From: Acidobacteriota bacterium
GTDB taxonomy: Bacteria; Acidobacteriota; UBA6911; RPQK01; JAJDTT01
Assembly (NCBI GenBank): GCA_022827025.1
Contig: JAJDTT010000075.1
Span: forward strand, 1-64,000
Direction of reading: 5' to 3'
Length of the DNA: 64,000 nucleotides
Shown here: positions 1-64,000 of the stretch, piece after piece
Layout of the letters: every line of letters starts with the position of its first letter
How positions within the stretch are numbered: the stretch's first letter is position 1
Position numbers and translations under genes: made by a program
The notes under the pieces: generated by a model
Databases searched by the model: none
Seen by the model: the letters and a program-made list of their open reading frames with translations, nothing else
What the model was told of the DNA's origin: nothing

Positions 1-140
1 CGTCGCATCGTTCCCCGGCACCCGGTCCGGTCGGGACCGGGTCGTTCGTCAGACCGCAACGCGGACAGGCGCCGCCGCCGACACCATCGCCGCCCAGTTT
101 CTGGCCGGATCATGCCGGAGGCCCGGCGGTGGGGGACTTC
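1..140. other. Left edge, no gene called
   Basis: No convincing complete gene is seen here. One minus-strand frame reads through about the first 100 bases and contains CPRCG followed later by another Cys, which resembles half of a zinc ribbon. It has an in-frame stop upstream, no ATG and no ribosome-binding site, and it runs off the window, so it is not called. Confidence 0.3.
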
Positions 141-374
141 TCAGTAGTTCCTGTTGTGACACAGAGCCAGTCGATTCAGATAGAGTTGCTGAAGTTCTTC
201 TTCGGACAGATCAGGAAATCTACGACGCAATCCGTCACGAAAAAGTTGCCGTGCATTATCGGAGAGTTCGAACGCCCTGGCCAGCCGTTGTTGGGGAGAC
301 ATGCGGCGTAGCGCGGCCAGGTAGATGCTGTGGTCGGACTGCGGTTTCAGAGCCACCAGGACCGAGTCTAACAC
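141..374 (-). CDS. Small conserved-looking hypothetical protein (77 aa)
   Basis: No function is recognised. The chosen GTG start gives a 77-residue, Arg/Leu/Glu-rich, probably all-helical soluble protein. The core reads SDHSIYLAALRRMSPQQR, then a stretch ending LFRDGLRRRFPDLSEEELQQ, and the C-terminus is CHNRNY. This general shape (a helical 'RxxFPDLSEEELxxLYL' tail ending in a short polar stretch) recurs, from memory, in short bacterial proteins encoded near toxin/antitoxin or nucleotidyltransferase-like genes; that link is weak and not supported by any neighbour here. The same frame stays open upstream, but the upstream part has no coding character and lies antisense to the DUF1080 gene, so the short form is preferred. 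Divergent from the DUF1080 gene, with 220 bp between them. Confidence 0.55.
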   Translation of the reverse strand: MLDSVLVALKPQSDHSIYLAALRRMSPQQRLARAFELSDNARQLFRDGLRRRFPDLSEEELQQLYLNRLALCHNRNY

Positions 375-594
375 GGCAAAATCAAGCTTCTGCGCGAATC
401 CCGAATTCAACACCGGTAGAGAGGGCTCCCGGCGCGGTACCGGCGCAGGGACGTGGCGTCGCCGACTGGATCGGACGAGAATTCCTTGTACCATACGGAG
501 CAGTTGCGTTCCTGGGAACGGGACCTTGGGGGAAGCACCGAGCGTCTCGATGTCCGTCGTCGGCGTCTTGCGTGCTGGGAACTGGAGAAACGCC

Positions 595-1779
595 ATGCGC
601 ATTCTGATTTGCATCCTCGCCGTCTTGCTGGCGCCGCATACGGCCGCGGCATCGAACCACAACACGCTCACCCCCGAGGAGGCCGCGGCGGGATGGATCC
701 TGCTCTGGGACGGCAAGACCGAATACGGGTGGGAATGGCACGGAGACGCACGCTGGAAGGTGGAGGACGGGGTGCTTCGATCCGACGGCGGCGGGTACGG
801 TTGGCTGGGCACCACCAGCATGTTCGCCGACTTCGAGCTCAAATTGGAGTTTCGCACTCCGGAGGACGGGAACAGCGGCATCTTTCTGCGCTCGGCCCGC
901 AGGGGTCCGCCGCACGAGACCGGGTATGAACTGCAGATCTTCAACCGCCAGCCGCAGGGCTACAACACCGGCAGCCTGGTCTTCTACGTCAAGGCCGAAC
1001 CGGCCCGGTTCGAGGGCGGCCAGTGGAACCAATACGAAGTTCGTGCCGTGGGAAGCCGCTTTGTGGTCAAGCTCAACGGCAGGGAAGTTCTCGATGCCAA
1101 CGACTCGTCGTATGCCGTGGGTGCGATCGGGTTGCAACACAACGTGGACAAGCCCATCGAGTTCCGCAACATCAAGCTCAAGCCGCTGGGATTGAGCCCG
1201 CTGTTCAATGGCCGGGACCTGGACGGTTGGCGTAAGGTTGATCGTCCCAACCGGGACGACGTGCATGAATGGTCGGTGCGGGACGGCATTCTCCACGTGG
1301 AGAAGGGCGCCGGACAACTGGAGACCGAGAAGGAGTTCAAGAATCTGGTGCTGCAACTGGCGGTCCGCACCAATCCGCCCCACGCCGGCCACCACCCCAA
1401 CAGCGGCGTCTTCTTCCGGGGGGAGAAGGGGGTCTTCTGGAGCGGGTACGAGTCGCAGATTCGAAACGAGTTCCGCAACGGCGACCGCCGGCAGCCCCAT
1501 GACTTCGGCACCGGAGGGCTCTACTTCTACGTCCCGGCCCGAGAAGTCATTCCCGAAGATGGTGAGTTCTTCTACAAGACGGTCATCGCCCATGGCCGCC
1601 ATCTTGCGGTCTGGGTCAACGGCATCCAGACCAGCGACTGGGAAGACCCGCGGCCACCGGGGAACTATGCGCGGCGCCAAGCCCGCCTGGTCCCCGGTGT
1701 CGTCAGCCTCCAGGCCCACGATCCCACCACGAACCTGGACTTCAAGAACATCCGCGCCGTGGAGTTGCCGGAGCGGTAG
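595..1779 (+). CDS. Secreted tandem DUF1080 (3-keto-disaccharide hydrolase-like) protein
   Basis: A 394-residue exported protein with two consecutive DUF1080 domains. This family has a concanavalin/LamG-like jelly-roll fold, is common in carbohydrate-degrading bacteria, and includes 3-keto-disaccharide hydrolases. The ATG at 595 is preferred to upstream in-frame starts because GGAG lies 7 nt before it and the protein then begins with a clear signal peptide (MRILICILAVLLAPHTAAAS). Domain 1 (about residues 25-200) starts at GWILLWDGKTEYGWEW and has the NSGIFLRS and GYELQI signatures. Domain 2 (about 200-390) starts PLFNGRDLDGW and repeats them as NSGVFFRG and GYESQI. Convergent with the comA-like gene. 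The exact substrate cannot be told from sequence. Confidence 0.85.
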   Translation: MRILICILAVLLAPHTAAASNHNTLTPEEAAAGWILLWDGKTEYGWEWHGDARWKVEDGVLRSDGGGYGWLGTTSMFADFELKLEFRTPEDGNSGIFLRSARRGPPHETGYELQIFNRQPQGYNTGSLVFYVKAEPARFEGGQWNQYEVRAVGSRFVVKLNGREVLDANDSSYAVGAIGLQHNVDKPIEFRNIKLKPLGLSPLFNGRDLDGWRKVDRPNRDDVHEWSVRDGILHVEKGAGQLETEKEFKNLVLQLAVRTNPPHAGHHPNSGVFFRGEKGVFWSGYESQIRNEFRNGDRRQPHDFGTGGLYFYVPAREVIPEDGEFFYKTVIAHGRHLAVWVNGIQTSDWEDPRPPGNYARRQARLVPGVVSLQAHDPTTNLDFKNIRAVELPER

Positions 1780-1802
1780 GGATCGAGGCCGTGCCCCGGC
1801 CT

Positions 1803-1824
1803 GGCGGGGGAGACGGACCCCGCC
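1803..1824. terminator. GC-rich hairpin between convergent genes
   Basis: A perfect 7-bp stem, GGCGGGG (1803-1809) and CCCCGCC (1818-1824), encloses an 8-nt loop between the DUF1080 stop and the comA-like stop. There is no U-tract on either side, so it is at best a bidirectional or Rho-assisted terminator. The placement between two converging 3' ends is the main support. Confidence 0.3.
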
Positions 1825-1841
1825 CGGAATTCTCCGATGAT

Positions 1842-2633
1842 TCAGGTCGCGGACTTTTTTCCCGCGTTGATACCGAGCTCTCGCCGGTAGGCCTCGAGCG
1901 ACAGCAGGTCCTCCGGCATCACGTTCCCCAGGTTCACCTCGGGGCCGAAGCGATCCACCAGGTCGCGGCGCATCCGATGGATGTGGTGGGACTGAACACC
2001 GGGGATCCAGGGACCGGGCAGCTCGAACATGACTCGATCGAGCCCGACGGCCGTCACCGTCTCGTCGACCTCGCGCCGGGTCGCGTCGTCGGAGTCGACC
2101 AGTTCCGCGGCTTCCAGCAGAATGATGCCGGCGCCGGCGTCGAGGCAGGCCCGGGCGTCGTCGGCGAAGCGGATATCGTGGGAGAGCCCCTCCTTCTTGC
2201 CGACTTCCCCCAGCACGTTCATCCCGTATTCGTCCACTGCTTCCCCGATGACCCGGACCTTCCATTCCAGGGGAAGGTCCGCCACGTTGTTGGAGACTTC
2301 GATCCAGCGGTATCCCGCCCTTTGGCATGCCGGAAGGTAGAGGTCCGCCTTCCCGTGGATCCGGGCGTACTCGAGATACTGGCCGCCGGGAAAAGCCTCG
2401 ATCCGGTGAGCCCGGTAGGCGTCGACCTTCTCGACCAGGACTTCGTTCGTGAGCATCCGCGACAGCCCGACGGCAATCTTGGCGAAGTCGATGTAAGGCG
2501 CCGCCGTGGCCGTGAGATCGCTCTGCCGGCCGGAACCAAGACCCCAGTCGACGACCATGGTCAGACCCGCCGACCGGGGTTTCCGGCTGCGGGGAGCGCC
2601 GTCCAGGCCGGCAAAAATGTGTCGTTCGTTCAT
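1842..2633 (-). CDS. Phosphosulfolactate synthase-like protein (ComA family)
   Basis: A 263-residue TIM-barrel-type protein of the ComA/(2R)-phospho-3-sulfolactate synthase family (PF02679). Characterised members add sulfite to phosphoenolpyruvate, the first step to sulfolactate and, in methanogens, to coenzyme M. Family features seen: the N-terminal KPRSAGLTMVVDWGLGSG block (about residues 18-35), YIDFAKIAVG, the WIEVSNNVADLPLEWK strand, and an EVGKKEGLSHD block carrying the conserved lysines. Length is typical. It lies 28 bp downstream of the dimethylglycine-oxidase-like gene on the same strand, so the two are probably co-transcribed. Bacterial homologues often have unproven roles, so the exact reaction is inferred from family only. 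Confidence 0.8.
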   Translation of the reverse strand: MNERHIFAGLDGAPRSRKPRSAGLTMVVDWGLGSGRQSDLTATAAPYIDFAKIAVGLSRMLTNEVLVEKVDAYRAHRIEAFPGGQYLEYARIHGKADLYLPACQRAGYRWIEVSNNVADLPLEWKVRVIGEAVDEYGMNVLGEVGKKEGLSHDIRFADDARACLDAGAGIILLEAAELVDSDDATRREVDETVTAVGLDRVMFELPGPWIPGVQSHHIHRMRRDLVDRFGPEVNLGNVMPEDLLSLEAYRRELGINAGKKSAT

Positions 2634-2661
2634 CTGGGATCAGACCGGGAACCTGACGGTC

Positions 2662-5130
2662 TCACCCGGTGAGTCTCCGGTTTCGGGGGTCGTATCGGGG
2701 AATGGACACTACCCTCGCACCCAGCGGTTCCTCGAAATAGTCGATCTCCAGGCGGCTCCCCGGCAGCGAGGCTTCCTTCGGGAGGTAGCTGAACGCCAGG
2801 CTCTCCTGGACCGTATGGCCGTAACCGGCGCTGGTGACGTAACCCGCCGTGGCGCCTTCGAAGCGGACCGGCTCGGAACCCATGAGGACCGTGCCGGGGT
2901 CGTCCAGCCTGAGGCAGCACCATTTCCGGCTGACTCCCTCCGCCGCGACCCTCTCCAACGCGGCCCTTCCCAGAAAGTCCCCCTTGTCCATGCGCACGGC
3001 GAAACCGAGACCCGCTTCCAACGGATTGTATTCCGTATGGACGTCGGCGCCCCACAGCCGGTAGCCCTTCTCCAGTCTCAGGCTCTCGAAGGCTCCTCCG
3101 CCGGCCGCCGCCACCCCCAGGGAGCCACCCGCCTTCCAGAGGGTGTCCCAAAGATGCAGGCCGTATTCAGTGGGGGCGTACAGTTCCCATCCCAATTCCC
3201 CGACGTAGGAGATGCGAAGAGCCAGCACCGGCACGTGGCGCACGTAGATCCACTTGGCGGTCAGGTACGGAAAGGCCTGGTTCGACAGGTCGTTCTCGCT
3301 GACGGATTGAACCAGCTCGCGCGCTGCAGGGCCCCAGACGCCCACACAGCAGTAGGCCGACGTCAGGTCCCGGATCCGGACCGGGCTTTTCCGGTCCAGA
3401 TTGAAGCGAAGCCAGGCCAGATCGCGCATTCCCGTCGCGCCTCCCGTGATCATCCAGAAGCGATCCTCGTCCAGTCGGGTGACCGTGAGATCGGCCTCCA
3501 TTCCTCCCCTTCGGTTCAGCAGGGAGGTGTAGTTGATTCGGCCGGGAGGGCGGTCCATCCGGTTGGCGGCCAGGTGCTGGAGGAATTCGAGGGAACCCGG
3601 ACCCGCGACCTCCAGCTTGGTGAATGGGGTCAGGTCGAAGAGGCAGACCCGCTCCCGGGTGGCGCGATGCTCGGCGCCGATGAGAGGGGACCAGTATCGA
3701 GCGCTCCAGCCCTGACGGGTGTGTCCCTTTTCGGGACGCGGGAGGCGATAGCTGTCGGCGAACCACTCGGGCCGTTCCCAGCCGGCGCTTTCGAACATCT
3801 CCCCACCCAATTCCTCCAGGCGCGGTTGAAAGGGACTCAGGCGCAACCGGCGCGGGCGCTCGAGCTGCTGGCGGGGATGGATGATGTCGTAGACTTCCCG
3901 GTATTGACGCCTTCCCCGTGCCAGGACGTAGGGCCGGCTGGGGACATGGGCGTGGAAGCGGTTGCAGTCCAGGTCTCGCAGGTCCAACGGGGGAAGACCG
4001 TCCACCATGTACCGGGCAACGGCCCGGCCCACGCCGCCGCCGTGGGTCAGCCAGACCCCCTCCGCCAGCCAGAAGCCCTCCAGACGAGCCGATCGTCCCA
4101 GAAGGGACTGGCCGTCGGGGGTGAACGCGAAGATTCCGTTTATCCGGAAGGGGAACGACGCCTTCCGCAGGCAGGGGAACAGCTCCCTGGAGTCGGCGAT
4201 GGCGTTCTCGAAGTGGTGCGATGGAAACGGACGAAGCGCCGCTTGGGGCGCACCCGACCGGTCCGGTCCCAATGATTCGACGTCCATCGGCAGCGGCTCG
4301 TGACGGTAGGAGCCCACGCCGTAGCGATCGAAGTCCTGCCGAAAGTACATGGAGCGATCCTGGTGCCGGAGGACCGGTTGAGTCGCCTCCTCGCCGGCTC
4401 CGGCCAGCTCGGACAGGGGGCCCGTCCGGGCGTAGAGATGCTGCATGGGCTGCATGGGAACGGGAACCCCGGCCATCCTGCCGACTCGGGGGCCCCAGAT
4501 CCCCGCGCAGAGGAGGATCGTCTCGGCTTCGATGCGGCCCCGGTTGCAGACCACTGCCTTCACCCGGCCGCCGCGGGTCTCGATGGCGCTGACTCTGGCG
4601 CCGGGCACGAAGAGCGCGCCCCGGCTCTCCGCCTCCCGGGCCAGGGCCTTCAAGATGCGGACGCCCTTGCCCAGGCCGTCGGACGGGACGTGGTACCCGC
4701 TGTAGACTCGCCGTGTATCGATGTGGGGAATGAGGGATCCGACCTCTTCCGGGGTCAGGATCCGCGCCGGCAATCCCCAGGAACGGGCCAGTCCGGCACG
4801 CCTCTTCAGGTCCCGGTGCCGTTCCGGGGTGCCGGCGATTTCGATGCTTCCCACCGGATGGAAGCAGGGACCTTCCGGTCCGGAACCCAGTTCGCGGTAG
4901 AGCTGAACGGTCCACTGGGCCAGCTTGCAGACGGTCCGGGAAGGATTGGTCTGGAAGACCAGCCCGGGAGCATGCGAGGTGGAACCCAGGACCTGGAACA
5001 GAGGACCCTGATCCAGGACGACCACGTCGTCCCAACCGTACCGGGTCAGGTAGTAGGCCGCGCTGGAGCCCACGACTCCGGCGCCGATGACGACCACCCG
5101 GGCGCGCCGGGGAAGTTCGGGAGGATCCAT
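2662..5130 (-). CDS. Dimethylglycine oxidase/dehydrogenase-like flavoprotein
   Basis: An 822-residue two-part flavoenzyme of the dimethylglycine/sarcosine oxidoreductase family. These enzymes N-demethylate dimethylglycine or sarcosine and pass the C1 unit to tetrahydrofolate. N-terminal DAO domain (about residues 10-380): Rossmann motif VVVIGAGVVGSSAAYYL, then STSHAPGLVFQTNPSRT, whose His (H53) matches the covalent flavin-attachment His of dimethylglycine oxidases. An FAO_M linker follows (about 380-440). The C-terminal half is a GcvT-like folate-binding aminomethyltransferase domain (VCLFDLTPFTKLEVAGPG and AYCCVGVWGPAARELV). The ATG at 5130 is preceded by AAGGAG. Probably first gene of a two-gene unit with the comA-like gene, and divergent from a sodium symporter that may import the substrate. 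Dimethylglycine versus sarcosine versus another N-methyl amine cannot be decided. Confidence 0.87.
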   Translation of the reverse strand: MDPPELPRRARVVVIGAGVVGSSAAYYLTRYGWDDVVVLDQGPLFQVLGSTSHAPGLVFQTNPSRTVCKLAQWTVQLYRELGSGPEGPCFHPVGSIEIAGTPERHRDLKRRAGLARSWGLPARILTPEEVGSLIPHIDTRRVYSGYHVPSDGLGKGVRILKALAREAESRGALFVPGARVSAIETRGGRVKAVVCNRGRIEAETILLCAGIWGPRVGRMAGVPVPMQPMQHLYARTGPLSELAGAGEEATQPVLRHQDRSMYFRQDFDRYGVGSYRHEPLPMDVESLGPDRSGAPQAALRPFPSHHFENAIADSRELFPCLRKASFPFRINGIFAFTPDGQSLLGRSARLEGFWLAEGVWLTHGGGVGRAVARYMVDGLPPLDLRDLDCNRFHAHVPSRPYVLARGRRQYREVYDIIHPRQQLERPRRLRLSPFQPRLEELGGEMFESAGWERPEWFADSYRLPRPEKGHTRQGWSARYWSPLIGAEHRATRERVCLFDLTPFTKLEVAGPGSLEFLQHLAANRMDRPPGRINYTSLLNRRGGMEADLTVTRLDEDRFWMITGGATGMRDLAWLRFNLDRKSPVRIRDLTSAYCCVGVWGPAARELVQSVSENDLSNQAFPYLTAKWIYVRHVPVLALRISYVGELGWELYAPTEYGLHLWDTLWKAGGSLGVAAAGGGAFESLRLEKGYRLWGADVHTEYNPLEAGLGFAVRMDKGDFLGRAALERVAAEGVSRKWCCLRLDDPGTVLMGSEPVRFEGATAGYVTSAGYGHTVQESLAFSYLPKEASLPGSRLEIDYFEEPLGARVVSIPRYDPRNRRLTG

Positions 5131-5273
5131 GGGGCAAGGCTCCTTGACAGTCTGTGGTGAAACCGCGGTCCGGGCGGGATTCTATCGCCGTGACGCTCGG
5201 GGGAACAACATCCGCCCCGCCGTTCGGAGAAACGCCGGAACGGACGGGCGGCGTGGCGGCTTTCAGACGGGAC

Positions 5274-5282
5274 TGCTAGAGT
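5274..5282 (+). promoter_or_regulatory. Putative extended -10 promoter for the symporter gene
   Basis: TGCTAGAGT reads as an extended -10 (TGn plus TAGAGT) 29 nt before the symporter ATG. No good -35 is seen, which fits an extended -10 promoter. It matches the TGCTAnnnT form found before several other genes in the window. Confidence 0.4.
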
Positions 5283-5311
5283 TACCGCGCCTTGCAGGTT
5301 AGCCGATTCGA

Positions 5312-6823
5312 ATGATCCTCTCCTTCGTCCTCTATCTGGTGATCCTCTTGGGGCTGGGCCTCTACGCGGCCCGCTTCATCAAGAGCCTGAAGGGGTTCCT
5401 GTTGGCCGACCGCTCCATGGGGCCCTTCGTCACCGCAATGTCCGCCGAAGCCTCCGCCATGAGCGGCTGGCTGCTGATCGCCGTCCCCGCTCGTGCTTTC
5501 ACCTACGGACTCTCCGCCATCTGGGTGGGAATGGCCTGTGTCATGGGGGACGCGGTGAGTTGGTTGGCGGTCTCTCGGCGGTTGAGGCGGCAGACGGAGC
5601 GGCTGCGGGCTCTGACCTTGCCCGAGTACTTTGAAAAGAGGTTCGCCAAGGAAGGAGGGTACGCGGTTCAACTGGTGGCAACCCTGGGAATCATGGTCTT
5701 CATGCTCATCTACCTCTGGGCCCAGTTCGTGGCCGCGGGTAAGGCCATGTCGGCCATCCTGGATTTCGTCGACTACTCGGAAGCCACGTTGCTGGCCGCC
5801 GTCATCATCATCGTCTACACTCTGCTGGGCGGATTCCGGGCCGTCGCCTGGACCGACTTCCTCCAGGGCTTCATGATGCTGCTTGCCCTCACCATGCTGC
5901 CCCTGATCTGCCTGGCGAACGTGGGCGGCTGGAGTTCGCTCATGGGGCACCTTTCCCAGGTCTCCTCCGAGATGCCGGGAACCGCCAGCTCCAACCTGGA
6001 TCACTGGTTCGCCGGACTGACGGGACTGGTGCTGTTCACCTTTCTCTTCGAGGACGCCGGTGTGGGGGTCGGCTACGTGGGTCAACCTCAACTCTGCGCC
6101 CGCTACATGGCGGTCCGAAAGGTCTCCCACTTGAAGACGGCCTTCATGGTGTCCGTCTGCTGGAATCTGCTGGCCGTCTCGGGGGCCGTGCTTCTGGGGC
6201 TGACCGCCCACTACTGGTACCGATTCGTTGCCGGGGCCGGAGGAACCGTGGAGTCGAGGCTGGATTCGGCTCTGGTCTTCAACGTGGAGCAGGTTCTCCC
6301 CATGATGGCCCGCCAGGTTCTGGATCCCTGGGTCGCCGGAATTCTGGTCTCGGCCACGCTGGCGGCCATCATGTCCTCGGCCGACAGCTTTCTGCTGTCC
6401 GCCGCCAGTTCCATGACCCGGGACGTCTACCAGCGCATCTTCCGGCAACAGGCCTCGGAACGGGAACTGCTCAAGATCTCGAGAGTCGTGACCGTCGGAC
6501 TGGGAACGGGGGCTTTGATGCTGGCTCTCTCCACCGATCCCTGGGATCCTGAAGCCACCGTCTACCAGTTGGTCCTGTACGCATGGGGCGGGCTCTCCGC
6601 ATGCTTCACCGCGCCTCTCGTCATGGCTCTCTTCTACCGGAAAATGACGCGGGCCGGTTGCCTGGCGGGAATCCTGACCGGCGCCGGGACAAGCCTGGTC
6701 TGGCGCAACGTCGAGTTCCTCTCCTCCGTCGCCTACGAGCTGATCCCGTCGGTGATCGTCTCGGGCTGCGCGATTTGGCTGGTCTCACGATTGACCTGGA
6801 GCGGCGACCCCGAGTCGCACTGA
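5312..6823 (+). CDS. Sodium/solute symporter (SSS family, PutP-like)
   Basis: A 503-residue polytopic inner-membrane protein with 12-13 hydrophobic segments. It belongs to the sodium:solute symporter family, nearest in character to the proline transporter PutP. Typical features: FLLADRSMGPFVTAMSAEAS in the first loop, then AMSGWLLIAVPARAF, YTLLGGFRAVAWTDFLQG and SATLAAIMSSADSFLLSAAS, the last two being hallmark SSS segments. Divergent from the dimethylglycine-oxidase-like gene, so transport of proline, betaine, dimethylglycine or a related amine is a reasonable guess but is not shown by sequence. Its 3' end lies 6 bp from the convergent thrB stop. Confidence 0.87.
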   Translation: MILSFVLYLVILLGLGLYAARFIKSLKGFLLADRSMGPFVTAMSAEASAMSGWLLIAVPARAFTYGLSAIWVGMACVMGDAVSWLAVSRRLRRQTERLRALTLPEYFEKRFAKEGGYAVQLVATLGIMVFMLIYLWAQFVAAGKAMSAILDFVDYSEATLLAAVIIIVYTLLGGFRAVAWTDFLQGFMMLLALTMLPLICLANVGGWSSLMGHLSQVSSEMPGTASSNLDHWFAGLTGLVLFTFLFEDAGVGVGYVGQPQLCARYMAVRKVSHLKTAFMVSVCWNLLAVSGAVLLGLTAHYWYRFVAGAGGTVESRLDSALVFNVEQVLPMMARQVLDPWVAGILVSATLAAIMSSADSFLLSAASSMTRDVYQRIFRQQASERELLKISRVVTVGLGTGALMLALSTDPWDPEATVYQLVLYAWGGLSACFTAPLVMALFYRKMTRAGCLAGILTGAGTSLVWRNVEFLSSVAYELIPSVIVSGCAIWLVSRLTWSGDPESH

Positions 6824-6829
6824 AGGGAA

Positions 6830-7747
6830 CTACGACGATCTCTCGATCCGGGCGCCGCGGGTGTCCAGGTCCAGGACCCGGAATTGGGCGCGAGTCCCGG
6901 CCGCCGCCAGAGTCCGGACCATCCAGTTGCCGATCTCCGCTTCGCGCCCGTCAGCCAGCGCGATCACGGTGGAACCCGATCCGCTGATGAAGGTCCCCAG
7001 CAGGGACTCGCTCCAGCCGGGTTTCTGAGACGGTCCCGAAAGCACCGCCTCCAGTCCCGGCACCAGGCTCGCCCGGTACGGCTGGTGGAGCCGGTCCGGC
7101 GTCGCCTCCCTCAGGAGCCGGGCCTTGCCGGTGTGAAGCGCATGCACCAGCAGTGAGGATCGCTGGATGTTGAACACGGCAGTGGCAAGATCGTAGGAAC
7201 GGGGCAGGATGGCGCGGGCGTCGGGTGTGGAGATGGTCTGGTCCGGCACCGCCACGACGAATCGGCAGCGCAGGGCGGAATGCAGCCGCAGGGAACGGAC
7301 CCGGGAGCCGGATGTCCAGGAAAGGACCCATCCGCCCAGCAGGCTGGCGGCCAGATTGTCGGGATGACCTTCCAGGGGATAGGCGATCCGGAGGGCGTCT
7401 TCGTCGGAAAAACGCTCACCCGTGATCTGCCCGGCGATCTTGATTCCGGCGATGATGGCGGCGCCGCTGCTGCCCAGTCCGCGGGTGAGCGGGATGGGGT
7501 TGTCAATGGTGAGGCGAATCCCCGGAGGCTCGGCGCCCAAGTCGGAGAAAGCGGCCCGCAGGGAGCGGTCCAGGACGTTCTCTTCCAAGGGCAGGCTCCA
7601 ATCCGGAGGCCACTCGACTCCGGCGCCCTCGACGGACTCCACTCCGATGGTCAGGTAAAGGCTCAGGGCTGCCGAGAGAGTATCGAACCCGGGGCCCAGA
7701 TTGCTGGTGCTGGCCGGAACGCGGACCTGAAAAGGCTCCCAGCTCAT
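6830..7747 (-). CDS. thrB: Homoserine kinase
   Basis: A 305-residue GHMP-family kinase that phosphorylates homoserine in threonine biosynthesis. It starts MSWEPFQVRVPASTSNLGPGFDTLS, whose NLGPGFD is a ThrB hallmark. The ATP-binding glycine-rich loop is LTRGLGSSGAAIIAG (about residues 90-104), and the C-terminal GSGSTVIAL completes the fold. The start is set by an ATGA overlap: its ATG (7747-7745) shares two bases with the aroDE stop TGA (7746-7744), indicating translational coupling. Last gene of the pgsA-aroDE-thrB unit. Confidence 0.95.
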   Translation of the reverse strand: MSWEPFQVRVPASTSNLGPGFDTLSAALSLYLTIGVESVEGAGVEWPPDWSLPLEENVLDRSLRAAFSDLGAEPPGIRLTIDNPIPLTRGLGSSGAAIIAGIKIAGQITGERFSDEDALRIAYPLEGHPDNLAASLLGGWVLSWTSGSRVRSLRLHSALRCRFVVAVPDQTISTPDARAILPRSYDLATAVFNIQRSSLLVHALHTGKARLLREATPDRLHQPYRASLVPGLEAVLSGPSQKPGWSESLLGTFISGSGSTVIALADGREAEIGNWMVRTLAAAGTRAQFRVLDLDTRGARIERSS

Positions 7748-9207
7748 CCGACGCCCGCCGGATCCTGCGGCTGGCTCCGGATCAATTCCAGCATGGAGTC
7801 CCGGTCGGGCTCCCGGCCCGTCCAGGCCGAGAACTGGAGCGCCGCCTGCTCCACGAACATCTCCATTCCCGAAATGGTTCCGATGCCCTTTCGGGCTGCC
7901 AGCGCCAGGAGCTTCGTCTGCTCCGGCTGGTAGACCAGGTCGTAGACCCATTCGAACCGCAGGTCCCGTTCGGTCAACAGGGAGGCGTCCTCATCCGGGG
8001 ATTGGCCCACGGGAGTGGTGTTGACGCAGAGAAAGGCAGAGCGGGGAAGGTCGGGAAGCACGGTATGGGGACAGCCGTACCGGCGTGCAAACCGTCCGAC
8101 GCGGTCCGGGCTGCGTCCGGCCACCGTCACCCGCGCTCCCTGGGCGATCAAGGCCTCCGTCACCGTGTGGGCGACACCGCCGTTTCCCAGGACCAGGGCT
8201 TCTTTGTCACGGATGGAGGTCCTGGAGAGCAACGGCCGCAGGAACCCGAGATAGTCGGTGTTCAGCCCCTCCCACCGGCCGTCGTTGCGCACCAGCGTGT
8301 TGATTGCCGGCGCGGCGCCAGTGTCGCGGGATACCAGGTCGGCGGCATCCTGCTTGAACGGCAGGGTGACGCTGAATCCCTTGAAGGAGAGCCGGCTGCC
8401 CTCCAGGTAACGGAACCACGGCTCCAGCTCGTCCAGCCGAATCGGAAGGTAGAGCCGGCGGTCCAGGCCATGCCGCTTGAAGAGCCGGTTGTGGATCCAC
8501 GGAGAACGGGAGTGGGCCACCGGGTTTCCCAGAACCGCGTACAGGTCGGGAGGCAGATTCCAGGAATCGAGCCGGTAGAGGTCCACTGCGGTTTCCAGGC
8601 TGAACTGGCCCGGAGCCGTTCCCTCGCCCTCTTCCTCCGCCACGAAGGTCCAGGCGTTCCCCAGGAAAGCCCCCAGGGCCCGGGAGGGCTGGCCGAAGTC
8701 CCCCATGCCCAGGAGGACGCAGGCTGCCCCCCGGGGGACCGATTCCATCCAACTCAACAGGGTCACCAACTCCCGGGTGGAGGAGACCATGACGGCGATC
8801 TTGACCACGTCGCCTTCCAAGGCGTCGAGTCCGGAGTAGAGCCGGTTCAGATCTCCGGGAAAGGTGTCGAAGGAGTGGAAAGAACGGATCAGGCGTGTCG
8901 TGCCGGGAAACGGCGGGAGATCCTGGACGTCATGCTCGACGTCCACCCAATGGAATCCGCTCCGCGCGGCCTCCAGGAGCAGGTTCAATCGATCGGCTTC
9001 CGGACCCGTGTAGCTGCCCCCCTCGCGCGGGGGGCGGCAAGTGGCGATGAACTCGGTCCCGGTATCGGTCGGGAGGGGCGGGACCTGAGGGTGCGAAAGG
9101 CTGTCCAGGCGGCATTCGATGAGGGCCGTCCGGCCCGCATATCGATGGATCTTGTCCAGCAGGCGCGCCGGTGATTCCTCGCCCAGGGCGAGACAGAGTT
9201 TGGGCAT
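7744..9207 (-). CDS. aroDE: Bifunctional 3-dehydroquinate dehydratase / shikimate dehydrogenase
   Basis: A 487-residue fusion covering two consecutive shikimate-pathway steps. Residues 1 to about 215 are a type I dehydroquinase: ECRLDSL near the start, the general His in SFHSFD, and the Schiff-base Lys in DVVKIAVMVSS. Residues about 220-487 are AroE: GNPVAHSRSPWIHN, FSVTLPFKQ with its catalytic Lys, NTDYLGF, and the NADP fold at ALVLGNGGVAHTV. A dehydroquinase-AroE fusion is usual in plants and is also known in some bacterial phyla. It starts 12 bp after the pgsA stop and overlaps thrB, so phospholipid, aromatic and threonine genes share one transcript. Confidence 0.93.
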   Translation of the reverse strand: MPKLCLALGEESPARLLDKIHRYAGRTALIECRLDSLSHPQVPPLPTDTGTEFIATCRPPREGGSYTGPEADRLNLLLEAARSGFHWVDVEHDVQDLPPFPGTTRLIRSFHSFDTFPGDLNRLYSGLDALEGDVVKIAVMVSSTRELVTLLSWMESVPRGAACVLLGMGDFGQPSRALGAFLGNAWTFVAEEEGEGTAPGQFSLETAVDLYRLDSWNLPPDLYAVLGNPVAHSRSPWIHNRLFKRHGLDRRLYLPIRLDELEPWFRYLEGSRLSFKGFSVTLPFKQDAADLVSRDTGAAPAINTLVRNDGRWEGLNTDYLGFLRPLLSRTSIRDKEALVLGNGGVAHTVTEALIAQGARVTVAGRSPDRVGRFARRYGCPHTVLPDLPRSAFLCVNTTPVGQSPDEDASLLTERDLRFEWVYDLVYQPEQTKLLALAARKGIGTISGMEMFVEQAALQFSAWTGREPDRDSMLELIRSQPQDPAGVG

Positions 9208-9219
9208 GGAAGCCTATCT

Positions 9220-9786
9220 TCACCCGTTCACGGCCGAACCGGAGTCGGCGCCGCCGTCGATTCGGCCCCAGAACCTGTGGAAGTATTCGACCATGGAAGC
9301 GCAGGCCAGAATCACCACCGCCCAGAGCAGGTATTGTCCGGCGCTGGCCAGCCAGGCGGAATCCCGCTGTCCCAGGATCAGGCAGCTCACGCACAGCACC
9401 TGGGTCCACATCTTGGCTTTCCCCAACCGGGACGCGTCGATGGTGACTCCCTGTGCCGAGGCGATGCTTCTGAGTCCGGTCACGGCAAGCTCGCGGCCGA
9501 TGACCAGGATCACCATCCAGGCGGAAGCCACCCCCCATTCCACGAGTGCGACCAGGGCCGCCGATATGAGCACCTTGTCCGCCACCGGATCCAGGAGCTT
9601 GCCCAGCGTGGTCACCTGCAACCGTTTACGCGCCAGATAGCCGTCGAAATAGTCGGTCGCCGAGGCGGCGAGGAACACGATGAATCCCCACAATTCCCGG
9701 TCCTTGAACTTCCCCGTCAGCAACACCACGAGAAGCAGGGGCACCAGAAAAATTCGCGAAACCGTAAGGCCGTTGGGCAGGTTCAT
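9220..9786 (-). CDS. pgsA: CDP-diacylglycerol--glycerol-3-phosphate 3-phosphatidyltransferase
   Basis: A 188-residue integral membrane enzyme that makes phosphatidylglycerol phosphate from CDP-diacylglycerol and glycerol-3-phosphate. It starts MNLPNGLTVSRIFLVP, a standard PgsA opening. The CDP-alcohol phosphotransferase motif D-G-x2-A-R-x8-G-x3-D-x3-D is complete: DYFDGYLARKRLQ followed by GKLLDPVADK. About four to six hydrophobic segments follow. First gene of the pgsA-aroDE-thrB operon. A -10 element lies only 8 nt from the ATG and there is no ribosome-binding site, so the mRNA is probably leaderless. Confidence 0.94.
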   Translation of the reverse strand: MNLPNGLTVSRIFLVPLLLVVLLTGKFKDRELWGFIVFLAASATDYFDGYLARKRLQVTTLGKLLDPVADKVLISAALVALVEWGVASAWMVILVIGRELAVTGLRSIASAQGVTIDASRLGKAKMWTQVLCVSCLILGQRDSAWLASAGQYLLWAVVILACASMVEYFHRFWGRIDGGADSGSAVNG

Positions 9787-9794
9787 GGGTCGCT

Positions 9795-9824
9795 AAAGTA
9801 ACACAATCTCCGAAAGAGTCACAA
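9795..9824 (-). promoter_or_regulatory. Promoter of pgsA (leaderless type)
   Basis: On the minus strand, TTGTGA (9819-9824) and TACTTT (9795-9800) are 18 bp apart, and TGT just before the -10 gives an extended -10. The hexamer ends 8 nt from the pgsA ATG, so transcription should start at or next to the start codon. Confidence 0.55.
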
Positions 9825-9979
9825 ACGATTCCAAGGGTCTCTGAACCCGCTTGCCCGCTCCTGTTCAACGATGCGCGCGCCATGCGCGTCTCAGCCGCCT
9901 GCAGGGGCCCGGTTGGCGCAACCTGCGTCGAATTTGAAACTCTTTCGAGTCCCCGCAGTCTGCATTTCGCTTGAAGGGA

Positions 9980-10009
9980 TTGACAAAGCGCATGGAAATT
10001 TCGTCAAAT
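9980..10009 (+). promoter_or_regulatory. Promoter of the 3D-domain gene
   Basis: A perfect -35, TTGACA (9980-9985), is followed after 18 bp by TCAAAT (10004-10009, 4 of 6 matches to the -10 consensus). It lies about 40 bp before the ATG of the 3D-domain gene, which has its own Shine-Dalgarno, so this is a conventional leadered transcript. Confidence 0.5.
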
Positions 10010-10049
10010 CGCCAAATCGGCGGTCTGGAGTTTGGAAAGAGGTTCCGGA

Positions 10050-10520
10050 ATGAATCGAGTCGGAAAAATTGTCGTTGTCCTGGCCACCACGCTCGTGCTT
10101 GGCGCATCCGCCGGGATCGGTCTGCTGACAGATCCCGATGCGGGGGTGCTGCTGAGGGGTGACCGGCAAGACCCGGCTTCCCTGGGGCGGTTCGTGGGTC
10201 CGCGGGATTCCGGATATCGCGTCTTTGTCGCCACGGCCTACTGCCTCAAGGGAGTGACCCGTTCCGGCGTGCGCGTCAGACGGGGCATCGTGGCCGCCGA
10301 TCCGTCCAGAATTCCGCTGGGATCGGTCATCCAGGTCAGGGCCGGCAGTTACAGCGGGATCTACAGGGTTCTGGATACCGGTTCGGCCATCAAGGGCGAA
10401 ATCATCGACATCTACGTTCCCGACTACCATGAAGCCAAGCGTTTCGGCAGAAAGCGGGTCCAGGTCCGTGTCCTGCGCCACGGCTGGGATCGGGCAATCC
10501 CCGCGAATAGGTTCGGCTAG
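10050..10520 (+). CDS. Exported 3D-domain (RlpA/MltA barrel-like) protein
   Basis: A 156-residue protein with an N-terminal hydrophobic segment (VGKIVVVLATTLVLGASAGIG; signal peptide or anchor), then a '3D' domain named for three conserved Asp. The domain runs from about residue 55: VFVATAYCLKGVTRSGVRVRRG, then VAADPSRIPLGSVI, YRVLDTGSAIKG and IIDIYVPDYHEA. This double-psi beta-barrel occurs in cell-wall-active proteins such as MltA-type lytic transglycosylases and Rpf/YabE-like proteins, so peptidoglycan cleavage or binding is likely. The ATG at 10050 is chosen over an in-frame TTG at 10032 because AAAGAGG lies 7 nt upstream. The stop codon is also the first bases of a long palindrome. Confidence 0.8.
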   Translation: MNRVGKIVVVLATTLVLGASAGIGLLTDPDAGVLLRGDRQDPASLGRFVGPRDSGYRVFVATAYCLKGVTRSGVRVRRGIVAADPSRIPLGSVIQVRAGSYSGIYRVLDTGSAIKGEIIDIYVPDYHEAKRFGRKRVQVRVLRHGWDRAIPANRFG

Positions 10521-10560
10521 GAGTCTGCGCAGCAGATCAATTTCTGCCGCGCAGGCTCCT
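10519..10560. repeat. 42-bp palindrome, fused ends of the MITE-like element
   Basis: Two 18-nt arms (10519-10536 and 10543-10560) flank a 6-nt loop, TCAATT. Sixteen of 18 positions pair as Watson-Crick and the other two form G-U wobbles. The right arm, read on the minus strand, begins AGGAGCCTGCGCGG, the same sequence as the terminal inverted repeats of the 166-bp element at 30271-30436. It starts inside the stop codon of the 3D-domain gene and ends 38 bp before uvrC's -10, so it could also end transcription of the former. There is no U-tract. Confidence 0.65.
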
Positions 10561-10597
10561 GGCCATCCTTTCGGAAACCGGGTCCAGTTCCGCCGGT

Positions 10598-10606
10598 TGC
10601 TATAAT
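10598..10606 (+). promoter_or_regulatory. Promoter of uvrC (leaderless type)
   Basis: TGCTATAAT is a perfect extended -10 (TGn plus consensus TATAAT) whose last base is 8 nt from the uvrC ATG at 10615. No Shine-Dalgarno and no clear -35 are present. Initiation about 7 nt after the hexamer would leave essentially no 5' leader. Confidence 0.65.
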
Positions 10607-10614
10607 TCCGCTTG

Positions 10615-12435
10615 ATGAACCAGGAGGTTCTGGAGGCCCGGCTCGGGCACCTTCCCGACAAGTGCGGCGTCTACCTGTTCCGGGACGCCGAGCAGCGCAT
10701 CCTTTACATCGGCAAGGGCAAGAGCCTCAGGCACCGCGTGCGTTCCTACTTCCAGTCCAGTCGGACCTGGGACCAGAAGACGGAGGTCCTGAAGCGGAGG
10801 ATTCGGGATCTCGAGTTCATCGTCACCGATACCGAAGTGGAAGCTCTCATCCTGGAGAGCAACCTGGTCCGCAAACACAAGCCCAAGTTCAACGTGAACC
10901 TGAAGGACGACAAGTCCTTCCTGTTGGTGAAGCTGACGGTGAACGAGGACTACCCCAGGGTCCTGCTCACGCGGCGCAAGCTGCAAGACGGAGCCCTCTA
11001 CTTCGGGCCCTTCCTGCCCGCCTCTCTCGCCCGCAACACCATCAAGATCATCAATCGCCACTTCCTGCTTCGAACCTGCGACATGGAGATCGACGGGAAT
11101 CTGGACCGGCCCTGTCTCGAGTACTACATCAAACGCTGCCTGGGTCCGTGCGTGGCGGGCCTCTGCTCCCAGTCCCAGTACACCGCGGCCGTCAGGGACG
11201 TGATCCTTCTGTTGGAGGGAAAGAACGAGGAGCTGCTCCGGAATCTGACTCGCCGGATGCTGGCCGCCTCCGAGAAACTGCAGTACGAGACGGCGGCCTT
11301 CTACCGGGATCGGATCCGCATGGTCCGGGAACTCAATGAAAAGCAGAAGATGATTTCGACCGGGCCGTCGGATGTGGACATCTTCGCCTACTACCGGGAG
11401 GGGCCCCGCCTGGCTCTCCAGCTCTTCACCATGCGGAACGCCAGAATCGTCGGGAAACGGGAGTTCTATTGGGAGGACCTGGAGTATTTTCATCCCGCCC
11501 GTTTCCTGCGGGATGCTCTCCAGCAGTACTACCTGAACTCGGGCTTCGTTCCCGGGGAGATCTATCTTCCCGCCGAGGCCGAGGACCAGGAACTGATCCG
11601 GGCCTGGCTCGACAAGCGGCGAGCCAAGGGGCAACGGCGGCAGGTTCGCATCCTGGTGCCCCGGCAGGGAAACAAGCATGACCTCCTGCTGCTGGTCGAA
11701 CGCAATGCCAAGGTGGCTTTCGAGCGCCGTTTCAAAGTCTTGAGGACAGCCCGGTTGAAGGTCTTGGAGGAGCTCCGGAGTCTCCTGGACCTGGAGCAGA
11801 TTCCCGCCCGCATCGAGGCCTTCGACGTCTCCAACATCCAGGGAGACGAGACGGTCGCTTCCATGGTGGTCTGCCTGGACGGGCGCATGGAGCGCGGCGA
11901 GTACCGGAAATACCGGATCAGGACCGTGTCCGGCCCCGACGACTATTCGGCCATGCGGGAAGCCGTCCGCCGGAGATACCGGCGTCTGCTGGATGAAGAA
12001 CAGACTCTTCCCCACCTGATTCTCATCGACGGCGGGAAGGGACAACTGCACAGCGCGTATCAGGCGCTGTCCGAGCTGGGGATCGAAGACACGCCCCTGA
12101 TCAGCCTGGCAAAGCGGGAGGAGCATATCTTCGTCAAGGGGAGGGAGGACGCCGTCGTCCTGGACCGGCGCTCGCCCCAGTTGCATCTGGTTCAGGAGAT
12201 CCGGGACGAAGCGCATCGTTTCGCCGTCAGCTACCATCGCAAGCGCCGCTCGATTCGGGATTTCGGTTCCGAGCTGGACCGGGTCCGCGGTATCGGCGAG
12301 AAACGGAAGAAACGGCTGTTGCGCAATTTTGGCAGCGTCAACCGTATCCGGCGGGCCACCACCGAAGAACTGGTTCCCTTCCTGGGAGAAAAGCTGGCCG
12401 TCCGCGTCAAGGAGAGCCTGTCCGGATCAGGCTGA
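10615..12435 (+). CDS. uvrC: Excinuclease ABC subunit C
   Basis: A 606-residue UvrC, the nuclease that makes both incisions around damage recognised by UvrA/UvrB in nucleotide excision repair. Visible parts: GIY-YIG nuclease at the N-terminus (CGVYLFRDAEQRILYIGKGK); UVR motif for UvrB binding around residues 205-235 (MLAASEKLQYETAAFYRDRI); RNase H-like C-terminal nuclease with EAFDVSNIQG and HLILIDGGKGQL; and C-terminal tandem helix-hairpin-helix (VRGIGEKRKKRLLRNFGSVNRI). Full family length. A TTG lies directly before the ATG but the ATG is preferred. Convergent with the YjjX-like gene, 12 bp apart. Confidence 0.97.
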   Translation: MNQEVLEARLGHLPDKCGVYLFRDAEQRILYIGKGKSLRHRVRSYFQSSRTWDQKTEVLKRRIRDLEFIVTDTEVEALILESNLVRKHKPKFNVNLKDDKSFLLVKLTVNEDYPRVLLTRRKLQDGALYFGPFLPASLARNTIKIINRHFLLRTCDMEIDGNLDRPCLEYYIKRCLGPCVAGLCSQSQYTAAVRDVILLLEGKNEELLRNLTRRMLAASEKLQYETAAFYRDRIRMVRELNEKQKMISTGPSDVDIFAYYREGPRLALQLFTMRNARIVGKREFYWEDLEYFHPARFLRDALQQYYLNSGFVPGEIYLPAEAEDQELIRAWLDKRRAKGQRRQVRILVPRQGNKHDLLLLVERNAKVAFERRFKVLRTARLKVLEELRSLLDLEQIPARIEAFDVSNIQGDETVASMVVCLDGRMERGEYRKYRIRTVSGPDDYSAMREAVRRRYRRLLDEEQTLPHLILIDGGKGQLHSAYQALSELGIEDTPLISLAKREEHIFVKGREDAVVLDRRSPQLHLVQEIRDEAHRFAVSYHRKRRSIRDFGSELDRVRGIGEKRKKRLLRNFGSVNRIRRATTEELVPFLGEKLAVRVKESLSGSG

Positions 12436-12447
12436 CGGAGCGAAATC

Positions 12448-13023
12448 TCACCCGTACACGTCGGCGTTGTAAAAGGGGGCGAAAGCCGCGGTGAGAGCCA
12501 GGGCGTAGGACTGGTCCCGGTTGAGGAGTTCCTGGCTCAGGAGCCTCCAGCCTTCCTGTCCGGACGGCAGTTGCCGAGCTCGGCAAAACCGGTCGATGAC
12601 GATCTCCAGCTCGATGCCACGATCGATCACCGGATCGGCAATTTGAGGGGGAACCGATATCCCGTTGCCGTGGCCGTAATAGCCGTTGAGACCGTCGGAC
12701 ACGTAGACCCAACTCTCCAGGACGACCTGCCTCCGGACTCCAGGGGACGCGATCACGTTGAATCCTTCTTCCATCCCGACGTAGAAGTCGGCTTCGCTCC
12801 GCTCCCGCTTCAACTGCATGATGAGATGGTCCACACGGCTCAGCACGCTCCAGGACATTTCCGCCGAGGTCGTGGGGATCTTCGGAGCGTCGGTGGGGAC
12901 GTCGTAGCAGAAAAAGTCGACGCGATCGTCGATCCCGCGAGAGAACCTGTCCTCAAGCCGTTCCCAGATCTGTTTTACGGCATTCACCTTGGCGGGCCGA
13001 GTGCTCCCAACGGCGACTCTCAT
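12448..13023 (-). CDS. YjjX/DUF84-family inosine/xanthosine triphosphatase
   Basis: A 191-residue protein of the DUF84/YjjX family. Characterised members hydrolyse non-canonical purine nucleotides (ITP, XTP) to keep them out of nucleic acids. Family features seen: MRVAVGSTRPAKVNAVKQIWE at the N-terminus (GSTNPxKxxAV), a central DFYVGMEEG (the usual GIEGG position), LESWVYVSD, and the closing LLNRDQSYALALTAAFAPF. The GMEEG variant departs slightly from the GIEGG norm. No Shine-Dalgarno; an extended -10 lies 8 nt before the ATG. A single-gene unit between suhB and uvrC. Confidence 0.8.
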   Translation of the reverse strand: MRVAVGSTRPAKVNAVKQIWERLEDRFSRGIDDRVDFFCYDVPTDAPKIPTTSAEMSWSVLSRVDHLIMQLKRERSEADFYVGMEEGFNVIASPGVRRQVVLESWVYVSDGLNGYYGHGNGISVPPQIADPVIDRGIELEIVIDRFCRARQLPSGQEGWRLLSQELLNRDQSYALALTAAFAPFYNADVYG

Positions 13024-13031
13024 CTCAATTC

Positions 13032-13040
13032 AGTCTAGCA
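13032..13040 (-). promoter_or_regulatory. Promoter of the YjjX-like gene (leaderless type)
   Basis: Minus-strand TGCTAGACT is an extended -10 whose hexamer TAGACT (13032-13037) ends 8 nt before the ATG. The identical nonamer, followed by G in both cases, occurs before the dciA-like gene at 30242-30250. Confidence 0.5.
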
Positions 13041-13208
13041 GCCCATGGCGACTATTTTTGAACGGGCCGGCCGGTCGGCGGCGACCCTGCATGGAGCGCA
13101 CGATCATTGAGATTCTGCCCCGCGCGGGTGACTGGTCTCGAGTCGGATTGGACCGCCGTCAGGGTCGGCTCGGCATCTTCCGGCTCCCTGTCCACTCGTC
13201 CTCCCGGG

Positions 13209-13982
13209 TCAATCGGGCCGCAGCATTTCGACCAGATCCTGGTGGATCCGTCCGTTGCTGGCCAGCACCGTCCGTTCCTCCAATTGGAACGGTGACCCGT
13301 CCAGATCGCTGACCCTTCCTCCGGCCTCCTCCACCACCAACCAGCCGGCCGCCATGTCCCAGGGACTCAGGCTCAATTCCCAGTAACCGTCAAAACGCCC
13401 ACAGGCGACGTAGCAAAGGTCGAGTGCGGCCGATCCATCCCGGCGCACCGCCTGGACCTTGCGGGACACCCGGGTGAACAGTTCCAGGTTCGTCTCCATT
13501 TCCCGGTAATCATAGGAAAAACCCGTGGCGAGAAACCCGTGGCGCAGATCGGATTGGCCGGACACGCGGATGGGCTTGCCGTTGAGTTGCGCGCCGCCTC
13601 CCGACGTCGCCGAGAAGAGCTCTTCCGCCACCGGATCGTAGACGACCCCCACCCGAATCCGGCCGTCGACCCGATAGGCCAGGGAAACGCTGAAAAAGGG
13701 GTACCGGTGGGAATAGTTGGTGGTGCCGTCCAAGGGATCGACCACCCATTGGCGCTCGCTCGCTCCGTGAACGCCTGATTCCTCGGCCAGGATGGAATCG
13801 TGGGGGAAATGGCGACGTATGGTGTCGATGATGGTCCGCTCGGCGGCGAAATCGGCCTCCGTCACCAGGTTTCTGGGACCCTTGGAGGACACCTCCACGC
13901 CGGAGTCCAGGTAGTTCAACAGGACTTGGCCACCCTCCAGCGCGGCTTCCCTGGCCACCGCCATGATCGCACTCGTTCCCAT
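13209..13982 (-). CDS. suhB: Inositol monophosphatase family protein
   Basis: A 257-residue metal-dependent phosphatase of the inositol monophosphatase/SuhB family. Metal-binding motifs are intact: EESG (about residues 66-69), DPLDGTTNYSHRYPFFSVS (motif DPxDGT), and WDMAAGWLVVEEAGG near the C-terminus. Such enzymes dephosphorylate inositol-1-phosphate or related sugar phosphates; in E. coli SuhB also acts in rRNA transcription, which sequence alone cannot test. The ATG at 13982 is set by a TGATG overlap with the ispF stop, implying translational coupling. Last gene of radA-ispD-ispF-suhB. Confidence 0.9.
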   Translation of the reverse strand: MGTSAIMAVAREAALEGGQVLLNYLDSGVEVSSKGPRNLVTEADFAAERTIIDTIRRHFPHDSILAEESGVHGASERQWVVDPLDGTTNYSHRYPFFSVSLAYRVDGRIRVGVVYDPVAEELFSATSGGGAQLNGKPIRVSGQSDLRHGFLATGFSYDYREMETNLELFTRVSRKVQAVRRDGSAALDLCYVACGRFDGYWELSLSPWDMAAGWLVVEEAGGRVSDLDGSPFQLEERTVLASNGRIHQDLVEMLRPD

Positions 13983-14479
13983 CACCTGTCTCCGCCGGAT
14001 CGGGCCAGCAGGACGACCGCCTGAACGGCGATCCCCTCGCGGCGGCCGATCGGGCCGCAACCTTCCATTGTGGTGGCCTTGAGGCCGATCCGTCCCGTCT
14101 CCACTGCAAGAACCCTCGCCAGGCTGACCTTCATGGCCTCCACGTGGGGCTGGATCCGGGGGGCTTCCGCCAGCACGGTGATGTCCAGGTTGACGACGGC
14201 GAAGCCCCTGCCCCGCACCAGCTCATACGCCTTCTCCAGAAAGATCAGACTGGAGCTGTCGCGGTGCGCCGGATCCGTGTCTGGAAACCAGGCGCCGATG
14301 TCCCTGAGTCCGGCGGCCCCCAGCAGGGCGTCAGTCACCGCATGGAGCAGAGCGTCGGCGTCCGAGTGCCCCCGCAACCCCTCGGGATGCGGGATCCGGA
14401 CTCCACCCAGCATCAGGCGCCGATCCTGGTCGAAAGGGTGAAAGTCGAATCCCAGGCCGACACGAAATCCATCCGTCAT
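13982..14479 (-). CDS. ispF: 2-C-methyl-D-erythritol 2,4-cyclodiphosphate synthase
   Basis: A 165-residue IspF, fifth enzyme of the non-mevalonate isoprenoid pathway; it cyclises the product of IspE with loss of CMP. Signatures: GLGFDFHPFDQDRRLMLGGV (zinc-binding D-x-H), GHSDADALLHAVTDALLGAAGLRDIG, and the C-terminal KATTMEGCGPIGRREGIAVQA. The start ATG at 14479 gives the normal family length; an in-frame upstream extension has no IspF character. It follows ispD after 64 bp and overlaps suhB by one base (TGATG). Confidence 0.96.
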   Translation of the reverse strand: MTDGFRVGLGFDFHPFDQDRRLMLGGVRIPHPEGLRGHSDADALLHAVTDALLGAAGLRDIGAWFPDTDPAHRDSSSLIFLEKAYELVRGRGFAVVNLDITVLAEAPRIQPHVEAMKVSLARVLAVETGRIGLKATTMEGCGPIGRREGIAVQAVVLLARSGGDR

Positions 14480-14543
14480 GTCCGCACTCCGTGCAATTGC
14501 TCCCCTGGAACCGTTCTCAGACCGCCAGGAACCGGGCGGACGC

Positions 14544-15188
14544 TCACAGGTCCCCCTCGAATGTGACCTTGAGGTTCCCGGGGTCTCCCTCGACCGCCTG
14601 GACCTCCACTCCGATCCGCTCCACCAGGGAGGCTTCGTCGGTCCCGTAGAAGTGGTCATGCCCCGCCTGCCGGACCGCCTCCTTGAGGACTGCGGCCGGA
14701 AATCCCTGTGGTGTCTGAGCCAGGCCCAGGCGCTCACGCTCGAGGGTTCGCACCACTCTGCCCGAATCCACCTCCTTCACCGTATCCCGGATCTTCAGGA
14801 CGGGAACCGCGGCGTTCCCCCGTTGGACGACGCGGACGACCCGGGAAATCAGCCGGGCATCGACGTAGGGCCGGGCCGCATCGTGGACCAGGACGATCTC
14901 CACGCCAGGAGAGAGCAGTTGGAGACCCCGCGACACGGTGTCCTGACGATGGCGGCCACCCGGGGCCACCCGCAACTTCCTGTCTCCGGCGGCGCGGACC
15001 GGCAATTCCTGCCGGACCGTCTCGATCCAGTCGCCCGGCACCAGTATCACCGCCTCGTCCAGGAACGGCAGGAAGGGATCCAGGGCCAGGCGGTACAGGC
15101 GCTCGCCCCCCATCCTCAAGAACTGCTTCGGGACCCGGGAGCCGAATCGGGAGCCGCTGCCGGCAGCCGCCAGGATCAGTCCGGTCAA
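14544..15188 (-). CDS. ispD: 2-C-methyl-D-erythritol 4-phosphate cytidylyltransferase
   Basis: A 214-residue IspD, which attaches CMP to methylerythritol phosphate in isoprenoid synthesis. Signatures: LILAAAGSGSRFGSRVPKQFL (nucleotide-binding G-rich loop with the catalytic Arg and Lys), PGGRHRQDTVSRGL, and VHDAARPYV. The start is uncertain. A TTG at 15188 overlaps the radA stop as TTGA and puts the nucleotide-binding strand at the N-terminus as usual; a GTG at 15224 would add 12 residues and overlap radA by 40 bp. Neither has a strong Shine-Dalgarno. ispD and ispF are adjacent here, while ispE is about 8.6 kb away in the same block. Confidence 0.93.
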   Translation of the reverse strand: MTGLILAAAGSGSRFGSRVPKQFLRMGGERLYRLALDPFLPFLDEAVILVPGDWIETVRQELPVRAAGDRKLRVAPGGRHRQDTVSRGLQLLSPGVEIVLVHDAARPYVDARLISRVVRVVQRGNAAVPVLKIRDTVKEVDSGRVVRTLERERLGLAQTPQGFPAAVLKEAVRQAGHDHFYGTDEASLVERIGVEVQAVEGDPGNLKVTFEGDL

Positions 15189-16552
15189 GGCCCGGTTCCC
15201 GGGAGCGCGATTGCTTCGAGGCACTCGCCGACCGTGGCCACGCCTTGCAGGGAGACCCCGCGAACCGGCTCATTCAGGGGCAGGCTGTTGGCGGGCAGGA
15301 TCAGGTTTCGAAAGCCCATCATCGACGCTTCCTTGACCCGGTTGCGGGGGAAGCTGACGGCCCGGATCTCGCCTGCGAGGCCGACCTCTCCGAAGACCAC
15401 CGTCGATTCGGGCAGAGGGCGGTTTCCCAGGCTCGACACGATGGCTGCAACGATGGCCAGGTCCACTCCCGGCTCGGTCAGGGAGAAACCGCCGGCGACG
15501 TTGATGTAGACGTCGCTGCCCAGAAGATCCAGTCCCAGGCGCTTCTCCAGCATGGCCAGGAGCAGCGCCACCCGGTTGGCATCGACTCCGTCCGTCATTC
15601 GCCTGGCGGCGCTGAAGCCACTTTGGCTGACCAGAGCCTGGACCTCCACGAGAACCGGCCTCGAACCCTCCATGGTGCAGGTGACGGCGGATCCCGAAAC
15701 CCGCTCGCTGCGCTGGGACAGGAACAGCCGGGACGGATTCTCGACACAGCGAAGTCCCCGGCTGGACATTTCGAAGATGCCCAGCTCGTTGGACGGACCG
15801 AATCGGTTCTTGACCGCGCGGACGATCTTTTCGTTCCGGTGGCGAGTCCCCTCGAAATAGAGCACCACGTCCACGATGTGCTCCAGCGCCTTGGGTCCGG
15901 CCAGAGCCCCGTCTTTGGTGATGTGCCCGATAAGAAGGACCGGAACCCCTTCCCGCTTGGCGAAGACCAGAAGCTCGGCGGCGCAGTCCCGTATCTGGCT
16001 GACGCTTCCCGGGATGGATTCGGTTGCCTCGCTGAACATGGTCTGGATCGAGTCCACGATCACCACCGATGGACGGAGGCTCTCGATCTGCTCCAGGATC
16101 CGCTCCAGACAGGTCTCTCCCAACAGGTAGAGCCGCTTCCCCTGGACCTCCAACCGGTCTCCGCGCAGGCGAATCTGCTCGACGGACTCCTCCCCCGCCA
16201 CGTAGAGGACGGGACGGCCCTGGTTCGAGAGGCTCTCGGCCACCTGAAGCAGGAGGGTCGATTTCCCGATTCCCGGCTCTCCTCCCAACAGGATCAGGGA
16301 ACCGGGCACGATTCCGCCACCCAGGGTCCGGTCGACCTCCGAGTTGCCCGTAGTGATTCGTTGGAGCCCGCTGCCCTGAATCTCCGCGTACGCGTGCGCC
16401 GGAACGGCTGGTCTGGATTTGCCCGAAGATGAAGCCTTTCCCTCTACCAGGGCGTTCCAGTCGCCGCAGGAGGGGCAACGGCCGAACCACTTGGGACTCT
16501 GGAAGCCGCACTTGCTGCAGACGTGCAAGCGCTTGAGAGGGGCTGGGGCCAT
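15185..16552 (-). CDS. radA: DNA repair protein RadA/Sms
   Basis: A 455-residue RadA, a DnaB-like/RecA-like helicase that promotes branch migration during recombination and repair. Domain order: N-terminal zinc finger CSKCGFQSPKWFGRCPSCGDW; RecA core with Walker A GGEPGIGKSTLLLQ and Walker B VVIVDSIQTM; the RadA-specific KNRFG motif (AVKNRFGPSNELG); and a C-terminal Lon-protease-like domain ending in GEVGLAGEIRAV and NRVKEASMMGF. Full length. It begins 27 bp after dnaB, but a TGTTAGAAT element 7 nt before its ATG suggests a promoter of its own and a leaderless start. Confidence 0.97.
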   Translation of the reverse strand: MAPAPLKRLHVCSKCGFQSPKWFGRCPSCGDWNALVEGKASSSGKSRPAVPAHAYAEIQGSGLQRITTGNSEVDRTLGGGIVPGSLILLGGEPGIGKSTLLLQVAESLSNQGRPVLYVAGEESVEQIRLRGDRLEVQGKRLYLLGETCLERILEQIESLRPSVVIVDSIQTMFSEATESIPGSVSQIRDCAAELLVFAKREGVPVLLIGHITKDGALAGPKALEHIVDVVLYFEGTRHRNEKIVRAVKNRFGPSNELGIFEMSSRGLRCVENPSRLFLSQRSERVSGSAVTCTMEGSRPVLVEVQALVSQSGFSAARRMTDGVDANRVALLLAMLEKRLGLDLLGSDVYINVAGGFSLTEPGVDLAIVAAIVSSLGNRPLPESTVVFGEVGLAGEIRAVSFPRNRVKEASMMGFRNLILPANSLPLNEPVRGVSLQGVATVGECLEAIALPGTGP

Positions 16553-16559
16553 TGCGGGA

Positions 16560-16568
16560 ATTCTAACA
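16560..16568 (-). promoter_or_regulatory. Promoter of radA (leaderless type)
   Basis: Minus-strand TGTTAGAAT reads as extended -10 (TGT plus TAGAAT, 5 of 6). The hexamer (16560-16565) ends 7 nt before the radA ATG, inside the 27-bp gap after dnaB. The bases after it, TCCCG, resemble the TTCCG that follows TATAA in the uvrC and ileS promoters. Confidence 0.45.
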
Positions 16569-16579
16569 GCAACCCGTGG

Positions 16580-18001
<1,422 letters not shown>

Positions 18002-18009
18002 GTGCTCCG

Positions 18010-18037
18010 ATTATATGGGGTATGGAGGTTGGGGCAA
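18010..18037 (-). promoter_or_regulatory. Promoter of dnaB (leaderless type)
   Basis: On the minus strand TTGCCC (18032-18037) and consensus TATAAT (18010-18015) are 16 bp apart. The -10 ends 8 nt before the dnaB ATG and no Shine-Dalgarno fits between them, so the transcript should begin at or beside the start codon. This is the clearest two-element promoter among the leaderless set. Confidence 0.7.
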
Positions 18038-18097
18038 GATACGGAAGCCGGTCAACCAGCCCGACGCCACTGTCACGGCTGCGGTGGACAAGGAAAT

Positions 18098-18673
18098 CTA
18101 CTGTTCACGGGCATCCGAATCGGGAGTTTCGATTTGGGCTCCTTTGATCTCGTCCACCAGTAACTCCAACTCGGCCACCAACCGGTTGGACGCGTCATCC
18201 TGCAGTTTCAGCCGCTGCACCGGATCGTCTTCCTCCGGAACGATGGAGACCAGGAGTTGGGCGGTGACCTCGGCGTGGCAGCGGATGTCCAACCGGTAGT
18301 TGCCGATGCTCTTGATGGGTTGCTCCAGCAGGATCTTGCGGCGATCCACTTCGATCCCGTTGGCGGAGAGCAGGTCGGAGACATCCCTCGATGTCACCGA
18401 GCCGAACAGCACTCCCGTGTCTCCCGCCCGCCGGCTCAGCACCGCGTGGCGGCGCGAGAATTCTTCGGCCAGGAGTTCGGCCTCTGCTTTATGCTTGGCC
18501 TCCCTTCGCGCCTGGGCCAGCCTTTGCGACTCCACCAGCTTGCGGTTGGCCGGAGTCGAAAGCAGCGCCAGCCCCTTGGGCAGCAGGTAGTTTCGTCCGT
18601 AGCCATTGGCCACGCGAACCACATCGCCGCGCCGCCCGAGATGCTCGACGTCTCCCACCAGAATCAGTTCCAT
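18098..18673 (-). CDS. rplI: 50S ribosomal protein L9
   Basis: A 191-residue L9, which binds 23S rRNA domain V and stabilises the L1 stalk region. The N-terminal domain is canonical: MELILVGDVEHLGRRGDVVRVANGYGRNYLLPKGLA, with the conserved GxxGdvv and GYaRNyLiPkglA signature. A charged connecting helix and the C-terminal domain (LFGSVTSRDVSDLL) follow. About 40 residues longer than E. coli L9, with a polar acidic C-terminal tail. It follows rpsR by 36 bp. Confidence 0.96.
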   Translation of the reverse strand: MELILVGDVEHLGRRGDVVRVANGYGRNYLLPKGLALLSTPANRKLVESQRLAQARREAKHKAEAELLAEEFSRRHAVLSRRAGDTGVLFGSVTSRDVSDLLSANGIEVDRRKILLEQPIKSIGNYRLDIRCHAEVTAQLLVSIVPEEDDPVQRLKLQDDASNRLVAELELLVDEIKGAQIETPDSDAREQ

Positions 18674-18709
18674 GGTCGTGCCCCTCAGTGGAAAAACAGT
18701 GGGTGGAGA

Positions 18710-18922
18710 TCAGTCCGAGACGTAGGGAAGGAGGGCCAGGTGGCGAGCCCGCTTCACGGCCCGCTTCAACTTGCGCTGACACGGCGCACAGACGCCGCTG
18801 AGTCTGCGGGGGGAAATCTTGGCCCGCTCCTGCACGTACTGATTCAGTATCCGCACATCTTTGAAATCGATGTATTCCATCTTGTCGGCGCAGAACTTGC
18901 AAAACCTGCGTCTTCTAGGCAT
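18710..18922 (-). CDS. rpsR: 30S ribosomal protein S18
   Basis: A 70-residue S18, partner of S6 in the 30S platform. Recognised by [53 protein letters not shown] and LLPYV. Four Cys (CKFC and CAPC) keep the zinc-binding form of the protein. Its ATG lies 8 bp inside the 3' end of rpsF, so translation of the pair is probably coupled. Confidence 0.97.
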
Positions 18923-19313
18923 GGCTCGCTTCCCGGGACGCGGAACCTGGGGCCGGCGCGGGGGCCTCCGGCTCGGTCTTGCGTCGTTCTTTTCTCCTCT
19001 TTCTGCCTTCGGCGCGCTTGCGCTCCAAGTCGACGCGAATGGCCAGGAAACGGATGATGGAGTCGCTGACCCTGACCCGGCGTTGCAGTTCACGCACCGC
19101 GACGTTGGTGTCCGCCAACAAGGTGAAAATGACGTATTGACCGTCGGTGTGTTTCTTGACCGGAAAGGCCAGGCGCCGGCGGCCCCACCGGTCCACATTG
19201 GCCACCTTCGCCCCGCGTTCCTCGGCGGCCTGCCGGAGGCTGTCGATGATGGCCTGGGTCTGCTCCTCGTCCAGCGTTGGAGCCAGAATGAAAATCGCCT
19301 CGTATTCCCTCAT
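18915..19313 (-). CDS. rpsF: 30S ribosomal protein S6
   Basis: A 132-residue S6, which binds S18 and the central domain of 16S rRNA. It starts [18 protein letters not shown], with the hallmark [21 protein letters not shown]. The C-terminal tail is rich in Lys, Arg and Glu and ends in a Pro/Ala-rich segment, an extension often seen outside the Proteobacteria. The ATG at 19313 is chosen because it begins the conserved MREYE strand; an upstream in-frame start would add 11 unrelated residues. First gene of rpsF-rpsR-rplI. Confidence 0.96.
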
Positions 19314-19362
19314 TCGTCTGCTCGATCCTCTGCGGTCCGAAACCACATTTCGGAAGTTGCTC

Positions 19363-19371
19363 AGTTTAGCA
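19363..19371 (-). promoter_or_regulatory. Promoter of rpsF-rpsR-rplI
   Basis: Minus-strand TGCTAAACT is an extended -10 (TGC plus TAAACT). It lies 49 nt before the rpsF ATG, leaving a leader of about 40 nt that contains GAGGA upstream of the start. No clear -35 is seen. Confidence 0.45.
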
Positions 19372-19423
19372 CAGCGTCCGTCTCTGCTGACAGCCTGGAA
19401 CCAGGTTCACCGGGTCCGGGCTG

Positions 19424-21463
19424 CTACACCAGCAACGGTGCGATCACCAGCGCGACGATGGACATGAGCTTCACCAGGATGTTCATGGACGGACCGCTCG
19501 TGTCCTTGAACGGGTCCCCCACGGTGTCGCCCACCACGGCCGCCTTGTGGGCCTCCGAGCCCTTGCCTCCCAGGATGCCCTCCTCGATCATCTTCTTGGC
19601 GTTGTCCCAGGCGCCTCCCGCGTTGGCCATGAAGAGCGCCAGCAGCACGCCCACCAGCATCGACCCGGCCAGCATTCCCCCCAGAGAATGAGGTCCCAGC
19701 ACGAAACCGACGATGACCGGGGCCGCCACGGCGGTGATGCCCGGAGCCACCATCTCCTTCAGAGCCGCCCGGGTGGAGATATCGATGCACCGGGTGGTGT
19801 CGGGCTCGGCCTCGCCCTCCATGAGTCCCGGAATCTCCCGGAACTGGCGCCGCACCTCCTCCACCATCTTGAAGGCCGCGCGTCCCACCGAGGACATGGT
19901 GAGGTTCCCGATGAAGAAGGGAAGGGCTCCCCCGATGAAGAAGCCGACCACGACCCGGGGATCGATGAGATCCAGTTGAAGCTGCTTGCCGGGCAGACTC
20001 TGGGCCACGGTCTGGGAATAGGCCGAAAACAACGCCAGAGCGGTGAGCGCCGCCGAGCCGATGGCGAACCCCTTGCCGATGGCGGCCGTGGTGTTGCCGA
20101 GGGAATCCAGGCTGTCGGTGATCTTCCGGACGTCGGGCCCCAGGCCGCTCATCTCGGAGATCCCGCCGGCATTGTCCGCAATGGGACCGTAGGCGTCGAC
20201 CGACATGGTCACACCCACCGTCGCCAGCATGCCCACCGCGGCGATCCCGATGCCGTAGAGGCCGGCGAAGTTGTAGGCGACAAGGATGGTCCCGGCGATG
20301 GTCAGTATGGGGAGGGCCGTCGACTCCATCCCCACGGCAAGACCCGAGATGATGTTGGTGGCGACGCCGGTCTTGCACGATTCGGCGATGCGGCGGACCG
20401 GATTGCCCGAGGTGTACCACTCGGTAAGCAATCCGATGAGGACTCCCGCGGCGGCCCCCAGCAGGACCGCATAGAAGACGCCCGACTCGAGATCCAGTGT
20501 GCGTACCGCGAACCAGGTCCCTGCCAGGAGGAGCAGGGCGCTCACGTACGTGGCATTGCGGAGCACCGCAGCCGGACTGAGATTGCGGAGCACCCGAATG
20601 GAAACCACGCCGATGAGGGAGGCGATCAGGCCGATGGCGATGACCACCAGGGGAAACAGCATGTAGCGGCTCTTCTCCGCGGCCCCGATTATGAGAATCT
20701 GACTGGTCCCGGCCGCTGCGATGGCGATCGTGGCGATCACCGAGCCGACGTAGCTCTCGAAAATGTCCGCGCCCATGCCGGCCGTGTCGCCGACGCAATC
20801 GCCCACGTTGTCGGCGATGGTGGCCGGGTTTCTCGGGTCGTCCTCGGGAATTCCCGCTTCCACCTTGCCCACCAGGTCGGCTCCCACGTCCGCCGTCTTG
20901 GTATAGATTCCGCCTCCCACTCTGGCGAAAAGCGCGATGGAGCTGGCGCCCATGGCGAAGCCGTTGATGTCGCGCTCGGAAATGAAGCCGTTGCTGTAGA
21001 GCAGGTAGGCGATGCAGATTCCCAACATGCCCAGGCTGGCGACCGAGAGCCCCATCACGGCTCCTCCGGAGAAGGCCACGTTCAGGGCGTCGCCGATTCC
21101 GGAGGCGGAGGCGGCCTGGGTGGTGCGGACGTTGGCGCGGGTCGCCGCCTTCATGCCGAAGAAACCGGCGATCATGGAGAGGAACGCTCCGGCCAGGAAG
21201 GCCATTCCGGTACCCGCCGAAAGACTCCACCAGAGCAGGAGGAAGACCACCACGACAAAGATGGCCAGAATCCCGTATTCCCGGCGCAGAAACACCATGG
21301 CTCCGTCATGGATGGCGTCGGAGATGCGGCGCATCGTCTTGTTCCGAATGTCTATCCTGCTGATGAACCGGTAGATCAGGCCGGCCGCAAGGAGCCCGGC
21401 CAAGGCCACCGCGCCCACCGCGGGGACCAGTTCTCCAGCAGAAAGAAAGTTTGCATAGACCAT
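19424..21463 (-). CDS. hppA: Membrane-bound ion-translocating pyrophosphatase
   Basis: A 679-residue integral membrane pyrophosphatase with about 16 hydrophobic segments. It couples hydrolysis of pyrophosphate to export of H+ or Na+. The substrate loop is complete: [21 protein letters not shown] (cut here), then [21 protein letters not shown]; a second Asp-rich loop [19 protein letters not shown] and a third, [14 protein letters not shown], also hold. The segment [19 protein letters not shown] has Ala where K+-independent enzymes carry Lys, so it should belong to the K+-dependent subfamily. H+ versus Na+ specificity is not decided. It starts 14 bp after pth with AAAGGTGG before the ATG. Confidence 0.95.
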
Positions 21464-21477
21464 CGAAAACCCACCTT

Positions 21478-22068
21478 TCAGTTCAGTGGCCGGAGGTCTT
21501 CGTGCCTCCAGCCATTGACCAGGTCCATGGCCCGCAAATGGCCCTGGGTCATAATCGTGTCGACGGCCAGGACCGCACGGTCCAGTACGGAGTCCAGCCG
21601 CCGCCGCTCAGCTCCGGAGAAGGGCGAGAGCAGATAGTCGGTCAGATCGCCTTCCACCGCGTCGCCGCCCACTCCGATTCGCAGCCGGGGAATCTGTTTT
21701 GTTCCCAACATCCGAATGATCGATTCCATGCCCTTCTGTCCGCCCGAGCTCCCCGAACGCCGGACCCGCAATCGCCCCAAGGGCAACTGGACCTCGTCGT
21801 AGACGACAAGGACCTCCTCAGGATCGGCGCCATAGTGAACCAGCAGCGAGCGAACCGCGATTCCACTGAGATTCATGTAGGTCTGCGGTTTTGCCAGAAT
21901 CAGCGATCCGCTCTCACGCTCGACCCGGCAGGCTCGGGACCGGCCGGCTGCGGGAACGAACCGGCCAGCGCTCAAACCCGCCAGGCGGTCGACCAGCATG
22001 AACCCCGCGTTGTGTCGGGTCGCTGCGTACCTGCGGCCCGGATTGCCCAATCCGACGACCAGAAGCAC
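21478..22068 (-). CDS. pth: Peptidyl-tRNA hydrolase
   Basis: A 196-residue Pth, which frees tRNA from drop-off peptidyl-tRNA. Signatures: [27 protein letters not shown] with the catalytic His, [23 protein letters not shown] with its conserved Asp, and [17 protein letters not shown]. The start is the GTG at 22068: GGAG lies 8 nt before it, overlapping the rplY stop TAG, and the protein then has normal length. A longer in-frame upstream reading overlaps rplY and has no Pth character. rplY-pth order is common in bacteria. Confidence 0.95.
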
Positions 22069-22073
22069 CAGAG

Positions 22074-22730
22074 CTACTCCGCGGGTTGACTTCCTTCCGT
22101 CTGACCTCCCCCTGCGATTTCCGGTTCGGCGGCTTCGTCTTCCAGCATGATCTCTTCGGCTTCCGTCTCGACCGAGGGAGCTGCTATCGTCAGGACGGTC
22201 AGGTCCGGGTCGGAGAGAATCTTCACCTTGTCCGTGTCCACGTCCAGTTGTTCCACCCGGACCGAGTCTCCAATCTGCAGGTCGGTCACGTCGACTCGAA
22301 TGTGATCGGGCAGGTCCCCGGGGAGACACTCCAGGTGGATCTCGCGCACGACCAGGTCCAGAATACCCCCATACATCTTCACGCCGGCAGCCGTGCCCAA
22401 GGTCTCCACGGGTACGTCGAAGACCATGGTCCGGTCCATGGAGACGGCCAGGAAATCGGCATGGAGGAGCTCCTCCCCCACCGGATCACGCTGGAGCTCA
22501 CGAATCAGGACATTCGTCTCCTGGTCATGGTACTTCAGCCTGAAAATCGTGTTGTGGCCCGTTTCGGAGTGCAGGATCCGGTCCAGGTCCTTGGGATCGA
22601 CGGAAACGGCCACCGGCGCTACCTTGCGACCGTAGACGATTCCAGGCACCCGCCCAGCGGCGCGAAGCCTCCGGTTGGCGTTCTTCCCGAATTTCCGACG
22701 TATCTGCGAGTCCACCGTCAATCGAGGCAT
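22074..22730 (-). CDS. rplY: 50S ribosomal protein L25 (general stress protein Ctc type)
   Basis: A 218-residue L25 of the long Ctc type, binding 5S rRNA. The N-terminal domain has RRLRAAGRVPGIVYGRKVAPVAVSVDPKDL and the middle part FRLKYHDQETNVLIRELQRDPVGEELLHADF. The C-terminal beta domain (TL5_C) follows, with HLECLPGDLPDHIRVDVTDLQIGDSVRV, cut here to the key strand. It ends in a very acidic tail. The ATG at 22730 follows GGAGG closely. Lies 80 bp after prs and 5 bp before the pth start, the usual prs-rplY-pth arrangement. Confidence 0.95.
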   Translation of the reverse strand: MPRLTVDSQIRRKFGKNANRRLRAAGRVPGIVYGRKVAPVAVSVDPKDLDRILHSETGHNTIFRLKYHDQETNVLIRELQRDPVGEELLHADFLAVSMDRTMVFDVPVETLGTAAGVKMYGGILDLVVREIHLECLPGDLPDHIRVDVTDLQIGDSVRVEQLDVDTDKVKILSDPDLTVLTIAAPSVETEAEEIMLEDEAAEPEIAGGGQTEGSQPAE

Positions 22731-22810
22731 TTCCTCCAACTCCTCATTCCTGTGTTCGAGCCGCCCTGAGAAAGTGGGCAACCCGCGCAACTCGGTTTCC
22801 GCATTCAGGA

Positions 22811-23752
22811 TCAGCTTACGAACAACCGGCTCACCGAGGTTTCCTCGTGGATCGACCGGATCGCCTCGCCCAAAAGACCGGCCACGCTCAAGGTCTGAAT
22901 CTTGGGAATCCGCTTTTCCGGGCTGATCCACACCGTATTGGTGACGACAATTCCTTCGAAATGAGACTCGCGAAGGCGTTTCACGGCCGGCCCCGAAAGG
23001 ACGGCGTGGGTGGCGGCGGCGAAGAGCCTCCGGGCTCCCTGCTTCCGCAGGGCGTCCGTGGCCTGCACCAGGGTTCCCGCCGTGTCGACCATGTCGTCGA
23101 TGATGACCACGTCCCGGCCGTCGACATCGCCCACGATGCGCATGACCTCGGCCGTGTTCACGCCGACGCGGCGCTTGTCGATGACGGCCAGGTTGGCGCC
23201 CATCCTGCGGGCGTAGAAGCGAGCCCGCTCCACGCCGCCCGCATCGGGCGACACGACCGTGGGCCGGATCAGCGACATCTTGTTCTTCAAGTGGGAGAGG
23301 ATGGCCGGAGTGGCGAAGAGGTGGTCCACCGGAATGTTGAAAAACCCCTGGATCTGTCCCACGTGCAGGTCCATGGAAAGGAGCCGATGGGTTCCGGCCG
23401 CCGTCAGGAGATCCGCCACCAGCTTGGCCGAGATGGGCACTCGGGGTTTGTCCTTCCGGTCCTGGCGGGCGTAGCCGTAGTAGGGAACCACGGCCGTGAC
23501 TCGCCGTGCCGAGGAACGCCGAAAGGCATCCAGCATGATCAGGAGCTCCATCAGGTTCTCGCCCACCGGCGGGCAGGTGGGCTGCACCACGAAGACGTCC
23601 TTCCCTCTCACGTTCTCGAGAATCTGGAAATTGACCTCGCCGTCACTGAATCGGGTCAGGTTCGCCCGGCCCAGAGGTTCTCCCAGGTGATGGCAGATCT
23701 CTTCCGTGAGAGGGGCATTGGCGCTGCCTGTAAAGATCTTCAAACTGGACAT
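22811..23752 (-). CDS. prs: Ribose-phosphate pyrophosphokinase
   Basis: A 313-residue PRPP synthase. It transfers pyrophosphate from ATP to ribose-5-phosphate, feeding nucleotide, His and Trp synthesis. Signatures: FTGSANAPLTEEICHHLG at the start, SDGEVNFQILENVRGKDVFVVQ, YYGYARQDRKDKPRVPISAK (ATP-binding flexible loop), the PRPP-binding VVIIDDMVDTAGTL, and a typical C-terminus. Full length. Part of the ispE-prs-rplY-pth run, 56 bp after ispE. Confidence 0.97.
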   Translation of the reverse strand: MSSLKIFTGSANAPLTEEICHHLGEPLGRANLTRFSDGEVNFQILENVRGKDVFVVQPTCPPVGENLMELLIMLDAFRRSSARRVTAVVPYYGYARQDRKDKPRVPISAKLVADLLTAAGTHRLLSMDLHVGQIQGFFNIPVDHLFATPAILSHLKNKMSLIRPTVVSPDAGGVERARFYARRMGANLAVIDKRRVGVNTAEVMRIVGDVDGRDVVIIDDMVDTAGTLVQATDALRKQGARRLFAAATHAVLSGPAVKRLRESHFEGIVVTNTVWISPEKRIPKIQTLSVAGLLGEAIRSIHEETSVSRLFVS

Positions 23753-23808
23753 GGAGTCAATCCCGTGCCGGCCCGCTTCCGGATCCCATGCGGTCGGATC
23801 CGAAGTGG

Positions 23809-24735
23809 TCAGGCCGGAACGTCGAGGCCCGATTCTCTCAGTATTTTCCTATAACGTCTTCTGGAAAGAGTGGAGCAGAATAACAGTTCTCCGCCTCCCT
23901 GGCAGGCGGATGGGTCTTTCCTCCGTGGGGTCCGGTCCCGGCACCCCAAGCCCATGAGCGTCGAGCCGCTCCCACAAACCATGACTCTCTCACAACCCAA
24001 GGCGATGAGGGCTTTTCTCGCCTCCTCGAGAAAGCCATAGCGCTGGAACAGCGGCGTTTCGAAGTCGTTCTCCAGATGGGCCCAGTACAGGCTTTCTCTG
24101 AAGCGTGAGAAGCGATGGATTGTATTCTTCGTCCAGGATCTTGTCAACCTGTCGCCGCCCTCCCAGACGCCCCAATTCCCCATGGAATACACCCTCTTCG
24201 TGGAAAGACCGCGGCCCGGATAAAGGAGGACAAGGTCCACCGGGCGCCCAAGATCCGGCAAGGATGTGATGAGTTCTCCTCTGCCTTCTCCCAATGCGCA
24301 GCCTCCGCGGAGGAAGAATGCGACGTCGGAGCCCAACTCCGCCGCCAACGCAGTCAGGCTGGAGAGACTCAATCCGCAACCCCAGAGTTGGTTCAATCCC
24401 AGGAGGGTTGCCGCCGCATTCCCCGATCCGCCACCGAGTCCGGCCCCCAGGGGAATTCTCTTGGTCAGGGTCAATTCCACTCCGGCGGACACGCCCGCCT
24501 TTCGCTTCAGCAGCCGGGCGGCGCGGCAGACCAGGTTCTCCGGTCCCGCCGGCGCGGCGCGGCCATGAACCTGGATCCGAATTTCCGAATCCCTGGTGAC
24601 CCGCAGGATCAGCTCGTCCCTCAGGTCCAGCATCTGGAAGACGGTCCGCAACTCATGAAACCCGTCCTCCCGAAGACCCAGAATCTTCAGGATCCAGTTG
24701 GTCTTGGCAAAGGAGGGGAGAGCAAGTGAGGACAA
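23809..24735 (-). CDS. ispE: 4-diphosphocytidyl-2-C-methyl-D-erythritol kinase
   Basis: A 308-residue GHMP kinase, fourth enzyme of the non-mevalonate pathway. Signatures: LPSFAKTNWILKILGLREDGFHELRT (N-terminal strand with the substrate Lys; shown as family block), the ATP-binding loop PLGAGLGGGSGNAAATLLGL, and ELGSDVAFFLRGGCALGEGRG. The C-terminal GSGSTLMGLG matches the GSGpt motif. The start is TTG at 24735, since the conserved N-terminal strand begins six residues later and no ATG is available. The C-terminal part, after GLGCRDRTPRRKDP, is unusually basic and may not be well conserved. Confidence 0.93.
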   Translation of the reverse strand: MSSLALPSFAKTNWILKILGLREDGFHELRTVFQMLDLRDELILRVTRDSEIRIQVHGRAAPAGPENLVCRAARLLKRKAGVSAGVELTLTKRIPLGAGLGGGSGNAAATLLGLNQLWGCGLSLSSLTALAAELGSDVAFFLRGGCALGEGRGELITSLPDLGRPVDLVLLYPGRGLSTKRVYSMGNWGVWEGGDRLTRSWTKNTIHRFSRFRESLYWAHLENDFETPLFQRYGFLEEARKALIALGCERVMVCGSGSTLMGLGCRDRTPRRKDPSACQGGGELLFCSTLSRRRYRKILRESGLDVPA

Positions 24736-24797
24736 TGCGACGAATCAGGCCATGAAATGAGCGCGCCTGGTGGAGTTCCCGCGACGGCTGGCCGAGA

Positions 24798-26720
24798 TCA
24801 CGGGGCTTGCGAGGAGAGGCGCTGCTTCAGGTCGGCCACCTTGCGTTGAAGTCTATGGAATTCCTCGTCGGTGGCCACCCGAACACCCCGCTCGTAATAC
24901 TGAAGTGCGGTCTCGAGCTGGCCGAGCTCGATGTACAGGTCTCCCAGATGATCGAAAATTGTCGGGTCCTCCGTCAGCCGAGCCGCCCGTTTCAGATTGA
25001 CTTCGGCCTCATCGAGGCGATGCAACTTGAAGTAGACCCATCCCAGACTGTCCAGATAGGCTCCGTTGTACGGATCCATTTCCGTCGCTTTCCTGATGTA
25101 GGCCAACGCTTCGTGGAGACGGATTCCCCGATCCGCCCACATGTAGCCCAGATAGTTGAGAACGCCGGCATGGTCCGGATTCGACTCCAGAATCCTCATG
25201 AATTCGGCTTCGGCATCGGGAAGTTTCTCCTGCCGTTCGTAGACGGACGCCAGTCGAAACTGGAGCGGTTCACTGTCCGGCTTGAGACCGAGACCTTCCT
25301 TGATGGCTTTTTCGGCTTTCCCGTAGTTCTTGTGGTCCATGTAGAGTTGGCTGATGATGCGGTAATACGTCTCGGGATCCTGTTCGCGGCTCAATCTGGA
25401 TTGCACGAGTTTCACGCCTTCCGACAGCCGGTCGTTTGCCGAGAGCATCTGGGCTCGCGTCGCGAGGGCGTCCGGATCGCGCGGATGATCTTGGACCAAC
25501 TCCCCCGCCAGGGAAAGTGCCTCATCCAGCTTTCCCGCATCCTTCAAGGCGTAAATGAGCATGGCCTTGAATTGGGGTTCGCCGGGGCGCCCCGCCAGCA
25601 ACTCCCGAAACAGCCGGATGGCGTCCGTATATTGGCGTGATTCCTGGTGGACGTGGGCCAGCGTGGCCTGGACCCGTTCTCGAAACTCCCAGTCTGCCTG
25701 CGACCTTGGATCGCCCAGGTCGGCAAGAAGCCGCTGCAAACGCCCGATGGCGCTTTCCCGGTCTCCCCGAACCGCCTCGAGCCGAGACAATTCCAGGATC
25801 GCCAGTGTCTGCTTCGGATGGGTTTCCAGGACTCGGCCGAACACCTCCGTGGCCTCTTCAAACTTGCGGACCCGCATGAGAGCCTGGCCCAATTCAACCG
25901 CCAACGCCGGATCCTGCGGGTGCCGGGCCGTTCCCTTGCGCAGCAGTTCGACAGCTTGGTCGTGGCGCCCCTGTTGCCCCAGGAGACCTGCGGTGGTCAT
26001 CTGGAGTTTGGGGTCCGCCAGGAGCTGAGGGGCCGCCAGATAGATTTCCACGGCCCGATCCGGTCGTCCGGTCCTGACGTACAAGCGTCCGAGTTCGCGA
26101 ATGACTTCGTAGTGATCCCGCTGGATGTTCCAAGCTTTTTCCAGCGCCTGAATGGCCCCGGCCAGGTCGCCCAACCCCTCCAGGGCCTGGGCATGTTGGA
26201 AGTGGGCCTCGGGCAGACCCGGGCGCAACTCGACCAGACGCGCCAGGAAGGGCGCCGCCTTGCGGTGCTCGCGCCGCCGGAGATGGAGATTTCCCAACTG
26301 ATAGAGAGCCTCGGCATGGTCGGGGTCCAGCTCGATGACCTTGTTCAGTTCTACGATCGCCTTTTCCGAAAGTCGGCTTTGACCGCCGTGGTAGCTGGAA
26401 AAGAGCTGGCCCAGGAAGTAATGGGCGGCGACGCTGTCCGGATCCATTTCGATGGCCTGTTCGACCTCGCGGACAGCCCGGGAGATCTCCCCTGACCTCA
26501 CCAGGATATGGCCGAATTCAATCCGGAGCTGGATGCTGTCCGGATCGAGTTCCAGCGCTTTCTCGAACTCGGCGATGGAGAGGCCGAAGTCCTTGTTCCC
26601 CGAGTGGAGCGCGCCCAGGGCGAAGTGATAGTAGGCCTGGGCCTGCCGGTTCGGCGGCGTCGGGACCGGCTCGACGGCCACTACGGTCCCGAGAATGACT
26701 CCGAATACCAATCCGGTCAT
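24798..26720 (-). CDS. TPR-repeat protein, exported or membrane-anchored
   Basis: A 640-residue protein consisting almost wholly of tetratricopeptide repeats (about 14-16 helix pairs), for example the segments YYHFALGALHSGNKDFGLSI and AEALYQLGNLHLRRREHRKA. An N-terminal hydrophobic stretch (MTGLVFGVILGTVVAVEPVP) suggests a signal peptide or anchor. TPR proteins mediate protein-protein contacts; no enzymatic domain is present and the partner is unknown. The start is moved to the ATG at 26720 because a -35/-10 pair lies at 26758-26786, which would place an upstream in-frame start (26786) inside the promoter. First gene of the run leading into ispE. Confidence 0.85.
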   Translation of the reverse strand: MTGLVFGVILGTVVAVEPVPTPPNRQAQAYYHFALGALHSGNKDFGLSIAEFEKALELDPDSIQLRIEFGHILVRSGEISRAVREVEQAIEMDPDSVAAHYFLGQLFSSYHGGQSRLSEKAIVELNKVIELDPDHAEALYQLGNLHLRRREHRKAAPFLARLVELRPGLPEAHFQHAQALEGLGDLAGAIQALEKAWNIQRDHYEVIRELGRLYVRTGRPDRAVEIYLAAPQLLADPKLQMTTAGLLGQQGRHDQAVELLRKGTARHPQDPALAVELGQALMRVRKFEEATEVFGRVLETHPKQTLAILELSRLEAVRGDRESAIGRLQRLLADLGDPRSQADWEFRERVQATLAHVHQESRQYTDAIRLFRELLAGRPGEPQFKAMLIYALKDAGKLDEALSLAGELVQDHPRDPDALATRAQMLSANDRLSEGVKLVQSRLSREQDPETYYRIISQLYMDHKNYGKAEKAIKEGLGLKPDSEPLQFRLASVYERQEKLPDAEAEFMRILESNPDHAGVLNYLGYMWADRGIRLHEALAYIRKATEMDPYNGAYLDSLGWVYFKLHRLDEAEVNLKRAARLTEDPTIFDHLGDLYIELGQLETALQYYERGVRVATDEEFHRLQRKVADLKQRLSSQAP

Positions 26721-26757
26721 AACGGCTCGACGGCTATGGGCAAGAAAAATCAGGCTG

Positions 26758-26786
26758 ATAGTATCCAACTCCACGCGGCGCGACAA
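26758..26786 (-). promoter_or_regulatory. Promoter of the TPR-ispE-prs block
   Basis: On the minus strand TTGTCG (26781-26786) and TACTAT (26758-26763) are exactly 17 bp apart. Transcription would start near 26750, about 30 nt before the ATG at 26720. This is the evidence used to reject the longer reading of the TPR protein. Confidence 0.55.
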
Positions 26787-26876
26787 CCGTCCGGGAGAGA
26801 TGTGAGGAGTGAGAAACGAGATGCGGGAACGAAGATTGAAAAGGAAAGAACGATGAGCCCGGGGACTCTTTCGCCG

Positions 26877-29789
26877 TCAATCGATGACCTGCGGAGGGAT
26901 GATCGATATCTTTTCGAGATCTTCCGTAAAGATGAGCTCCATCACCACGATCGGCTGGTCGGAAGACACGGCGATGTAGCCGCCGATGGCCGCCGGCAGA
27001 CCGGAAAAGATCTCGTGAGCCATCGCGACCCGGCGGTGGCCGTTCTCCAAGGTCAGGGTCGTTTCCTCGACCAATGAGTTTCCACCGGTGGAGCGGACCG
27101 TCAGCTTGACGGTTGCCGCCGGGCCGGATCCGGGATTGAGAAACACCAGGCCGGTCCTGTACTTCTCGACTCCCCCGTGGGCAAGGTAGGGCAGGACGTA
27201 CTCCTTGGCCGGTGACGTCACAGCCGGGGTGCTGATCATGCCCTTTCCGGAAAAGAGCTGCAATTCGGCGCTGCCCACCAGCCCCGGCTGCGAGCCGTCG
27301 ATCCGAATCCAGCCGGATACCAGGCCTCCCGTGTCCACGAGGTTGGGAAAGATGGAGGCCATTTCCATGCGCAGGCCCTCTCCCGGAGCCAACTCCAGCA
27401 TGGGCGCAACCTCCACGGAATTCCCATCGTTGTCCATCAGGGTGATCTTGACCGTCATCTCCTCAGCGCCCTGATGCACCAGGTTGACGTGGGTCTGGCT
27501 GCCGCCGAAGGTCACCGCCTGGGGCAGATAGAGAGTCTCGGCCGGGACGACTCCCGGGGCTTCCACCACCAGCCCGTCCACCATGGCCATGCGCTCCTCG
27601 TCGTACCAGCGCTGGTAGGCCATGATCCCCTGCTCGCTCTCCACCGTCATGTAGGAGCCGTCGTAGCCGTTATCGGTCAAGGGACTGCAGGTCGCCTGTT
27701 CGGGGTCCTCGCAAGCGGCCAGGCTGTCGTCGCGGCAGGGCTCGCCGTTGTCCGAGCAGGTCCCTTTCTGACAGTAGAAGTCGTCCAGGAAGATCCCGCC
27801 GGTGGAAAAGCACTCGAAGGCGAGTCCTTGAAAGAAACCGATCTCGTCTCCCAGAGCTCCCCGCAACACCAGGCCCCCGAGGGTGTTCCGGGTATCTTCG
27901 AGGACGAGGTCTCCCTCTGCCGTGTAGAGGCGGACGGAGACGTCCGTGCTGTTGGAGTTGGGATTGAGGACGGAGACCTCGGTGGTGAAGCCGTCCTTGA
28001 CCCGGACTTCGGGAAGGACGACCTTCTGCGCCGTCGTGGAGTACAAGGAGGCGGCATCCAGACGGCGCCGTTCCCCGCGGTCCCCGATCCTGAAGAACCC
28101 CCGGGCGCGGGCCTGGTCGTCGTCCAGCAGCATCCAGCCTTCCATGAACTGGTTGCGTTCGGCGCTGACCACTTCCCGAACCGTGGTGGACAACTGTCCC
28201 CGGGGAACGATGGTCAGGTTGGTGGGATTCTCGCCGAACTCCACGATGTCTTCCGTGTCGTTGAGATCCTGAAATCGGATCCCGCCCACGTTGACTCCCC
28301 GGGCCATGATGTCGCTGGTCCGGGAGGAGAGGTTGGTCAGGTTCACCGCGGTGAACCATTCCTTGGAGCTCAACATGTAGGGAAGGAACAGGCGGCGGCT
28401 GGGGCGCAGCAGTTCGATGGTGCCGAGGTTGAAATTCACCGCGGTTATCGCCTCTCCGTCGGGACTCACGGCCACGTCCAGTGGAGCCCCGGGAACCTCG
28501 GGCCGGAGGTCCTCGCTGAAGCCCCGCAACTTCTGTCCCACCAATACGGGTTGCAGGAGCTCGCCCGTATTCAATTTGAATTGCAGCAGGACGTCGTCCA
28601 TGGGCGCGCCCAGCATCATGGTGGTTCCGTCCAGGAAGACCGGACGGCTGGAGTCGCGAAAATCGGAAGTCCGCGGTTGGAAACTGACGACTTCCAGGCT
28701 GTCCGCATCGATGGCGCCGTTCTCATCGGGGACGGGAACCGGGACCAACTGCAGGTTCAGATTGCTGAGCACCACGAACCACTTGCCATCCGGAGTCGGC
28801 ACGATCTCGACGGGGACGCCGCCCACCTCGAAGATCTTCACTACCTGGCCCGTCTGCATGTCGAACAGAGTGGCCCGGTCCCTTCCCAACTCGGCCAGCG
28901 TCTGCAGGGCCCCCAGTTGCCGGTCCGCCACCAGCCCATACCGGCCGTCCGAAGAGATGGCGGCCCCCGCGCCCACCTGGAAATCATGAGGAGGGGCCTC
29001 TTGTTCCGGATCCGGAATGATGGTCGCCGCCACGGAGAAGGAAGCGGTGTCCACGATGGTGATGGCGTCCCTTTCCTCCGCGGGAGTCAACAGGGTCGAC
29101 CCGACCGTGACCACGAAGAACCGGCTCCCGTCGGGAGTCATTCGGAGGGTCGTGGGACGGGTTCCACCCGGCATCTGGAGTCTGGGTTCCACTTCCTGGA
29201 GGGTAGTCGTGTCGAAACGAAGGATCTCGTCGGTCCCGGACGAGGCCACGATGCCCATGGCCCCATCTCCCGAGAAGACCATGTTGTTGGCGACGGAGAA
29301 GAAAGCCTCCATCGTCAGGATCTGAACCTCCAGCGTGTCCACGTCGATGGCCGCGATCGCTCCCTGAACCGGCTGCGTCTCTTCCTGGGAGGCATCGGAC
29401 CTGAAGGCGTCGGCCCGGCCATTTTCGTTGATGAACGCGCACAGGACCGCGATGCGGTCCCCGCCGGGCATGAGGGCGATGTGGCCCGGGCTCTCGGGCA
29501 TGTCCACGAGGCCCAGAATGTCGCCGGTCTTGGGGTTGAAGGCCAGGACCTTGTTCGAGAAGGTGTAGCTGACGAAGGCCTTGCTCGAGTCCGGAGTAAA
29601 GACCACATTGGGGGAAAAATTGAGATCGCTCTGGCCGGGCCCGAGTATCAAGGGCACCTCGTTGGGATCGATTCGCAACGGGTCCTCGGACTCGCTCGGA
29701 TCCAGCGTCATGAATACCCGCTGGCCGCGAAGTGCCGGCCCCCCCGGGCTCAGCAAGACGAACAGAAGAATCACCAGGAGTCTGCGCAT
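26877..29789 (-). CDS. Secreted beta-propeller protein with four C-terminal beta-sandwich-like repeats
   Basis: A 970-residue exported protein of unknown role. A signal peptide (MRRLLVILLFVLLSPGGPA) is followed by a YVTN/SMP-30-type beta-propeller, about residues 30-460, with blades such as FTPDSSKAFVSYTFSNKVL and MTPDGSRFFVVTVGS. After it come four copies of a repeat with the pattern LP-x(5-9)-[FY]-x-T-x-V-x-hydrophobic-x-N, a spacer, then a strand ending in G-N/D. They begin near residues 467, 589, 751 and 862. A Cys-rich insert (eight Cys, about residues 658-705) sits between repeats 2 and 3, probably disulfide-linked, as fits an extracytoplasmic protein. The ATG at 29789 directly follows a promoter and starts the signal peptide. 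Adhesion or ligand binding is a guess. Confidence 0.8.
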   Translation of the reverse strand: MRRLLVILLFVLLSPGGPALRGQRVFMTLDPSESEDPLRIDPNEVPLILGPGQSDLNFSPNVVFTPDSSKAFVSYTFSNKVLAFNPKTGDILGLVDMPESPGHIALMPGGDRIAVLCAFINENGRADAFRSDASQEETQPVQGAIAAIDVDTLEVQILTMEAFFSVANNMVFSGDGAMGIVASSGTDEILRFDTTTLQEVEPRLQMPGGTRPTTLRMTPDGSRFFVVTVGSTLLTPAEERDAITIVDTASFSVAATIIPDPEQEAPPHDFQVGAGAAISSDGRYGLVADRQLGALQTLAELGRDRATLFDMQTGQVVKIFEVGGVPVEIVPTPDGKWFVVLSNLNLQLVPVPVPDENGAIDADSLEVVSFQPRTSDFRDSSRPVFLDGTTMMLGAPMDDVLLQFKLNTGELLQPVLVGQKLRGFSEDLRPEVPGAPLDVAVSPDGEAITAVNFNLGTIELLRPSRRLFLPYMLSSKEWFTAVNLTNLSSRTSDIMARGVNVGGIRFQDLNDTEDIVEFGENPTNLTIVPRGQLSTTVREVVSAERNQFMEGWMLLDDDQARARGFFRIGDRGERRRLDAASLYSTTAQKVVLPEVRVKDGFTTEVSVLNPNSNSTDVSVRLYTAEGDLVLEDTRNTLGGLVLRGALGDEIGFFQGLAFECFSTGGIFLDDFYCQKGTCSDNGEPCRDDSLAACEDPEQATCSPLTDNGYDGSYMTVESEQGIMAYQRWYDEERMAMVDGLVVEAPGVVPAETLYLPQAVTFGGSQTHVNLVHQGAEEMTVKITLMDNDGNSVEVAPMLELAPGEGLRMEMASIFPNLVDTGGLVSGWIRIDGSQPGLVGSAELQLFSGKGMISTPAVTSPAKEYVLPYLAHGGVEKYRTGLVFLNPGSGPAATVKLTVRSTGGNSLVEETTLTLENGHRRVAMAHEIFSGLPAAIGGYIAVSSDQPIVVMELIFTEDLEKISIIPPQVID

Positions 29790-29798
29790 CACTGGACC

Positions 29799-29831
29799 AT
29801 TATGATATTCGGGCCGGAACCGGCCGTTCAA
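29799..29831 (-). promoter_or_regulatory. Promoter of the propeller gene (near-leaderless)
   Basis: On the minus strand TTGAAC (29826-29831) is 18 bp from TATCAT (29802-29807); an overlapping CATAAT (29799-29804) lies 9 nt before the ATG. Either -10 leaves a leader of 0-5 nt and there is no Shine-Dalgarno. Confidence 0.5.
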
Positions 29832-29845
29832 TCCGTTCACTTGAC

Positions 29846-30232
29846 TCAAATGGAAAGATCTCCCGGCTGGGGATGGAGCACTCGGAAATGCAGGCCCCGC
29901 ACCAGGGGCATGTTCCAGAACCCGTTGACCTTCGAGATCAGTGCCGGAGTCATATCCCGGAGCACCGCCACCCATTCGGAGTCGGGGACGCCGATCTCCA
30001 GGATTCGCCCGCGGAGACGCAGGGGATCCGTCGATGCGGCCAACGGTGTCCCGACGATCCGAGGCCAGAACTCGCGCAAGAAGATCACCGCCACCTCCTG
30101 GTCCCGGACGATCTCCTGCAACCAGGGAAGAAAAAGAGATCCGACCGTCCTCATCGGCGCCGCCCGCGTGCTTCCGAACGGAAGCGGCCGCTCCTGGCCC
30201 GGGACTCGATCTCCTGGATCCCGTTGTTTCAT
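29846..30232 (-). CDS. DciA/DUF721-family protein (probable DnaB loader)
   Basis: A 128-residue protein of the DUF721/DciA family. DciA is the ancestral bacterial loader of the replicative helicase DnaB, used where DnaC/DnaI is absent. The family core is seen at about residues 35-115: VAVIFLREFWPRIVGTPLAA (W and P-R-I-V-G typical), PLRLRGRILEIGVPDSEWVA, and a final LISKVNGFW. No DnaC-like AAA+ loader occurs in the window, so pairing with the DnaB encoded here is plausible. It has an extended -10 only 9 nt before its ATG. The stop lies 14 bp before the propeller gene's -35. Confidence 0.75.
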   Translation of the reverse strand: MKQRDPGDRVPGQERPLPFGSTRAAPMRTVGSLFLPWLQEIVRDQEVAVIFLREFWPRIVGTPLAASTDPLRLRGRILEIGVPDSEWVAVLRDMTPALISKVNGFWNMPLVRGLHFRVLHPQPGDLSI

Positions 30233-30241
30233 GACCGCATC

Positions 30242-30250
30242 AGTCTAGCA
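30242..30250 (-). promoter_or_regulatory. Promoter of the dciA-like gene (leaderless type)
   Basis: Minus-strand TGCTAGACT is an extended -10; the hexamer (30242-30247) ends 9 nt before the ATG. It is the same nonamer as before the YjjX-like gene. It lies 20 bp outside the left end of the 166-bp element, so that insertion is just upstream of the promoter. Confidence 0.5.
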
Positions 30251-30270
30251 AAATGAACTCGCGCCATGCC

Positions 30271-30436
30271 CCAGGAGCCTGCGCGGCGGAAATCAATCTG
30301 CTGCGAAAGCGCAGAATCGGTCCGTATTCGTGCGATTTCTCGGCGGATAGAATCACTAGGCACCTCCAAGTCGTGAAAACCTGGCCTCGATTCTCCACTT
30401 TCTCGCTACGATCATTTCTACCGCACAGACTCCTGG
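30271..30436. mobile_element. 166-bp MITE-like element with 23-bp terminal inverted repeats
   Basis: The ends are 23-bp inverted repeats, 30271-30293 (starting CCAGGAGCCTGCGCGGC) and 30414-30436, identical at 19 of 23 positions when one is reverse-complemented; three of the four differences are C/T and one is G/A. The interior has no open frame of useful length. It lies in the 364-bp gap between the divergent dciA-like and HNH genes, otherwise occupied only by promoters. A palindrome at 10519-10560 carries the same end sequence twice, back to back. No clear target-site duplication was found. It could be a non-autonomous transposon remnant or a REP/BIME-type element; no transposase lies in the window. 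Confidence 0.6.
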
Positions 30437-30544
30437 ATCTTTGCGAGTCTGCGGCAGGTACGGTCGATCGCCGTCTGCATTGGGGCCGACCTGTCGCTGC
30501 CACGCCTCCGGATGCGAGTGGGAGAGGGCTCGTGGATCCTCGAC

Positions 30545-30574
30545 TTGACATTGGGCGGAAGCCTGCCTTACATA
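30545..30574 (+). promoter_or_regulatory. Possible promoter of HNH-glycosyltransferase pair
   Basis: A perfect -35 TTGACA (30545-30550) is followed after 18 bp by a weak -10, TACATA (30569-30574). It is the only -35-like element in the 160 bp between the 166-bp element and the HNH start. A short leader of about 15-20 nt without a Shine-Dalgarno would follow. Confidence 0.35.
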
Positions 30575-30596
30575 TCGACCCGCGCCCCGTTGACAA

Positions 30597-31124
30597 GTGG
30601 AACACACTCTGGTTCTCAACGCCACCTACGAGCCTCTGCAGATCATCGGCTGGAAGCGCGCCGTCCGCATGGTCTTCCAGGAGAAGGTCGAAGTGGTGGC
30701 CGAATATGACCGCGAGATCCGGAGTGTCTCGAACCGGATCCGCCTCCCGTCGGTCTTGCGTCTTCTTCACTACGTCAAGCTCCGGCACGGGTGCCACCGG
30801 ATCAAGTTCAGCCGTGAGAACCTGTACGCTCGAGACAACTATCGTTGTCAGTATTGCGGCGTGAAGGCGCCCCTGAACCAGCTCACATACGATCATGTGA
30901 TCCCCGTGGCCCAAGGGGGGATCAAAAGCTGGGAAAACATCGTCACCTGCTGTATCCAATGCAACCGGAAGAAAGGGAACCGGTCGCCGGCGCAAGCCAA
31001 CCTGCGCCTGCTGAGAATCCCCAAGGCGCCCTCGGGTTTCCCTTACCGGGTCCGCCTCCTTTTCCGCCAGCCGGCCGTTCCCGAGAGTTGGAAGGATTAC
31101 ATCTTCTGGTCCGGGGGAACCTGA
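30597..31124 (+). CDS. HNH endonuclease family protein
   Basis: A 175-residue protein with the widespread bacterial opening VLNATYEPLQIIGWKRAVRMVF and a C-terminal HNH nuclease domain. The domain has the two zinc-binding CxxC pairs (CQYCG and CIQCN) around DHVIPVAQGGIKSWENIVTC, in which the His (DHV) and Asn (ENIV) of the HNH motif are intact. Chromosomal single-copy homologues are very common, but their biological role is not established, so no substrate is claimed. Start GTG at 30597 fits the family N-terminus. It overlaps the next gene by one base (TGATG), so the two are translated together. Confidence 0.85.
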   Translation: MEHTLVLNATYEPLQIIGWKRAVRMVFQEKVEVVAEYDREIRSVSNRIRLPSVLRLLHYVKLRHGCHRIKFSRENLYARDNYRCQYCGVKAPLNQLTYDHVIPVAQGGIKSWENIVTCCIQCNRKKGNRSPAQANLRLLRIPKAPSGFPYRVRLLFRQPAVPESWKDYIFWSGGT

Positions 31125-31819
31125 TGGACGGGTCTCTGGTGATCTTCTCCCGGTACCCCCGATTGGGCCGGGTGAAGACCCGACTGGAGCCGGCGCTGGG
31201 AAAGCGGGGTTGCCTGGAACTGCACCGGGCGCTGCTTCTGGACACCGTTGAAGGGACGCGTTTCCTGTGCCGGAGGCACTACCTGTATCTGAGCGGCTCC
31301 ACCGCCCCGGAACGAGCCCGCTTCGCCGAAGCCTGGCGGCTGCCCGCGGATCTCATCGTCCGCGCACAGACGGGAGCCGACCTGGGAGAGAGATTGTGGG
31401 AGGCCTGCCGGCAGGTCGCCGAGGAATCGAAGCAGAAGCCCGTGGTCTTTCTGGGCGCCGACTCCCCTACGGTGCCGCGGAAGTACATTCGCCAAGCCCT
31501 GGAGCAACTTGCGAGACGCCCGGTGGTCCTGGGACCGGCCGAGGACGGGGGATATTATCTCATCGGTCTTTCCCACCCCAGACCGGAGCTCTTCTCCAAT
31601 CTGGATTGGGGGACCGGCAGGGTCCTGGAGCAGACGCTTCAGAGGTTGCGGCCGGAACAATATACGTTGTTGCCCTCCTGGTTCGACGTGGACGACGGCG
31701 GCGACCTGGTTCGGCTCCACAGGGAGGTCGAGGCGGCGCAGCGGGACCTCTTCCGGCACACGCGCCGGTGTCTGCGGGAGCTGATTCAAGACCCGGTTTC
31801 CCATCCGGTTTCCCGTTGA
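31124..31819 (+). CDS. TIGR04282/DUF2064 glycosyltransferase-like protein
   Basis: A 231-residue protein of the DUF2064/TIGR04282 family, GT-A-like nucleotidyl/glycosyltransferases. Features: LVIFSRYPRLGRVKTRLEPALG (KTRL is the family signature near residue 18), QTGADLGERLWEA, VFLGADSPTVP and VVLGPAEDGGYYLIGL, then WFDVDDGGDL near the end. The combination G-x-D-x-P and D-G-G-Y-Y-L is diagnostic. The sugar or nucleotide substrate is unknown for most members. Its ATG overlaps the HNH stop. Confidence 0.85.
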   Translation: MDGSLVIFSRYPRLGRVKTRLEPALGKRGCLELHRALLLDTVEGTRFLCRRHYLYLSGSTAPERARFAEAWRLPADLIVRAQTGADLGERLWEACRQVAEESKQKPVVFLGADSPTVPRKYIRQALEQLARRPVVLGPAEDGGYYLIGLSHPRPELFSNLDWGTGRVLEQTLQRLRPEQYTLLPSWFDVDDGGDLVRLHREVEAAQRDLFRHTRRCLRELIQDPVSHPVSR

Positions 31820-31872
31820 TCCTTTTGCGGGAGATCCACGTCTCAAGTAAGGTGCCGCTCGATCGCGTTCGG

Positions 31873-31902
31873 TTGACCGGAAGCGGCCGCGTTGACTAAC
31901 AT
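31873..31902 (+). promoter_or_regulatory. Promoter of tonB-like gene
   Basis: TTGACC (31873-31878) and TAACAT (31897-31902) are 18 bp apart, about 48 bp before the GTG start. This leaves a leader of about 40 nt containing AGGAAAGAG. Confidence 0.45.
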
Positions 31903-31949
31903 TGCATCAGGTGCGCCTGAGGAAAGAGTGAAGGGGTTTTGAGTCGGCG

Positions 31950-32789
31950 GTGAAGGATTTCCTGGAACGGCTGTTAGGTTTGAAGGTCCCCGAGGCTCAA
32001 CTGGAGGGGCCGCGAGACCCATATAACATCTACGAATGGGATCTCGACGACCGGAGGCCGATGGTGGTCGCCGCCATCCTGGCCGTCCTCTTTCACGCAG
32101 TTCTCCTGTTGATGGTCTTCCCCTCGTTCGGCGAGACGGTCCTGGTCCCGACCCAGCAGGTCCTGGTGCTCAAGAATCTGGCGAAACCCGCGGCCCTGAC
32201 CGGGGGCGGCGACCTGCCCAAGGCGACTCCGCCCAAGCCCAAACCGGTGAGGCCGAAGCCCAAGCCGATTCTGGTTCCCATCCCCGATCCGACTCCGAGA
32301 GACCCCGAACCCATCCGCAAGGAGGAGCTGGAGGACGTCCCCCAGGTCATCAAGCAGATGGTCGCGGAATTGAACCTGGACGACATCGAGGCTCCGCCGG
32401 GTCGTCCCGGCCGGGGAGGGCAGGGTGAGAGCCAGGGCGAGGGGACTGGAACCGGACCCCTTGCGGGCTCGGGACCCGCGGCCGGGGACGGCAGCGGCAT
32501 CTACCGATACGGGAGCGGGGTCACCAATCCCGTTCCCATCGTTCAGACGACTCCCAGTTACACCGACGCCGCCATCAAAGCCAAAGTTCAGGGTGTGGTC
32601 TGGCTTCAGGCCATCATCCGCAAGGATGGCAACGTCGACAGCTTCAAGGTCATTCGAGGCTTGGGCCACGGGTTGGAAGAACAGGCCATCCAGGAGATCG
32701 CCACCAACTGGCGTTTTCGACCCGGAATGCTCAACGGGAGTCCGGTCGACGTCCTGGCGACCATCGAAGTCCAGTTCAACCTGAGGTAG
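31950..32789 (+). CDS. TonB-family energy transducer
   Basis: A 279-residue TonB-like protein that would carry proton-motive-force energy from the inner membrane to outer-membrane receptors. About 35 cytoplasmic residues precede a single transmembrane segment (MVVAAILAVLFHAVLLLMVF, about residues 38-57). A proline/lysine-rich periplasmic spacer follows (PKPKPVRPKPKPILVPIP), then a Gly-rich stretch, then a C-terminal TonB domain: AKVQGVVWLQAIIRKDGNV, LEEQAIQEIATNWRFRPG. The start is GTG at 31950. The long cytoplasmic N-terminus is unlike E. coli TonB but common outside Proteobacteria. No exbB/exbD is adjacent. Confidence 0.87.
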   Translation: MKDFLERLLGLKVPEAQLEGPRDPYNIYEWDLDDRRPMVVAAILAVLFHAVLLLMVFPSFGETVLVPTQQVLVLKNLAKPAALTGGGDLPKATPPKPKPVRPKPKPILVPIPDPTPRDPEPIRKEELEDVPQVIKQMVAELNLDDIEAPPGRPGRGGQGESQGEGTGTGPLAGSGPAAGDGSGIYRYGSGVTNPVPIVQTTPSYTDAAIKAKVQGVVWLQAIIRKDGNVDSFKVIRGLGHGLEEQAIQEIATNWRFRPGMLNGSPVDVLATIEVQFNLR

Positions 32790-32823
32790 ACGACGCCTCC
32801 CGAATCGTACGTTACATGAATGG

Positions 32824-32876
32824 GGGCAACCACAAGAGTTGCCTCTACCAAGGAAGGGCAACCACAAGAGTTGCCC
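32824..32876. repeat. Two REP-like hairpins, direct repeat
   Basis: Two near-identical 21-nt units (32824-32844 and 32856-32876), 11 bp apart. Each has arms GGGCAAC and GTTGCCC (the first copy ends GCCT) around the 7-nt loop CACAAGA. They sit between the tonB stop and the ileS -10. The same unit with changes occurs at 41939 and 44447. Confidence 0.65.
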
Positions 32877-32895
32877 CCGCGCCGTCGTATCCCGC

Positions 32896-32901
32896 TATAA
32901 T
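32896..32901 (+). promoter_or_regulatory. -10 of ileS (leaderless type)
   Basis: Consensus TATAAT ends 10 nt before the ileS GTG at 32912. No Shine-Dalgarno and no clear -35. The 11 bases CTATAATTCCG are shared with the uvrC promoter. The absence of a leader rules out a T-box or other 5' UTR control of ileS. Confidence 0.55.
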
Positions 32902-32911
32902 TCCGGCTCTT

Positions 32912-35683
32912 GTGGTTGAAGCACTCGACCTGAAAGCAACCATCAACCTTCCCAGAACCCGTTTCCGGATGAAGGCGAATCTGCCCGTTCTGGAGCCGCG
33001 GATTCTCAAGTCGTGGGAAGAGTCGGGGATCTACTCCAAGATCCGCGCGGCGCGAACAGGAAGGCCTCGCTTCATCCTTCACGACGGCCCTCCCTACGCC
33101 AACGGGCATCTCCATGTGGGACACGCCCTGAACAAGATCCTCAAAGACCTCATCGTTCGTTCCAAGACCATGGAGGGTTACGATTGTCCATACGTGCCCG
33201 GGTGGGACTGCCACGGGCTGCCCATCGAGATCCAGGTCATGAACCGAAAGCGAACCGACCTGGACCCGTTGGAGGTGCGCCGCCGATGCCGGCGGCACGC
33301 CGCCAAGTTCGTGCGCATCCAGGGGAATGAGTTCCGTCGCCTGGGGGTCACGGGGGACTGGACGGCGCCCTACCTGACCATGAGCCATTCCTATGAAGCC
33401 GAGACGGCTCGGCTGCTGGGCGATTTCGTCGGCCGGGGAAGCGTCTACAAGGGTCTGAAGCCGGTTCATTGGTGCATTCACTGCGAGACGGCACTGGCCG
33501 AAGCGGAAGTGGAGTATTCGGAACATGTCAGTCCGTCGGTCTACGTCCGGTTTCCCGTGACGGGAGGACTTCATGGATTGGACATCGGGGCCCGCCCCGT
33601 CTCGGTTCTGATCTGGACCACGACCCCTTGGACCCTCCCCGCCAACCAGGGTCTCTGCTTTCATCCCGACTTCGAATACGCGTTGCTGGAGACCCGGGAC
33701 GAGGTTTTCATCCTGGCTGCCGATCTGGTTCCCCGAGTGGCCGAGGAGTGCGGTTGGGGCGACTACCGGATTCTGGGACGGCTCCGGGGCGCCGCCCTCG
33801 GCGGTCTCGAGTGCCGGCACCCATGGATTCCGCGCCGGTCCGCGGTCGTCTTCGGAGATCACGTCACCCTGGAACAGGGCACCGGAGTGGTCCATACCGC
33901 GCCCGGGCACGGGGAAGAGGACTACCGCCTGGGAATCGACAACGGTCTTGAGATCTATTGTCCGGTGGACGACTCGGGCCGGTTCCTGCCGGAGGTGGAT
34001 CACTTCGGAGGCATGCCCGTGTTCGAGGCCAACCCTTCCATCAACGCCCTGATGGCCCGGGAAGGCCATCTGGTCCGGGAAGGGCCGTTCCGGCACAGCT
34101 ATCCTCACTGCTGGCGCTGCCGCAATCCGGTCATCTTTCGCGCCACCGCCCAGTGGTTCATCAGCATGGACCGGGAAGACCTGCGCGGACGGGCGCTGCG
34201 CGAGATCGCGGGGGTGAAGTGGCTTCCGTCCTGGGGCCGGGAGCGGATCCATAACATGATCTCCACCCGGCCGGACTGGTGCATCAGCCGGCAGAGGACC
34301 TGGGGCGTTCCGATCATCGCCTTCTACTGCAGGGCCTGCGGCAAGATCCTGCTGGAGCGCGACATAATCGAACATGTGTCGCGGATCTTCGAGCGGGAGG
34401 GCGCCGACGCCTGGTACCGGAGACCGGCGTCAGAGCTGCTCCCCGAAGGCACCCGTTGCGCCTGTGGAAGCGAGGAGTTCGAAAAGGAGAAGGACATACT
34501 GGATGTCTGGTTCGACTCTGGGGTCAGCCATCACGTGCTGCGGAATACGCCGGGACTCGAATGGCCCGCGGATCTCTACCTGGAGGGTGGGGATCAGTTC
34601 CGGGGCTGGTTTCACAGCTCCTTGCTGGTAGGGGTCGGCGTCAGCGGCGGAGCTCCCTACCGTTCGGTCCTGTGCCATGGATGGACGCTGGATGCCGAAG
34701 GGAAGGCCATGTCCAAATCCAGAGGCAACGTCATTTCTCCCCAGGACATCATCAAGCGGGACGGCGCCGAGATCTTGCGTCTCTGGGTTGCGTCCATCGA
34801 CTACACCGAAGACGTCCGCCTGGGAGACGAGATCCTGTCCCGACTCCGGGACGCCTACCGCAAGCTGAGAAATACGAGCCGCTTCCTCTTGGGCAACCTT
34901 CAGGACTTCTCTCCGGAAATGGCCGTGCCGGACGGGGAACTGCTGGAGTTGGATCGTTGGGCTCTGGCTCACACCGCCGCCACGGCACGGCGCGTGGAGG
35001 AGGCCTACCGGAATTTCGAGTTTCACACCGTCTACCATTCCCTCTACCAGCTCTGTGTCGTGGGGCTTTCCAGTTTTTATCTCGACGTTCTGAAGGACCG
35101 CCTCTACGTCTCGGCGGCCGATTCGGGGGAACGAAGGTCGGCGCAGACGGCACTGTTCCGGATCGCGGACGCATTGGTCCGGCTGCTGGCTCCGATCCTG
35201 CCCTTCACCACGACCCAGATCTGGGAAGAACTCCACGGCCGGAACCCTCCGGCCGAGTCGGTCCACATGGCCGAGTTCTCCCGGGATCTGGACCGTTATG
35301 AGAATCCCGGGCTTCTGGAGCGATGGGAGCCGCTCCTGCGGATCCGCCACCAGGTCAGCAAGTCACTGGAGGAATGCCGCCGGGAGAAGCTCATCGGGAA
35401 CTCGTTGGAGGCGTCGGTCAGGATCGAGGCCGGCGCGGAGACTTGCAGGTACCTCGGCCGGTATGCGGAGGATCTGGCCACGGTCTTCATCGTCTCCGAA
35501 GTTGAAATCGAACAGAGGGAGGACCTGGCGGCGGATGAGACGCGGGTCACAGTGACCAGAACCCAGGCGAAGAAATGCGCGCGGTGCTGGAACCATCGAC
35601 GCTCGGTGGGGACCGATGCCGGTCTTCCGCACCTCTGCTTCCGATGCCGCTCGGTGTTGGAACGGATCGGCGCCCTCGCTTGA
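32912..35683 (+). CDS. ileS: Isoleucyl-tRNA synthetase
   Basis: A 923-residue class I synthetase charging tRNA-Ile. The GTG start at 32912 gives the bacterial N-terminus LKATINLPRTRFRMKANLPV, comparable to the usual 'TLNLPKTDFPMRANLP'. Then the HIGH motif as HLHVGHALNKI, the editing domain (TTPWTLPANQGLCFHPDF), the KMSKS motif as KAMSKSRGNVISP, the anticodon-binding domain, and a C-terminal zinc finger with CARCW and CFRC. It is therefore of the bacterial (IleS1, mupirocin-sensitive) type. First gene of ileS-lspA/lolA, with an apparently leaderless start. Confidence 0.97.
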   Translation: MVEALDLKATINLPRTRFRMKANLPVLEPRILKSWEESGIYSKIRAARTGRPRFILHDGPPYANGHLHVGHALNKILKDLIVRSKTMEGYDCPYVPGWDCHGLPIEIQVMNRKRTDLDPLEVRRRCRRHAAKFVRIQGNEFRRLGVTGDWTAPYLTMSHSYEAETARLLGDFVGRGSVYKGLKPVHWCIHCETALAEAEVEYSEHVSPSVYVRFPVTGGLHGLDIGARPVSVLIWTTTPWTLPANQGLCFHPDFEYALLETRDEVFILAADLVPRVAEECGWGDYRILGRLRGAALGGLECRHPWIPRRSAVVFGDHVTLEQGTGVVHTAPGHGEEDYRLGIDNGLEIYCPVDDSGRFLPEVDHFGGMPVFEANPSINALMAREGHLVREGPFRHSYPHCWRCRNPVIFRATAQWFISMDREDLRGRALREIAGVKWLPSWGRERIHNMISTRPDWCISRQRTWGVPIIAFYCRACGKILLERDIIEHVSRIFEREGADAWYRRPASELLPEGTRCACGSEEFEKEKDILDVWFDSGVSHHVLRNTPGLEWPADLYLEGGDQFRGWFHSSLLVGVGVSGGAPYRSVLCHGWTLDAEGKAMSKSRGNVISPQDIIKRDGAEILRLWVASIDYTEDVRLGDEILSRLRDAYRKLRNTSRFLLGNLQDFSPEMAVPDGELLELDRWALAHTAATARRVEEAYRNFEFHTVYHSLYQLCVVGLSSFYLDVLKDRLYVSAADSGERRSAQTALFRIADALVRLLAPILPFTTTQIWEELHGRNPPAESVHMAEFSRDLDRYENPGLLERWEPLLRIRHQVSKSLEECRREKLIGNSLEASVRIEAGAETCRYLGRYAEDLATVFIVSEVEIEQREDLAADETRVTVTRTQAKKCARCWNHRRSVGTDAGLPHLCFRCRSVLERIGALA

Positions 35684-35741
35684 AGTCCGGGATCATGCGG
35701 GACGTTTTTTTTCGGAAGCCGTCGGCGCCGCGGAGAAGACG

Positions 35742-37025
35742 ATGAAACTCCTGGCGATGGGAATTGCGGCGGTGGTGCTGGCGCTGGATCTCCTCACCAA
35801 GTGGTGGGTCAAGAGCACCGCCTGGCTGCACTACCACCAGGTCGTCGATGGTTTCTTCACGATCCACTTCGTCCGCAACGAGGGCATAGCCTTCGGCCTG
35901 TTTCATTCCAATCCTTCGGTGTGGAAACCGGTGATCCTTTCTGTCCTGGCCGTCGCGGCGGCGGTCATGGTGCTGTACTACATCTGGACCAGTCCGCCTG
36001 GGGAAAGAGGCGTCCAACTCTTCCTGGGGCTCCTGTTGGGAGGAATCCTGGGAAATTTCTGCGACCGGCTGTGGCGCGGTTATGTTGTCGATTTTCTGGC
36101 GTTTCATTGGCAGGACCGTTTCGCTTGGCCGACCTTCAATCTGGCCGATGCCGCAATCACCTGCGGAGTGGCGGCGATTCTCTACCAGGGCTTTTTCGGA
36201 ACGGGTGGCGGGGACCGGGCATCGAATCCGCCCAGCCGGAAAAACTCCGGCTCTTTGGGCGCGATTCTGCTGGCGGGTCTGCTCCCGGCGCACCTGTTGG
36301 GAGCATCGTCTTCTCCCGGAGCGCTGGAAGTCGTGGACCGTGTCCAGGACCGGTATGATCGGGTCGAAAGCTTCTCCACCGAATTCCGGCAGGTCTTTCA
36401 GTCGCAGGGGGTCTTTTTCGAAAGCGACTGGGGCGAGGGGATCCTGCTGATGAAGCGCCCTGGGAAAATGTACTGGGAATACCAGCGTCCCACCAGGAAG
36501 CTGTTCGTGGCCGACGGCAAACAGACCTTCTTCTACGTCCCCGGCGAGAACCAGGTGACGATCACCGACCTGGACCCGGAGACCGCGGATACGCCGCTGC
36601 TTTTCCTGCTGGGACCCAAACGGATCCGGGACGACTTCCTGGTGGAGTTCGAAACCGGGGAAGGGCCGTTGGACGAATCCAACCTGCTCCTTCGCTTGAC
36701 GCCCGTTCGGGCCCGGCCTGAATTCAGCTATCTGCTGTTGGAACTGTCCCCCCAGACCTGGCTCATCCGAAGATTGTCCGTAGTCGAGCCCATCGGGAAT
36801 CGGAACGACTACATATTCAGCCGTTTCCGGGAGAACGTGAAGATCCGCGACCAACAGTTCCGCCTGGAATTGCCGGACGGAGTGGAGATCATCCGAATCG
36901 GATCCGGCGCCGGTCTGAGGCCGGAGAGGGAGCCCGGCCGGTCTCCTCATCGAAGCCGGCTCGACGCCGGTGTGGAGACGGCTGCTGTGTCGACAACCCG
37001 TGGCAATAGCCGTCACGGACTGTAA
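35742..37025 (+). CDS. Signal peptidase II fused in frame to a LolA domain
   Basis: A single 427-residue frame. Residues 1-155 are LspA, the membrane aspartyl protease that cuts prolipoproteins: four hydrophobic segments, VRNEGIAFGLF, and both catalytic Asp, D108 in GNFCDR and D136 in FNLAD. After a short basic linker (residues 157-170) comes a fifth hydrophobic stretch, SLGAILLAGLLPAHLLGASS. Residues about 195-385 are a LolA fold, the periplasmic carrier that moves lipoproteins to the outer membrane: STEFRQVFQSQGVFF, GILLMKRPGKMYWEY, DGKQTFFYVPGENQV. GGAG precedes the ATG by 6 nt. Between the domains there is no stop or frameshift, and only a poor TTG (S171-L172) as an alternative start. Topology would leave LolA tethered on the periplasmic face. 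Follows ileS, precedes fabH. Confidence 0.88.
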   Translation: MKLLAMGIAAVVLALDLLTKWWVKSTAWLHYHQVVDGFFTIHFVRNEGIAFGLFHSNPSVWKPVILSVLAVAAAVMVLYYIWTSPPGERGVQLFLGLLLGGILGNFCDRLWRGYVVDFLAFHWQDRFAWPTFNLADAAITCGVAAILYQGFFGTGGGDRASNPPSRKNSGSLGAILLAGLLPAHLLGASSSPGALEVVDRVQDRYDRVESFSTEFRQVFQSQGVFFESDWGEGILLMKRPGKMYWEYQRPTRKLFVADGKQTFFYVPGENQVTITDLDPETADTPLLFLLGPKRIRDDFLVEFETGEGPLDESNLLLRLTPVRARPEFSYLLLELSPQTWLIRRLSVVEPIGNRNDYIFSRFRENVKIRDQQFRLELPDGVEIIRIGSGAGLRPEREPGRSPHRSRLDAGVETAAVSTTRGNSRHGL

Positions 37026-37039
37026 AGGAGAGTGCCGAG

Positions 37040-38044
37040 TTGAGCGAGATTCGGGCGAACATAACGGCCGTGGGGATGTACGTTCCGGAGAAACGCGTCA
37101 CCAACCACGACTTGAGCCGGGTTCTGGACACTTCCGACGCGTGGATTCGATCGCGCACCGGGATCTCGGAGCGCCGGATTGCCGGCAAGGACCAAGCCAA
37201 CAGCGACCTCTCGGTTCGGGCCATCCAGGATGCTTTGGAAGGTACGCCGCATCGCCCGGAAGACATCGATCTCATCATCGTCACGACCGTCACGCCGGAC
37301 ATGATGTTTCCTTCGACGGCGTGCCGGATCCAGGAGAAGATCGGGGCCGCCAACGCGTGGGGATTCGATCTTTCCGGGGCCTGCTCCGGATTCCTTTTCG
37401 GCCTCTCGACGGCTGCGCAGTTTATTCGGACGGGAACCCACAAGAAGGTCCTCGTGGTGGGTACCGATGTGATGAGCTCCATCATCGACTTCGAGGACCG
37501 GGCCACCTGCGTTCTATTCGGAGACGGCGCCGGGGCGGTCCTCCTTGAGCCCACCGAGGAGGAGGAGGTGGGCATCCTGGACTCGACCCTGGGGTGCGAC
37601 GGGTCGGGAGGGAAGTTCCTGTTCATGCCGGCCGGAGGGAGCCATCGCCCCGCAAGCCATGAAACCGTGGACAAGCGAATGCACTATGTCCACCAGGACG
37701 GGAGGAACGTCTTCAAGTTCGCGGTCCGGGTCATGTGCGACACTTCGGTCGGATTGCTCCAGCGAAACGGCATTCCCACCGATCAACTTTCGCTGTTCGT
37801 CCCCCACCAGGCCAACATGCGAATCATCAAGTCGTCCATGTCGCGCCTGAAATTGGCCGAGGATCAGGTTGCCGTCAACATCGACCGCTACGCCAACACC
37901 ACGGCGGCGACCATTCCCACCTGTCTGGCGGAAGCTCACCGTCAGGGGCGATTGAAGAAACGGGACAAGGTTCTCATGGTCTCCTTCGGAGCGGGATTCA
38001 CCTGGGGAGGCATTCTGCTCGGCTGGGGAATGGATCCGCCGTAA
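37040..38044 (+). CDS. fabH: Beta-ketoacyl-ACP synthase III
   Basis: A 334-residue KAS III, which condenses acetyl-CoA with malonyl-ACP to start fatty-acid synthesis. The catalytic triad is intact: Cys in SGACSGFLFGL, His in FVPHQANMRI, Asn in RYANTTAATIP. SRTGISERRIA and VLFGDGAGAVLLE are also typical. The start is TTG at 37040, with AAAGGAG 9 nt upstream overlapping the stop of the lspA-lolA gene, so the two are likely co-transcribed. plsX and fabD are not adjacent. Confidence 0.95.
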   Translation: MSEIRANITAVGMYVPEKRVTNHDLSRVLDTSDAWIRSRTGISERRIAGKDQANSDLSVRAIQDALEGTPHRPEDIDLIIVTTVTPDMMFPSTACRIQEKIGAANAWGFDLSGACSGFLFGLSTAAQFIRTGTHKKVLVVGTDVMSSIIDFEDRATCVLFGDGAGAVLLEPTEEEEVGILDSTLGCDGSGGKFLFMPAGGSHRPASHETVDKRMHYVHQDGRNVFKFAVRVMCDTSVGLLQRNGIPTDQLSLFVPHQANMRIIKSSMSRLKLAEDQVAVNIDRYANTTAATIPTCLAEAHRQGRLKKRDKVLMVSFGAGFTWGGILLGWGMDPP

Positions 38045-38084
38045 CTCGCAATACTGGGCGGGAGTCGCCTCGATCAGACACGCG

Positions 38085-38609
38085 TCAGATGAAGAGTTCT
38101 TCTTCGGGCGACTTGGCTCCGGTCTTTTTCTCTCGCCGTCCCAACAGAAACGACAGTCCCGACTGGATCCCTTTGAAGAAGGAACCGATTTCCAGAATGG
38201 GTCTCAAGACGTCCTTCTGAATCACTTCGCTGGTCTGCTCGAACTTCTCGACCGTGTCGGTGACCAACCCGTCCACTCGCTGGACCTGTTCGTTTCCCAG
38301 CCGAAGCACTTCCTTGACCAGGCCATCCACCTCCTCGGTGGTTCGTCGGAAGGCGCCCATCACGAAGCGGACGTTGTCGTTGAACTCATTGCCGAGTTGC
38401 CGCAACGGCTCCAGGCTCTCGGACACCTGGGTCAACTTGGTGCTGACCGACTCGACTGCGGCTTCGAGCCTCCGGGTCTCCTGCCGCAACTCCTCGGCCA
38501 TTTTTCGAACCGTCTTGGCCGCTCGCCACACGGATAGGGCCTGGAGGGTCATGGAGAGGGCGGTAATGCCGATGAACAGGATCAACAGGAGTTCAGGGCT
38601 CAAATGCAC
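38085..38609 (-). CDS. DUF948 (YtxG-like) membrane protein
   Basis: A 174-residue protein with one N-terminal transmembrane segment (LLLILFIGITALSMTLQAL) followed by a long helical, probably coiled-coil region (about residues 40-140) rich in Glu, Val and Leu, as in DUF948 proteins. Its role is unknown; in Bacillus the similar ytxG and ytxH genes belong to a stress-induced operon. The same pairing is seen here, with the YtxH-like gene 78 bp upstream. The start is uncertain: GTG at 38609 puts the membrane segment at once after the N-terminus, and an in-frame TTG at 38618 is the alternative. Convergent with fabH. Confidence 0.75.
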   Translation of the reverse strand: MHLSPELLLILFIGITALSMTLQALSVWRAAKTVRKMAEELRQETRRLEAAVESVSTKLTQVSESLEPLRQLGNEFNDNVRFVMGAFRRTTEEVDGLVKEVLRLGNEQVQRVDGLVTDTVEKFEQTSEVIQKDVLRPILEIGSFFKGIQSGLSFLLGRREKKTGAKSPEEELFI

Positions 38610-38687
38610 ACTCCACAATTGCTACTGGAGGAATGGGCGGCAGGGGCTGCGCCCCGGGAATCGGGACGTGCCGCCTTCGTCCGGACC

Positions 38688-39023
38688 TCAGTCGGCGGAC
38701 TCTTCCTGCGTCGCCTCCTCGCCCCGATACTTTCGCCGTGCGGCATCCAGGACGACTCCGAGTTGCTCCTTCTTCTTCCGGAGGCTCGCCCTTTCCCGGT
38801 CCAGGGTCTCACTGGCCCTGCCGGCGAGCTCCCGGCCTTTCTCCTCCAATGCGTCCCTGCCTTCCCGGACCCTGCGGCCGACTCTGTCGGCGCCTTTCCG
38901 GGCTTTGTCTTCCAAGAGCTCCCGAGTCTGTTCACCTGACTGGGGGGCCACCAACAGCGCCACACAGGCACCCACAAAGCTGCCGATGAGAAAATAGACC
39001 AGCTTGTCGCCACTTGAGGCCAT
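38688..39023 (-). CDS. YtxH-domain protein
   Basis: A 111-residue protein with the YtxH signature at the N-terminus: KLVYFLIGSFVGACVALLVAPQSGEQTRELL, a single membrane segment ending in LLxAPxSGxxTR (shown in parts: FVGACVALLVAPQSG). The rest is charged helix, likely coiled coil, ending in an acidic tail. GAAGGAG lies before the ATG. Members are small stress-associated membrane proteins without known biochemistry. Encoded directly upstream of the DUF948 gene. Confidence 0.85.
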   Translation of the reverse strand: MASSGDKLVYFLIGSFVGACVALLVAPQSGEQTRELLEDKARKGADRVGRRVREGRDALEEKGRELAGRASETLDRERASLRKKKEQLGVVLDAARRKYRGEEATQEESAD

Positions 39024-39155
39024 AGCCGTTACTCCTTCCCGTCCCGGTCCGGATTCATCAACCCAAGGTTATCATAGCCAGGATGGGGCGTGACGAACGA
39101 GGAATGGCAGGTGCGTCCCGGGATTCCGCTTGCCGAATTCCCGCTGCGGCCGGGT

Positions 39156-39185
39156 TTGTGGAGGCGGACGGGTCTCGGTTAGAAT
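39156..39185 (+). promoter_or_regulatory. Promoter of the small zinc-ribbon-like gene
   Basis: TTGTGG (39156-39161) and TAGAAT (39180-39185) are 18 bp apart, 33 bp before the GTG start at 39219. The transcript would have a leader of about 27 nt containing AAGGAAG. Confidence 0.45.
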
Positions 39186-39218
39186 ACCGGGCGTTGTCAG
39201 TCAGGGAAGGAAGCTACG

Positions 39219-39461
39219 GTGATCAAGGATTTGCTGCCCCGACAGGTCGTGTGCAACGAGAGAAACGCCAAAGGCAAACCCTGCCACGGCAAGTTGAAGC
39301 GATATTATCCGTTTGCCGGATACTACAACGAGCCCGACAAAACGCTCCGGCAGGAGATCGAGGGCGAGTTCGGAAAGAAGAAAACCTTGGTGCTGCTCAA
39401 GTGCGAGGAGTGCCCCGTCGTATTCCGGCTGCCAGTGGAATTGAAGGTCAAGTTCGGCTGA
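39219..39461 (+). CDS. Small Cys-rich (zinc-ribbon-like) hypothetical protein, 80 aa
   Basis: No named family is recognised. The 80-residue protein has four Cys, at 12, 22, 62 and 65 (VCNERNAKGKPCHG and LKCEECPVVF), spaced as for one structural zinc site with the two halves 40 residues apart. The middle is charged helix. The C-terminal strand PVVFRLPVELKVKFG is beta-rich. Start GTG follows GGAAGG and a promoter, and codon usage is that of real genes, so it is likely expressed. A nucleic-acid or protein adaptor role is only a guess. Confidence 0.65.
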   Translation: MIKDLLPRQVVCNERNAKGKPCHGKLKRYYPFAGYYNEPDKTLRQEIEGEFGKKKTLVLLKCEECPVVFRLPVELKVKFG

Positions 39462-39570
39462 ACCGGGTCCGGACCACGCGCCCAAATTCTGCGTAGCATC
39501 GTTTCTGCCTTCATCACCCGGGACTGTCGGCCGAGTCTGCCGGCGGCCCCTGACTTCGGTCGCGCTCCCG

Positions 39571-40185
39571 ATGCAGATCTACACCGATTTCGACGGAACC
39601 ATTACCGATCGCGACTCCATCGTCCTGCTGGTTCAGGAGTTCGGAGGCGGCGACGGCTATCGGCGAGACCTGCTGTCCGAATTCGAGAACGGGACCCTGT
39701 CGGCGGCCGAGGTGATTGCCGAGGAGGTCGCCTCGGTTGACGCCTCCTGGGAAGAGGTTGCCGCCTGCCTCAAGGAATCGGTCCGTGTCGACCCCACCTT
39801 TCCCGGATTCGTGAACTGGTGCCGCGAATCTTCGATTCCCCTCTGCGTCGTCAGTTCGGGGCTGGAGCAGATCATCGCCTTCATGATCGGAGACCTGGAG
39901 GTGCCGGTCGTGGCGCATACGGCCCGGATCGACGGCCGGAGTTGGCGCTACCATCGGCGGCCGGAGTCGGAGAAGGAGTCGGTGGTGCGGACGGCGAGCG
40001 AGGCCGATGAGGTCACCTTCATCGGCGACGGCATATCGGACATCTGCGTTCTTCCCCATGTGGATCGCGTCTTTGCAAAACGCTACCTGGCGAAATATTG
40101 CCGGAAGCGGGACATCGGCTTTATCCCCTACGACACCTTCCAGGATGTCCGGAACCGGTTGCAGGCCGAGTTCCAGGCGGACTGA
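39571..40185 (+). CDS. HAD-IB phosphatase, MtnX/SerB-like
   Basis: A 204-residue HAD-superfamily phosphatase. Motif I is DFDGTITDRDS near the N-terminus (nucleophile Asp plus acid/base Asp), motif II VVSSG, and motif IV GDGISD. The cap and the pattern FPGFVNWCRESSIPLCVV resemble 2-hydroxy-3-keto-5-methylthiopentenyl-1-phosphate phosphatase (MtnX) of the methionine salvage pathway, and phosphoserine phosphatases. No other methionine-salvage gene is nearby, so substrate is undecided. The stop lies 2 bp from the stop of the convergent deacetylase gene. Confidence 0.78.
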   Translation: MQIYTDFDGTITDRDSIVLLVQEFGGGDGYRRDLLSEFENGTLSAAEVIAEEVASVDASWEEVAACLKESVRVDPTFPGFVNWCRESSIPLCVVSSGLEQIIAFMIGDLEVPVVAHTARIDGRSWRYHRRPESEKESVVRTASEADEVTFIGDGISDICVLPHVDRVFAKRYLAKYCRKRDIGFIPYDTFQDVRNRLQAEFQAD

Positions 40186-40187
40186 CT

Positions 40188-41216
40188 TCACACTGGCCAG
40201 TACGGGCTGAGGACGGGACGGAGCTGATCCATATAGGGCTCCGAATTGGGACTGGGTTCCAGCTCGGGACCGGTTTCCGGCGGGTCCAGGCCGGCGGCCA
40301 CCGTAGTCTCCACGGAGCCGGCCAGGGCCTTCAGGTTGTAGCCTCCCTCCAGCACGTAGAGAATCCTGCCGCCGCAGATCTTCCCTGCGGCCCGATTCAG
40401 ATCTGCCGCCATCCTGGTATATCCCCGTTCATCCAACAGCATTCCGGCCAGGGGATCGTCCCGGTGGGCGTCGAATCCCGCGGAAACCAGAATCAACCCG
40501 GGTTCATAGCCGGCCAGGATGGGCAGCACCATGCCGGCCAGCAGGGAGGAGTAGAAGCCGTTGGTCTGCCCCGCGGGAATCGGGAAATTGACCGTCATCC
40601 CCTTGCCCTTCCCCACGCCCACTTCGGTGTAGTACCCGGTCCCCGGGTACAGAGGGTGCTGGTGCAGGGACACGTAGAGGACGTCGTCCCGGTGGTAGAA
40701 GGCGGCCTGGGTTCCATTGCCGTGGTGGACGTCGAAGTCGACGATGGCCACGCGCCGGACCAGACCCTGGTCCAAGGCCCACTGGGCGCCCACGGCCACG
40801 TTGTTGAAGAGGCAGAAACCCATCGGCTTCCCCGGTTCGGCGTGGTGTCCGGGTGGCCTGATGGCCGCGAACCCGGAGTCGAGGTCTCCTCGAAAGAGAA
40901 GTTCGATCATTCGAATGACGCTCCCGGCCGCCAGCAGCGCCACGTCGTGCGAGGCCCCGCCGGAATAGGTGTCCCAGTCCAAGGGATGGAGCGGCTGAAG
41001 CCGCGTTCCCTGGATGTGGGCCAGATGGTCCCGAGTGTGGACCCGAAGTATGGCTTCTTCGGCGGCGGGCGCGGGGGCCACCGTCACCAGCCGGTCGAAC
41101 GCCGACCGGGCGGACAGTTTCTCAGAGATGGCTCGAAGCCTGTCCGGGCGTTCGGGATGTTCAGGTGGCACCCGGTGTTCCAGGAAGACCGGATCCAGAA
41201 CCAGACCGTAACGCAT
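40188..41216 (-). CDS. Histone-deacetylase-family (AcuC-like) amidohydrolase
   Basis: A 342-residue zinc amidohydrolase of the arginase/deacetylase superfamily. Such bacterial enzymes remove acetyl groups from proteins (AcuC acts on acetyl-CoA synthetase) or from polyamines. The active site is intact: AAIRPPGHHAEPGKPMGFCL with the His-His pair, and VAIVDFDVHHGNGTQ with the zinc-binding Asp-x-His; VSAGFDAHRDDPLAGM carries the third zinc ligand. The ATG at 41216 is set by a TGATG overlap with the queE stop. The substrate is not deducible; no acuA or acs gene is adjacent. Confidence 0.88.
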   Translation of the reverse strand: MRYGLVLDPVFLEHRVPPEHPERPDRLRAISEKLSARSAFDRLVTVAPAPAAEEAILRVHTRDHLAHIQGTRLQPLHPLDWDTYSGGASHDVALLAAGSVIRMIELLFRGDLDSGFAAIRPPGHHAEPGKPMGFCLFNNVAVGAQWALDQGLVRRVAIVDFDVHHGNGTQAAFYHRDDVLYVSLHQHPLYPGTGYYTEVGVGKGKGMTVNFPIPAGQTNGFYSSLLAGMVLPILAGYEPGLILVSAGFDAHRDDPLAGMLLDERGYTRMAADLNRAAGKICGGRILYVLEGGYNLKALAGSVETTVAAGLDPPETGPELEPSPNSEPYMDQLRPVLSPYWPV

Positions 41217-41890
41217 CAGACCCCCCTTGCCTCGGCTCCCCAGATGATCTTGTGAAGCTGAACCTGGATCCGGACGGGCAGGCCGTCCTCCAGGATCCAA
41301 CCGGCCAGCCGGGCTGCGTCCATGCGGTTCCATTCCGGCGAAAACAGAACCAGGTGCCTCCGGGTCAGTTCCAGATCGAGGGTCTTCCGCCTGGCCCACT
41401 CATAATCGTTCCGCGAGGAGATCACGAACTTGATTTCATCGTGCGGCCTCAGGTGATCCAGGTTCTCCCAACGATTTCTTCCTTCCATCAGGCTGTCCGG
41501 GCACTTGATGTCGTAGATCAGGACCGCTCTGGGATCCACCGGACGGATGTCCAGGCTGCCGCCGGTCTCGATCAGGACCCTCTTGCCGGCGTCCAGCAAT
41601 CTCCTGACGAGGGTGTATGCCAGAGAGTGAAGCAGAGGCTCTCCTCCGGTGATCTCCACCAGGTCGGTGGGATACTGCTCCAATTGGGCGGTGATCTCCG
41701 GCAGGGACATGGCGGCGCCCCCCTCGAAGGCGTACTCGGTATCGCAATAGCTGCACCTGAGGTTGCAGCCGGTCAGCCGCACGAAGGCGCAGGGCTGTCC
41801 GCTGTAGCTGGACTCTCCCTGGATGCTGAAGAAGATCTCGGTGACGGGGAGGGTCTCGGACCTGCGGTCGGTTGCGGCGGTGCTCGTCAT
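41216..41890 (-). CDS. queE: 7-carboxy-7-deazaguanine synthase (radical SAM)
   Basis: A 224-residue radical-SAM enzyme that converts 6-carboxytetrahydropterin to 7-carboxy-7-deazaguanine on the queuosine/preQ1 pathway. Signatures: VTEIFFSIQGESSYSGQP, the cluster motif CNLRCSYC (CxxxCxxC) with CDTEYAF, and EITGGEPLL. Normal length for the family. No queC/D/F are adjacent. It has a TATACT element 13 nt before its ATG and overlaps the deacetylase gene downstream by one base, so the two form a unit. Confidence 0.92.
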   Translation of the reverse strand: MTSTAATDRRSETLPVTEIFFSIQGESSYSGQPCAFVRLTGCNLRCSYCDTEYAFEGGAAMSLPEITAQLEQYPTDLVEITGGEPLLHSLAYTLVRRLLDAGKRVLIETGGSLDIRPVDPRAVLIYDIKCPDSLMEGRNRWENLDHLRPHDEIKFVISSRNDYEWARRKTLDLELTRRHLVLFSPEWNRMDAARLAGWILEDGLPVRIQVQLHKIIWGAEARGV

Positions 41891-41903
41891 AAGTGGCGCC
41901 CGT

Positions 41904-41909
41904 AGTATA
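41904..41909 (-). promoter_or_regulatory. -10 element before queE
   Basis: Minus-strand TATACT (5 of 6 matches) lies 13 nt from the queE ATG. A start site about 7 nt downstream would leave a leader of some 6 nt. No Shine-Dalgarno and no clear -35. Confidence 0.4.
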
Positions 41910-41938
41910 CCCGGGAAGAAACCTGCATGGCGGTGCAG

Positions 41939-41959
41939 GGGCATCCCTTGCGGGCGCCC
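41939..41959. repeat. Diverged REP-like hairpin
   Basis: A single 21-nt unit, arms GGGCATCCC and GGGCGCCC around TTGC, related to the units at 32824 and 44447 but with one mismatch and a G-U pair in the stem. It lies between the divergent queE and the coiled-coil gene. Confidence 0.5.
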
Positions 41960-41995
41960 TCTTTGGCGCGTGCAGTGACGGATTTCACCTCCGGC

Positions 41996-42004
41996 TGCTA
42001 GAAT
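41996..42004 (+). promoter_or_regulatory. Extended -10 of the coiled-coil gene
   Basis: TGCTAGAAT (TGC plus TAGAAT, 5 of 6). It is 29 nt before the ATG at 42034, leaving a leader with a good Shine-Dalgarno. GTGACG at 41975-41980 is a weak -35, 18 bp upstream. Confidence 0.5.
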
Positions 42005-42033
42005 CGAAGCAAAGAGATCAAGGAGATAAGCAG

Positions 42034-43797
42034 ATGAAATGGACTGGCCGGGTGGCCGTCGGCGTGGTTGCGGTCGCGACGTTTTCGTTCGTATTTCCCC
42101 GGGTCGCAAGGGAGGTCCGGGACGAATACGTTCAGCGGTTCGAGAACAAGGCGGTCTTTCTCAAGGTCCCGGTTCGGGGACTCCAGCAGGTGATCCATGT
42201 CCTGGATTCCGGCGCCAGGCTGGACCGGGGGAACCTGAACCAGCCGGTGAGCTTCAAGGTCGGGGATCAGGTCCGGATCACCGACGTGAATTTCAGGGAC
42301 AAGACGGTCCGGTTCCGGTTCTCATCAGTGGGCACGACCCGCGAGGGTTCGTTGGAGTTCCGGTTTCCCGCCTCGACTCAACAGGCCTTTCCCCAGCGAG
42401 AGAACTTCGAAAAAAGCCTGGCGAGCAGCCTGACCGAAGGACTTTCCTACAAGGAGTTGGAATCCGCCAAAGGAGAGTTCATCCGGGGTCAGGTCAAAGC
42501 TCTGGTCCGCGAATTCGCCACGACCACCAACACTCCCGATGACGTGGTGCTGCGGACCATCGTGGAGGACAGCCCTCAGTACCAGGCGCTGGAGGGGGAG
42601 TTTTCTCAGCTCCAGAAGAAGAGCCGGGCCCTCGATCGGGACGTCTCCCGGTTGGGCCGGGCCAGCCGGGAGCAACGCGAGCAGATCGTGGAAATGACGG
42701 TCGAACTCGACCGTCTCCGAACCCAGGTCCGGGAGCTGGAGCGGGACAAGAACCTGGCGGCCACGACCCGCCGATCTCTGGAAGGGCAGTTGAAGGACGC
42801 CCAGGTCAAGATGAACGGGCTCTTGAGCAGCCTCAATCTGGAGGAGGCCTCGAACACCGAGTTGGACAACCGGATGCAGTCGTTGAGCGAGGGCATCGAG
42901 TCGGCACGCCGGGAGCGGGAGAACCTCTCGGAGGAGTTGGCGCAGGCCCGCGCCGACTTGAACGAGCGGGAACAGGCCAATACGAAGCTCGCCGCCGATC
43001 TGAAGAAGGTCCAGACCCGCAGCCGGCGGCTCTCCTCGGAACTCCGCAGCCTGACCTCCAACAAGGACAGCATTCAAGCCCAGTTTCTGAAGGCCAAACG
43101 GCAGAGCGACGCCATGGAGATGGCTTCTCGCCTGAGCGCCGGCCTGCGCTTGGAGAGGTCGTTCCAGGAGCGGGAAGGACGGCCTCTGGAAGTGGCCGAC
43201 GTCTATTTGCTCTCCAAGCGGGTCGGCCGGATCGAGATCGAGACTCCGGAACATCCGGGACAGATCTGCCGGATGAGGTTTCTGATGGAGTCCCCGGACC
43301 GGGTGGAATTCCAGGAGGAAGAGCGGGTCCTGTTCGATTCCCTCGGAGGATCTTTCAAGATCGAGCCCTCCTGGTCCTTCGACAGCGACCGGCTGAGGGC
43401 GGTTCTCATGGAGGGGGAGGCGGCCCGGGAGGCCAATCCCCGGGAGGAGGTCGAGTGGGCCTGGATCCTGGACGGCGAAATCCCGGAACCGGAACGGGCT
43501 CAATTGCGGGTTCAGCTCGTCAACTCGGACGACCAGAAAATCTCTCTGGATCCCCATGAGTTCTACTTGACGCCGCCGGGTCTCGTGTCTTACCTGATCC
43601 GGAGCTTTTCGCCCGTCTCCCTGGGGGCGGGCGTGTTCGTGGGTCTGGTTTTCGCCGGAATTGCCGGACTCTTTCGGAGACGGTCTTCTCGCCGGCCTCC
43701 CAAACCTTCCAAGCCTTCCAGGCGCGCCAGGCGCGGGACGGCCCCGCCGGCTGCGGAAGAGCGGGATCGCGAATACGTGATTCAGAAAAAGCTCTAA
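42034..43797 (+). CDS. Coiled-coil bitopic membrane protein of unknown function
   Basis: A 587-residue protein not assigned to a family. AAGGAG lies 8 nt before the ATG. The N-terminus is a signal anchor (TGRVAVGVVAVATFSFVF). Next comes a beta-rich region to about residue 110 with VSFKVGDQVRITDVNFRDKTVRFRF (in parts: VGDQVRITDVNF). Then a long heptad-rich segment (about residues 180-380) with strings such as LDRDVSRLGRASREQREQI and LRTQVRELERDKNL. A second beta-rich region follows, then a second membrane segment near residues 525-545 (LGAGVFVGLVFAGIAGLF) and a strongly basic tail. The bulk would face the periplasm, or fill a spacer between the membrane and the envelope. Lies 8 bp before nth. 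Confidence 0.75.
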   Translation: MKWTGRVAVGVVAVATFSFVFPRVAREVRDEYVQRFENKAVFLKVPVRGLQQVIHVLDSGARLDRGNLNQPVSFKVGDQVRITDVNFRDKTVRFRFSSVGTTREGSLEFRFPASTQQAFPQRENFEKSLASSLTEGLSYKELESAKGEFIRGQVKALVREFATTTNTPDDVVLRTIVEDSPQYQALEGEFSQLQKKSRALDRDVSRLGRASREQREQIVEMTVELDRLRTQVRELERDKNLAATTRRSLEGQLKDAQVKMNGLLSSLNLEEASNTELDNRMQSLSEGIESARRERENLSEELAQARADLNEREQANTKLAADLKKVQTRSRRLSSELRSLTSNKDSIQAQFLKAKRQSDAMEMASRLSAGLRLERSFQEREGRPLEVADVYLLSKRVGRIEIETPEHPGQICRMRFLMESPDRVEFQEEERVLFDSLGGSFKIEPSWSFDSDRLRAVLMEGEAAREANPREEVEWAWILDGEIPEPERAQLRVQLVNSDDQKISLDPHEFYLTPPGLVSYLIRSFSPVSLGAGVFVGLVFAGIAGLFRRRSSRRPPKPSKPSRRARRGTAPPAAEERDREYVIQKKL

Positions 43798-43804
43798 CGG
43801 CACT

Positions 43805-44446
43805 ATGGTCAACCGGAAGGAAGCCCATCGCGTCTTTGAGATCCTCCGTCTCCTGGCGCAGGAGTATAGCGAGGCCACCTGCGCGCTCCATCACGACGGT
43901 GCGTACCAACTCCTGGTGGCCACCATTCTCTCCGCCCAGTGCACCGATGCCCGGGTGAACATGGTGACACCGGCCCTCTTTCGCCGGTATCCCGACGCCC
44001 ATGCAATGGCCCGGGCGGATCTCGATGACCTCCAGGAACTCATACGCAGCACGGGATTCTTCCGGAACAAGTCCAAGAGCCTTCAGGGGTCGGCCAGACG
44101 GCTGGTGGACGAGTTCGACGGAGAAGTTCCATCGAACATGCCGGACCTTCTGAAGCTGCCCGGAGTGGCCCGCAAGACGGCCAACGTGGTGCTGGGAACC
44201 GCTTACGGCATCGCCTCGGGGGTGGTGGTGGATACGCACGTGGGCCGCCTCTCCAGACGATTGGGGCTGACCCACCAGAAGTCCCCGGTGAAGGTGGAGA
44301 AGGACCTGATGGACATGATCCCCCGCGACGAGTGGATCAACTTCGCGCATCGCCTCATCCACCACGGGAGGCGGGTCTGCCAGTCTCGGAAGCCCCGGTG
44401 CGAAGAATGCGCATTTGCCGACCTCTGCCCGAGAATTGGACTGTAG
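43805..44446 (+). CDS. nth: Endonuclease III
   Basis: A 213-residue DNA glycosylase/AP lyase that removes oxidised pyrimidines in base-excision repair. Helix-hairpin-helix and active site: LLKLPGVARKTANVVLG with the catalytic Lys, and VVDTHVGRLSRRLGL with the catalytic Asp. The iron-sulfur cluster motif is C-x6-C-x2-C-x5-C (CQSRKPRCEECAFADLC), intact. Full length. The stop codon directly abuts a perfect REP-like hairpin. Confidence 0.96.
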   Translation: MVNRKEAHRVFEILRLLAQEYSEATCALHHDGAYQLLVATILSAQCTDARVNMVTPALFRRYPDAHAMARADLDDLQELIRSTGFFRNKSKSLQGSARRLVDEFDGEVPSNMPDLLKLPGVARKTANVVLGTAYGIASGVVVDTHVGRLSRRLGLTHQKSPVKVEKDLMDMIPRDEWINFAHRLIHHGRRVCQSRKPRCEECAFADLCPRIGL

Positions 44447-44494
44447 GGGCACCCCTTGTGGGTGCCCTCTTGCCCCTTGTGGGTGCCCTCTTGC
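44447..44494. repeat. REP-like hairpin plus half copy between nth and thiD
   Basis: A perfect 8-bp stem, GGGCACCC (44447-44454) and GGGTGCCC (44460-44467) around CTTGT, starts at the base after the nth stop. A second copy (44472-44494) keeps the loop and right arm but has lost the left arm. It lies between convergent genes and might also act in termination. Confidence 0.65.
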
Positions 44495-44503
44495 GTATTC
44501 ACT

Positions 44504-45325
44504 TCACTTCCTCCCGCCTTTGTCCGCGTTCCACAAGGCATGGAAATGTCCCAACGGTCCGCTGCCTTCGCCCAGCCGCAGGGAATGGCGGATCGCCTCG
44601 GTGACGTAATCCTTGGCGCGGCGAACCGATTCCTCCAGTCCGCTTCCCCGGGCCAGGTGCGCGGCGATGGCGGAAGCGAAGGTGCAGCCGCTGCCGTGGG
44701 TGTCCCGGGAGGAGAGACGAGGCCCCGTCAGCCGGACCCGGCCGGTTCCGGTGAAAAGCAAGTCGGTCGAGCTCTCCGGGTCCCGGAAGTGGCCCCCCTT
44801 GATGACGACGGCTCGGGGGCCCATGTCCAGCAGCCGGCGAGCCGCCTGGACGGCGTCTTCCTCGGATCGGATCTCACGCCCGGTCAGCAGCTCCGACTCG
44901 TGACGGTTGGGGGTGAGGACCAGGGTGAGGGGAAAGAGGAGAGATTTCATCCGTGATACGGCTTCCCCGCTGGCCAGCGCGTGGCCGTATCCGCTCCGGA
45001 TGACCGGATCCACCACGACCCGCTCCAAGCGATGGCGTCGGATCCTGTCCGACACCGCTTCCACGGTCTCGGGTGAGGGAATCATCCCGGTCTTGACGGA
45101 ATCGACTCCCGGGTCCCGGAACGCGGCATCGATCTGGCGGGCGACATGGTCGGGCGGAAGGGGGAAAACCTCGTGCACGCGACGGGTGTCCTGCACCGTC
45201 GTCGCCGTGATGGCGCTCATCCCGTGGACTCCGAGCGCCGCGAAGGTCTTCAGGTCGGCCTGGATTCCCGCACAGCCGCCGCTGTCGGACCCGGCGACGG
45301 TCAGTGAGCAGGGAACCGAGCTCAC
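44504..45325 (-). CDS. thiD: Hydroxymethylpyrimidine/phosphomethylpyrimidine kinase
   Basis: A 273-residue ribokinase-like kinase that phosphorylates HMP and HMP-phosphate for thiamine synthesis. Signatures: LTVAGSDSGGCAGIQADLKTFAALGVHG (N-terminal GSDSGGGAGIQAD variant, with Cys for the third Gly), ITATTVQDT, VVIKGGHF, and the anion hole DTHGSGCTFASAIAA with the catalytic Asp region GSGC. The start is GTG at 45325, overlapping the aminotransferase stop as GTGA. A long in-frame upstream extension lies antisense in the aminotransferase gene and is rejected. No other thi gene is adjacent. Confidence 0.93.
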   Translation of the reverse strand: MSSVPCSLTVAGSDSGGCAGIQADLKTFAALGVHGMSAITATTVQDTRRVHEVFPLPPDHVARQIDAAFRDPGVDSVKTGMIPSPETVEAVSDRIRRHRLERVVVDPVIRSGYGHALASGEAVSRMKSLLFPLTLVLTPNRHESELLTGREIRSEEDAVQAARRLLDMGPRAVVIKGGHFRDPESSTDLLFTGTGRVRLTGPRLSSRDTHGSGCTFASAIAAHLARGSGLEESVRRAKDYVTEAIRHSLRLGEGSGPLGHFHALWNADKGGRK

Positions 45326-46533
45326 CGGGGGCGGTTCCCGGATCGCCCGCCTCGCTTCCGCAGCCGCAAGAGCCGGCGCCGGGCCTCCGCCAACACGTCC
45401 ATGGTCTTGCAGTAGGCGAAGCGGATGAGCCGGTCTCCCTGCTGCCTGCCGGGCCGGTAGAAGCTGCTTCCCGGGACGGCCGCAACCCCGTAGTCCCGCA
45501 CCAGCTCGGAGGCGAAGGCCACGTCGTCCTTGTCGGTCACTCCGGAGATGTCGGCCATGATGTAGTAGGCTCCGGCCGGTTTCCAGATCCGGAACCCCAA
45601 CTCGACCAGCGCGTCCATGAGGAAGTCCCGGCGTTCGAGGTAGTCGCGCGCCAACTGGTCGTAGTAGTCGGATTCCATCGCCAGGGCCGTGACTCCCGCC
45701 TCCTGAAGCGGCGCCGGGGAGCCGACCGTCAGGAAGTCGTGCATCTTCCGGATGGCTCCGGCGAGGTGGCCCGGCGCAATGGTGTACCCGACGCGCCATC
45801 CGGTCACGCTGAAGGTCTTGGAAAGGGCACTGATGGTGACGGTCCTCTCCTGCATGCCCGGAAACAGGGCCATGGGCAGGTGGACGTGCCCATCATACAG
45901 GATGTGCTCGTAGATCTCGTCGGTGAAGACGTAGAAGTCGTACCGGACCGCCAGCTCGGCGATTCGGCTCAGCTCGTCGCGGTTGAAGACCTTTCCCGAC
46001 GGGTTGTTGGGAGAGTTGAGGATGAGGGCCCGCAGCCGGCCGCGGTCGCAGGCTTCGCGGATGGTCCGTTCCAGCACGTCGAAATCCAGAGCCCAGTCGG
46101 ATTCGGAATCCAGGGAAACGTAGATGGGAGTCGCCCCGGCGATGATGGAATCGGGACCGTAGTTCTCGTAGAAGGGTTCGAACACCACGACCTGTTCGCC
46201 GGGGTTGACCAGGGCCAGCATGGTGGAAATCATGCATTCGGTGGAGCCGCAGGCGACGGTCACCTCCACGTCGGGATCGACGTCCCAGCCGTAGACCCGG
46301 CGGTACTTGCCGGCCACGGCCCGGCGAAAGGACGGCGCCCCCCAGGTGACGGCGTATTGATTGATGTCCTCCTGGATCGCCCGGCACGCGGCATCCTTGA
46401 CCACCTGAGGCGCGGCAAAATTCGGGTAGCCCTGGGCCAGGTTGATGGCGCCGTGTTCGTATGCCAGACGAGTCATTTCCCGAATCACCGACTCGGTGAA
46501 TCGGGAGGCCTTCTCACCGATATACTGTTTCAA
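45322..46533 (-). CDS. Class I/II PLP-dependent aminotransferase
   Basis: A 403-residue fold-type I aminotransferase of the kynurenine/methionine aminotransferase-like group (YbdL/KAT). Features: GAINLAQGYPNFAAPQ, the cofactor pocket YENYGPDS, NSPNNPSGKVF with the substrate-binding Asn, and the PLP-Schiff-base Lys in SALSKTFSVTGWRVGY. The C-terminal Arg (RIRFAYCK-type) is present as LIRFAYCKTMDVL. The start is TTG at 46533, with GAGG 8 nt upstream; there is no closer ATG. Translationally coupled to thiD (GTGA). Substrate unknown. Confidence 0.9.
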   Translation of the reverse strand: MKQYIGEKASRFTESVIREMTRLAYEHGAINLAQGYPNFAAPQVVKDAACRAIQEDINQYAVTWGAPSFRRAVAGKYRRVYGWDVDPDVEVTVACGSTECMISTMLALVNPGEQVVVFEPFYENYGPDSIIAGATPIYVSLDSESDWALDFDVLERTIREACDRGRLRALILNSPNNPSGKVFNRDELSRIAELAVRYDFYVFTDEIYEHILYDGHVHLPMALFPGMQERTVTISALSKTFSVTGWRVGYTIAPGHLAGAIRKMHDFLTVGSPAPLQEAGVTALAMESDYYDQLARDYLERRDFLMDALVELGFRIWKPAGAYYIMADISGVTDKDDVAFASELVRDYGVAAVPGSSFYRPGRQQGDRLIRFAYCKTMDVLAEARRRLLRLRKRGGRSGNRPR

Positions 46534-46676
46534 ATCAACTGCCTCGATTCCGGGTCACACGGTCCCGAAAAGCGACGCGCTTTGGGAACCTTCCGGAAAG
46601 AGTACGCTTGCGATGGTCCGTCCCGCAAGCGCCGGCCGGGAACGCATCAGCGGATAGGAGCCGCCGCCATCAAAAC

Positions 46677-46706
46677 TTGACTAACCCTCGCCGGGTTGGC
46701 TATGTC
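46677..46706 (+). promoter_or_regulatory. Promoter of the opine-dehydrogenase cluster
   Basis: TTGACT (46677-46682) and TATGTC (46701-46706) are 18 bp apart. The predicted leader to the ATG at 46754 is about 40 nt and contains GGAG 7 nt before the start. Confidence 0.45.
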
Positions 46707-46753
46707 ATGGGCCGGAAAGCGAGGTCGATGGGGTGGGTCTGCGGAGAAATGCC

Positions 46754-47890
46754 ATGACGAGCCTGACGATTCTGGGGGGAGGGAACACCGCTTTTGCCGC
46801 TGCCGCCAACTTGAGCCTGCGCGGGTTCGAGGTGACGATCTGCGAGCATCCGGACTTTGCCCACACCCTCGACCCGGTCCGAGGCGCGGACGGGATCCTG
46901 CTGGACGGGGTGGCGGCTCGCGGCCGAGCCCCCATCCACGCCCTGACCACCGATTTCCGGGAGGGCCTGCAAAACGACCTGCTCCTGCTCATCGTTCCCG
47001 CGTATGCCCACCGTCCCTTCGCCCTGGCCTGCGCCCCCTACCTGAGAGAGGGCCATACCCTGGTCCTGCTTCCGGGAACATTGGGGACGCTGGAGTTCCA
47101 CGCCCTGTTGCGGGAGGGAGGCCGGGACCCGTCCCGGATCACGCTGGCCGAGACCGACACGGCGCCCTACGTCTGCCGGAAGCTCACCCCCGACTCGGCC
47201 CATATCTGGGGAGTCGTCTCCGCGTTGGGTCTCGGGGTCCTGCCGGCGTCGGAGACGGGCCGGACCCGGGACCTGCTGCGGTCTGTTTTCACCGTCGACG
47301 GCCTGGGGAAACCAGGCGGGGAAGACAACTCCGCCGTCTCCTGCTACGGCAATGTTCTGGAGTGCGGCCTGAGCGCCATGAACCCCGTGGTTCACCCTCC
47401 CGGAGTACTCATGAACGCCGGCCGGGTGGAGTATTCCAGGGGAGATTTCTACTTCTACGAAGAGGGAGTCACGCCGGGCGTGTGCAACGCCATTTACGGC
47501 GTCGACCGGGAACGCCGCGAGGTGGGCCGGGCACTCGGATTCGAGCTGTCGGCCGTGGACGAGGCCTTTTTCCGCGCCGGTTTCGGTCCCCGGGGAGATC
47601 TCTGGAGCACCATCAACGGCAGCCGCATGCTGACCCAGTTGAGGGCCCCCGGCGAACTGGACACCCGCTGGCTGACCGAAGACGTGCCCTATGGACTGGG
47701 AGCATGGAGCTCACTGGGCCGGCACTTGGGAGTGGCGACCCCGCTCATGGATGGACTGGTGGCGCTTGCTTCCGCGGCGCTGGGAGCGGACTTCAGGGCC
47801 TCCAGCCGGACCGTCCGGCGGCTGGGAATCGCCGGAATGGGACGGGACCCGTTGCTCCGCTTCGCCCAAACCGGGGAGATGCCGGGATGA
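46754..47890 (+). CDS. NAD/NADP opine (octopine/nopaline) dehydrogenase-family protein
   Basis: A 378-residue oxidoreductase. The N-terminal Rossmann domain has SLTILGGGNTAFAAAANLSLRGF (GxGxxxA variant GGGNTA), followed by the octopine/nopaline-dehydrogenase helical domain (about residues 180-360) with VSCYGNVLECGLSAMNPVVHP, in which the family Asn-Pro-x-x-H-P is clear. These enzymes join an amino acid to a keto acid, or run the reverse oxidation. It starts a plus-strand run of five genes; its stop overlaps the next ATG as ATGA. Opine catabolism fits the cluster better than synthesis, but the direction is inference. Confidence 0.83.
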   Translation: MTSLTILGGGNTAFAAAANLSLRGFEVTICEHPDFAHTLDPVRGADGILLDGVAARGRAPIHALTTDFREGLQNDLLLLIVPAYAHRPFALACAPYLREGHTLVLLPGTLGTLEFHALLREGGRDPSRITLAETDTAPYVCRKLTPDSAHIWGVVSALGLGVLPASETGRTRDLLRSVFTVDGLGKPGGEDNSAVSCYGNVLECGLSAMNPVVHPPGVLMNAGRVEYSRGDFYFYEEGVTPGVCNAIYGVDRERREVGRALGFELSAVDEAFFRAGFGPRGDLWSTINGSRMLTQLRAPGELDTRWLTEDVPYGLGAWSSLGRHLGVATPLMDGLVALASAALGADFRASSRTVRRLGIAGMGRDPLLRFAQTGEMPG

Positions 47891-48933
47891 GGGCGTGCCG
47901 GATCGCCGAGTCCCGCGTCGGCGGGATCGAGAGCCTGGTCCTGGAGAACGAGCACCTGGAGGTGGTCGTCCTGGTGGGGAAGGGGACGGACGTCTACTCC
48001 TTTCGCCATCGCGCCAGCGGCACGGACTTTCTCTGGAAGGCTCCTTGGGGGGTGAGAGATCCGGCCACGACCATTCAGGACACGGCCAACCCGGCTTCTT
48101 CCTTCCTCGACTACTACTTCGGGGGCTGGCAGGAGCTGTTTCCCAACGCGGGAGCCGGCTGCACCTATCGGGGTGCCGAGTTGGGGGTTCACGGCGAGGC
48201 CTGCAAGGTGCCGTGGTCCTGGCGGATCGTGGAGGAGACCTCCCGCAGGATCTCGGTCCAGTTCCGGACTCGCATGGTGCGGACGCCGTTCCTGTTGGAA
48301 AAGCGGCTGACTCTGGAGGCCGGCCGTGCCACGCTCCTGATCGAGGAGACGGTGACGAACGAGGGTGCGGACGCCGCAGATTTCATCTGGGGCCACCATC
48401 CGGCCCTGGGGGCGCCCTTCTTGAGCGAACATTGCCGCCTTTATGCGCCGGCGCGGGTGGTGGAGACAGATGACTCCAACCTCTTCCTGTCCCCCAGCCG
48501 TCGTTTCGAGTCCTATCCCATGGTCGAGACGGTGGATGGGGCGCCGTTCGACGTCTCCCGGATCCCACCCCCGGCGGCGCGGGTCACCATGCAGAGCTTT
48601 CTGCGGGAGTTGGAGGAGGGTTGGTACGCCCTGGTCAACCAGGAGAGCGGACTCGGGTTCGCCATGTCCTGGGACCTGGAGGTGTTCCCCTGCCTCTGGC
48701 TCTGGGAGGAACTGTGCGGTTCCGCGGACTATCCATGGTGGGGACGATGTTACGTGGCCGGGATCGAGCCCAACACCACGCCGGCGGGCGGAGGTCTGGC
48801 CGAGGCGGTGCAAAACGGGACGCAACACCGGTTGCCGCCGGGAAAATCGCTCCACTCCGTTCTGTGCGCCACGGCATTCGAGGTCCGGGGAGAGCCGCGG
48901 CGCGTCGACCCCGAAGGCCGGATCGAGTATTGA
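47887..48933 (+). CDS. DUF4432/aldose-1-epimerase-like protein
   Basis: A 348-residue protein with a galactose-mutarotase-like beta-sandwich. Typical marks: VVVLVGKGTDVYSFRHRASG near the start, a middle GGWQELFPNAG, IWGHHPALGAPFL with the conserved His pair, and a C-terminal GIEPNTTPAGGG. DUF4432 proteins sit in carbohydrate gene clusters and probably bind or epimerise sugars. Its ATG overlaps the opine-dehydrogenase stop (ATGA), so the two are translated together. No metal or transport partner is evident. Confidence 0.78.
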   Translation: MRACRIAESRVGGIESLVLENEHLEVVVLVGKGTDVYSFRHRASGTDFLWKAPWGVRDPATTIQDTANPASSFLDYYFGGWQELFPNAGAGCTYRGAELGVHGEACKVPWSWRIVEETSRRISVQFRTRMVRTPFLLEKRLTLEAGRATLLIEETVTNEGADAADFIWGHHPALGAPFLSEHCRLYAPARVVETDDSNLFLSPSRRFESYPMVETVDGAPFDVSRIPPPAARVTMQSFLRELEEGWYALVNQESGLGFAMSWDLEVFPCLWLWEELCGSADYPWWGRCYVAGIEPNTTPAGGGLAEAVQNGTQHRLPPGKSLHSVLCATAFEVRGEPRRVDPEGRIEY

Positions 48934-48972
48934 ACCGGAGTCCGGCTTCAAGACGCAATGAGGGAGGATCTG

Positions 48973-50499
48973 ATGCAGAGTAGAACCGGGTTTCCCCTGC
49001 TGGCCGGCATGTTCTTGTTCCTGGCCGGCTCCACCGAGGTGACAGGCAGCGAAGTTCGGCACCTCGGCGGAAGCCTGCAACTGTTTCTGGATGACTGGCT
49101 CGTCGAGTCCAGCGACAACGTTCGCCGGGTGCTCCACCGTCCCGAGCGCCGCGAGGCGGCGATTCGGGTCGACCGGCCCTGGGAAGACATCTACATGTAC
49201 AACCCGGTGGTCATCAAGGACGGTCATCGCTACCGCATGTGGTACCGCGCCAAGTACCTGGCAAGGCCGTTTCTGACCGCCTACGCGGAGAGTCTGGACG
49301 GCATCCATTGGGTGAAGCCCAACTTGGGACTCATCGAATTCGACGGCTCCCGCAACAACAACATCATCTGGCCCATTGCCGGGGCGGACGGGAGGTCGTT
49401 CTCCGTTTTCAAGGACGAGAACCCCGATGCGCCGACCGACGCGCGCTACAAGGCCATCACCAATCTCAACGAGATCACCGAGTCGGGAAAGCGGCGGGCG
49501 GTGATCTACGGACTCGCTTCTCCCGACGGATTGCGCTGGCGGCATCTCCACAAGGAGCCCATGTTGAAGGCTCTGGAGGAAGACCCCCAGTTCGATTCCC
49601 ACAACATCGCCCTCTGGGACCCGGTCCGCCGGCACTACGCCATCTACGCCCGGGGCTGGTACCGGAAGGGCTTGCCTCCCCCGGGTTCGGAGCGGGTGGG
49701 CCGCACCGCGGACACCGTGACCATGAAGCTTCCCTCGGGAGAGTCGCGGGAAATGACCCATATCCGGGACATTCGCCGTTACGTCTCCAAGGACTTCGCG
49801 AATTGGTCGCCACAGGAGTACATCGGATTGGGCGGAGCGCCAATGGAGCACCTCTACAAGAACTCCGCGACTCCCTACTACCGGGACCCCGGCCTCCTGC
49901 TCATGTTCCCAAAGCGGTTCCTTCCCACTCGAAAAGCCGATCCGGACTGGGAACACATCGGTCTTTCCGACATCGTCTTCATGTTCAGCCGGGACGGCCT
50001 GAACTTCGACCGCCGTTACATGGAGGCTTTTCTCCGTCCGGGCCGGGACCCGTTGGCCTGGCACGAACGTTCCATCCACGTGGGCACCGGCCTGGTCCCC
50101 ACCGGAGAACGGGAGATGTCTCTCTACTTCATCGAGCACGGCAAGACAGCTCGGATGTCCATCCGGCGGGGAGTGTTGAGAGTCGACGGCCTGGCATCGC
50201 TGCGGGCGCCCTATTCGGGAGGGACGGTCCTGACCCGTCCCCTGACCTTTTCCGGTTCCCGCCTGGTGCTCAACTACTCCACCTCGGCCGCCGGCCGAGT
50301 CCGGGTGGAGGTCCAGGACGAAACCGGGGCGCCGTTGCCCGGATTCGGGATGGAGGACTGTCCCGAGATCTACGGAGACGAGATCGAACGAATCGTCGCT
50401 TGGCGGACCGGTTCCGACCTGACCTCCCTGGCGGGGCGCACGGTACGCCTCAGGATCGAGATGAAGGACGCCGACCTGTTCTCCCTGCGGTTCCGGTAG
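48973..50499 (+). CDS. Secreted GH43/GH32-like five-bladed propeller protein
   Basis: A 508-residue exported protein. The ATG at 48973 is chosen because AGGGAGG lies 5 nt upstream and a signal peptide follows (SRTGFPLLAGMFLFLAGSTEV); an in-frame ATG 15 bp earlier lacks a Shine-Dalgarno. The body resembles the five-bladed propeller of GH43/GH32/GH68 families: LFLDDWLVESSDNVRRVLHR, YNPVVIKDGHRYRMWYRA, ASPDGLRWRHL, HIGLSDIVFMFSRDGLNF. Plausible carboxylates are seen (DDW; DPVRR), but the catalytic set cannot be assigned with confidence. About 120 residues of beta-sandwich follow at the C-terminus. Probably acts on exported polysaccharide or sugar. Confidence 0.7.
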   Translation: MQSRTGFPLLAGMFLFLAGSTEVTGSEVRHLGGSLQLFLDDWLVESSDNVRRVLHRPERREAAIRVDRPWEDIYMYNPVVIKDGHRYRMWYRAKYLARPFLTAYAESLDGIHWVKPNLGLIEFDGSRNNNIIWPIAGADGRSFSVFKDENPDAPTDARYKAITNLNEITESGKRRAVIYGLASPDGLRWRHLHKEPMLKALEEDPQFDSHNIALWDPVRRHYAIYARGWYRKGLPPPGSERVGRTADTVTMKLPSGESREMTHIRDIRRYVSKDFANWSPQEYIGLGGAPMEHLYKNSATPYYRDPGLLLMFPKRFLPTRKADPDWEHIGLSDIVFMFSRDGLNFDRRYMEAFLRPGRDPLAWHERSIHVGTGLVPTGEREMSLYFIEHGKTARMSIRRGVLRVDGLASLRAPYSGGTVLTRPLTFSGSRLVLNYSTSAAGRVRVEVQDETGAPLPGFGMEDCPEIYGDEIERIVAWRTGSDLTSLAGRTVRLRIEMKDADLFSLRFR

Positions 50500-50515
50500 T
50501 GGCAAGGAATCCTGA

Positions 50516-52165
50516 ATGAATGCATTGACGCGATTCCAGCGCAGTTTTCGGGCCGGGACCCCGGCGGCCGGCGTCAGGAGTCCCAGGGGGAGAAGGACCT
50601 TCCTGAAGGCCGCCGGCCTCGGGATCTTCGGTGTTGCCGCCCAACGTCTGCAGGCTCAGGTTCGAGGCCACGAAGGCCCGGCCTGGTTCCCGTTAGAGGA
50701 TCTCTATCGCCGGGTCCGGCGGTTGGGCCGCGAGCACGGAGACTTTCTGAAGCTGGAGGACCTGGGGAGAAGCGTCCAGGGCCGGCCCCTGGTGGCGGTC
50801 CGTCTGAGCGACTGGTCCGTCTCCGACGAGCACAAGGAGCACGTCCTCCTCACCACGCTCCATTCCGGCGGCGAGCGGATCGGCCCCAGCGCCATGTTGG
50901 AAGTGGTGGAGTGGCTGCTCTCCGGCCATCCCCTGGCCCGGCGGATTCTGGCCCGCCAGCAGGTGGTGTGCGTCCCCATCGTCAACCCGGACGGATACGT
51001 GACCGGCAGTTTCCACAATGCCCACGACCTGGACCCGTACAACAACTGGACTCTGGAGGGTCCGGTGCAACCGGAAAAGCATCCGGAGGCCAGGGTGATC
51101 CAACGGCTCATGGATGAACTGCAGCCCGAAGTGCACGGCGACATGCACGGGTCTTTTCTTGAGTTCTACGGCTCCATCCACGCCGATACGGCGGCCGCCT
51201 ACTCCAACGTCTCCCTGCGGCCCTATCATCACGAGATCATGCGGCTCATGAACGAGGCGGCGTTGGAGGAGGGGTACCCGGCCGACTGGCTGGAGGAGGA
51301 TTCGGAACGCATGTTCTGGGGTCCCGATCTGGACGGGATGCGGGAGAAGACCTGGAAGGGCCGGCCCCGGGTCTATGCCGCCACGTATTGCTACAACCGC
51401 TACCACTCCCTGGTGACCGCCAACGAGAATGCGTGGGAACGAAGCGCTCTGCTCCGGTATCGCCGGCTGCTCCAAGTGGGGAACGAAGTCTGGCCCGGGG
51501 AGTACTATCCCGGTTACCCGACCCGGGTGATGATGGGCAACGACCTGCATCGCCTGACCGCCTACGGAACCACGGCGGGCGCCCGCCGGAGGAGCCGCGT
51601 CGAGCTGTGGAACAAGCTGCGTCAGCTCAGCTTCGGTTTCGACTGGCCGGAGGTCGAGGGCATGGCTCTTTGCGTCTGCGCCACCTCCCGGGAGGCGGCC
51701 CGCAAGTGGTTGGGGGACCACACCCTCCTGGACATGCTCTCCCGAATCGAGCGCCATCCCGGGATGAACCTGGAGCCCATCCGGCGGCTGATTCATCGTC
51801 ATCCCCTGGACGACGGCAAGCGCCCGGCGCGTTTTCTGGTGGAGGGTGGAGGCGCCAAGTTCTACCGGCAGGACTCGGGCCCCGACCGCCTGGAGGCCGG
51901 GGAGGGCGGACCCGTCCGCCACGGAATCTGCGTGCGGCTGCGGATCCCCTACCAGAACGCGCGGATCCTCGACCTCAGGCTCAACGGGCACGTCGTGGAT
52001 CCGTCCGAAACGGATGGGTTCGTCACCTGGGTGGCCCGGGGGTTCGCTCATGTCCAGGTCGCCATCCCTCCCCGCAGGACACGAGCGGAGGAGATCTTCC
52101 TGGTGACCTGTGAATACGACCCCCGGGAGAGGCGCCGGCAGGGGAAGGTCCACTTCGCGAACTGA
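50516..52165 (+). CDS. Tat-exported M14-family zinc carboxypeptidase-like protein
   Basis: A 549-residue protein with a twin-arginine signal (RRTFLKAAGLGIFGVAAQRLQA) starting at residue 27, so it is exported folded. The catalytic domain (residues about 60-330) is M14-like: LLTTLHSGGERIGPSAML carries the first zinc ligands, NPDGYVTGS is typical, and EVHGDMHGS carries the third. The usual H-x-x-E spacing looks like H-x-x-x-E here, so activity is not certain. TANENAWERSALL may hold the catalytic Glu. About 200 residues of beta-rich C-terminal domain follow. Starts 16 bp after the propeller gene. Confidence 0.75.
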   Translation: MNALTRFQRSFRAGTPAAGVRSPRGRRTFLKAAGLGIFGVAAQRLQAQVRGHEGPAWFPLEDLYRRVRRLGREHGDFLKLEDLGRSVQGRPLVAVRLSDWSVSDEHKEHVLLTTLHSGGERIGPSAMLEVVEWLLSGHPLARRILARQQVVCVPIVNPDGYVTGSFHNAHDLDPYNNWTLEGPVQPEKHPEARVIQRLMDELQPEVHGDMHGSFLEFYGSIHADTAAAYSNVSLRPYHHEIMRLMNEAALEEGYPADWLEEDSERMFWGPDLDGMREKTWKGRPRVYAATYCYNRYHSLVTANENAWERSALLRYRRLLQVGNEVWPGEYYPGYPTRVMMGNDLHRLTAYGTTAGARRRSRVELWNKLRQLSFGFDWPEVEGMALCVCATSREAARKWLGDHTLLDMLSRIERHPGMNLEPIRRLIHRHPLDDGKRPARFLVEGGGAKFYRQDSGPDRLEAGEGGPVRHGICVRLRIPYQNARILDLRLNGHVVDPSETDGFVTWVARGFAHVQVAIPPRRTRAEEIFLVTCEYDPRERRRQGKVHFAN

Positions 52166-52196
52166 GAATTACGAATATCGAAATAAAGGTTGAATC

Positions 52197-53408
52197 GTGG
52201 CTGCAAGCGAGTCCAAGAACCCAATCATCACCTTCCTCTTCGAGAACTCCATCTTCCTGATCGCCGGCGCCTTCGGCGCCTTGCTGTGGGCCAATCTGGA
52301 ATACGACTCCTACCACCATCTGGTCCACCTGAAGCTGTTCGAGGACACGTTGTTCGGAACGCTCAAGGCCGACGGCACGCGGGTCTTCGACCTCCACTAC
52401 CTGGTCAACGACGTGCTGATGGCGTTCTTCTTCGCCATCGCCGGCAAGGAGGTCTGGGAAGCCACCCTGCCGGGCGGCCCCCTCAGCAGTCCCAAGCGGG
52501 CCGCCGTTCCCCTCGTCGCGGCCGTGGGCGGAATGGTGGCGCCGGCCCTCCTCTACCTGGTGGGCGCGGCTCTGATCGGGCGCTTCGACGAACTGGCCAA
52601 CGGCTGGGCCATTCCCTGCGCCACCGACATCGCCTTCAGCTACATGGTGGCCCGGATCGTCTTCGGCGCCGGCCATCCCGCGATTCCTTTCCTGCTGCTG
52701 CTGGCGATCGCCGACGACGCCATGGGCCTGCTGATTCTCGCGGCCTTCTACCCGCAGGGGGAAGTGCAGATGCTGTGGATGTTCCTGGCCGTGGCGGGCG
52801 TGGGAGTCGCCTTCCTGTTTCAGCGCCTGCGCCTCCGCAGCTTCTGGTGGTATCTGGCCATTCCCGGCTCCCTGTCGTGGGTCGGGTTCGCCATGGCCGG
52901 ACTCCATCCGGCTCTGGGCCTGCTGCCCATCATTCCCGCCATGCCTCACCACCACTCCGACAGGGGCCTCTTCGATTGGAAGGAACTGGAAGCGACGGAC
53001 ACGCTGAACGAATTCGAGCATTGGTGGCAGAAGCCGGTGGAGTTGATCCTGATGCTCTTCGGCCTCTTCAACGCCGGCGTGCTGTTGAGCGCCGTGGATT
53101 CCCCCACCTTCCTGGTCCTGATCGGGCTCCTGGCGGGCAAGCCCATCGGCATCTGGGCCGGAGCCATGCTGGTGGCCACCGGGTTCCGGCTGGGACTCCC
53201 CGAGGGGATCGGCTCCCGGGACCTGGTGGTCGTGGGGTTCGCCGCCGCGATCGGTTTCACCGTGGCGCTCTTCGTGACCACGGTGGCATTCCCGCCGGGA
53301 CAGATCCAGGACGCCGCCAAGATGGGCGCGCTGGGTTCCTTCGTCGCGGCCCTGCTCACCTACGTCGTGGCCCGGGCCACGGGCATCAAGCCGAATCCTG
53401 TGAAATAG
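52197..53408 (+). CDS. nhaA: NhaA-family Na+/H+ antiporter
   Basis: A 403-residue inner-membrane antiporter with about 12 hydrophobic segments. It would exchange external H+ for internal Na+. Hallmarks: VNDVLMAFFFAIAGKEV, NGWAIPCATDIAFSYMVARI (ATDIAF), and LAIADDAMGLLILAAFY, where the two adjacent Asp are the ion-binding pair. Departures from E. coli NhaA are considerable (GKEVWEA rather than GLEIKRE), so it is a diverged member. Start GTG at 52197 with AAAGGT upstream. Convergent with the DUF1501 gene. Confidence 0.87.
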   Translation: MAASESKNPIITFLFENSIFLIAGAFGALLWANLEYDSYHHLVHLKLFEDTLFGTLKADGTRVFDLHYLVNDVLMAFFFAIAGKEVWEATLPGGPLSSPKRAAVPLVAAVGGMVAPALLYLVGAALIGRFDELANGWAIPCATDIAFSYMVARIVFGAGHPAIPFLLLLAIADDAMGLLILAAFYPQGEVQMLWMFLAVAGVGVAFLFQRLRLRSFWWYLAIPGSLSWVGFAMAGLHPALGLLPIIPAMPHHHSDRGLFDWKELEATDTLNEFEHWWQKPVELILMLFGLFNAGVLLSAVDSPTFLVLIGLLAGKPIGIWAGAMLVATGFRLGLPEGIGSRDLVVVGFAAAIGFTVALFVTTVAFPPGQIQDAAKMGALGSFVAALLTYVVARATGIKPNPVK

Positions 53409-53430
53409 ACGTCGTCTTGCGGCGTTCGAA

Positions 53431-54894
53431 CTACGCCAGCAGGGGCTTCACCACTTCGCCGTGGATGTCGGTGAGCCGGTAGTGGCGTCCCTGGAACTTG
53501 AAGGTGAGCTGGGTGTGGTCGATGCCCAGGCAGTGGAGGACGGTCGCCTGGAAATCGTGGACGTGGACCGGGTTCTTCGCCACATTGTAGCTGTAGTCGT
53601 CCGTCTCGCCGTAGCTGATCCCGGGACGGATGCCGCCTCCCGCCATCCACATGGTGAAACAGCGGGGATGGTGGTCCCGCCCGTAGTTGTCCTCGGTGAG
53701 CCGGCCCTGGCAATAGACGGTCCGACCGAACTCGCCGCCCCAGATGACCAGCGTCTCGTCCAGCAATCCCCTCTGCTTCAGGTCGGTGACCAGCGCCGCC
53801 GAAGCCTGGTCCGTGTCCTCGCACTGGCCCCGGATCTGAGCCGGCAGGTTGTCGTGCTGGTCCCAACCCCGGTGGTAGAGCTGGACGAAACGGACGCCCG
53901 CTTCGCTGAGGCGCCGGGCCATGAGGCAGTTGGCGGCGTAAGTTCCCGGCTTTCTGGAGTCGGGGCCGTAGAGCTCGAAGATATGGTCCGGCTCGGTCGA
54001 GACGTCGGTCAGCTCGGGGACCGAGAGCTGCATCTTGTAGGCCATCTCGTACTGGCTGATCCGGGTCGTGATCTCGGGATCGCCGAAAGCCTCGGCCCGC
54101 AGCCGGTTGAGTTGACCGATCCCGTCCAGCATTCGCCTCCGGCTCCGGTGGTCCACGCCGGGCGGATTGGACAGGTAGAGGACCGGGTCCCCGACGCCCC
54201 TGAACTTGACTCCCTGGTGGTCGGAGGGAAGGAACCCGGCGCCCCAGAGGCGGGAGAAGATGGGCTGGGGATTGGTCTTGACCCGGCCGATGGAGACCAT
54301 CACCACGAAATTGGGAAGATCCCGGCTCTCGCTGCCGAGTCCGTAGCTGAGCCAGGCGCCCAGGCTGGGACGGCCCGGTTGCTGGCTTCCGGTCTGGAAG
54401 AAGGTGATGCCCGGGTCGTGATTGATGGCTTCGGTGTGAAGCGTCTTGACGATGGCGATGTCGTCCACGATCTGCGCGGTGCGGGGCAGGAGTTCGCTCA
54501 CCCAGGCTCCCGAGTCCCCGTGCCGGGAGAACTTGAAGATGGAGGGAGCCACGGGGAGGGTCTTCTGCCGCGACGTCATGCCGGTGATCCGTTGTCCCCG
54601 GCGCACCGAGTCGGGCAAGTCCGTCCCCCGATGTTTCTGCAGTTGGGGCTTGTGGTCGAACAGGTCGATCTGGGCCGGCGCGCCCGACTGGAAGAGAAAG
54701 ATGACCCGCTTGGCCTTGGGTGCGAAGTGGGGCAGGTCGGGACGGATGCCGGAAGGAATCCCTTTGTCGGTTCGACCTGAGAACAGATGGGGGTTCAGGA
54801 TCGAGGCCAGCGCCGCCGTGCCGATGCCGGTGCTGGTCCGGCCGAAGAACTGGCGCCGGTTGATCTCCAGGCGCAATCGGCTTTCCGGGTCCAT
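53431..54894 (-). CDS. DUF1501-family exported protein
   Basis: A 487-residue protein with an N-terminal Tat-like region (RRQFFGRTSTGIGTAALASIL) and an alkaline-phosphatase-like fold: KRVIFLFQSGAPAQIDLFDHKP, VKTLHTEAINHDPGITFF, LVIWGGEFGRT, and HHPRCFTMWMAGGGIRPG. DUF1501 proteins resemble sulfatases/phosphatases and are nearly always next to a DUF1549/DUF1553 gene in Planctomycetes, Verrucomicrobia and Acidobacteria. That pairing holds here: it follows that gene by 5 bp. The function of the pair is unknown. Confidence 0.88.
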   Translation of the reverse strand: MDPESRLRLEINRRQFFGRTSTGIGTAALASILNPHLFSGRTDKGIPSGIRPDLPHFAPKAKRVIFLFQSGAPAQIDLFDHKPQLQKHRGTDLPDSVRRGQRITGMTSRQKTLPVAPSIFKFSRHGDSGAWVSELLPRTAQIVDDIAIVKTLHTEAINHDPGITFFQTGSQQPGRPSLGAWLSYGLGSESRDLPNFVVMVSIGRVKTNPQPIFSRLWGAGFLPSDHQGVKFRGVGDPVLYLSNPPGVDHRSRRRMLDGIGQLNRLRAEAFGDPEITTRISQYEMAYKMQLSVPELTDVSTEPDHIFELYGPDSRKPGTYAANCLMARRLSEAGVRFVQLYHRGWDQHDNLPAQIRGQCEDTDQASAALVTDLKQRGLLDETLVIWGGEFGRTVYCQGRLTEDNYGRDHHPRCFTMWMAGGGIRPGISYGETDDYSYNVAKNPVHVHDFQATVLHCLGIDHTQLTFKFQGRHYRLTDIHGEVVKPLLA

Positions 54895-54899
54895 GCTCC

Positions 54900-57800
54900 T
54901 CACTCCCGGGTAATGGTTTCGTCCAGGTTCAGAATGCTGCCGGTCACGGTGGTCCAGGCGGCCAGTTCCACCGGGTCCAGGCTCGGATCGAACGGGGATT
55001 CGCCCACCTCGATCAGACGCCGGGCCGCGTCGGGATCCGACCGGTAGTAGCTTCGCTGTTGTTGGAGGATCCGGTTCAGGATCGGGGCCTCCCTGGAGTC
55101 GGGCGCCCGTCCAGTAGCCAGACGGAAAGCGACGCCGATCCGATCCTCCGTGTCCGACGCCGTCTCTTTCAAAGTGCGTTGGGCCAGGGATCGGGCCGCC
55201 TCCACGTAAGTCGGGTCGTTCAGCAGGATCAGCGCCTGCAGCGGAGTGTTGGTCCGCGGCCGCCGCATGGTGCAGGTTTCCCGGTCGGGGGCGTCGAATG
55301 CCATCAACGTGGGCGGAGGAATCGTCCGCTTCCAGAAGGTATAGAGGCCACGGCGGTAGAGGTCCGCTCCCTCTCCCTGGACGTACTCCTGGGCCGTGTA
55401 CTTCTCGCCGTAGGCCATCTCCTTCCACAGCCCGGGCGGCTGGTAGGGATAGACGCTGGGTCCACCGACCGTGTTCACCAGCAGGCCGCTGATCCCCAGC
55501 GCGTTGTCACGAACCAGTTCGGCCGGCAGCCGGAATCGGGAGGCCCGCGCCAGCAACCGGTTTTCCGGGTCCCTCTCCAGGAGCTCCGGCGTGACGCGGG
55601 AACTCTGGCGGTAGGTGGCGGACGTGACCAGGAGCCGCTGCAGACCCTTCACGTCCCATCCCGAGCCCACGAACTCGGTGGACAGCCAGTCCAGAAGTTC
55701 CGGATGGCTTGGCTGATCTCCCTGGGAGCCGAAGTTCTCCGCCGACTTCACGAAGCCGTTGCCGTAATACATCTGCCAGAACCGGTTCACCGTGACCCGG
55801 GCGGTCAACGGGTGGTCCGGGTCGACCAGCCACCGGGCCAGGCCCAGGCGGTTGGGAGGCGCATTCTGCGGGAACGGCGGCAGCGCCGCCGGGACCCCCG
55901 GCTCCACCTTTTCTCCCCGGTTGCGGTAGTCACCCCGATCCAGGAGCATCGTGTCCCGCGGCTCATCCATCTCCTCCATCACCATGATGGTGGGAACGGC
56001 CGCCTGCAGCTTCTGCTCGTCTCTGCGAAGCACCTCCTGTTCCCGGTGCAGTTCGCGATAGAGGGCGGGAGCGCCTCTTTCCAGGTAAAACCGGAGCAGG
56101 TCCTCCTGCTTCTGTTCGGTCCGATCCTCTTCCGTTTCCCGCAGGATGGCCCGGATGGGATGGTGGACGGCCAACTGCTCCACTTCTTCCGCCGCCAGGG
56201 TCCGATCGTAGATGCGCACCTCGTCCATCTGGCCGTCGAACATCCCCTTGGCGTGGCGCCGGCCCAGCAGCAGCGGCCGTTCGGTCCGGATGGAGCCGGT
56301 CAGGCTGTCGTGCATGACCTCCATTTCCTGAAGCTTGCCGTCCAGGTAGAGAGCCACGCCGGAGGCTTTTCCGGAACCGTCGTAGGTGAGAGCCAGGTGA
56401 TGCCACTCGTTCAGGGACACCGGGGCACGCGAGCGGACCTTGATGGCGTCATCAGGCCAGGCATGAACCAAGTGCGCCATGAGCAGGGGACCGCTGTATT
56501 TGGGCCCGTCATGCTCCTTGAAGTCCCCCACGAAGAGGTCGTAGCCGCGAAGGCCGTCCAGATCGTCCATGCGGGCGACGACGGCCTGGTCCCCCTCGTT
56601 CCTGAGGCGGACCCAGGCCAGCAGAGAGAAGGCGTCGGTCCGGTCGAACCCGGCCAGGTCGCCCAGGTCCACGTGGCTCCGGATGGTGAATTTGAAAGCG
56701 CCGCCGACCTTGCCCTCGGTGGGCGCCAGTTCCTCGCCTCTCGGCTTCCCGTGGCGGTAATGGCCGCTGGTGTCCGAGGTGTGGTGATCCAATTCGTAGT
56801 GGGCCAGGAGGCCCTGGCGGGAACTCTCGGAGAGGTTGGCCAAGGTGGGCGCCTCCCACTCCCGCACCAGCGACTTCAGGCGGCTCTCCGGCATCTGTTT
56901 CTCGATGGCGTCCAGTCTCTCCCGCAGCTCCCGCAGGCGTGTCGCCTGGCCGAGAGAGGGCATTTCCATGACCGGCGCCGCGTTGCCTTTTCGTCCGTCC
57001 AGGCCCTTTTCGGGGATGGTGTTGAAGAAGGCCGAAAAGCGGTAGAACTCCCGCTGCCCAATGGGGTCGTACTTGTGGTCGTGGCAGCGGGCGCACCCCA
57101 TGGTCAGGCCCATCCAGACCGTCGACGTGGTGTTGACCCGGTCGACCACGTACTCCAACTGGTACTCCTCGGGAATGGCGCCTCCCTCGAAGTTGATCAT
57201 GTGGTTGCGGTTGAATCCGGTGGCCAGCTTCTGTCGGGACGTGGCGCCGGGGAGCAGGTCGCCGGCCAGTTGCTCGATGGTGAACTCGTCGAAGGGCTGG
57301 TTCCGGTTGAAGGAATCGATGACCCAGTCCCGCCAGAGCCACATGTCCCGGTGGCTGTCGATGTGGTAGCCGTGGGTGTCCGCGTAGCGGCTGGCGTCGA
57401 GCCATTCCAGGGCCATCCGCTCACCGTAGTGCCGGGAGGCGAGGAGCCGTTCCACCACCTTTTCGTAGGCCCCGGGGCCGCGGTCCGCCAGGAAGGCGTC
57501 CACCTCTTCCGGTGTGGGCGGCAGTCCGGTCAGATCCAGGGTCACCCGGCGGATCAGGGTGACGCGATCCGCTTCCGGTGAAGGTTCGAATCCCTCGCTC
57601 TCGAGGCGGGCCAGGATGAACCGGTCGACGGGATTGCGGACCCAGGAGACGCGCTTCACCCGCGGGAGGGAGGGCCGCCGCGGCTTGACGAAGGCCCAGT
57701 GGTCCCTGGCCTCGGCGCCTTCGCTGATCCAGCGGCGAATGAGGTCGATCTGGCTCTGGTTCAGCTTCCGGTCGAAACCGGGCGGCGGCATCCGCGCCGC

Positions 57801-58124
57801 CTCGTGCTCCGCCGAAATCCTCTGGTAAAGGCGGCTCGAATCCGGGTCTTCCGGAGTGACGATCCTGTATCCGTCCCGGTCTTGGAACAGCTCGTCCTTT
57901 GAATCGAGGCGCAGGCCCGCCTGCCTCACCCTTTCGTCCGGACCGTGGCAGGCGAAACAGTGGTCCGAGAGGATGGGGCGTATCTGGCGGTTATAGTCGA
58001 CGGCGCCGGCCGCTGGCTCGGCGTGAACCGGTGACGGAATTGCACCGGAGGCGAGCAATCCTGCCAGAACCACGGTTCTCGCCGTCCGTTTCGCAATTCC
58101 GTTCGTCACGTCTGGTCGACTCAT
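54900..58124 (-). CDS. PSD1 cytochrome C / DUF1549 / LamG / DUF1553 protein
   Basis: A 1074-residue exported protein with four parts. After a signal peptide (AKRTARTVVLAGLLASGAIP) comes a 'planctomycete cytochrome C' domain with one haem motif, HCFACHGPD (CxxCH). Then DUF1549 (about residues 145-350) with FILARLESEGFEPSPEADRV and CARCHDHKYDPIGQREF, another Cys-Cys-His pair (CxxCH) characteristic of that domain. A LamG/concanavalin-like insert follows (about 430-620; AGFDRTDAFSLLAWVRL, EWHHLALTYDGSG). Last is DUF1553 (about 700-1040) with RVTVNRFWQMYYGNGFVKS and RPRTNTPLQALILLNDP. Start ATG at 58124 begins the signal peptide. Precedes DUF1501 by 5 bp. Confidence 0.9.
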   Translation of the reverse strand: MSRPDVTNGIAKRTARTVVLAGLLASGAIPSPVHAEPAAGAVDYNRQIRPILSDHCFACHGPDERVRQAGLRLDSKDELFQDRDGYRIVTPEDPDSSRLYQRISAEHEAARMPPPGFDRKLNQSQIDLIRRWISEGAEARDHWAFVKPRRPSLPRVKRVSWVRNPVDRFILARLESEGFEPSPEADRVTLIRRVTLDLTGLPPTPEEVDAFLADRGPGAYEKVVERLLASRHYGERMALEWLDASRYADTHGYHIDSHRDMWLWRDWVIDSFNRNQPFDEFTIEQLAGDLLPGATSRQKLATGFNRNHMINFEGGAIPEEYQLEYVVDRVNTTSTVWMGLTMGCARCHDHKYDPIGQREFYRFSAFFNTIPEKGLDGRKGNAAPVMEMPSLGQATRLRELRERLDAIEKQMPESRLKSLVREWEAPTLANLSESSRQGLLAHYELDHHTSDTSGHYRHGKPRGEELAPTEGKVGGAFKFTIRSHVDLGDLAGFDRTDAFSLLAWVRLRNEGDQAVVARMDDLDGLRGYDLFVGDFKEHDGPKYSGPLLMAHLVHAWPDDAIKVRSRAPVSLNEWHHLALTYDGSGKASGVALYLDGKLQEMEVMHDSLTGSIRTERPLLLGRRHAKGMFDGQMDEVRIYDRTLAAEEVEQLAVHHPIRAILRETEEDRTEQKQEDLLRFYLERGAPALYRELHREQEVLRRDEQKLQAAVPTIMVMEEMDEPRDTMLLDRGDYRNRGEKVEPGVPAALPPFPQNAPPNRLGLARWLVDPDHPLTARVTVNRFWQMYYGNGFVKSAENFGSQGDQPSHPELLDWLSTEFVGSGWDVKGLQRLLVTSATYRQSSRVTPELLERDPENRLLARASRFRLPAELVRDNALGISGLLVNTVGGPSVYPYQPPGLWKEMAYGEKYTAQEYVQGEGADLYRRGLYTFWKRTIPPPTLMAFDAPDRETCTMRRPRTNTPLQALILLNDPTYVEAARSLAQRTLKETASDTEDRIGVAFRLATGRAPDSREAPILNRILQQQRSYYRSDPDAARRLIEVGESPFDPSLDPVELAAWTTVTGSILNLDETITRE

Positions 58125-58369
58125 GAAACTCACGCCCGAGTGTAGCCCAAATGGGTCCGATCCGCTTCGGACAGCGCCCTGTCGGGCCGCGTGGAGAGTG
58201 TACGCTCGGCGAAGACCACGCGGCAACCTGCGGATACACTGAGATTTCAAACGTTCTTCACGGCTCCTTAAATCACGCAACTTACGCTCTGGACGGTTCT
58301 TCACCAGGTCGAGGGAGGAGAACTGCGCATGGCCGGATGCGCAAGAACCGATCGGCCGGAGAGGGACAA

Positions 58370-61198
58370 ATGCGCATGCAAACCAAAAGTAAGAGCCTGT
58401 CCGCAACGTGGTCGTTCTGCCTGATGGCCACGCTGTCATTTTCCCAGCTCCAACCGTTGGCCGCGGCGGAGAGCGAAGCCGCCGAGCCCGGCCACGTGTC
58501 CGGCATCGGCACTCTTTCGGGCTTCGTGGTCAACGTGGCCAACGGAACCTTCCTCAACGGGGTGGCGGTCCGAACCCGTCCCTCGGCCGGTCAGGCGGTT
58601 TCGAACCTGGACGGCATCTTCCATATGGACGTCCCCGCCGGAACCTACGAGCTGGAGGTCCGGAAGGAGGGTTACGTCCCCCAAATCATCCGCGGAATAA
58701 ATGTGGCCGTGGGCGAGACGGCCTTCCAGGATGTGGCCCTGAATCCGATGGGCGGCGTGAATCTGGGCGAGGTCACCGTGGTGGCCGAGGCCGACCAGGC
58801 CTCCGAAGCCGCTCTGCTGGTGGAACGGAAGACGGCCCCCACCGTGAGCGACGCCATCGGCGCGCAGGAGATGTCCCGGATGGTGGGTTCCGACGCCGGC
58901 GACGTGATGCAGCGGGTCACGGGGGTCTCCATCGTGGACAGCAAGTACGTCTATATCCGCGGCCTGGGGGAGCGCTACAGCTCCACCATGCTCAATGGCG
59001 CGGTGGTCCCCTCCACCCGTCCGGACAAGAAGGTGGTCCCCATGGACCTCTTTCCCGCCGCCTTGATGCAGAACATCCGCACCGAGAAGTCCTACACCCC
59101 CGACCAGCCGGGGGAGTTCTCCGGCGGCCTGGTGAAGATGAACACGGTGGACTTTCCCCGCAGTCCCATTCTCAAGCTCAGCTACGGGACCAGCTTCGGC
59201 AGCACCACCACCTTCAAGGACTTCGCCGACTACCCGGGCGGCAGCCGGGACTGGCTCGGATTCGACGACGGGACCCGGTCGCTTCCCGGCGGAATCCCCA
59301 ACGAGAGACTGACGCGCCGCGGACGCTTTTCCACCACCGGGTTCACGTCAGACGAGCTGCAGGGTTTCGGCCGGTCCTTCAGCAACGTCTGGACGCCTGG
59401 CGGTGGCCAGAACGCGTTTCCCAACCAGAGTTTCAATTTCATGGCCGGCAACACCTTCGGCAAGCTGGGCGTGGTCCTGGCCCTCTCCCACGGCAACAAG
59501 TGGCACCGCCAGGAGGAGGTCCGGAACTATTACCGGTCGGCGGGTGAAGGAGAACTCTCCCCCCTGCGTGAGTACGAGATGGACTACAACACCCGTTCCA
59601 TTCTCACCGGGATCACGGCCAACTTCGCCTACGAGCTCACCGACAACAACCGGATCCGGTTTCAGAACTTCTTCAGCAAGGACACCAGCGACGAGTCCAG
59701 ATTCTTCGAGGGTTTCGATTCGGACGGACAGCAGAGGGTGCGTAACCAGCGGATCCGCATGATCGAGGAGGACGTGGGCTCCACCAAGGTCTCGGGCGAG
59801 CACTATCTGACCGCGCTGGGCAACAGTTTCCTGACCTGGCGGCTGTCCTACTCCCTCTCCAGCCTGGACGAACCGGATCTGAGAGAGGCCCTCTACGAAG
59901 AGCGGAACAACCGCTTCCTGCTGGCCGACGAAAGCCAGAGCGGCTTCCGGCTCTTCAACGACTTGGACGAAGACATCTGGGAGCCGGGTCTCGACTGGAC
60001 CACCTATTTCAGCCGCGGCATCGTGAACAGCTCCATCAAGGTCGGAGCGTCCTACCGTTCGCGCCAGCGGGACTTCCTCTCGCGGCGGTTCCGATTCGTT
60101 CCCCTCCGGACGGCCGGGATCGATCTGTCCCAGCCGCCGGAGCGGATCTTCGCGGCCGATAACATCAATCCCAGCGCCTTCGAGCTACGGGAGGAGACTC
60201 GTCCCACCGACACCTACGACGCCAAGCAGTTGACCCGGGCCGGTTACGCCATGCTGGACCTGTCCATCGACAAGTGGCGGTTCATCGGCGGCGCGCGGGT
60301 GGAGGCCGACTCCCAACGGGTGGAGACCTTCGATCCCTTTGACCGGACGGCCCCGACGGGTGTCTCGACGCGCCTCGACAACACGGACCTGCTCCCCGCC
60401 TTCTCCGTGGTGTACCGCCTCGACAACGACATGAATCTGCGGGGCGGCTACGGAAAAACCCTGAACCGTCCCGAGTTTCGCGAACTGTCTCCCTTCGAGT
60501 TCACCGACGTGGTGGGAGGGCGAGCCGTGGTCGGAAACCCTGAACTGGTCCGCGCCCGGATCCAGAACTGGGACGTCCGGTGGGAGTGGTTCATGAGTTC
60601 CACCGAACTGCTCTCTGCCAGTTTCTTCTTCAAGGACTTCGAGAACCCCATTGAGAGAGAGATCCAGCTGACCGCTCAGCTCAGGACCTCCTACATCAAT
60701 GCCCAAGGCGCCAAGAACCTGGGGATGGAGCTGGAGACGCGCAAGAACCTGGGCGGCCTCTCGTCGTCGCTCCAGAACTTCTTCGTCTCGGCCAACTACA
60801 CCCTGGTCGACTCGTCGGTGGAGATCTCCCGGGAGCAGGCTCCGTTGCTCACCAACTTGAATCGGGCGCTGGAAGGACAGTCCCGGCACGTCTTCAACGG
60901 GGTCCTTCAGTATGAGCATCCGACCCGCGGCTCGATGGCCCGGCTGCTCTACAACTACCAGGGGCAGCGGATCTCGGATGTCGGCGCTCAGGGCTTGCCT
61001 GACGTGGTTCAGGTGGGAGTCCCCCGCATGGACGCCGTCTTCATCCAACCTTTGGGCAAGAGCTGGAGGCTCAAGCTCAGCGCCGAAAACCTCTTGGACC
61101 ACCAGTACGAGTTCCTGCAGGGGGACCGGATTCAGCGCTCATACCGGGTCGGACGGAGCTTCTCCGTCAGTATTTCCAAGACCTTCTTCAGAGAGTAG
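58370..61198 (+). CDS. TonB-dependent receptor with carboxypeptidase-regulatory-like N-terminus
   Basis: A 942-residue outer-membrane receptor. A signal peptide (about residues 1-30) precedes a carboxypeptidase regulatory-like beta-sandwich (about 45-125; FVVNVANGTFLNGVAVRTRP, AGTYELEVRKEGYVP). Then the plug: KTAPTVSDAIGAQEMSRMVGS and the TonB-dependent-receptor plug pattern VTGVSIVDSKYVYIRGLGERYSSTMLNGA. A 22-strand barrel follows, ending in the aromatic-terminated signal FSVSISKTFFRE. The ATG at 58370 is preceded by GGAGAGGG; a second ATG is 6 bp on. It could import a siderophore, vitamin or glycan with the TonB encoded 26 kb away. A beta-helix gene follows 42 bp later. Confidence 0.88.
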   Translation: MRMQTKSKSLSATWSFCLMATLSFSQLQPLAAAESEAAEPGHVSGIGTLSGFVVNVANGTFLNGVAVRTRPSAGQAVSNLDGIFHMDVPAGTYELEVRKEGYVPQIIRGINVAVGETAFQDVALNPMGGVNLGEVTVVAEADQASEAALLVERKTAPTVSDAIGAQEMSRMVGSDAGDVMQRVTGVSIVDSKYVYIRGLGERYSSTMLNGAVVPSTRPDKKVVPMDLFPAALMQNIRTEKSYTPDQPGEFSGGLVKMNTVDFPRSPILKLSYGTSFGSTTTFKDFADYPGGSRDWLGFDDGTRSLPGGIPNERLTRRGRFSTTGFTSDELQGFGRSFSNVWTPGGGQNAFPNQSFNFMAGNTFGKLGVVLALSHGNKWHRQEEVRNYYRSAGEGELSPLREYEMDYNTRSILTGITANFAYELTDNNRIRFQNFFSKDTSDESRFFEGFDSDGQQRVRNQRIRMIEEDVGSTKVSGEHYLTALGNSFLTWRLSYSLSSLDEPDLREALYEERNNRFLLADESQSGFRLFNDLDEDIWEPGLDWTTYFSRGIVNSSIKVGASYRSRQRDFLSRRFRFVPLRTAGIDLSQPPERIFAADNINPSAFELREETRPTDTYDAKQLTRAGYAMLDLSIDKWRFIGGARVEADSQRVETFDPFDRTAPTGVSTRLDNTDLLPAFSVVYRLDNDMNLRGGYGKTLNRPEFRELSPFEFTDVVGGRAVVGNPELVRARIQNWDVRWEWFMSSTELLSASFFFKDFENPIEREIQLTAQLRTSYINAQGAKNLGMELETRKNLGGLSSSLQNFFVSANYTLVDSSVEISREQAPLLTNLNRALEGQSRHVFNGVLQYEHPTRGSMARLLYNYQGQRISDVGAQGLPDVVQVGVPRMDAVFIQPLGKSWRLKLSAENLLDHQYEFLQGDRIQRSYRVGRSFSVSISKTFFRE

Positions 61199-61240
61199 AC
61201 GAATAACCCTGAATCACCTTTAGGAAAGGAGCCTAGACCC

Positions 61241-63067
61241 ATGCGAAGAACCATTGCGGTAATGATTCTGTCTCTAATCCCGATCCTGGCGGCCGCCAAC
61301 CTGGCGGGCGCTTCGCCGGGTGCCGGAGCGGCTGGGGACATCCAGTTCGTGCAAATGATGGATCAGTCCAGCGGCCCTCATGCCAGCATCTTTCTGCGGA
61401 CCAACGAAGTCGGCTATCTGGCCCAATCGTCCGATGATCCGCGGAACCGGATCTCGGTGATGGTGGACATTGATCCCAACGGCCACGAGTACGACAAGAC
61501 CTTTTTCGTCTTTTTCCTGAACAAAGAGACAGGCGAGTCCCGCTACCTTGATGTGACGGGTGGCCGACTGCGGGATGCCTCGGACGGCGTCGTTGATTTC
61601 GAAGGGAATTCCCCCGGTGACGCCAACGCCTATCCCATTCCGACGCTTGCGGCGCCCCTGAACGCCCTCGTCGGTCCAACTCCAGCTCCGGTGAGCACTT
61701 TGGAGCCCGGTGACCTCGGGGTCGGCCGCTGGGCCGTCGTCTTCGACATTCGGGATGTCACCGGCACCCGGATCTTTCAGCGGGCCTATTGGCATTTCGT
61801 GATCGCCGAACAGGCAACGCAGCTGCCCGCCGAGATCAACGCCGACATGACGCTTGACTGGGAAACCCTCTGGGTTCTGCCGTCCCGGCTCCACAGGGTC
61901 GGTGATGGCGCCACCCTGACCATTGAGCCCGGCACAGTGTTGTTGGGAACCGACATCGCGACCCTGCTGATTGACCGGGGAGGCCGGATCCATGCCGAGG
62001 GAACGGCGCTCAGCCCGATCATCATGACCTCCGACGAGAGTGTCGGCTCGCGTCGCGTCCAGGGTTGGGGCGGCCTGGTGCTCGCCGGCAGAGCTTCCAT
62101 CAATGGTTGTGAGGGAGGCAATTGTGAAGGAGATGTCGAGGGTGTGAGCAACGCCAAATACGGCGGCGCCAATGACGCGGATGACAGCGGCGTGCTGAAG
62201 TACGTCCGGGTGGAATTCGCAGGAGCAGAGTTCTCTCCCGAAAACGAGCTCAACGGTATCGCCTTCCACGGTATCGGCGACCAGACCGAAGTCGACTATG
62301 TCCAGGTCCATTACAACAAGGATGACGGCATCGAGATGTTCGGGGGGACGGCCAATATCAAGCACGCGCTCCTGACGGGAGTTGCCGACGACAGCCTCGA
62401 TTACACGGAAGGCTGGAGGGGCAGCGCTCAGTTCATCTGCATCCAGCAGGACAAGTCCGATGCCGACAACGGTTTCGAGTTCGACAGCAACGGCGACGCC
62501 AACGATCTGTTGCCCCGCTCCAATCCCACGATTTCGAATGTGACCCTTGTGGGTGGCAATCCGGGTGCGGGGAGCGATGAGGAGAGCGACATCGGCATGC
62601 TCGTTCGCGAAGGCACGGCGGGCCGGATCTACAACTCCATTGTCATCGGTTTCGGCCGTGAAGCGGTGGTGATCGATCAGGCGGCCACCACCCGGCAGAT
62701 CGACAGCGGGGACCTGGTGATCGCCAACAACATCTTTGGGCCGAACCGGACCCGGGACACTCAGCGGTCTCAGTTCGCGGCCGGCAGTGACGCCGGTGGC
62801 TACGGGGTCGATGCCTGGATCCGGGGTGCGTCCCAGATGAATCGCTTTGCCGATTCGGCGAGTGCGGTGGGCCTGGCCGATCCGTTCAATGCTCTGTCCC
62901 CCGACTTCCGACCCATGCCCAACTCCATGGCCCTTGACGTGAACTATGTCAAGACGCTTCCGGAAAATGGTTTCTTCACGCCGGTGACCTACGCGGGGTG
63001 CGTGGGCCCGAACGACGATTGGACCCACAGTTGGAGCACCAGTGAACCGTCACTGGCCTCGAACTAG
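61241..63067 (+). CDS. Secreted right-handed beta-helix protein
   Basis: A 608-residue exported protein. AAAGGAG lies 9 nt before the ATG; the signal peptide is RRTIAVMILSLIPILAAAN. The first 190 residues are a beta-rich domain of unknown type. A right-handed beta-helix follows, recognisable by VGDGATLTIEPGTVLLG, ALSPIIMTSDE, VQGWGGLVLAGRA, VKYVRVEFAG-like LKYVRVEFAGAEF and NGIAFHGIGDQTEVDYVQVHYNKDD, shown here in parts. Such proteins are often encoded beside a TonB-dependent receptor of this type, and may be surface or substrate-binding partners. An Asp-rich segment (DADDS; SDADNGFEFDSNGDAND) suggests calcium binding. Confidence 0.78.
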   Translation: MRRTIAVMILSLIPILAAANLAGASPGAGAAGDIQFVQMMDQSSGPHASIFLRTNEVGYLAQSSDDPRNRISVMVDIDPNGHEYDKTFFVFFLNKETGESRYLDVTGGRLRDASDGVVDFEGNSPGDANAYPIPTLAAPLNALVGPTPAPVSTLEPGDLGVGRWAVVFDIRDVTGTRIFQRAYWHFVIAEQATQLPAEINADMTLDWETLWVLPSRLHRVGDGATLTIEPGTVLLGTDIATLLIDRGGRIHAEGTALSPIIMTSDESVGSRRVQGWGGLVLAGRASINGCEGGNCEGDVEGVSNAKYGGANDADDSGVLKYVRVEFAGAEFSPENELNGIAFHGIGDQTEVDYVQVHYNKDDGIEMFGGTANIKHALLTGVADDSLDYTEGWRGSAQFICIQQDKSDADNGFEFDSNGDANDLLPRSNPTISNVTLVGGNPGAGSDEESDIGMLVREGTAGRIYNSIVIGFGREAVVIDQAATTRQIDSGDLVIANNIFGPNRTRDTQRSQFAAGSDAGGYGVDAWIRGASQMNRFADSASAVGLADPFNALSPDFRPMPNSMALDVNYVKTLPENGFFTPVTYAGCVGPNDDWTHSWSTSEPSLASN

Positions 63068-63141
63068 TCAGCCGGAGGAGTTCAAGGCGGGCTCGGCGGT
63101 TGTCGCCGGGCCCGACGCTCCACGGCGAATCGCGCAACAGA

Positions 63142-63720
63142 ATGAGCGAAATGTCAGACAGGCCAAAATCCACAAAGAATTCCGTGGCGAGCCCCTGGCT
63201 CTTGGGAACAGGAGGCACGGCGGTTATGGCGGCGTCTCTCGCTTTGCTCCTGAGCGGATTCAGCAGTAGTTCGATGTTGTTCGAAGACGGCGACCTGGAG
63301 AGTTCCGCCGTCTCGCCGCAGGCACTGGGAAGCCTCTTGCTGGAGCGGCTTCGTGAGGGGGATTTCTCGGAAGTCGGCCAACTCGGTCTTTCCAAGGAAG
63401 AGTGGATCCGCCATGTCTGGCCGGTGAGTGCGGCGAACAGGCCAGGTTCCAATTTCACGCCCGATTTCGTCTGGGGTCTGGACGCCGCCAGGAGCCGGCG
63501 GGATCTTTCCGTCACCTTAAGGCGTTACGGTGGAAAGGAATTTCAGTTGATCCGGGTCCGATTCCGGAAGGGATTTCTGGACCATGAGGGCTTTCGACTG
63601 CACCGGGACGCCCGCTTGGAGGTGGGTCTGCCGGATGGCGGCAAACGGGAATTGAAGCTGTTCAGTTCCGTATTCGAGCGAAACGGGGAGTTCAAGATCT
63701 TTAGCTTCAAGACTGATTGA
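63142..63720 (+). CDS. Single-pass membrane protein of unknown function (192 aa)
   Basis: Not recognised. A short polar N-terminus (MSEMSDRPKSTKN) is followed by one hydrophobic segment (GTGGTAVMAASLALLLSGFS, about residues 25-44), then a soluble domain of about 145 residues. The domain has a helical first half (LGSLLLERLREGDFSEVGQL) and a beta-rich second half (FQLIRVRFRKGFLD). It follows the beta-helix gene by 74 bp on the same strand. A role in the same secretion or uptake unit is likely but unspecified. An ATG 12 bp before is the reading chosen; in-frame upstream starts lie inside a poorly coding stretch. Confidence 0.65.
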   Translation: MSEMSDRPKSTKNSVASPWLLGTGGTAVMAASLALLLSGFSSSSMLFEDGDLESSAVSPQALGSLLLERLREGDFSEVGQLGLSKEEWIRHVWPVSAANRPGSNFTPDFVWGLDAARSRRDLSVTLRRYGGKEFQLIRVRFRKGFLDHEGFRLHRDARLEVGLPDGGKRELKLFSSVFERNGEFKIFSFKTD

Positions 63721-63742
63721 TTGAAGTGGGGGAGGAAAAATA

Positions 63743-64000
63743 ATGTCGGGTTTCAGAATTCTAATCTTGTCCATTTTCTGCGGGGCGGTCCTGGCACAGG
63801 ACCAAACCGTATACATTGCCCAGGTGGGTCATGGCGGCGGGTTCGAGACGACCCTCAGTTTTGTCGGACTCACCAACACGACGACCAACGTCCTGATCGA
63901 AACCTTCGACAACGCCGGCGATCCCGCCGCGCTGCTGGACAGGCCTGAGATCGTTACCAACATCGGCGTTGCTGGAGGTGGTGGCGGAGCGGCCAGCAGT
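63743..64000 (+). CDS. Secreted protein, truncated by the window edge
   Basis: The first 86 codons of a longer gene. GGAGG lies 7 nt before the ATG. A signal peptide (SGFRILILSIFCGAVLAQD) is followed by TVYIAQVGHGGGFETTLSFV and GLTNTTTNVLIETFDNAGD. This matches the pattern of the four repeats in the propeller protein at 26877-29789. It ends here in a Gly-rich stretch (GVAGGGGGAAS) at the edge. Whether more repeats follow cannot be seen. Confidence 0.7.
   Translation, partial: MSGFRILILSIFCGAVLAQDQTVYIAQVGHGGGFETTLSFVGLTNTTTNVLIETFDNAGDPAALLDRPEIVTNIGVAGGGGGAASS

Follow-up and report, generated by a model that had tools for sequence, protein, structure and literature searches.

The ASRT/ASRAH superfamily was described by De Souza et al. 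2009 (PMC2739507), and its general features are a near-invariant asparagine ending strand 2 and a well-conserved tryptophan starting strand 1. ASRT itself is a single-domain intracellular tetramer with the motif SHExxCxxN and the strand-1 tryptophan; secreted ASRAH dyads and tetrads are also known, one such family being fused to an enzyme, and binding of sugars or small molecules in a cleft on a sheet has been proposed by inference (PMC2739507). Three ASRAH families were distinguished: the first, ASRT-like, is stand-alone and intracellular and carries SHEshChhN; the second, from Chloroflexi, joins a tetrad to an N-acetylmuramoyl-L-alanine amidase; the third is an actinobacterial lipoprotein with a dyad and a lipobox, and has WhiB and glycosyltransferase neighbours. 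In a literature text search for ASRAH, the paper of De Souza et al. 2009 was, among the papers listed and judging by titles, the only one concerned with the domain.

The gene described here lies on the minus strand, a detail absent from the sequence-only reading that preceded this analysis, at 26877-29789 of the window (the whole stretch of DNA that was analysed, 64,000 nucleotides of the Acidobacteriota contig JAJDTT010000075.1). It spans 970 codons plus stop, and the encoded protein (P0001) comprises a probable signal peptide, a beta-propeller and four ASRT/DUF5719-like units. The signal peptide (residues 1-23; 29721-29789, minus strand), recognised by eye and with a crude pattern, has no lipobox cysteine; given this signal-like hydrophobic N-terminus, the protein is probably exported. 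Orthologues spanning residues 1-970 are present in all four genomes of the genus, the genome of origin included, and near relatives occur under the names 'Candidatus Aminicenantes bacterium' (L008, 93% identical) and 'uncultured Acidobacteriota bacterium' (L009, 89%).

As an exported multidomain protein, P0001 does not have the features of the first ASRAH family. With the second it shares the tetrad, but not the amidase; Pfam found no amidase in P0001, in 10 proteins of its own genome or in 30 proteins of the single-contig relative G019, each scanned singly. Unlike the dyad-bearing lipoproteins of the third family, it has four units and lacks the lipobox cysteine, and no WhiB was found among nine neighbours of its gene scanned by Pfam. 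These neighbours do include DUF2064, which we take to be glycosyltransferase-related. What sets the locus apart from both secreted families of 2009 is its occurrence in Acidobacteriota, the combination of the units with a propeller and with many other partners, and a neighbourhood of TPR, ispE, prs and rplY genes.

Directly downstream of the P0001 gene lies the gene of a TPR protein (24798-26786, minus strand; Pfam TPR_19, E 4.1e-61). Pfam matches of the neighbours in the window are TPR, GHMP kinase, PRPP synthetase, L25 and Pth on one side, and HNH, DUF2064 and TonB on the opposite side. A single strand carries the propeller gene, the TPR gene, ispE, prs and rplY in this order at 9 of 20 orthologous loci, drawn from five families of the class, and pth comes next at 8 of those 9; at the other 11 loci the neighbours are lost to contig ends or were not observed. 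The order kept beside housekeeping genes indicates that the P0001 gene has long been resident in those lineages and is not mobile. Viral contigs held no relative of P0001, and tblastn of units 3-4 at E 0.01 gave no match in plasmids and phages.

The propeller occupies approximately residues 28-462 (28404-29708, minus strand). A profile made from 12 orthologues matched, among solved structures, the surface layer protein 1l0q (E 4.6e-23), hydrazine synthase beta (E 3.6e-15) and YncE (E 2e-5); at E 0.001 it matched 22 distinct sequences of solved structures, mostly propellers. The N-terminal part of P0001 is thus likened to the YVTN beta-propeller of the surface layer protein, the comparison covering the propeller only.

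Behind the propeller, the sequence-only reading had placed repeats at residues 467, 589, 751 and 862, and all four strings that it quoted begin exactly there. Working boundaries of the units, all on the minus strand, are residues 461-587 for unit 1 (U1, A type; 28029-28409), residues 588-748 for unit 2 (U2, B type; 27546-28028), residues 749-861 for unit 3 (U3, A type; 27207-27545) and residues 862-970, the protein end, for unit 4 (U4, B type; 26880-27206); units 1 and 2 are supported by profile-profile comparison, unit 3 by the TM1070-like fold of its AlphaFold2 model, and unit 4 by beta-strands in the model of units 3-4 and by its ASRT profile match. The homology of four tandem units, as the same reading had proposed, is borne out by sequence profiles, which relate all six pairs. 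These profiles were made from 16 of 20 aligned orthologues, four having been omitted (L022; and L025, L026 and L034, which are incomplete). Profile-profile scores were 40.0 for U1-U2, 94.5 for U1-U3, 67.4 for U1-U4, 56.3 for U2-U3, 102.1 for U2-U4 and 101.0 for U3-U4, against a maximum of 16.5 in 72 reversed or shuffled control comparisons and of 20.2 in 16 comparisons of propeller with unit. Within P0001 alone, the score of five of the six pairs is equalled by no more than 0 to 6 of 500 shuffles; that of the pair U1-U4, equalled by 496 of 500, showed no excess over chance there. The strongest pairs being U2-U4, U3-U4 and U1-U3, and the weakest U1-U2 and U2-U3, the scores suit an A-B block that was duplicated to A-B-A-B.

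Unit 2 contains a Cys-rich insert (residues 660-701, with six cysteines; 27687-27812, minus strand), which is present in all four members of the genus and in none of 13 other orthologues covering the place. One of these 13 (L019) has a different, acidic insert where the members of the genus have the Cys-rich one.

The units had been supposed to be beta-sandwiches, and modelling bears this out for units 3-4; the model of units 1-2 is poor (pLDDT 38.7). AlphaFold2 modelled units 3-4 with a pLDDT of 78.9 and a pTM of 0.77, from an input whose other rows were units 1-2 and two named relatives only. The best solved structure found by Foldseek for this model was TM1070 of Thermotoga (1nc7; E 3.6e-6, TM 0.76 by target length). 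In a structure comparison, unit 3 matched 1nc7 with a Z of 14.3 and an rmsd of 2.2 over 104 residues (model range 2-113), and the model of units 3-4 matched four ASRT entries with a Z of 11.0-11.1, the next row having 6.3. The TM1070 match, which covers unit 3 only, stands far above Ig-type sandwiches in the structure list. Rows for FlgD, complement C5 and glycosidase sandwiches (Z of about 5-6) were discounted as the likeness that sandwiches generally share. As modelled, unit 3 is an eight-stranded beta-sandwich of the TM1070 type and has the ASRT-like fold.

Sequence comparison points the same way, more weakly than the fold. When all 24,736 Pfam models were scanned, ASRT (PF07100) turned up unprompted in L145, a sister tetrad, as a match to its unit 4 (E 8e-4; 19.8 bits, below the cut-off of 25), and in the same scan unit 2 of L145 matched DUF5719 with 28.2 bits. 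A search with PF07100 in 297 genomes of the phylum gave four matches above the cut-off and three below it, one of the latter in G016 and two in G151; the G016 match (C235:7707-7949; E 1.1e-4, 23.5 bits, below cut-off) lies at a place that was found independently with the unit-pair profile. In the genome of origin PF07100 had no match at E 0.001. A profile of 125 units scored 35.5 against four ASRT sequences, 60 controls reaching at most 14.7. Of the single-unit profiles, that of U4 was the best (39.9, its 60 controls reaching at most 18.1), followed by U2 (20.7), and those of U1 (15.0) and U3 (16.7) fell within the range of the controls. With an ASRT HMM, 20 of 173 units outscored every one of 1,730 shuffled units, and 153 did not. 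Searched by sequence against solved structures, the unit profiles hit nothing but unrelated proteins, and these weakly (best E 0.0074); the outcome for the L145 tetrad was similar.

The most conserved residue of the units is an asparagine at the end of strand 2, aligned with the ASRT asparagine and found in 114 of 120 units of an inclusion set picked by likeness to the profile; three of the four units of P0001 have it, unit 3 having His772. A threonine and two glycines are the other strongly conserved positions. The further hallmarks were counted in the 136 of 173 units with a recognisable strand 2: any tryptophan in the strand-1 stretch was seen in 9 of these and in none of the four P0001 units, against all four ASRT sequences used, and the signature histidine at -7 was seen in none of the 136. 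P0001 therefore resembles ASRT/TM1070 (PF07100) in the fold of unit 3, the strand-2 asparagine and the profile link, and differs from it in that its units are exported, tandem and devoid of SHExxCxxN and the strand-1 tryptophan. It would be very improbable, in our judgement, that the likeness to ASRT is convergent and the units form a beta-sandwich family of their own, with no name but DUF5719: the modest sequence scores, below the Pfam cut-off, the missing tryptophan and SHExxCxxN, and the two unit profiles that do no better than controls would agree with convergence, but the fold score far above that of other sandwiches, the unprompted Pfam match in L145, the shuffled controls that were beaten and the alignment of the conserved asparagine with that of ASRT speak against it. 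The units very probably belong to the ASRT/ASRAH superfamily and, since the strand-1 tryptophan and the signature histidine are missing, they are treated as a homologous but separate secreted branch outside the three described ASRAH families.

The sequence-only reading had been unable to name a family for the repeats, a view that no longer holds: Pfam DUF5719 (PF18986) exceeds its gathering cut-off on P0001, and fold and profiles lead to the ASRT/ASRAH superfamily. A known Pfam domain over the units, which that reading had listed as evidence against itself, is present in part. Against the whole protein DUF5719 scores 31.2 bits (cut-off 26.2) in two stretches, the best being residues 747-918; taken singly, both stretches (units 3-4 with 20.8 bits, the start of unit 2 with 16.2 bits) lie below the cut-off. 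The description 'uncharacterised' holds for the many copies that carry no label, and not for the family, which can be named. With its 319 positions the DUF5719 model extends over more than a single unit; it misses many copies and carries no stated function. Among 11 proteins scanned from the genome of origin it matched two, P0001 and L119, at E 0.01 or better, and among 40 from G019 it matched 12 (E 0.001). As a finder of units, DUF5719 or PF07100 alone is too narrow. No paper on DUF5719 by name was found in the literature text search. DUF5719 is known from actinobacteria. We infer that it corresponds to the third ASRAH family of 2009, that of the actinobacterial lipoproteins.

All 38 genomes of the class, the genome of origin counted, have a match to P0001 over at least some of its length. 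The pair profile at 1e-5 likewise detected all 38, and at least 39 of 358 genomes elsewhere in the phylum sample, a lower bound because some seven candidates at most were scored per genome. Within single genomes the units are numerous: the profile of units 3-4 matched 27 places in the genome of origin (E 0.01), 83 in G019 (E 0.001) and at least 111 in G022 (E 0.01). From regions drawn from profile matches (20 in the genome of origin, 40 in G019, the latter taken strongest first), 63 ORFs with units were read, 23 and 40, respectively. Partner domains recognised by Pfam comprise proteases (M10, trypsin-like, subtilase) and propellers (NHL, PQQ, sortilin-type); the glycan-linked GH3, GH9, CBM4_9 and cohesin; and LRRs, glucose/sorbosone dehydrogenase, Cache, metallophosphatase and alpha-2-macroglobulin. 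Several ORFs, among them L143, L155, L157, L165 and L177, had no Pfam match at all (E 0.001).

The position of the units bears on whether they serve, like the C-terminal domain of type IX secretion, to sort or secrete the protein, which we consider improbable. Of 53 ORFs with a visible stop, 39 have an array that comes to within 30 residues of the C-terminus, where random placement would give 8.3, and this suits a sorting domain; when ten more ORFs with at least 319 residues after the array are counted, the near-terminal share is 39 of 63, and an array that is always C-terminal is thereby ruled out. Against sorting stand also the units that lie close to the N-terminus and precede a GH3, GH9 or subtilase domain (L160, L174 and L138), and the count of TIGR04183 tails, which is zero in the genome of origin (E 0.01), 3 of 14 control genomes being positive. 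SprA_N gave no match, and the control genomes likewise gave none.

The number of units per ORF was four in 98, two in 32, three in 15 and one in 16 of 161 ORFs that are distinct yet partly redundant and in which weak units may have escaped; none had more than four. In the 70 ORFs closed at both ends the corresponding numbers were 35, 17, 6 and 12, and in the set of 63 ORFs 26, 18, 7 and 12. A second gene of the family (L118) starts within the window and runs beyond its end (63743-64000, plus strand); its 258-aa open frame has a signal-like sequence and units at residues 27-141 and 164-247, and nothing else. Of 62 other ORFs, 11 were read as exactly ABAB by HMMs trained on the P0001 orthologues, and divergent ORFs scored mostly B-like; strict ABAB for all paralogues is ruled out, and alternation is claimed for the best-preserved tetrads.

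Tandem beta-sandwiches are common stalks, and the units of P0001 could accordingly be inert Ig-like spacers that keep the propeller off the membrane and bind nothing. We consider such a stalk unlikely. The great diversity of partner domains would suit it, as would conserved positions that amount to a turn asparagine, a threonine and two glycines; a spacer should, however, vary freely in copy number, and the arrays stop at four units and have two or four in 130 of 161 ORFs. Neither the A/B alternation of well-preserved tetrads nor the L118 dyad, which has no other domain, fits a spacer.

We prefer to see P0001 as an exported YVTN-type propeller joined to an A-B-A-B tetrad of ASRT/ASRAH sandwiches, from a secreted branch partly covered by DUF5719, that acts as a glycan-binding module, and give this reading a probability of roughly 0.6. 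By analogy with described relatives, the units would more probably than otherwise be non-catalytic binders of glycans or of partners at the cell surface. Following the ASRAH precedent of 2009, each sandwich would have on one of its sheets a cleft that strand 2 lines; adjacent units would help to wall one another's cleft, as in the TM1070 tetramer, so that the covalent tetrad may reproduce a TM1070-like arrangement of four subunits within a single chain. The likeliest ligand would be a cell-surface or extracellular glycan, and the module would tether the attached propeller, protease, glycosidase or LRR to a polysaccharide or to the envelope of the cell itself. In favour of this role are the ceiling of four units, the existence of dyads, the re-use of the module in many proteins and the glycosidases and CBM that now and then accompany it; the role is weakened by the missing ASRT pocket residues and by the many non-carbohydrate partners, since most partner domains (trypsin, M10, LRR, alpha-2-macroglobulin, sortilin-type propellers and others) are not carbohydrate-active.

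More speculatively, the tetrads might be single-chain hetero-tetramers, with two A and two B units packed as in TM1070 and the A and B types serving different faces of one glycan, and might form a general, interchangeable surface-attachment unit; we put this forward tentatively. If it were true, the class would carry on dozens of exported enzymes and receptors a module with a role like that of dockerin or S-layer-homology domains, built on the rhodopsin-transducer fold.

Dyads and tetrads that are A-B-A-B when best preserved and are fused to proteases, glycosidases, LRRs and propellers are new. The repeat is largely explained: it belongs to a known superfamily, of which it forms a new branch; its propeller-tetrad layout is unusual, and the branch is greatly expanded in the class. 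DUF5719 and a large, poorly labelled set of Acidobacteriota repeats can thereby be given a fold, placed in a superfamily and assigned a role that can be tested. The extracellular roles of the ASRT superfamily go back to the prediction of 2009; the superfamily is now extended to a lineage in which it is abundant enough for study, and a cytoplasmic partner of light signalling is linked to modules that may bind outside the cell.

The gene of the beta-propeller protein heads a run of genes that all lie on the minus strand (19424-29789; Pfam assignments) and continues with a TPR gene, ispE, prs, rplY, pth and the gene of an H+-pyrophosphatase; the stretch from the propeller gene to rplY is conserved in five families of the class. 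Unit 2 of the protein carries a Cys-rich insert (27687-27812, minus strand; six cysteines in 42 residues), present in all four genus members and in none of the 13 other orthologues covering the place; it is possibly a disulphide-held loop.

A second gene of the unit family, on the plus strand, begins at 63743 and runs past the window end at 64000. In region L118 it is a 258-aa open frame (1726-2499), with a two-unit dyad alone behind a signal-like sequence; Pfam and NCBIfam scans of this protein gave no match at E 0.01.

Units also occur in two LRR proteins of the same genome: LRRs precede units in one (L121:2-3529, contig C275, plus strand), and units precede LRRs in the other (L129:1-4863, contig C38, minus strand), which has metallopeptidase-like matches at its C-terminal end. 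In the relative's genome G019, an ABAB tetrad forms the C-terminal end of an alpha-2-macroglobulin-like protein (L146:993-6701, minus strand) with MG2, MG3, bait region and thioester domain.

Proteins of five further regions of the source genome (L128, L130, L133, L134, L135) form a group of similar proteins, the units of which have C-terminal sequences of a single type (TTLPVVPV or near). Pfam finds Cache domains in the first protein of L128, and the likeness of the L130, L133, L134 and L135 proteins to it was judged by eye only. The proteins of this group may be paralogues that bind ligands or partners outside the cell.

Follow-up and report, generated by a model that had tools for sequence, protein, structure and literature searches.

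The window, a 64,000-nucleotide stretch of a draft Acidobacteriota genome (GenBank assembly GCA_022827025.1, contig JAJDTT010000075.1; 5.33 Mb in 318 contigs, 98.8% complete), carries a single long gene in which lspA, for signal peptidase II, and lolA, for the lipoprotein carrier, are joined; such joined genes occur in one order of the phylum. A first-pass annotation made from the DNA sequence had read this gene as one uninterrupted 427-codon frame, and the frame was confirmed to be intact. A scan of positions 32500-38300 for a separate promoter at the lspA-lolA junction found no promoter-like site, a result that says little in this phylum.

Table 1. Features of the lspA-lolA locus (positions in the window).
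Feature	Position	Strand	Basis or remark
lspA-lolA fusion gene, 427 codons plus stop	35742..37025	+	Open frame, Pfam and NCBIfam
GGAG ribosome-binding-like sequence 5' of ATG	35732..35735	+	GGAGAAGACG-ATG identical in four congeneric genomes
LspA (signal peptidase II) domain, residues 1-152, four membrane helices, D108/D136 dyad	35742..36197	+	PF01252, TIGR00077, model, alignment to solved LspA
Linker, residues 153-171, presumed cytoplasmic, R/K ahead of hydrophobic core	36198..36254	+	Sequence
Fifth hydrophobic segment, residues 172-188, presumed retained LolA signal peptide	36255..36305	+	Length and place as in split LolA signal peptides
Candidate signal peptidase I site LGA/SSS, after A188	within the 36255..36305 segment	+	Motif only permissive
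TTG codon 172, sole possible internal start in the linker	36255..36257	+	Kept in four congeneric genomes, not in the other fused families
LolA domain, residues 196-386	36327..36899	+	PF03548, TIGR00547, fold match to solved LolA
Variable C-terminal tail, residues 387-427	36900..37022	+	Length and sequence differ among congeners
ileS, upstream neighbor, start codon uncertain	32816..35683	+	Pfam; gene order in relatives
fabH-like ketoacyl-ACP synthase III, downstream neighbor	37040..38044	+	Pfam; synteny

Judged by sequence and predicted fold, both halves of the encoded protein are ordinary members of their families. The N-terminal half matches Pfam Peptidase_A8 at residues 8-151 (128.5 bits; cut-off, 25) and passes the NCBIfam lspA equivalog TIGR00077 (114 bits against a cut-off of 73.95). 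D108 and D136, read in the first pass as the catalytic pair of a complete LspA with four membrane segments, are invariant across the fused proteins and fall on the GN..DR and FNxADxAIT motifs when aligned with the LspA structures 5dir and 9emz. Consistent with that reading, the confident part of the model has four helices and matches 5dir with a TM-score of 0.82-0.85 by target length. By sequence, catalytic Asp pair, and modeled fold, this half is a predicted signal peptidase II. It resembles known LspA (TIGR00077, PF01252; 5dir, 6ryo, 9emz) in equivalog score, four helices, Asp pair, and fold, and like lspA of E. coli it has ileS as a neighbor; however, the E. coli ileS-lspA arrangement lacks lolA, and the C-terminus of the fused protein, unlike that of known LspA, runs on into a fifth segment and a LolA domain.

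The C-terminal half matches Pfam LolA at residues 207-375 (90.5 bits; cut-off, 23.6) and passes the NCBIfam lolA equivalog TIGR00547 with 120 bits against a cut-off of 112; scores in two other fused families are 141 and 138. TM-scores by target length are about 0.80-0.85 against several solved LolA structures, so that likeness to known LolA (TIGR00547, PF03548; 2w7q, 6f3z, 4ki3) extends from equivalog score to fold. The LolA domain also keeps the KRP..W motif, to which R43 belongs in E. coli LolA. In contrast to known LolA, most fused families have no lolA start codon of their own, and the signal peptide is internal, behind LspA. The earlier proposal of a complete LolA-like domain stands with a slight correction to its extent, since the domain ends near residue 386 and residues 387-427 form a poorly conserved tail. 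Congeneric proteins total 427, 429, 419, and 396 residues, the tail is absent in the other fused families, and it looks as though an older lolA stop was also lost.

The same two-domain architecture, with the same open junction, was found in all nine genomes (9/9) of three families of the order. The other three congeneric genomes carry the fusion at 86-90% identity, and three genomes of a second family and two of a third carry it at 44-52% identity; separate lspA and lolA genes did not appear at this locus in congeneric genomes, all of which keep the fusion. One carrier (G009) is assembled as a single 5.1-Mb contig. In another (G012), the gene is split over two contig ends in overlapping pieces, and the frame runs on across the junction in both. 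Alignment within the genus shows no indel in the first 390 codons, and pairwise dN/dS is 0.30-0.76 for the junction (codons 153-195) and 0.12-0.21 for the two domains. The junction thus evolves faster than the domains yet below 1, as expected of a translated, signal-peptide-like spacer. The linker of one fused protein (G011, L019) is ∼35 residues longer and includes QPTANCQLPTAF, which resembles a translated intergenic repeat.

In most other readable genomes of the class, lspA and lolA are separate and adjacent. No further fusion was present among the matches listed for 396 genomes sampled from the phylum, a list sorted by E-value and therefore with joined matches on top; any claim of rarity covers this sample of the phylum. 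The window's genus and several split-gene genomes share the gene order ileS-lspA-lolA-fabH, of which the other two fused families retain only a part. In two split-gene loci (G033, L011; G022, L069), the lspA stop and the lolA start lie in the same frame a few codons apart, so that loss of the stop codon alone would be enough for fusion. One genome (G016) has two lspA-lolA pairs, on contigs C328 and C1; its listed contamination is 6%, and one of the pairs may therefore be foreign. Tree building from the two domains gives no resolution for the fused families: the free tree requires two changes, and a single clade is not rejected (p-AU 0.44). By these comparisons the fusion may have arisen once, or two or three times.

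A profile search identified the fusion as the only LspA match in the window's genome and the only locus above the PF03548 LolA cut-off. With a sole lspA and a sole canonical lolA, both functions must come from the fused gene. The first-pass annotation had seen a second lolA as a possible objection, and none appeared. The sole other LolA-like gene (G000:C158, L083:4849-5553, with a TTG start) scores 41 bits against the TIGR00547 cut-off of 112 and clusters with genes for MlaE, an Mla-type ATPase, MlaD, and a CDP-alcohol phosphatidyltransferase-like protein. We rejected it as a second true lolA because, by sequence, this score and these neighbors make it no replacement for LolA. Weak LolA-like matches of the same kind recur across the class, also in genomes with split genes. 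Signal peptidase I is encoded in all of the nine genomes tested (9/9). Lgt and LolC/E-like permeases are encoded as well, the latter with scores short of the curated LolCE cut-off, as is to be expected outside Proteobacteria. A profile search of nine genomes found no LolB above cut-off. Two genomes (G001 and G003) have a second lgt, of which the window's genome shows, on its corresponding contig, only a fragment matching the last quarter (G000:C134:7499-7675).

The topology of LspA places its C-terminus in the cytoplasm, so the LolA domain needs a translocating segment. This supports the earlier argument that a fifth segment is needed if LolA is to be periplasmic. A fifth hydrophobic stretch is indeed present, with its core at about residues 172-183. 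Its suggested origin as a LolA signal peptide fits both its place and its length, which match those of the signal peptides of split relatives: the hydrophobic core directly before LolA is 12-18 residues long in 9/9 fused proteins, split LolA signal peptides average 14.6 residues (19 proteins of the class), and the fused segment shows no gain in hydrophobicity over them. The segment has not been lengthened into a membrane anchor. Hydrophobicity alone cannot tell an anchor from a signal peptide here, since helices 3 and 4 of LspA are themselves only moderately hydrophobic. The TIGR00547 alignment starts at model position 8, inside the signal peptide of the model, in a fused protein (G006) just as in a split one (G013), and LolA begins within about 5-14 residues of the segment in fused proteins. 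Permissive AxA-like sites follow the segment in 9/9 fused proteins, weakly so in G006; the motif is permissive, and some true split signal peptides fail it too. A further point against the signal-peptide reading is that the linker of family f4 carries no net positive charge. Structure prediction, suggested in the first pass, gave, for the window's protein, two confident domains with a stretch of low confidence between them (AlphaFold); the low confidence of residues 165-189 is uninformative. In G009, the modeled fifth helix has only 12 residues.

The reading that we consider probable, with appreciable room for doubt, is that LspA and LolA are made as a polyprotein that keeps the LolA signal peptide as an internal segment, and that signal peptidase I cuts there to release LolA in soluble form. 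The gene would have originated from neighboring lspA and lolA genes when the stop of the first and the start of the second were lost, as synteny supports. The LspA part would insert with its C-terminus in the cytoplasm, in keeping with its known topology; the fifth segment, as the retained signal peptide, would then send the LolA domain into the periplasm, and signal peptidase I would cut after it, near residue 188. The predicted products, in a one-to-one ratio, are a soluble LolA of the usual kind and a membrane LspA that is ordinary apart from a short stub at its C-terminus. For bacteria that lack LolB, PMC11784454 gives the view that LolA carries out the last step of the pathway, at the outer membrane. 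With no LolB above cut-off, it is probably LolA itself that must travel to the outer membrane. A protein held in the inner membrane by about ten residues could not do so, which favors a polyprotein that is cut.

Alternatively, the protein could stay whole, with the fifth segment as a permanent anchor that keeps LolA beside LspA at the inner membrane. There LolA would receive lipoproteins just after maturation or hand them on, perhaps to a second carrier, for which the LolA-like protein of the Mla-type operon is a candidate. An uncleaved five-helix LspA-LolA would couple maturation physically to the chaperone step and leave the lipoprotein traffic of the order without a freely diffusing canonical LolA, an outcome that we consider improbable. 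A single chain is encoded in all three families, the distant LolA-like protein could serve as a second carrier, and the canonical cleavage sites of G006 are weak, all as a permanent anchor would have it. However, the segment is lengthened in 0/9 fused proteins, with the short modeled helix of G009 as an example, and the few residues between it and LolA are too short for spanning the periplasm. Moreover, the fused LolA domains pass the canonical LolA cut-off, which the paralog does not, and relatives of the paralog also occur in genomes with split genes. On balance, a permanent anchor seems unlikely, and from these comparisons we infer that release of LolA by cleavage, a condition that the first-pass annotation had already raised, is to be preferred. 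The first-pass interpretation therefore holds in part: a real fusion of complete LspA and LolA, the need for the fifth segment, and its signal-peptide origin are retained, and a carrier tethered at the site of maturation is not favored, given a signal-peptide-sized segment in 9/9 proteins, LolA within about 5-14 residues of it, and no LolB above cut-off.

A further alternative, to which we assign still less weight, is that LolA is also made alone by internal initiation at TTG172, giving LspA-LolA plus free LolA, or an upstream part that is only nominally joined. The codon is in frame and kept in the four congeneric genomes, and its use would uncouple LolA supply from LspA supply. Its conservation is not special, however, because four other Leu sites are also TTG in all four genomes. 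Initiation there would drop the positive n-region, and no strong ribosome-binding sequence lies 5' of it. In addition, G008 lacks any ATG, GTG, or TTG in the stretch from helix 4 to the late hydrophobic core, and in G012 no such codon precedes the hydrophobic core. As a general solution TTG172 was rejected, not being conserved across the fused families; as an extra route in the window's genus, initiation at this codon is possible. Self-cleavage by LspA at a lipobox was also rejected: the segment has no Cys, except in G011, where LLTC is not a standard lipobox. Finally, a sequencing or assembly error that artificially joined two genes through a missed stop or frameshift, conceivable in a draft of 318 contigs, is in practice refuted: nine genomes share the fusion at about 45-90% identity, one of them on a single contig, the genus shows no indel in 390 codons, and the codons across the junction are constrained.

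To our knowledge, the LspA and LolA steps are carried out by separate proteins. The first-pass annotation knew of no described case of a fusion, and a literature search over titles, abstracts, and some passages likewise found no description of one. The closest precedent known to us, by analogy, is FbcH of Bradyrhizobium, a cytochrome b/c1 polyprotein. Both systems combine a polytopic membrane protein, an internal signal peptide, and a periplasmic domain, and the LspA-LolA protein has this layout in the same order: a polytopic domain predicted from LspA topology to end in the cytoplasm, a signal-peptide-sized segment, and a domain that would be periplasmic. The proteins are unrelated, however, and cleavage is known from experiment in FbcH but proposed from sequence for LspA-LolA. 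With regard to LolB, PMC11784454 describes a bifunctional LolA of Caulobacter that acts without it. Caulobacter, on that account, and the genomes studied here are alike in having LolA and no recognizable LolB; the Caulobacter protein differs in being encoded by a separate gene, unfused to LspA.

Two steps of the lipoprotein pathway are made as one translation product in three bacterial families. If the product is cut, bacteria would here use a polyprotein with an internal signal peptide for a pathway that is normally essential, with LolA and LspA supplied one-to-one. If it is not, the protein would call into question the requirement that LolA diffuse across the periplasm.
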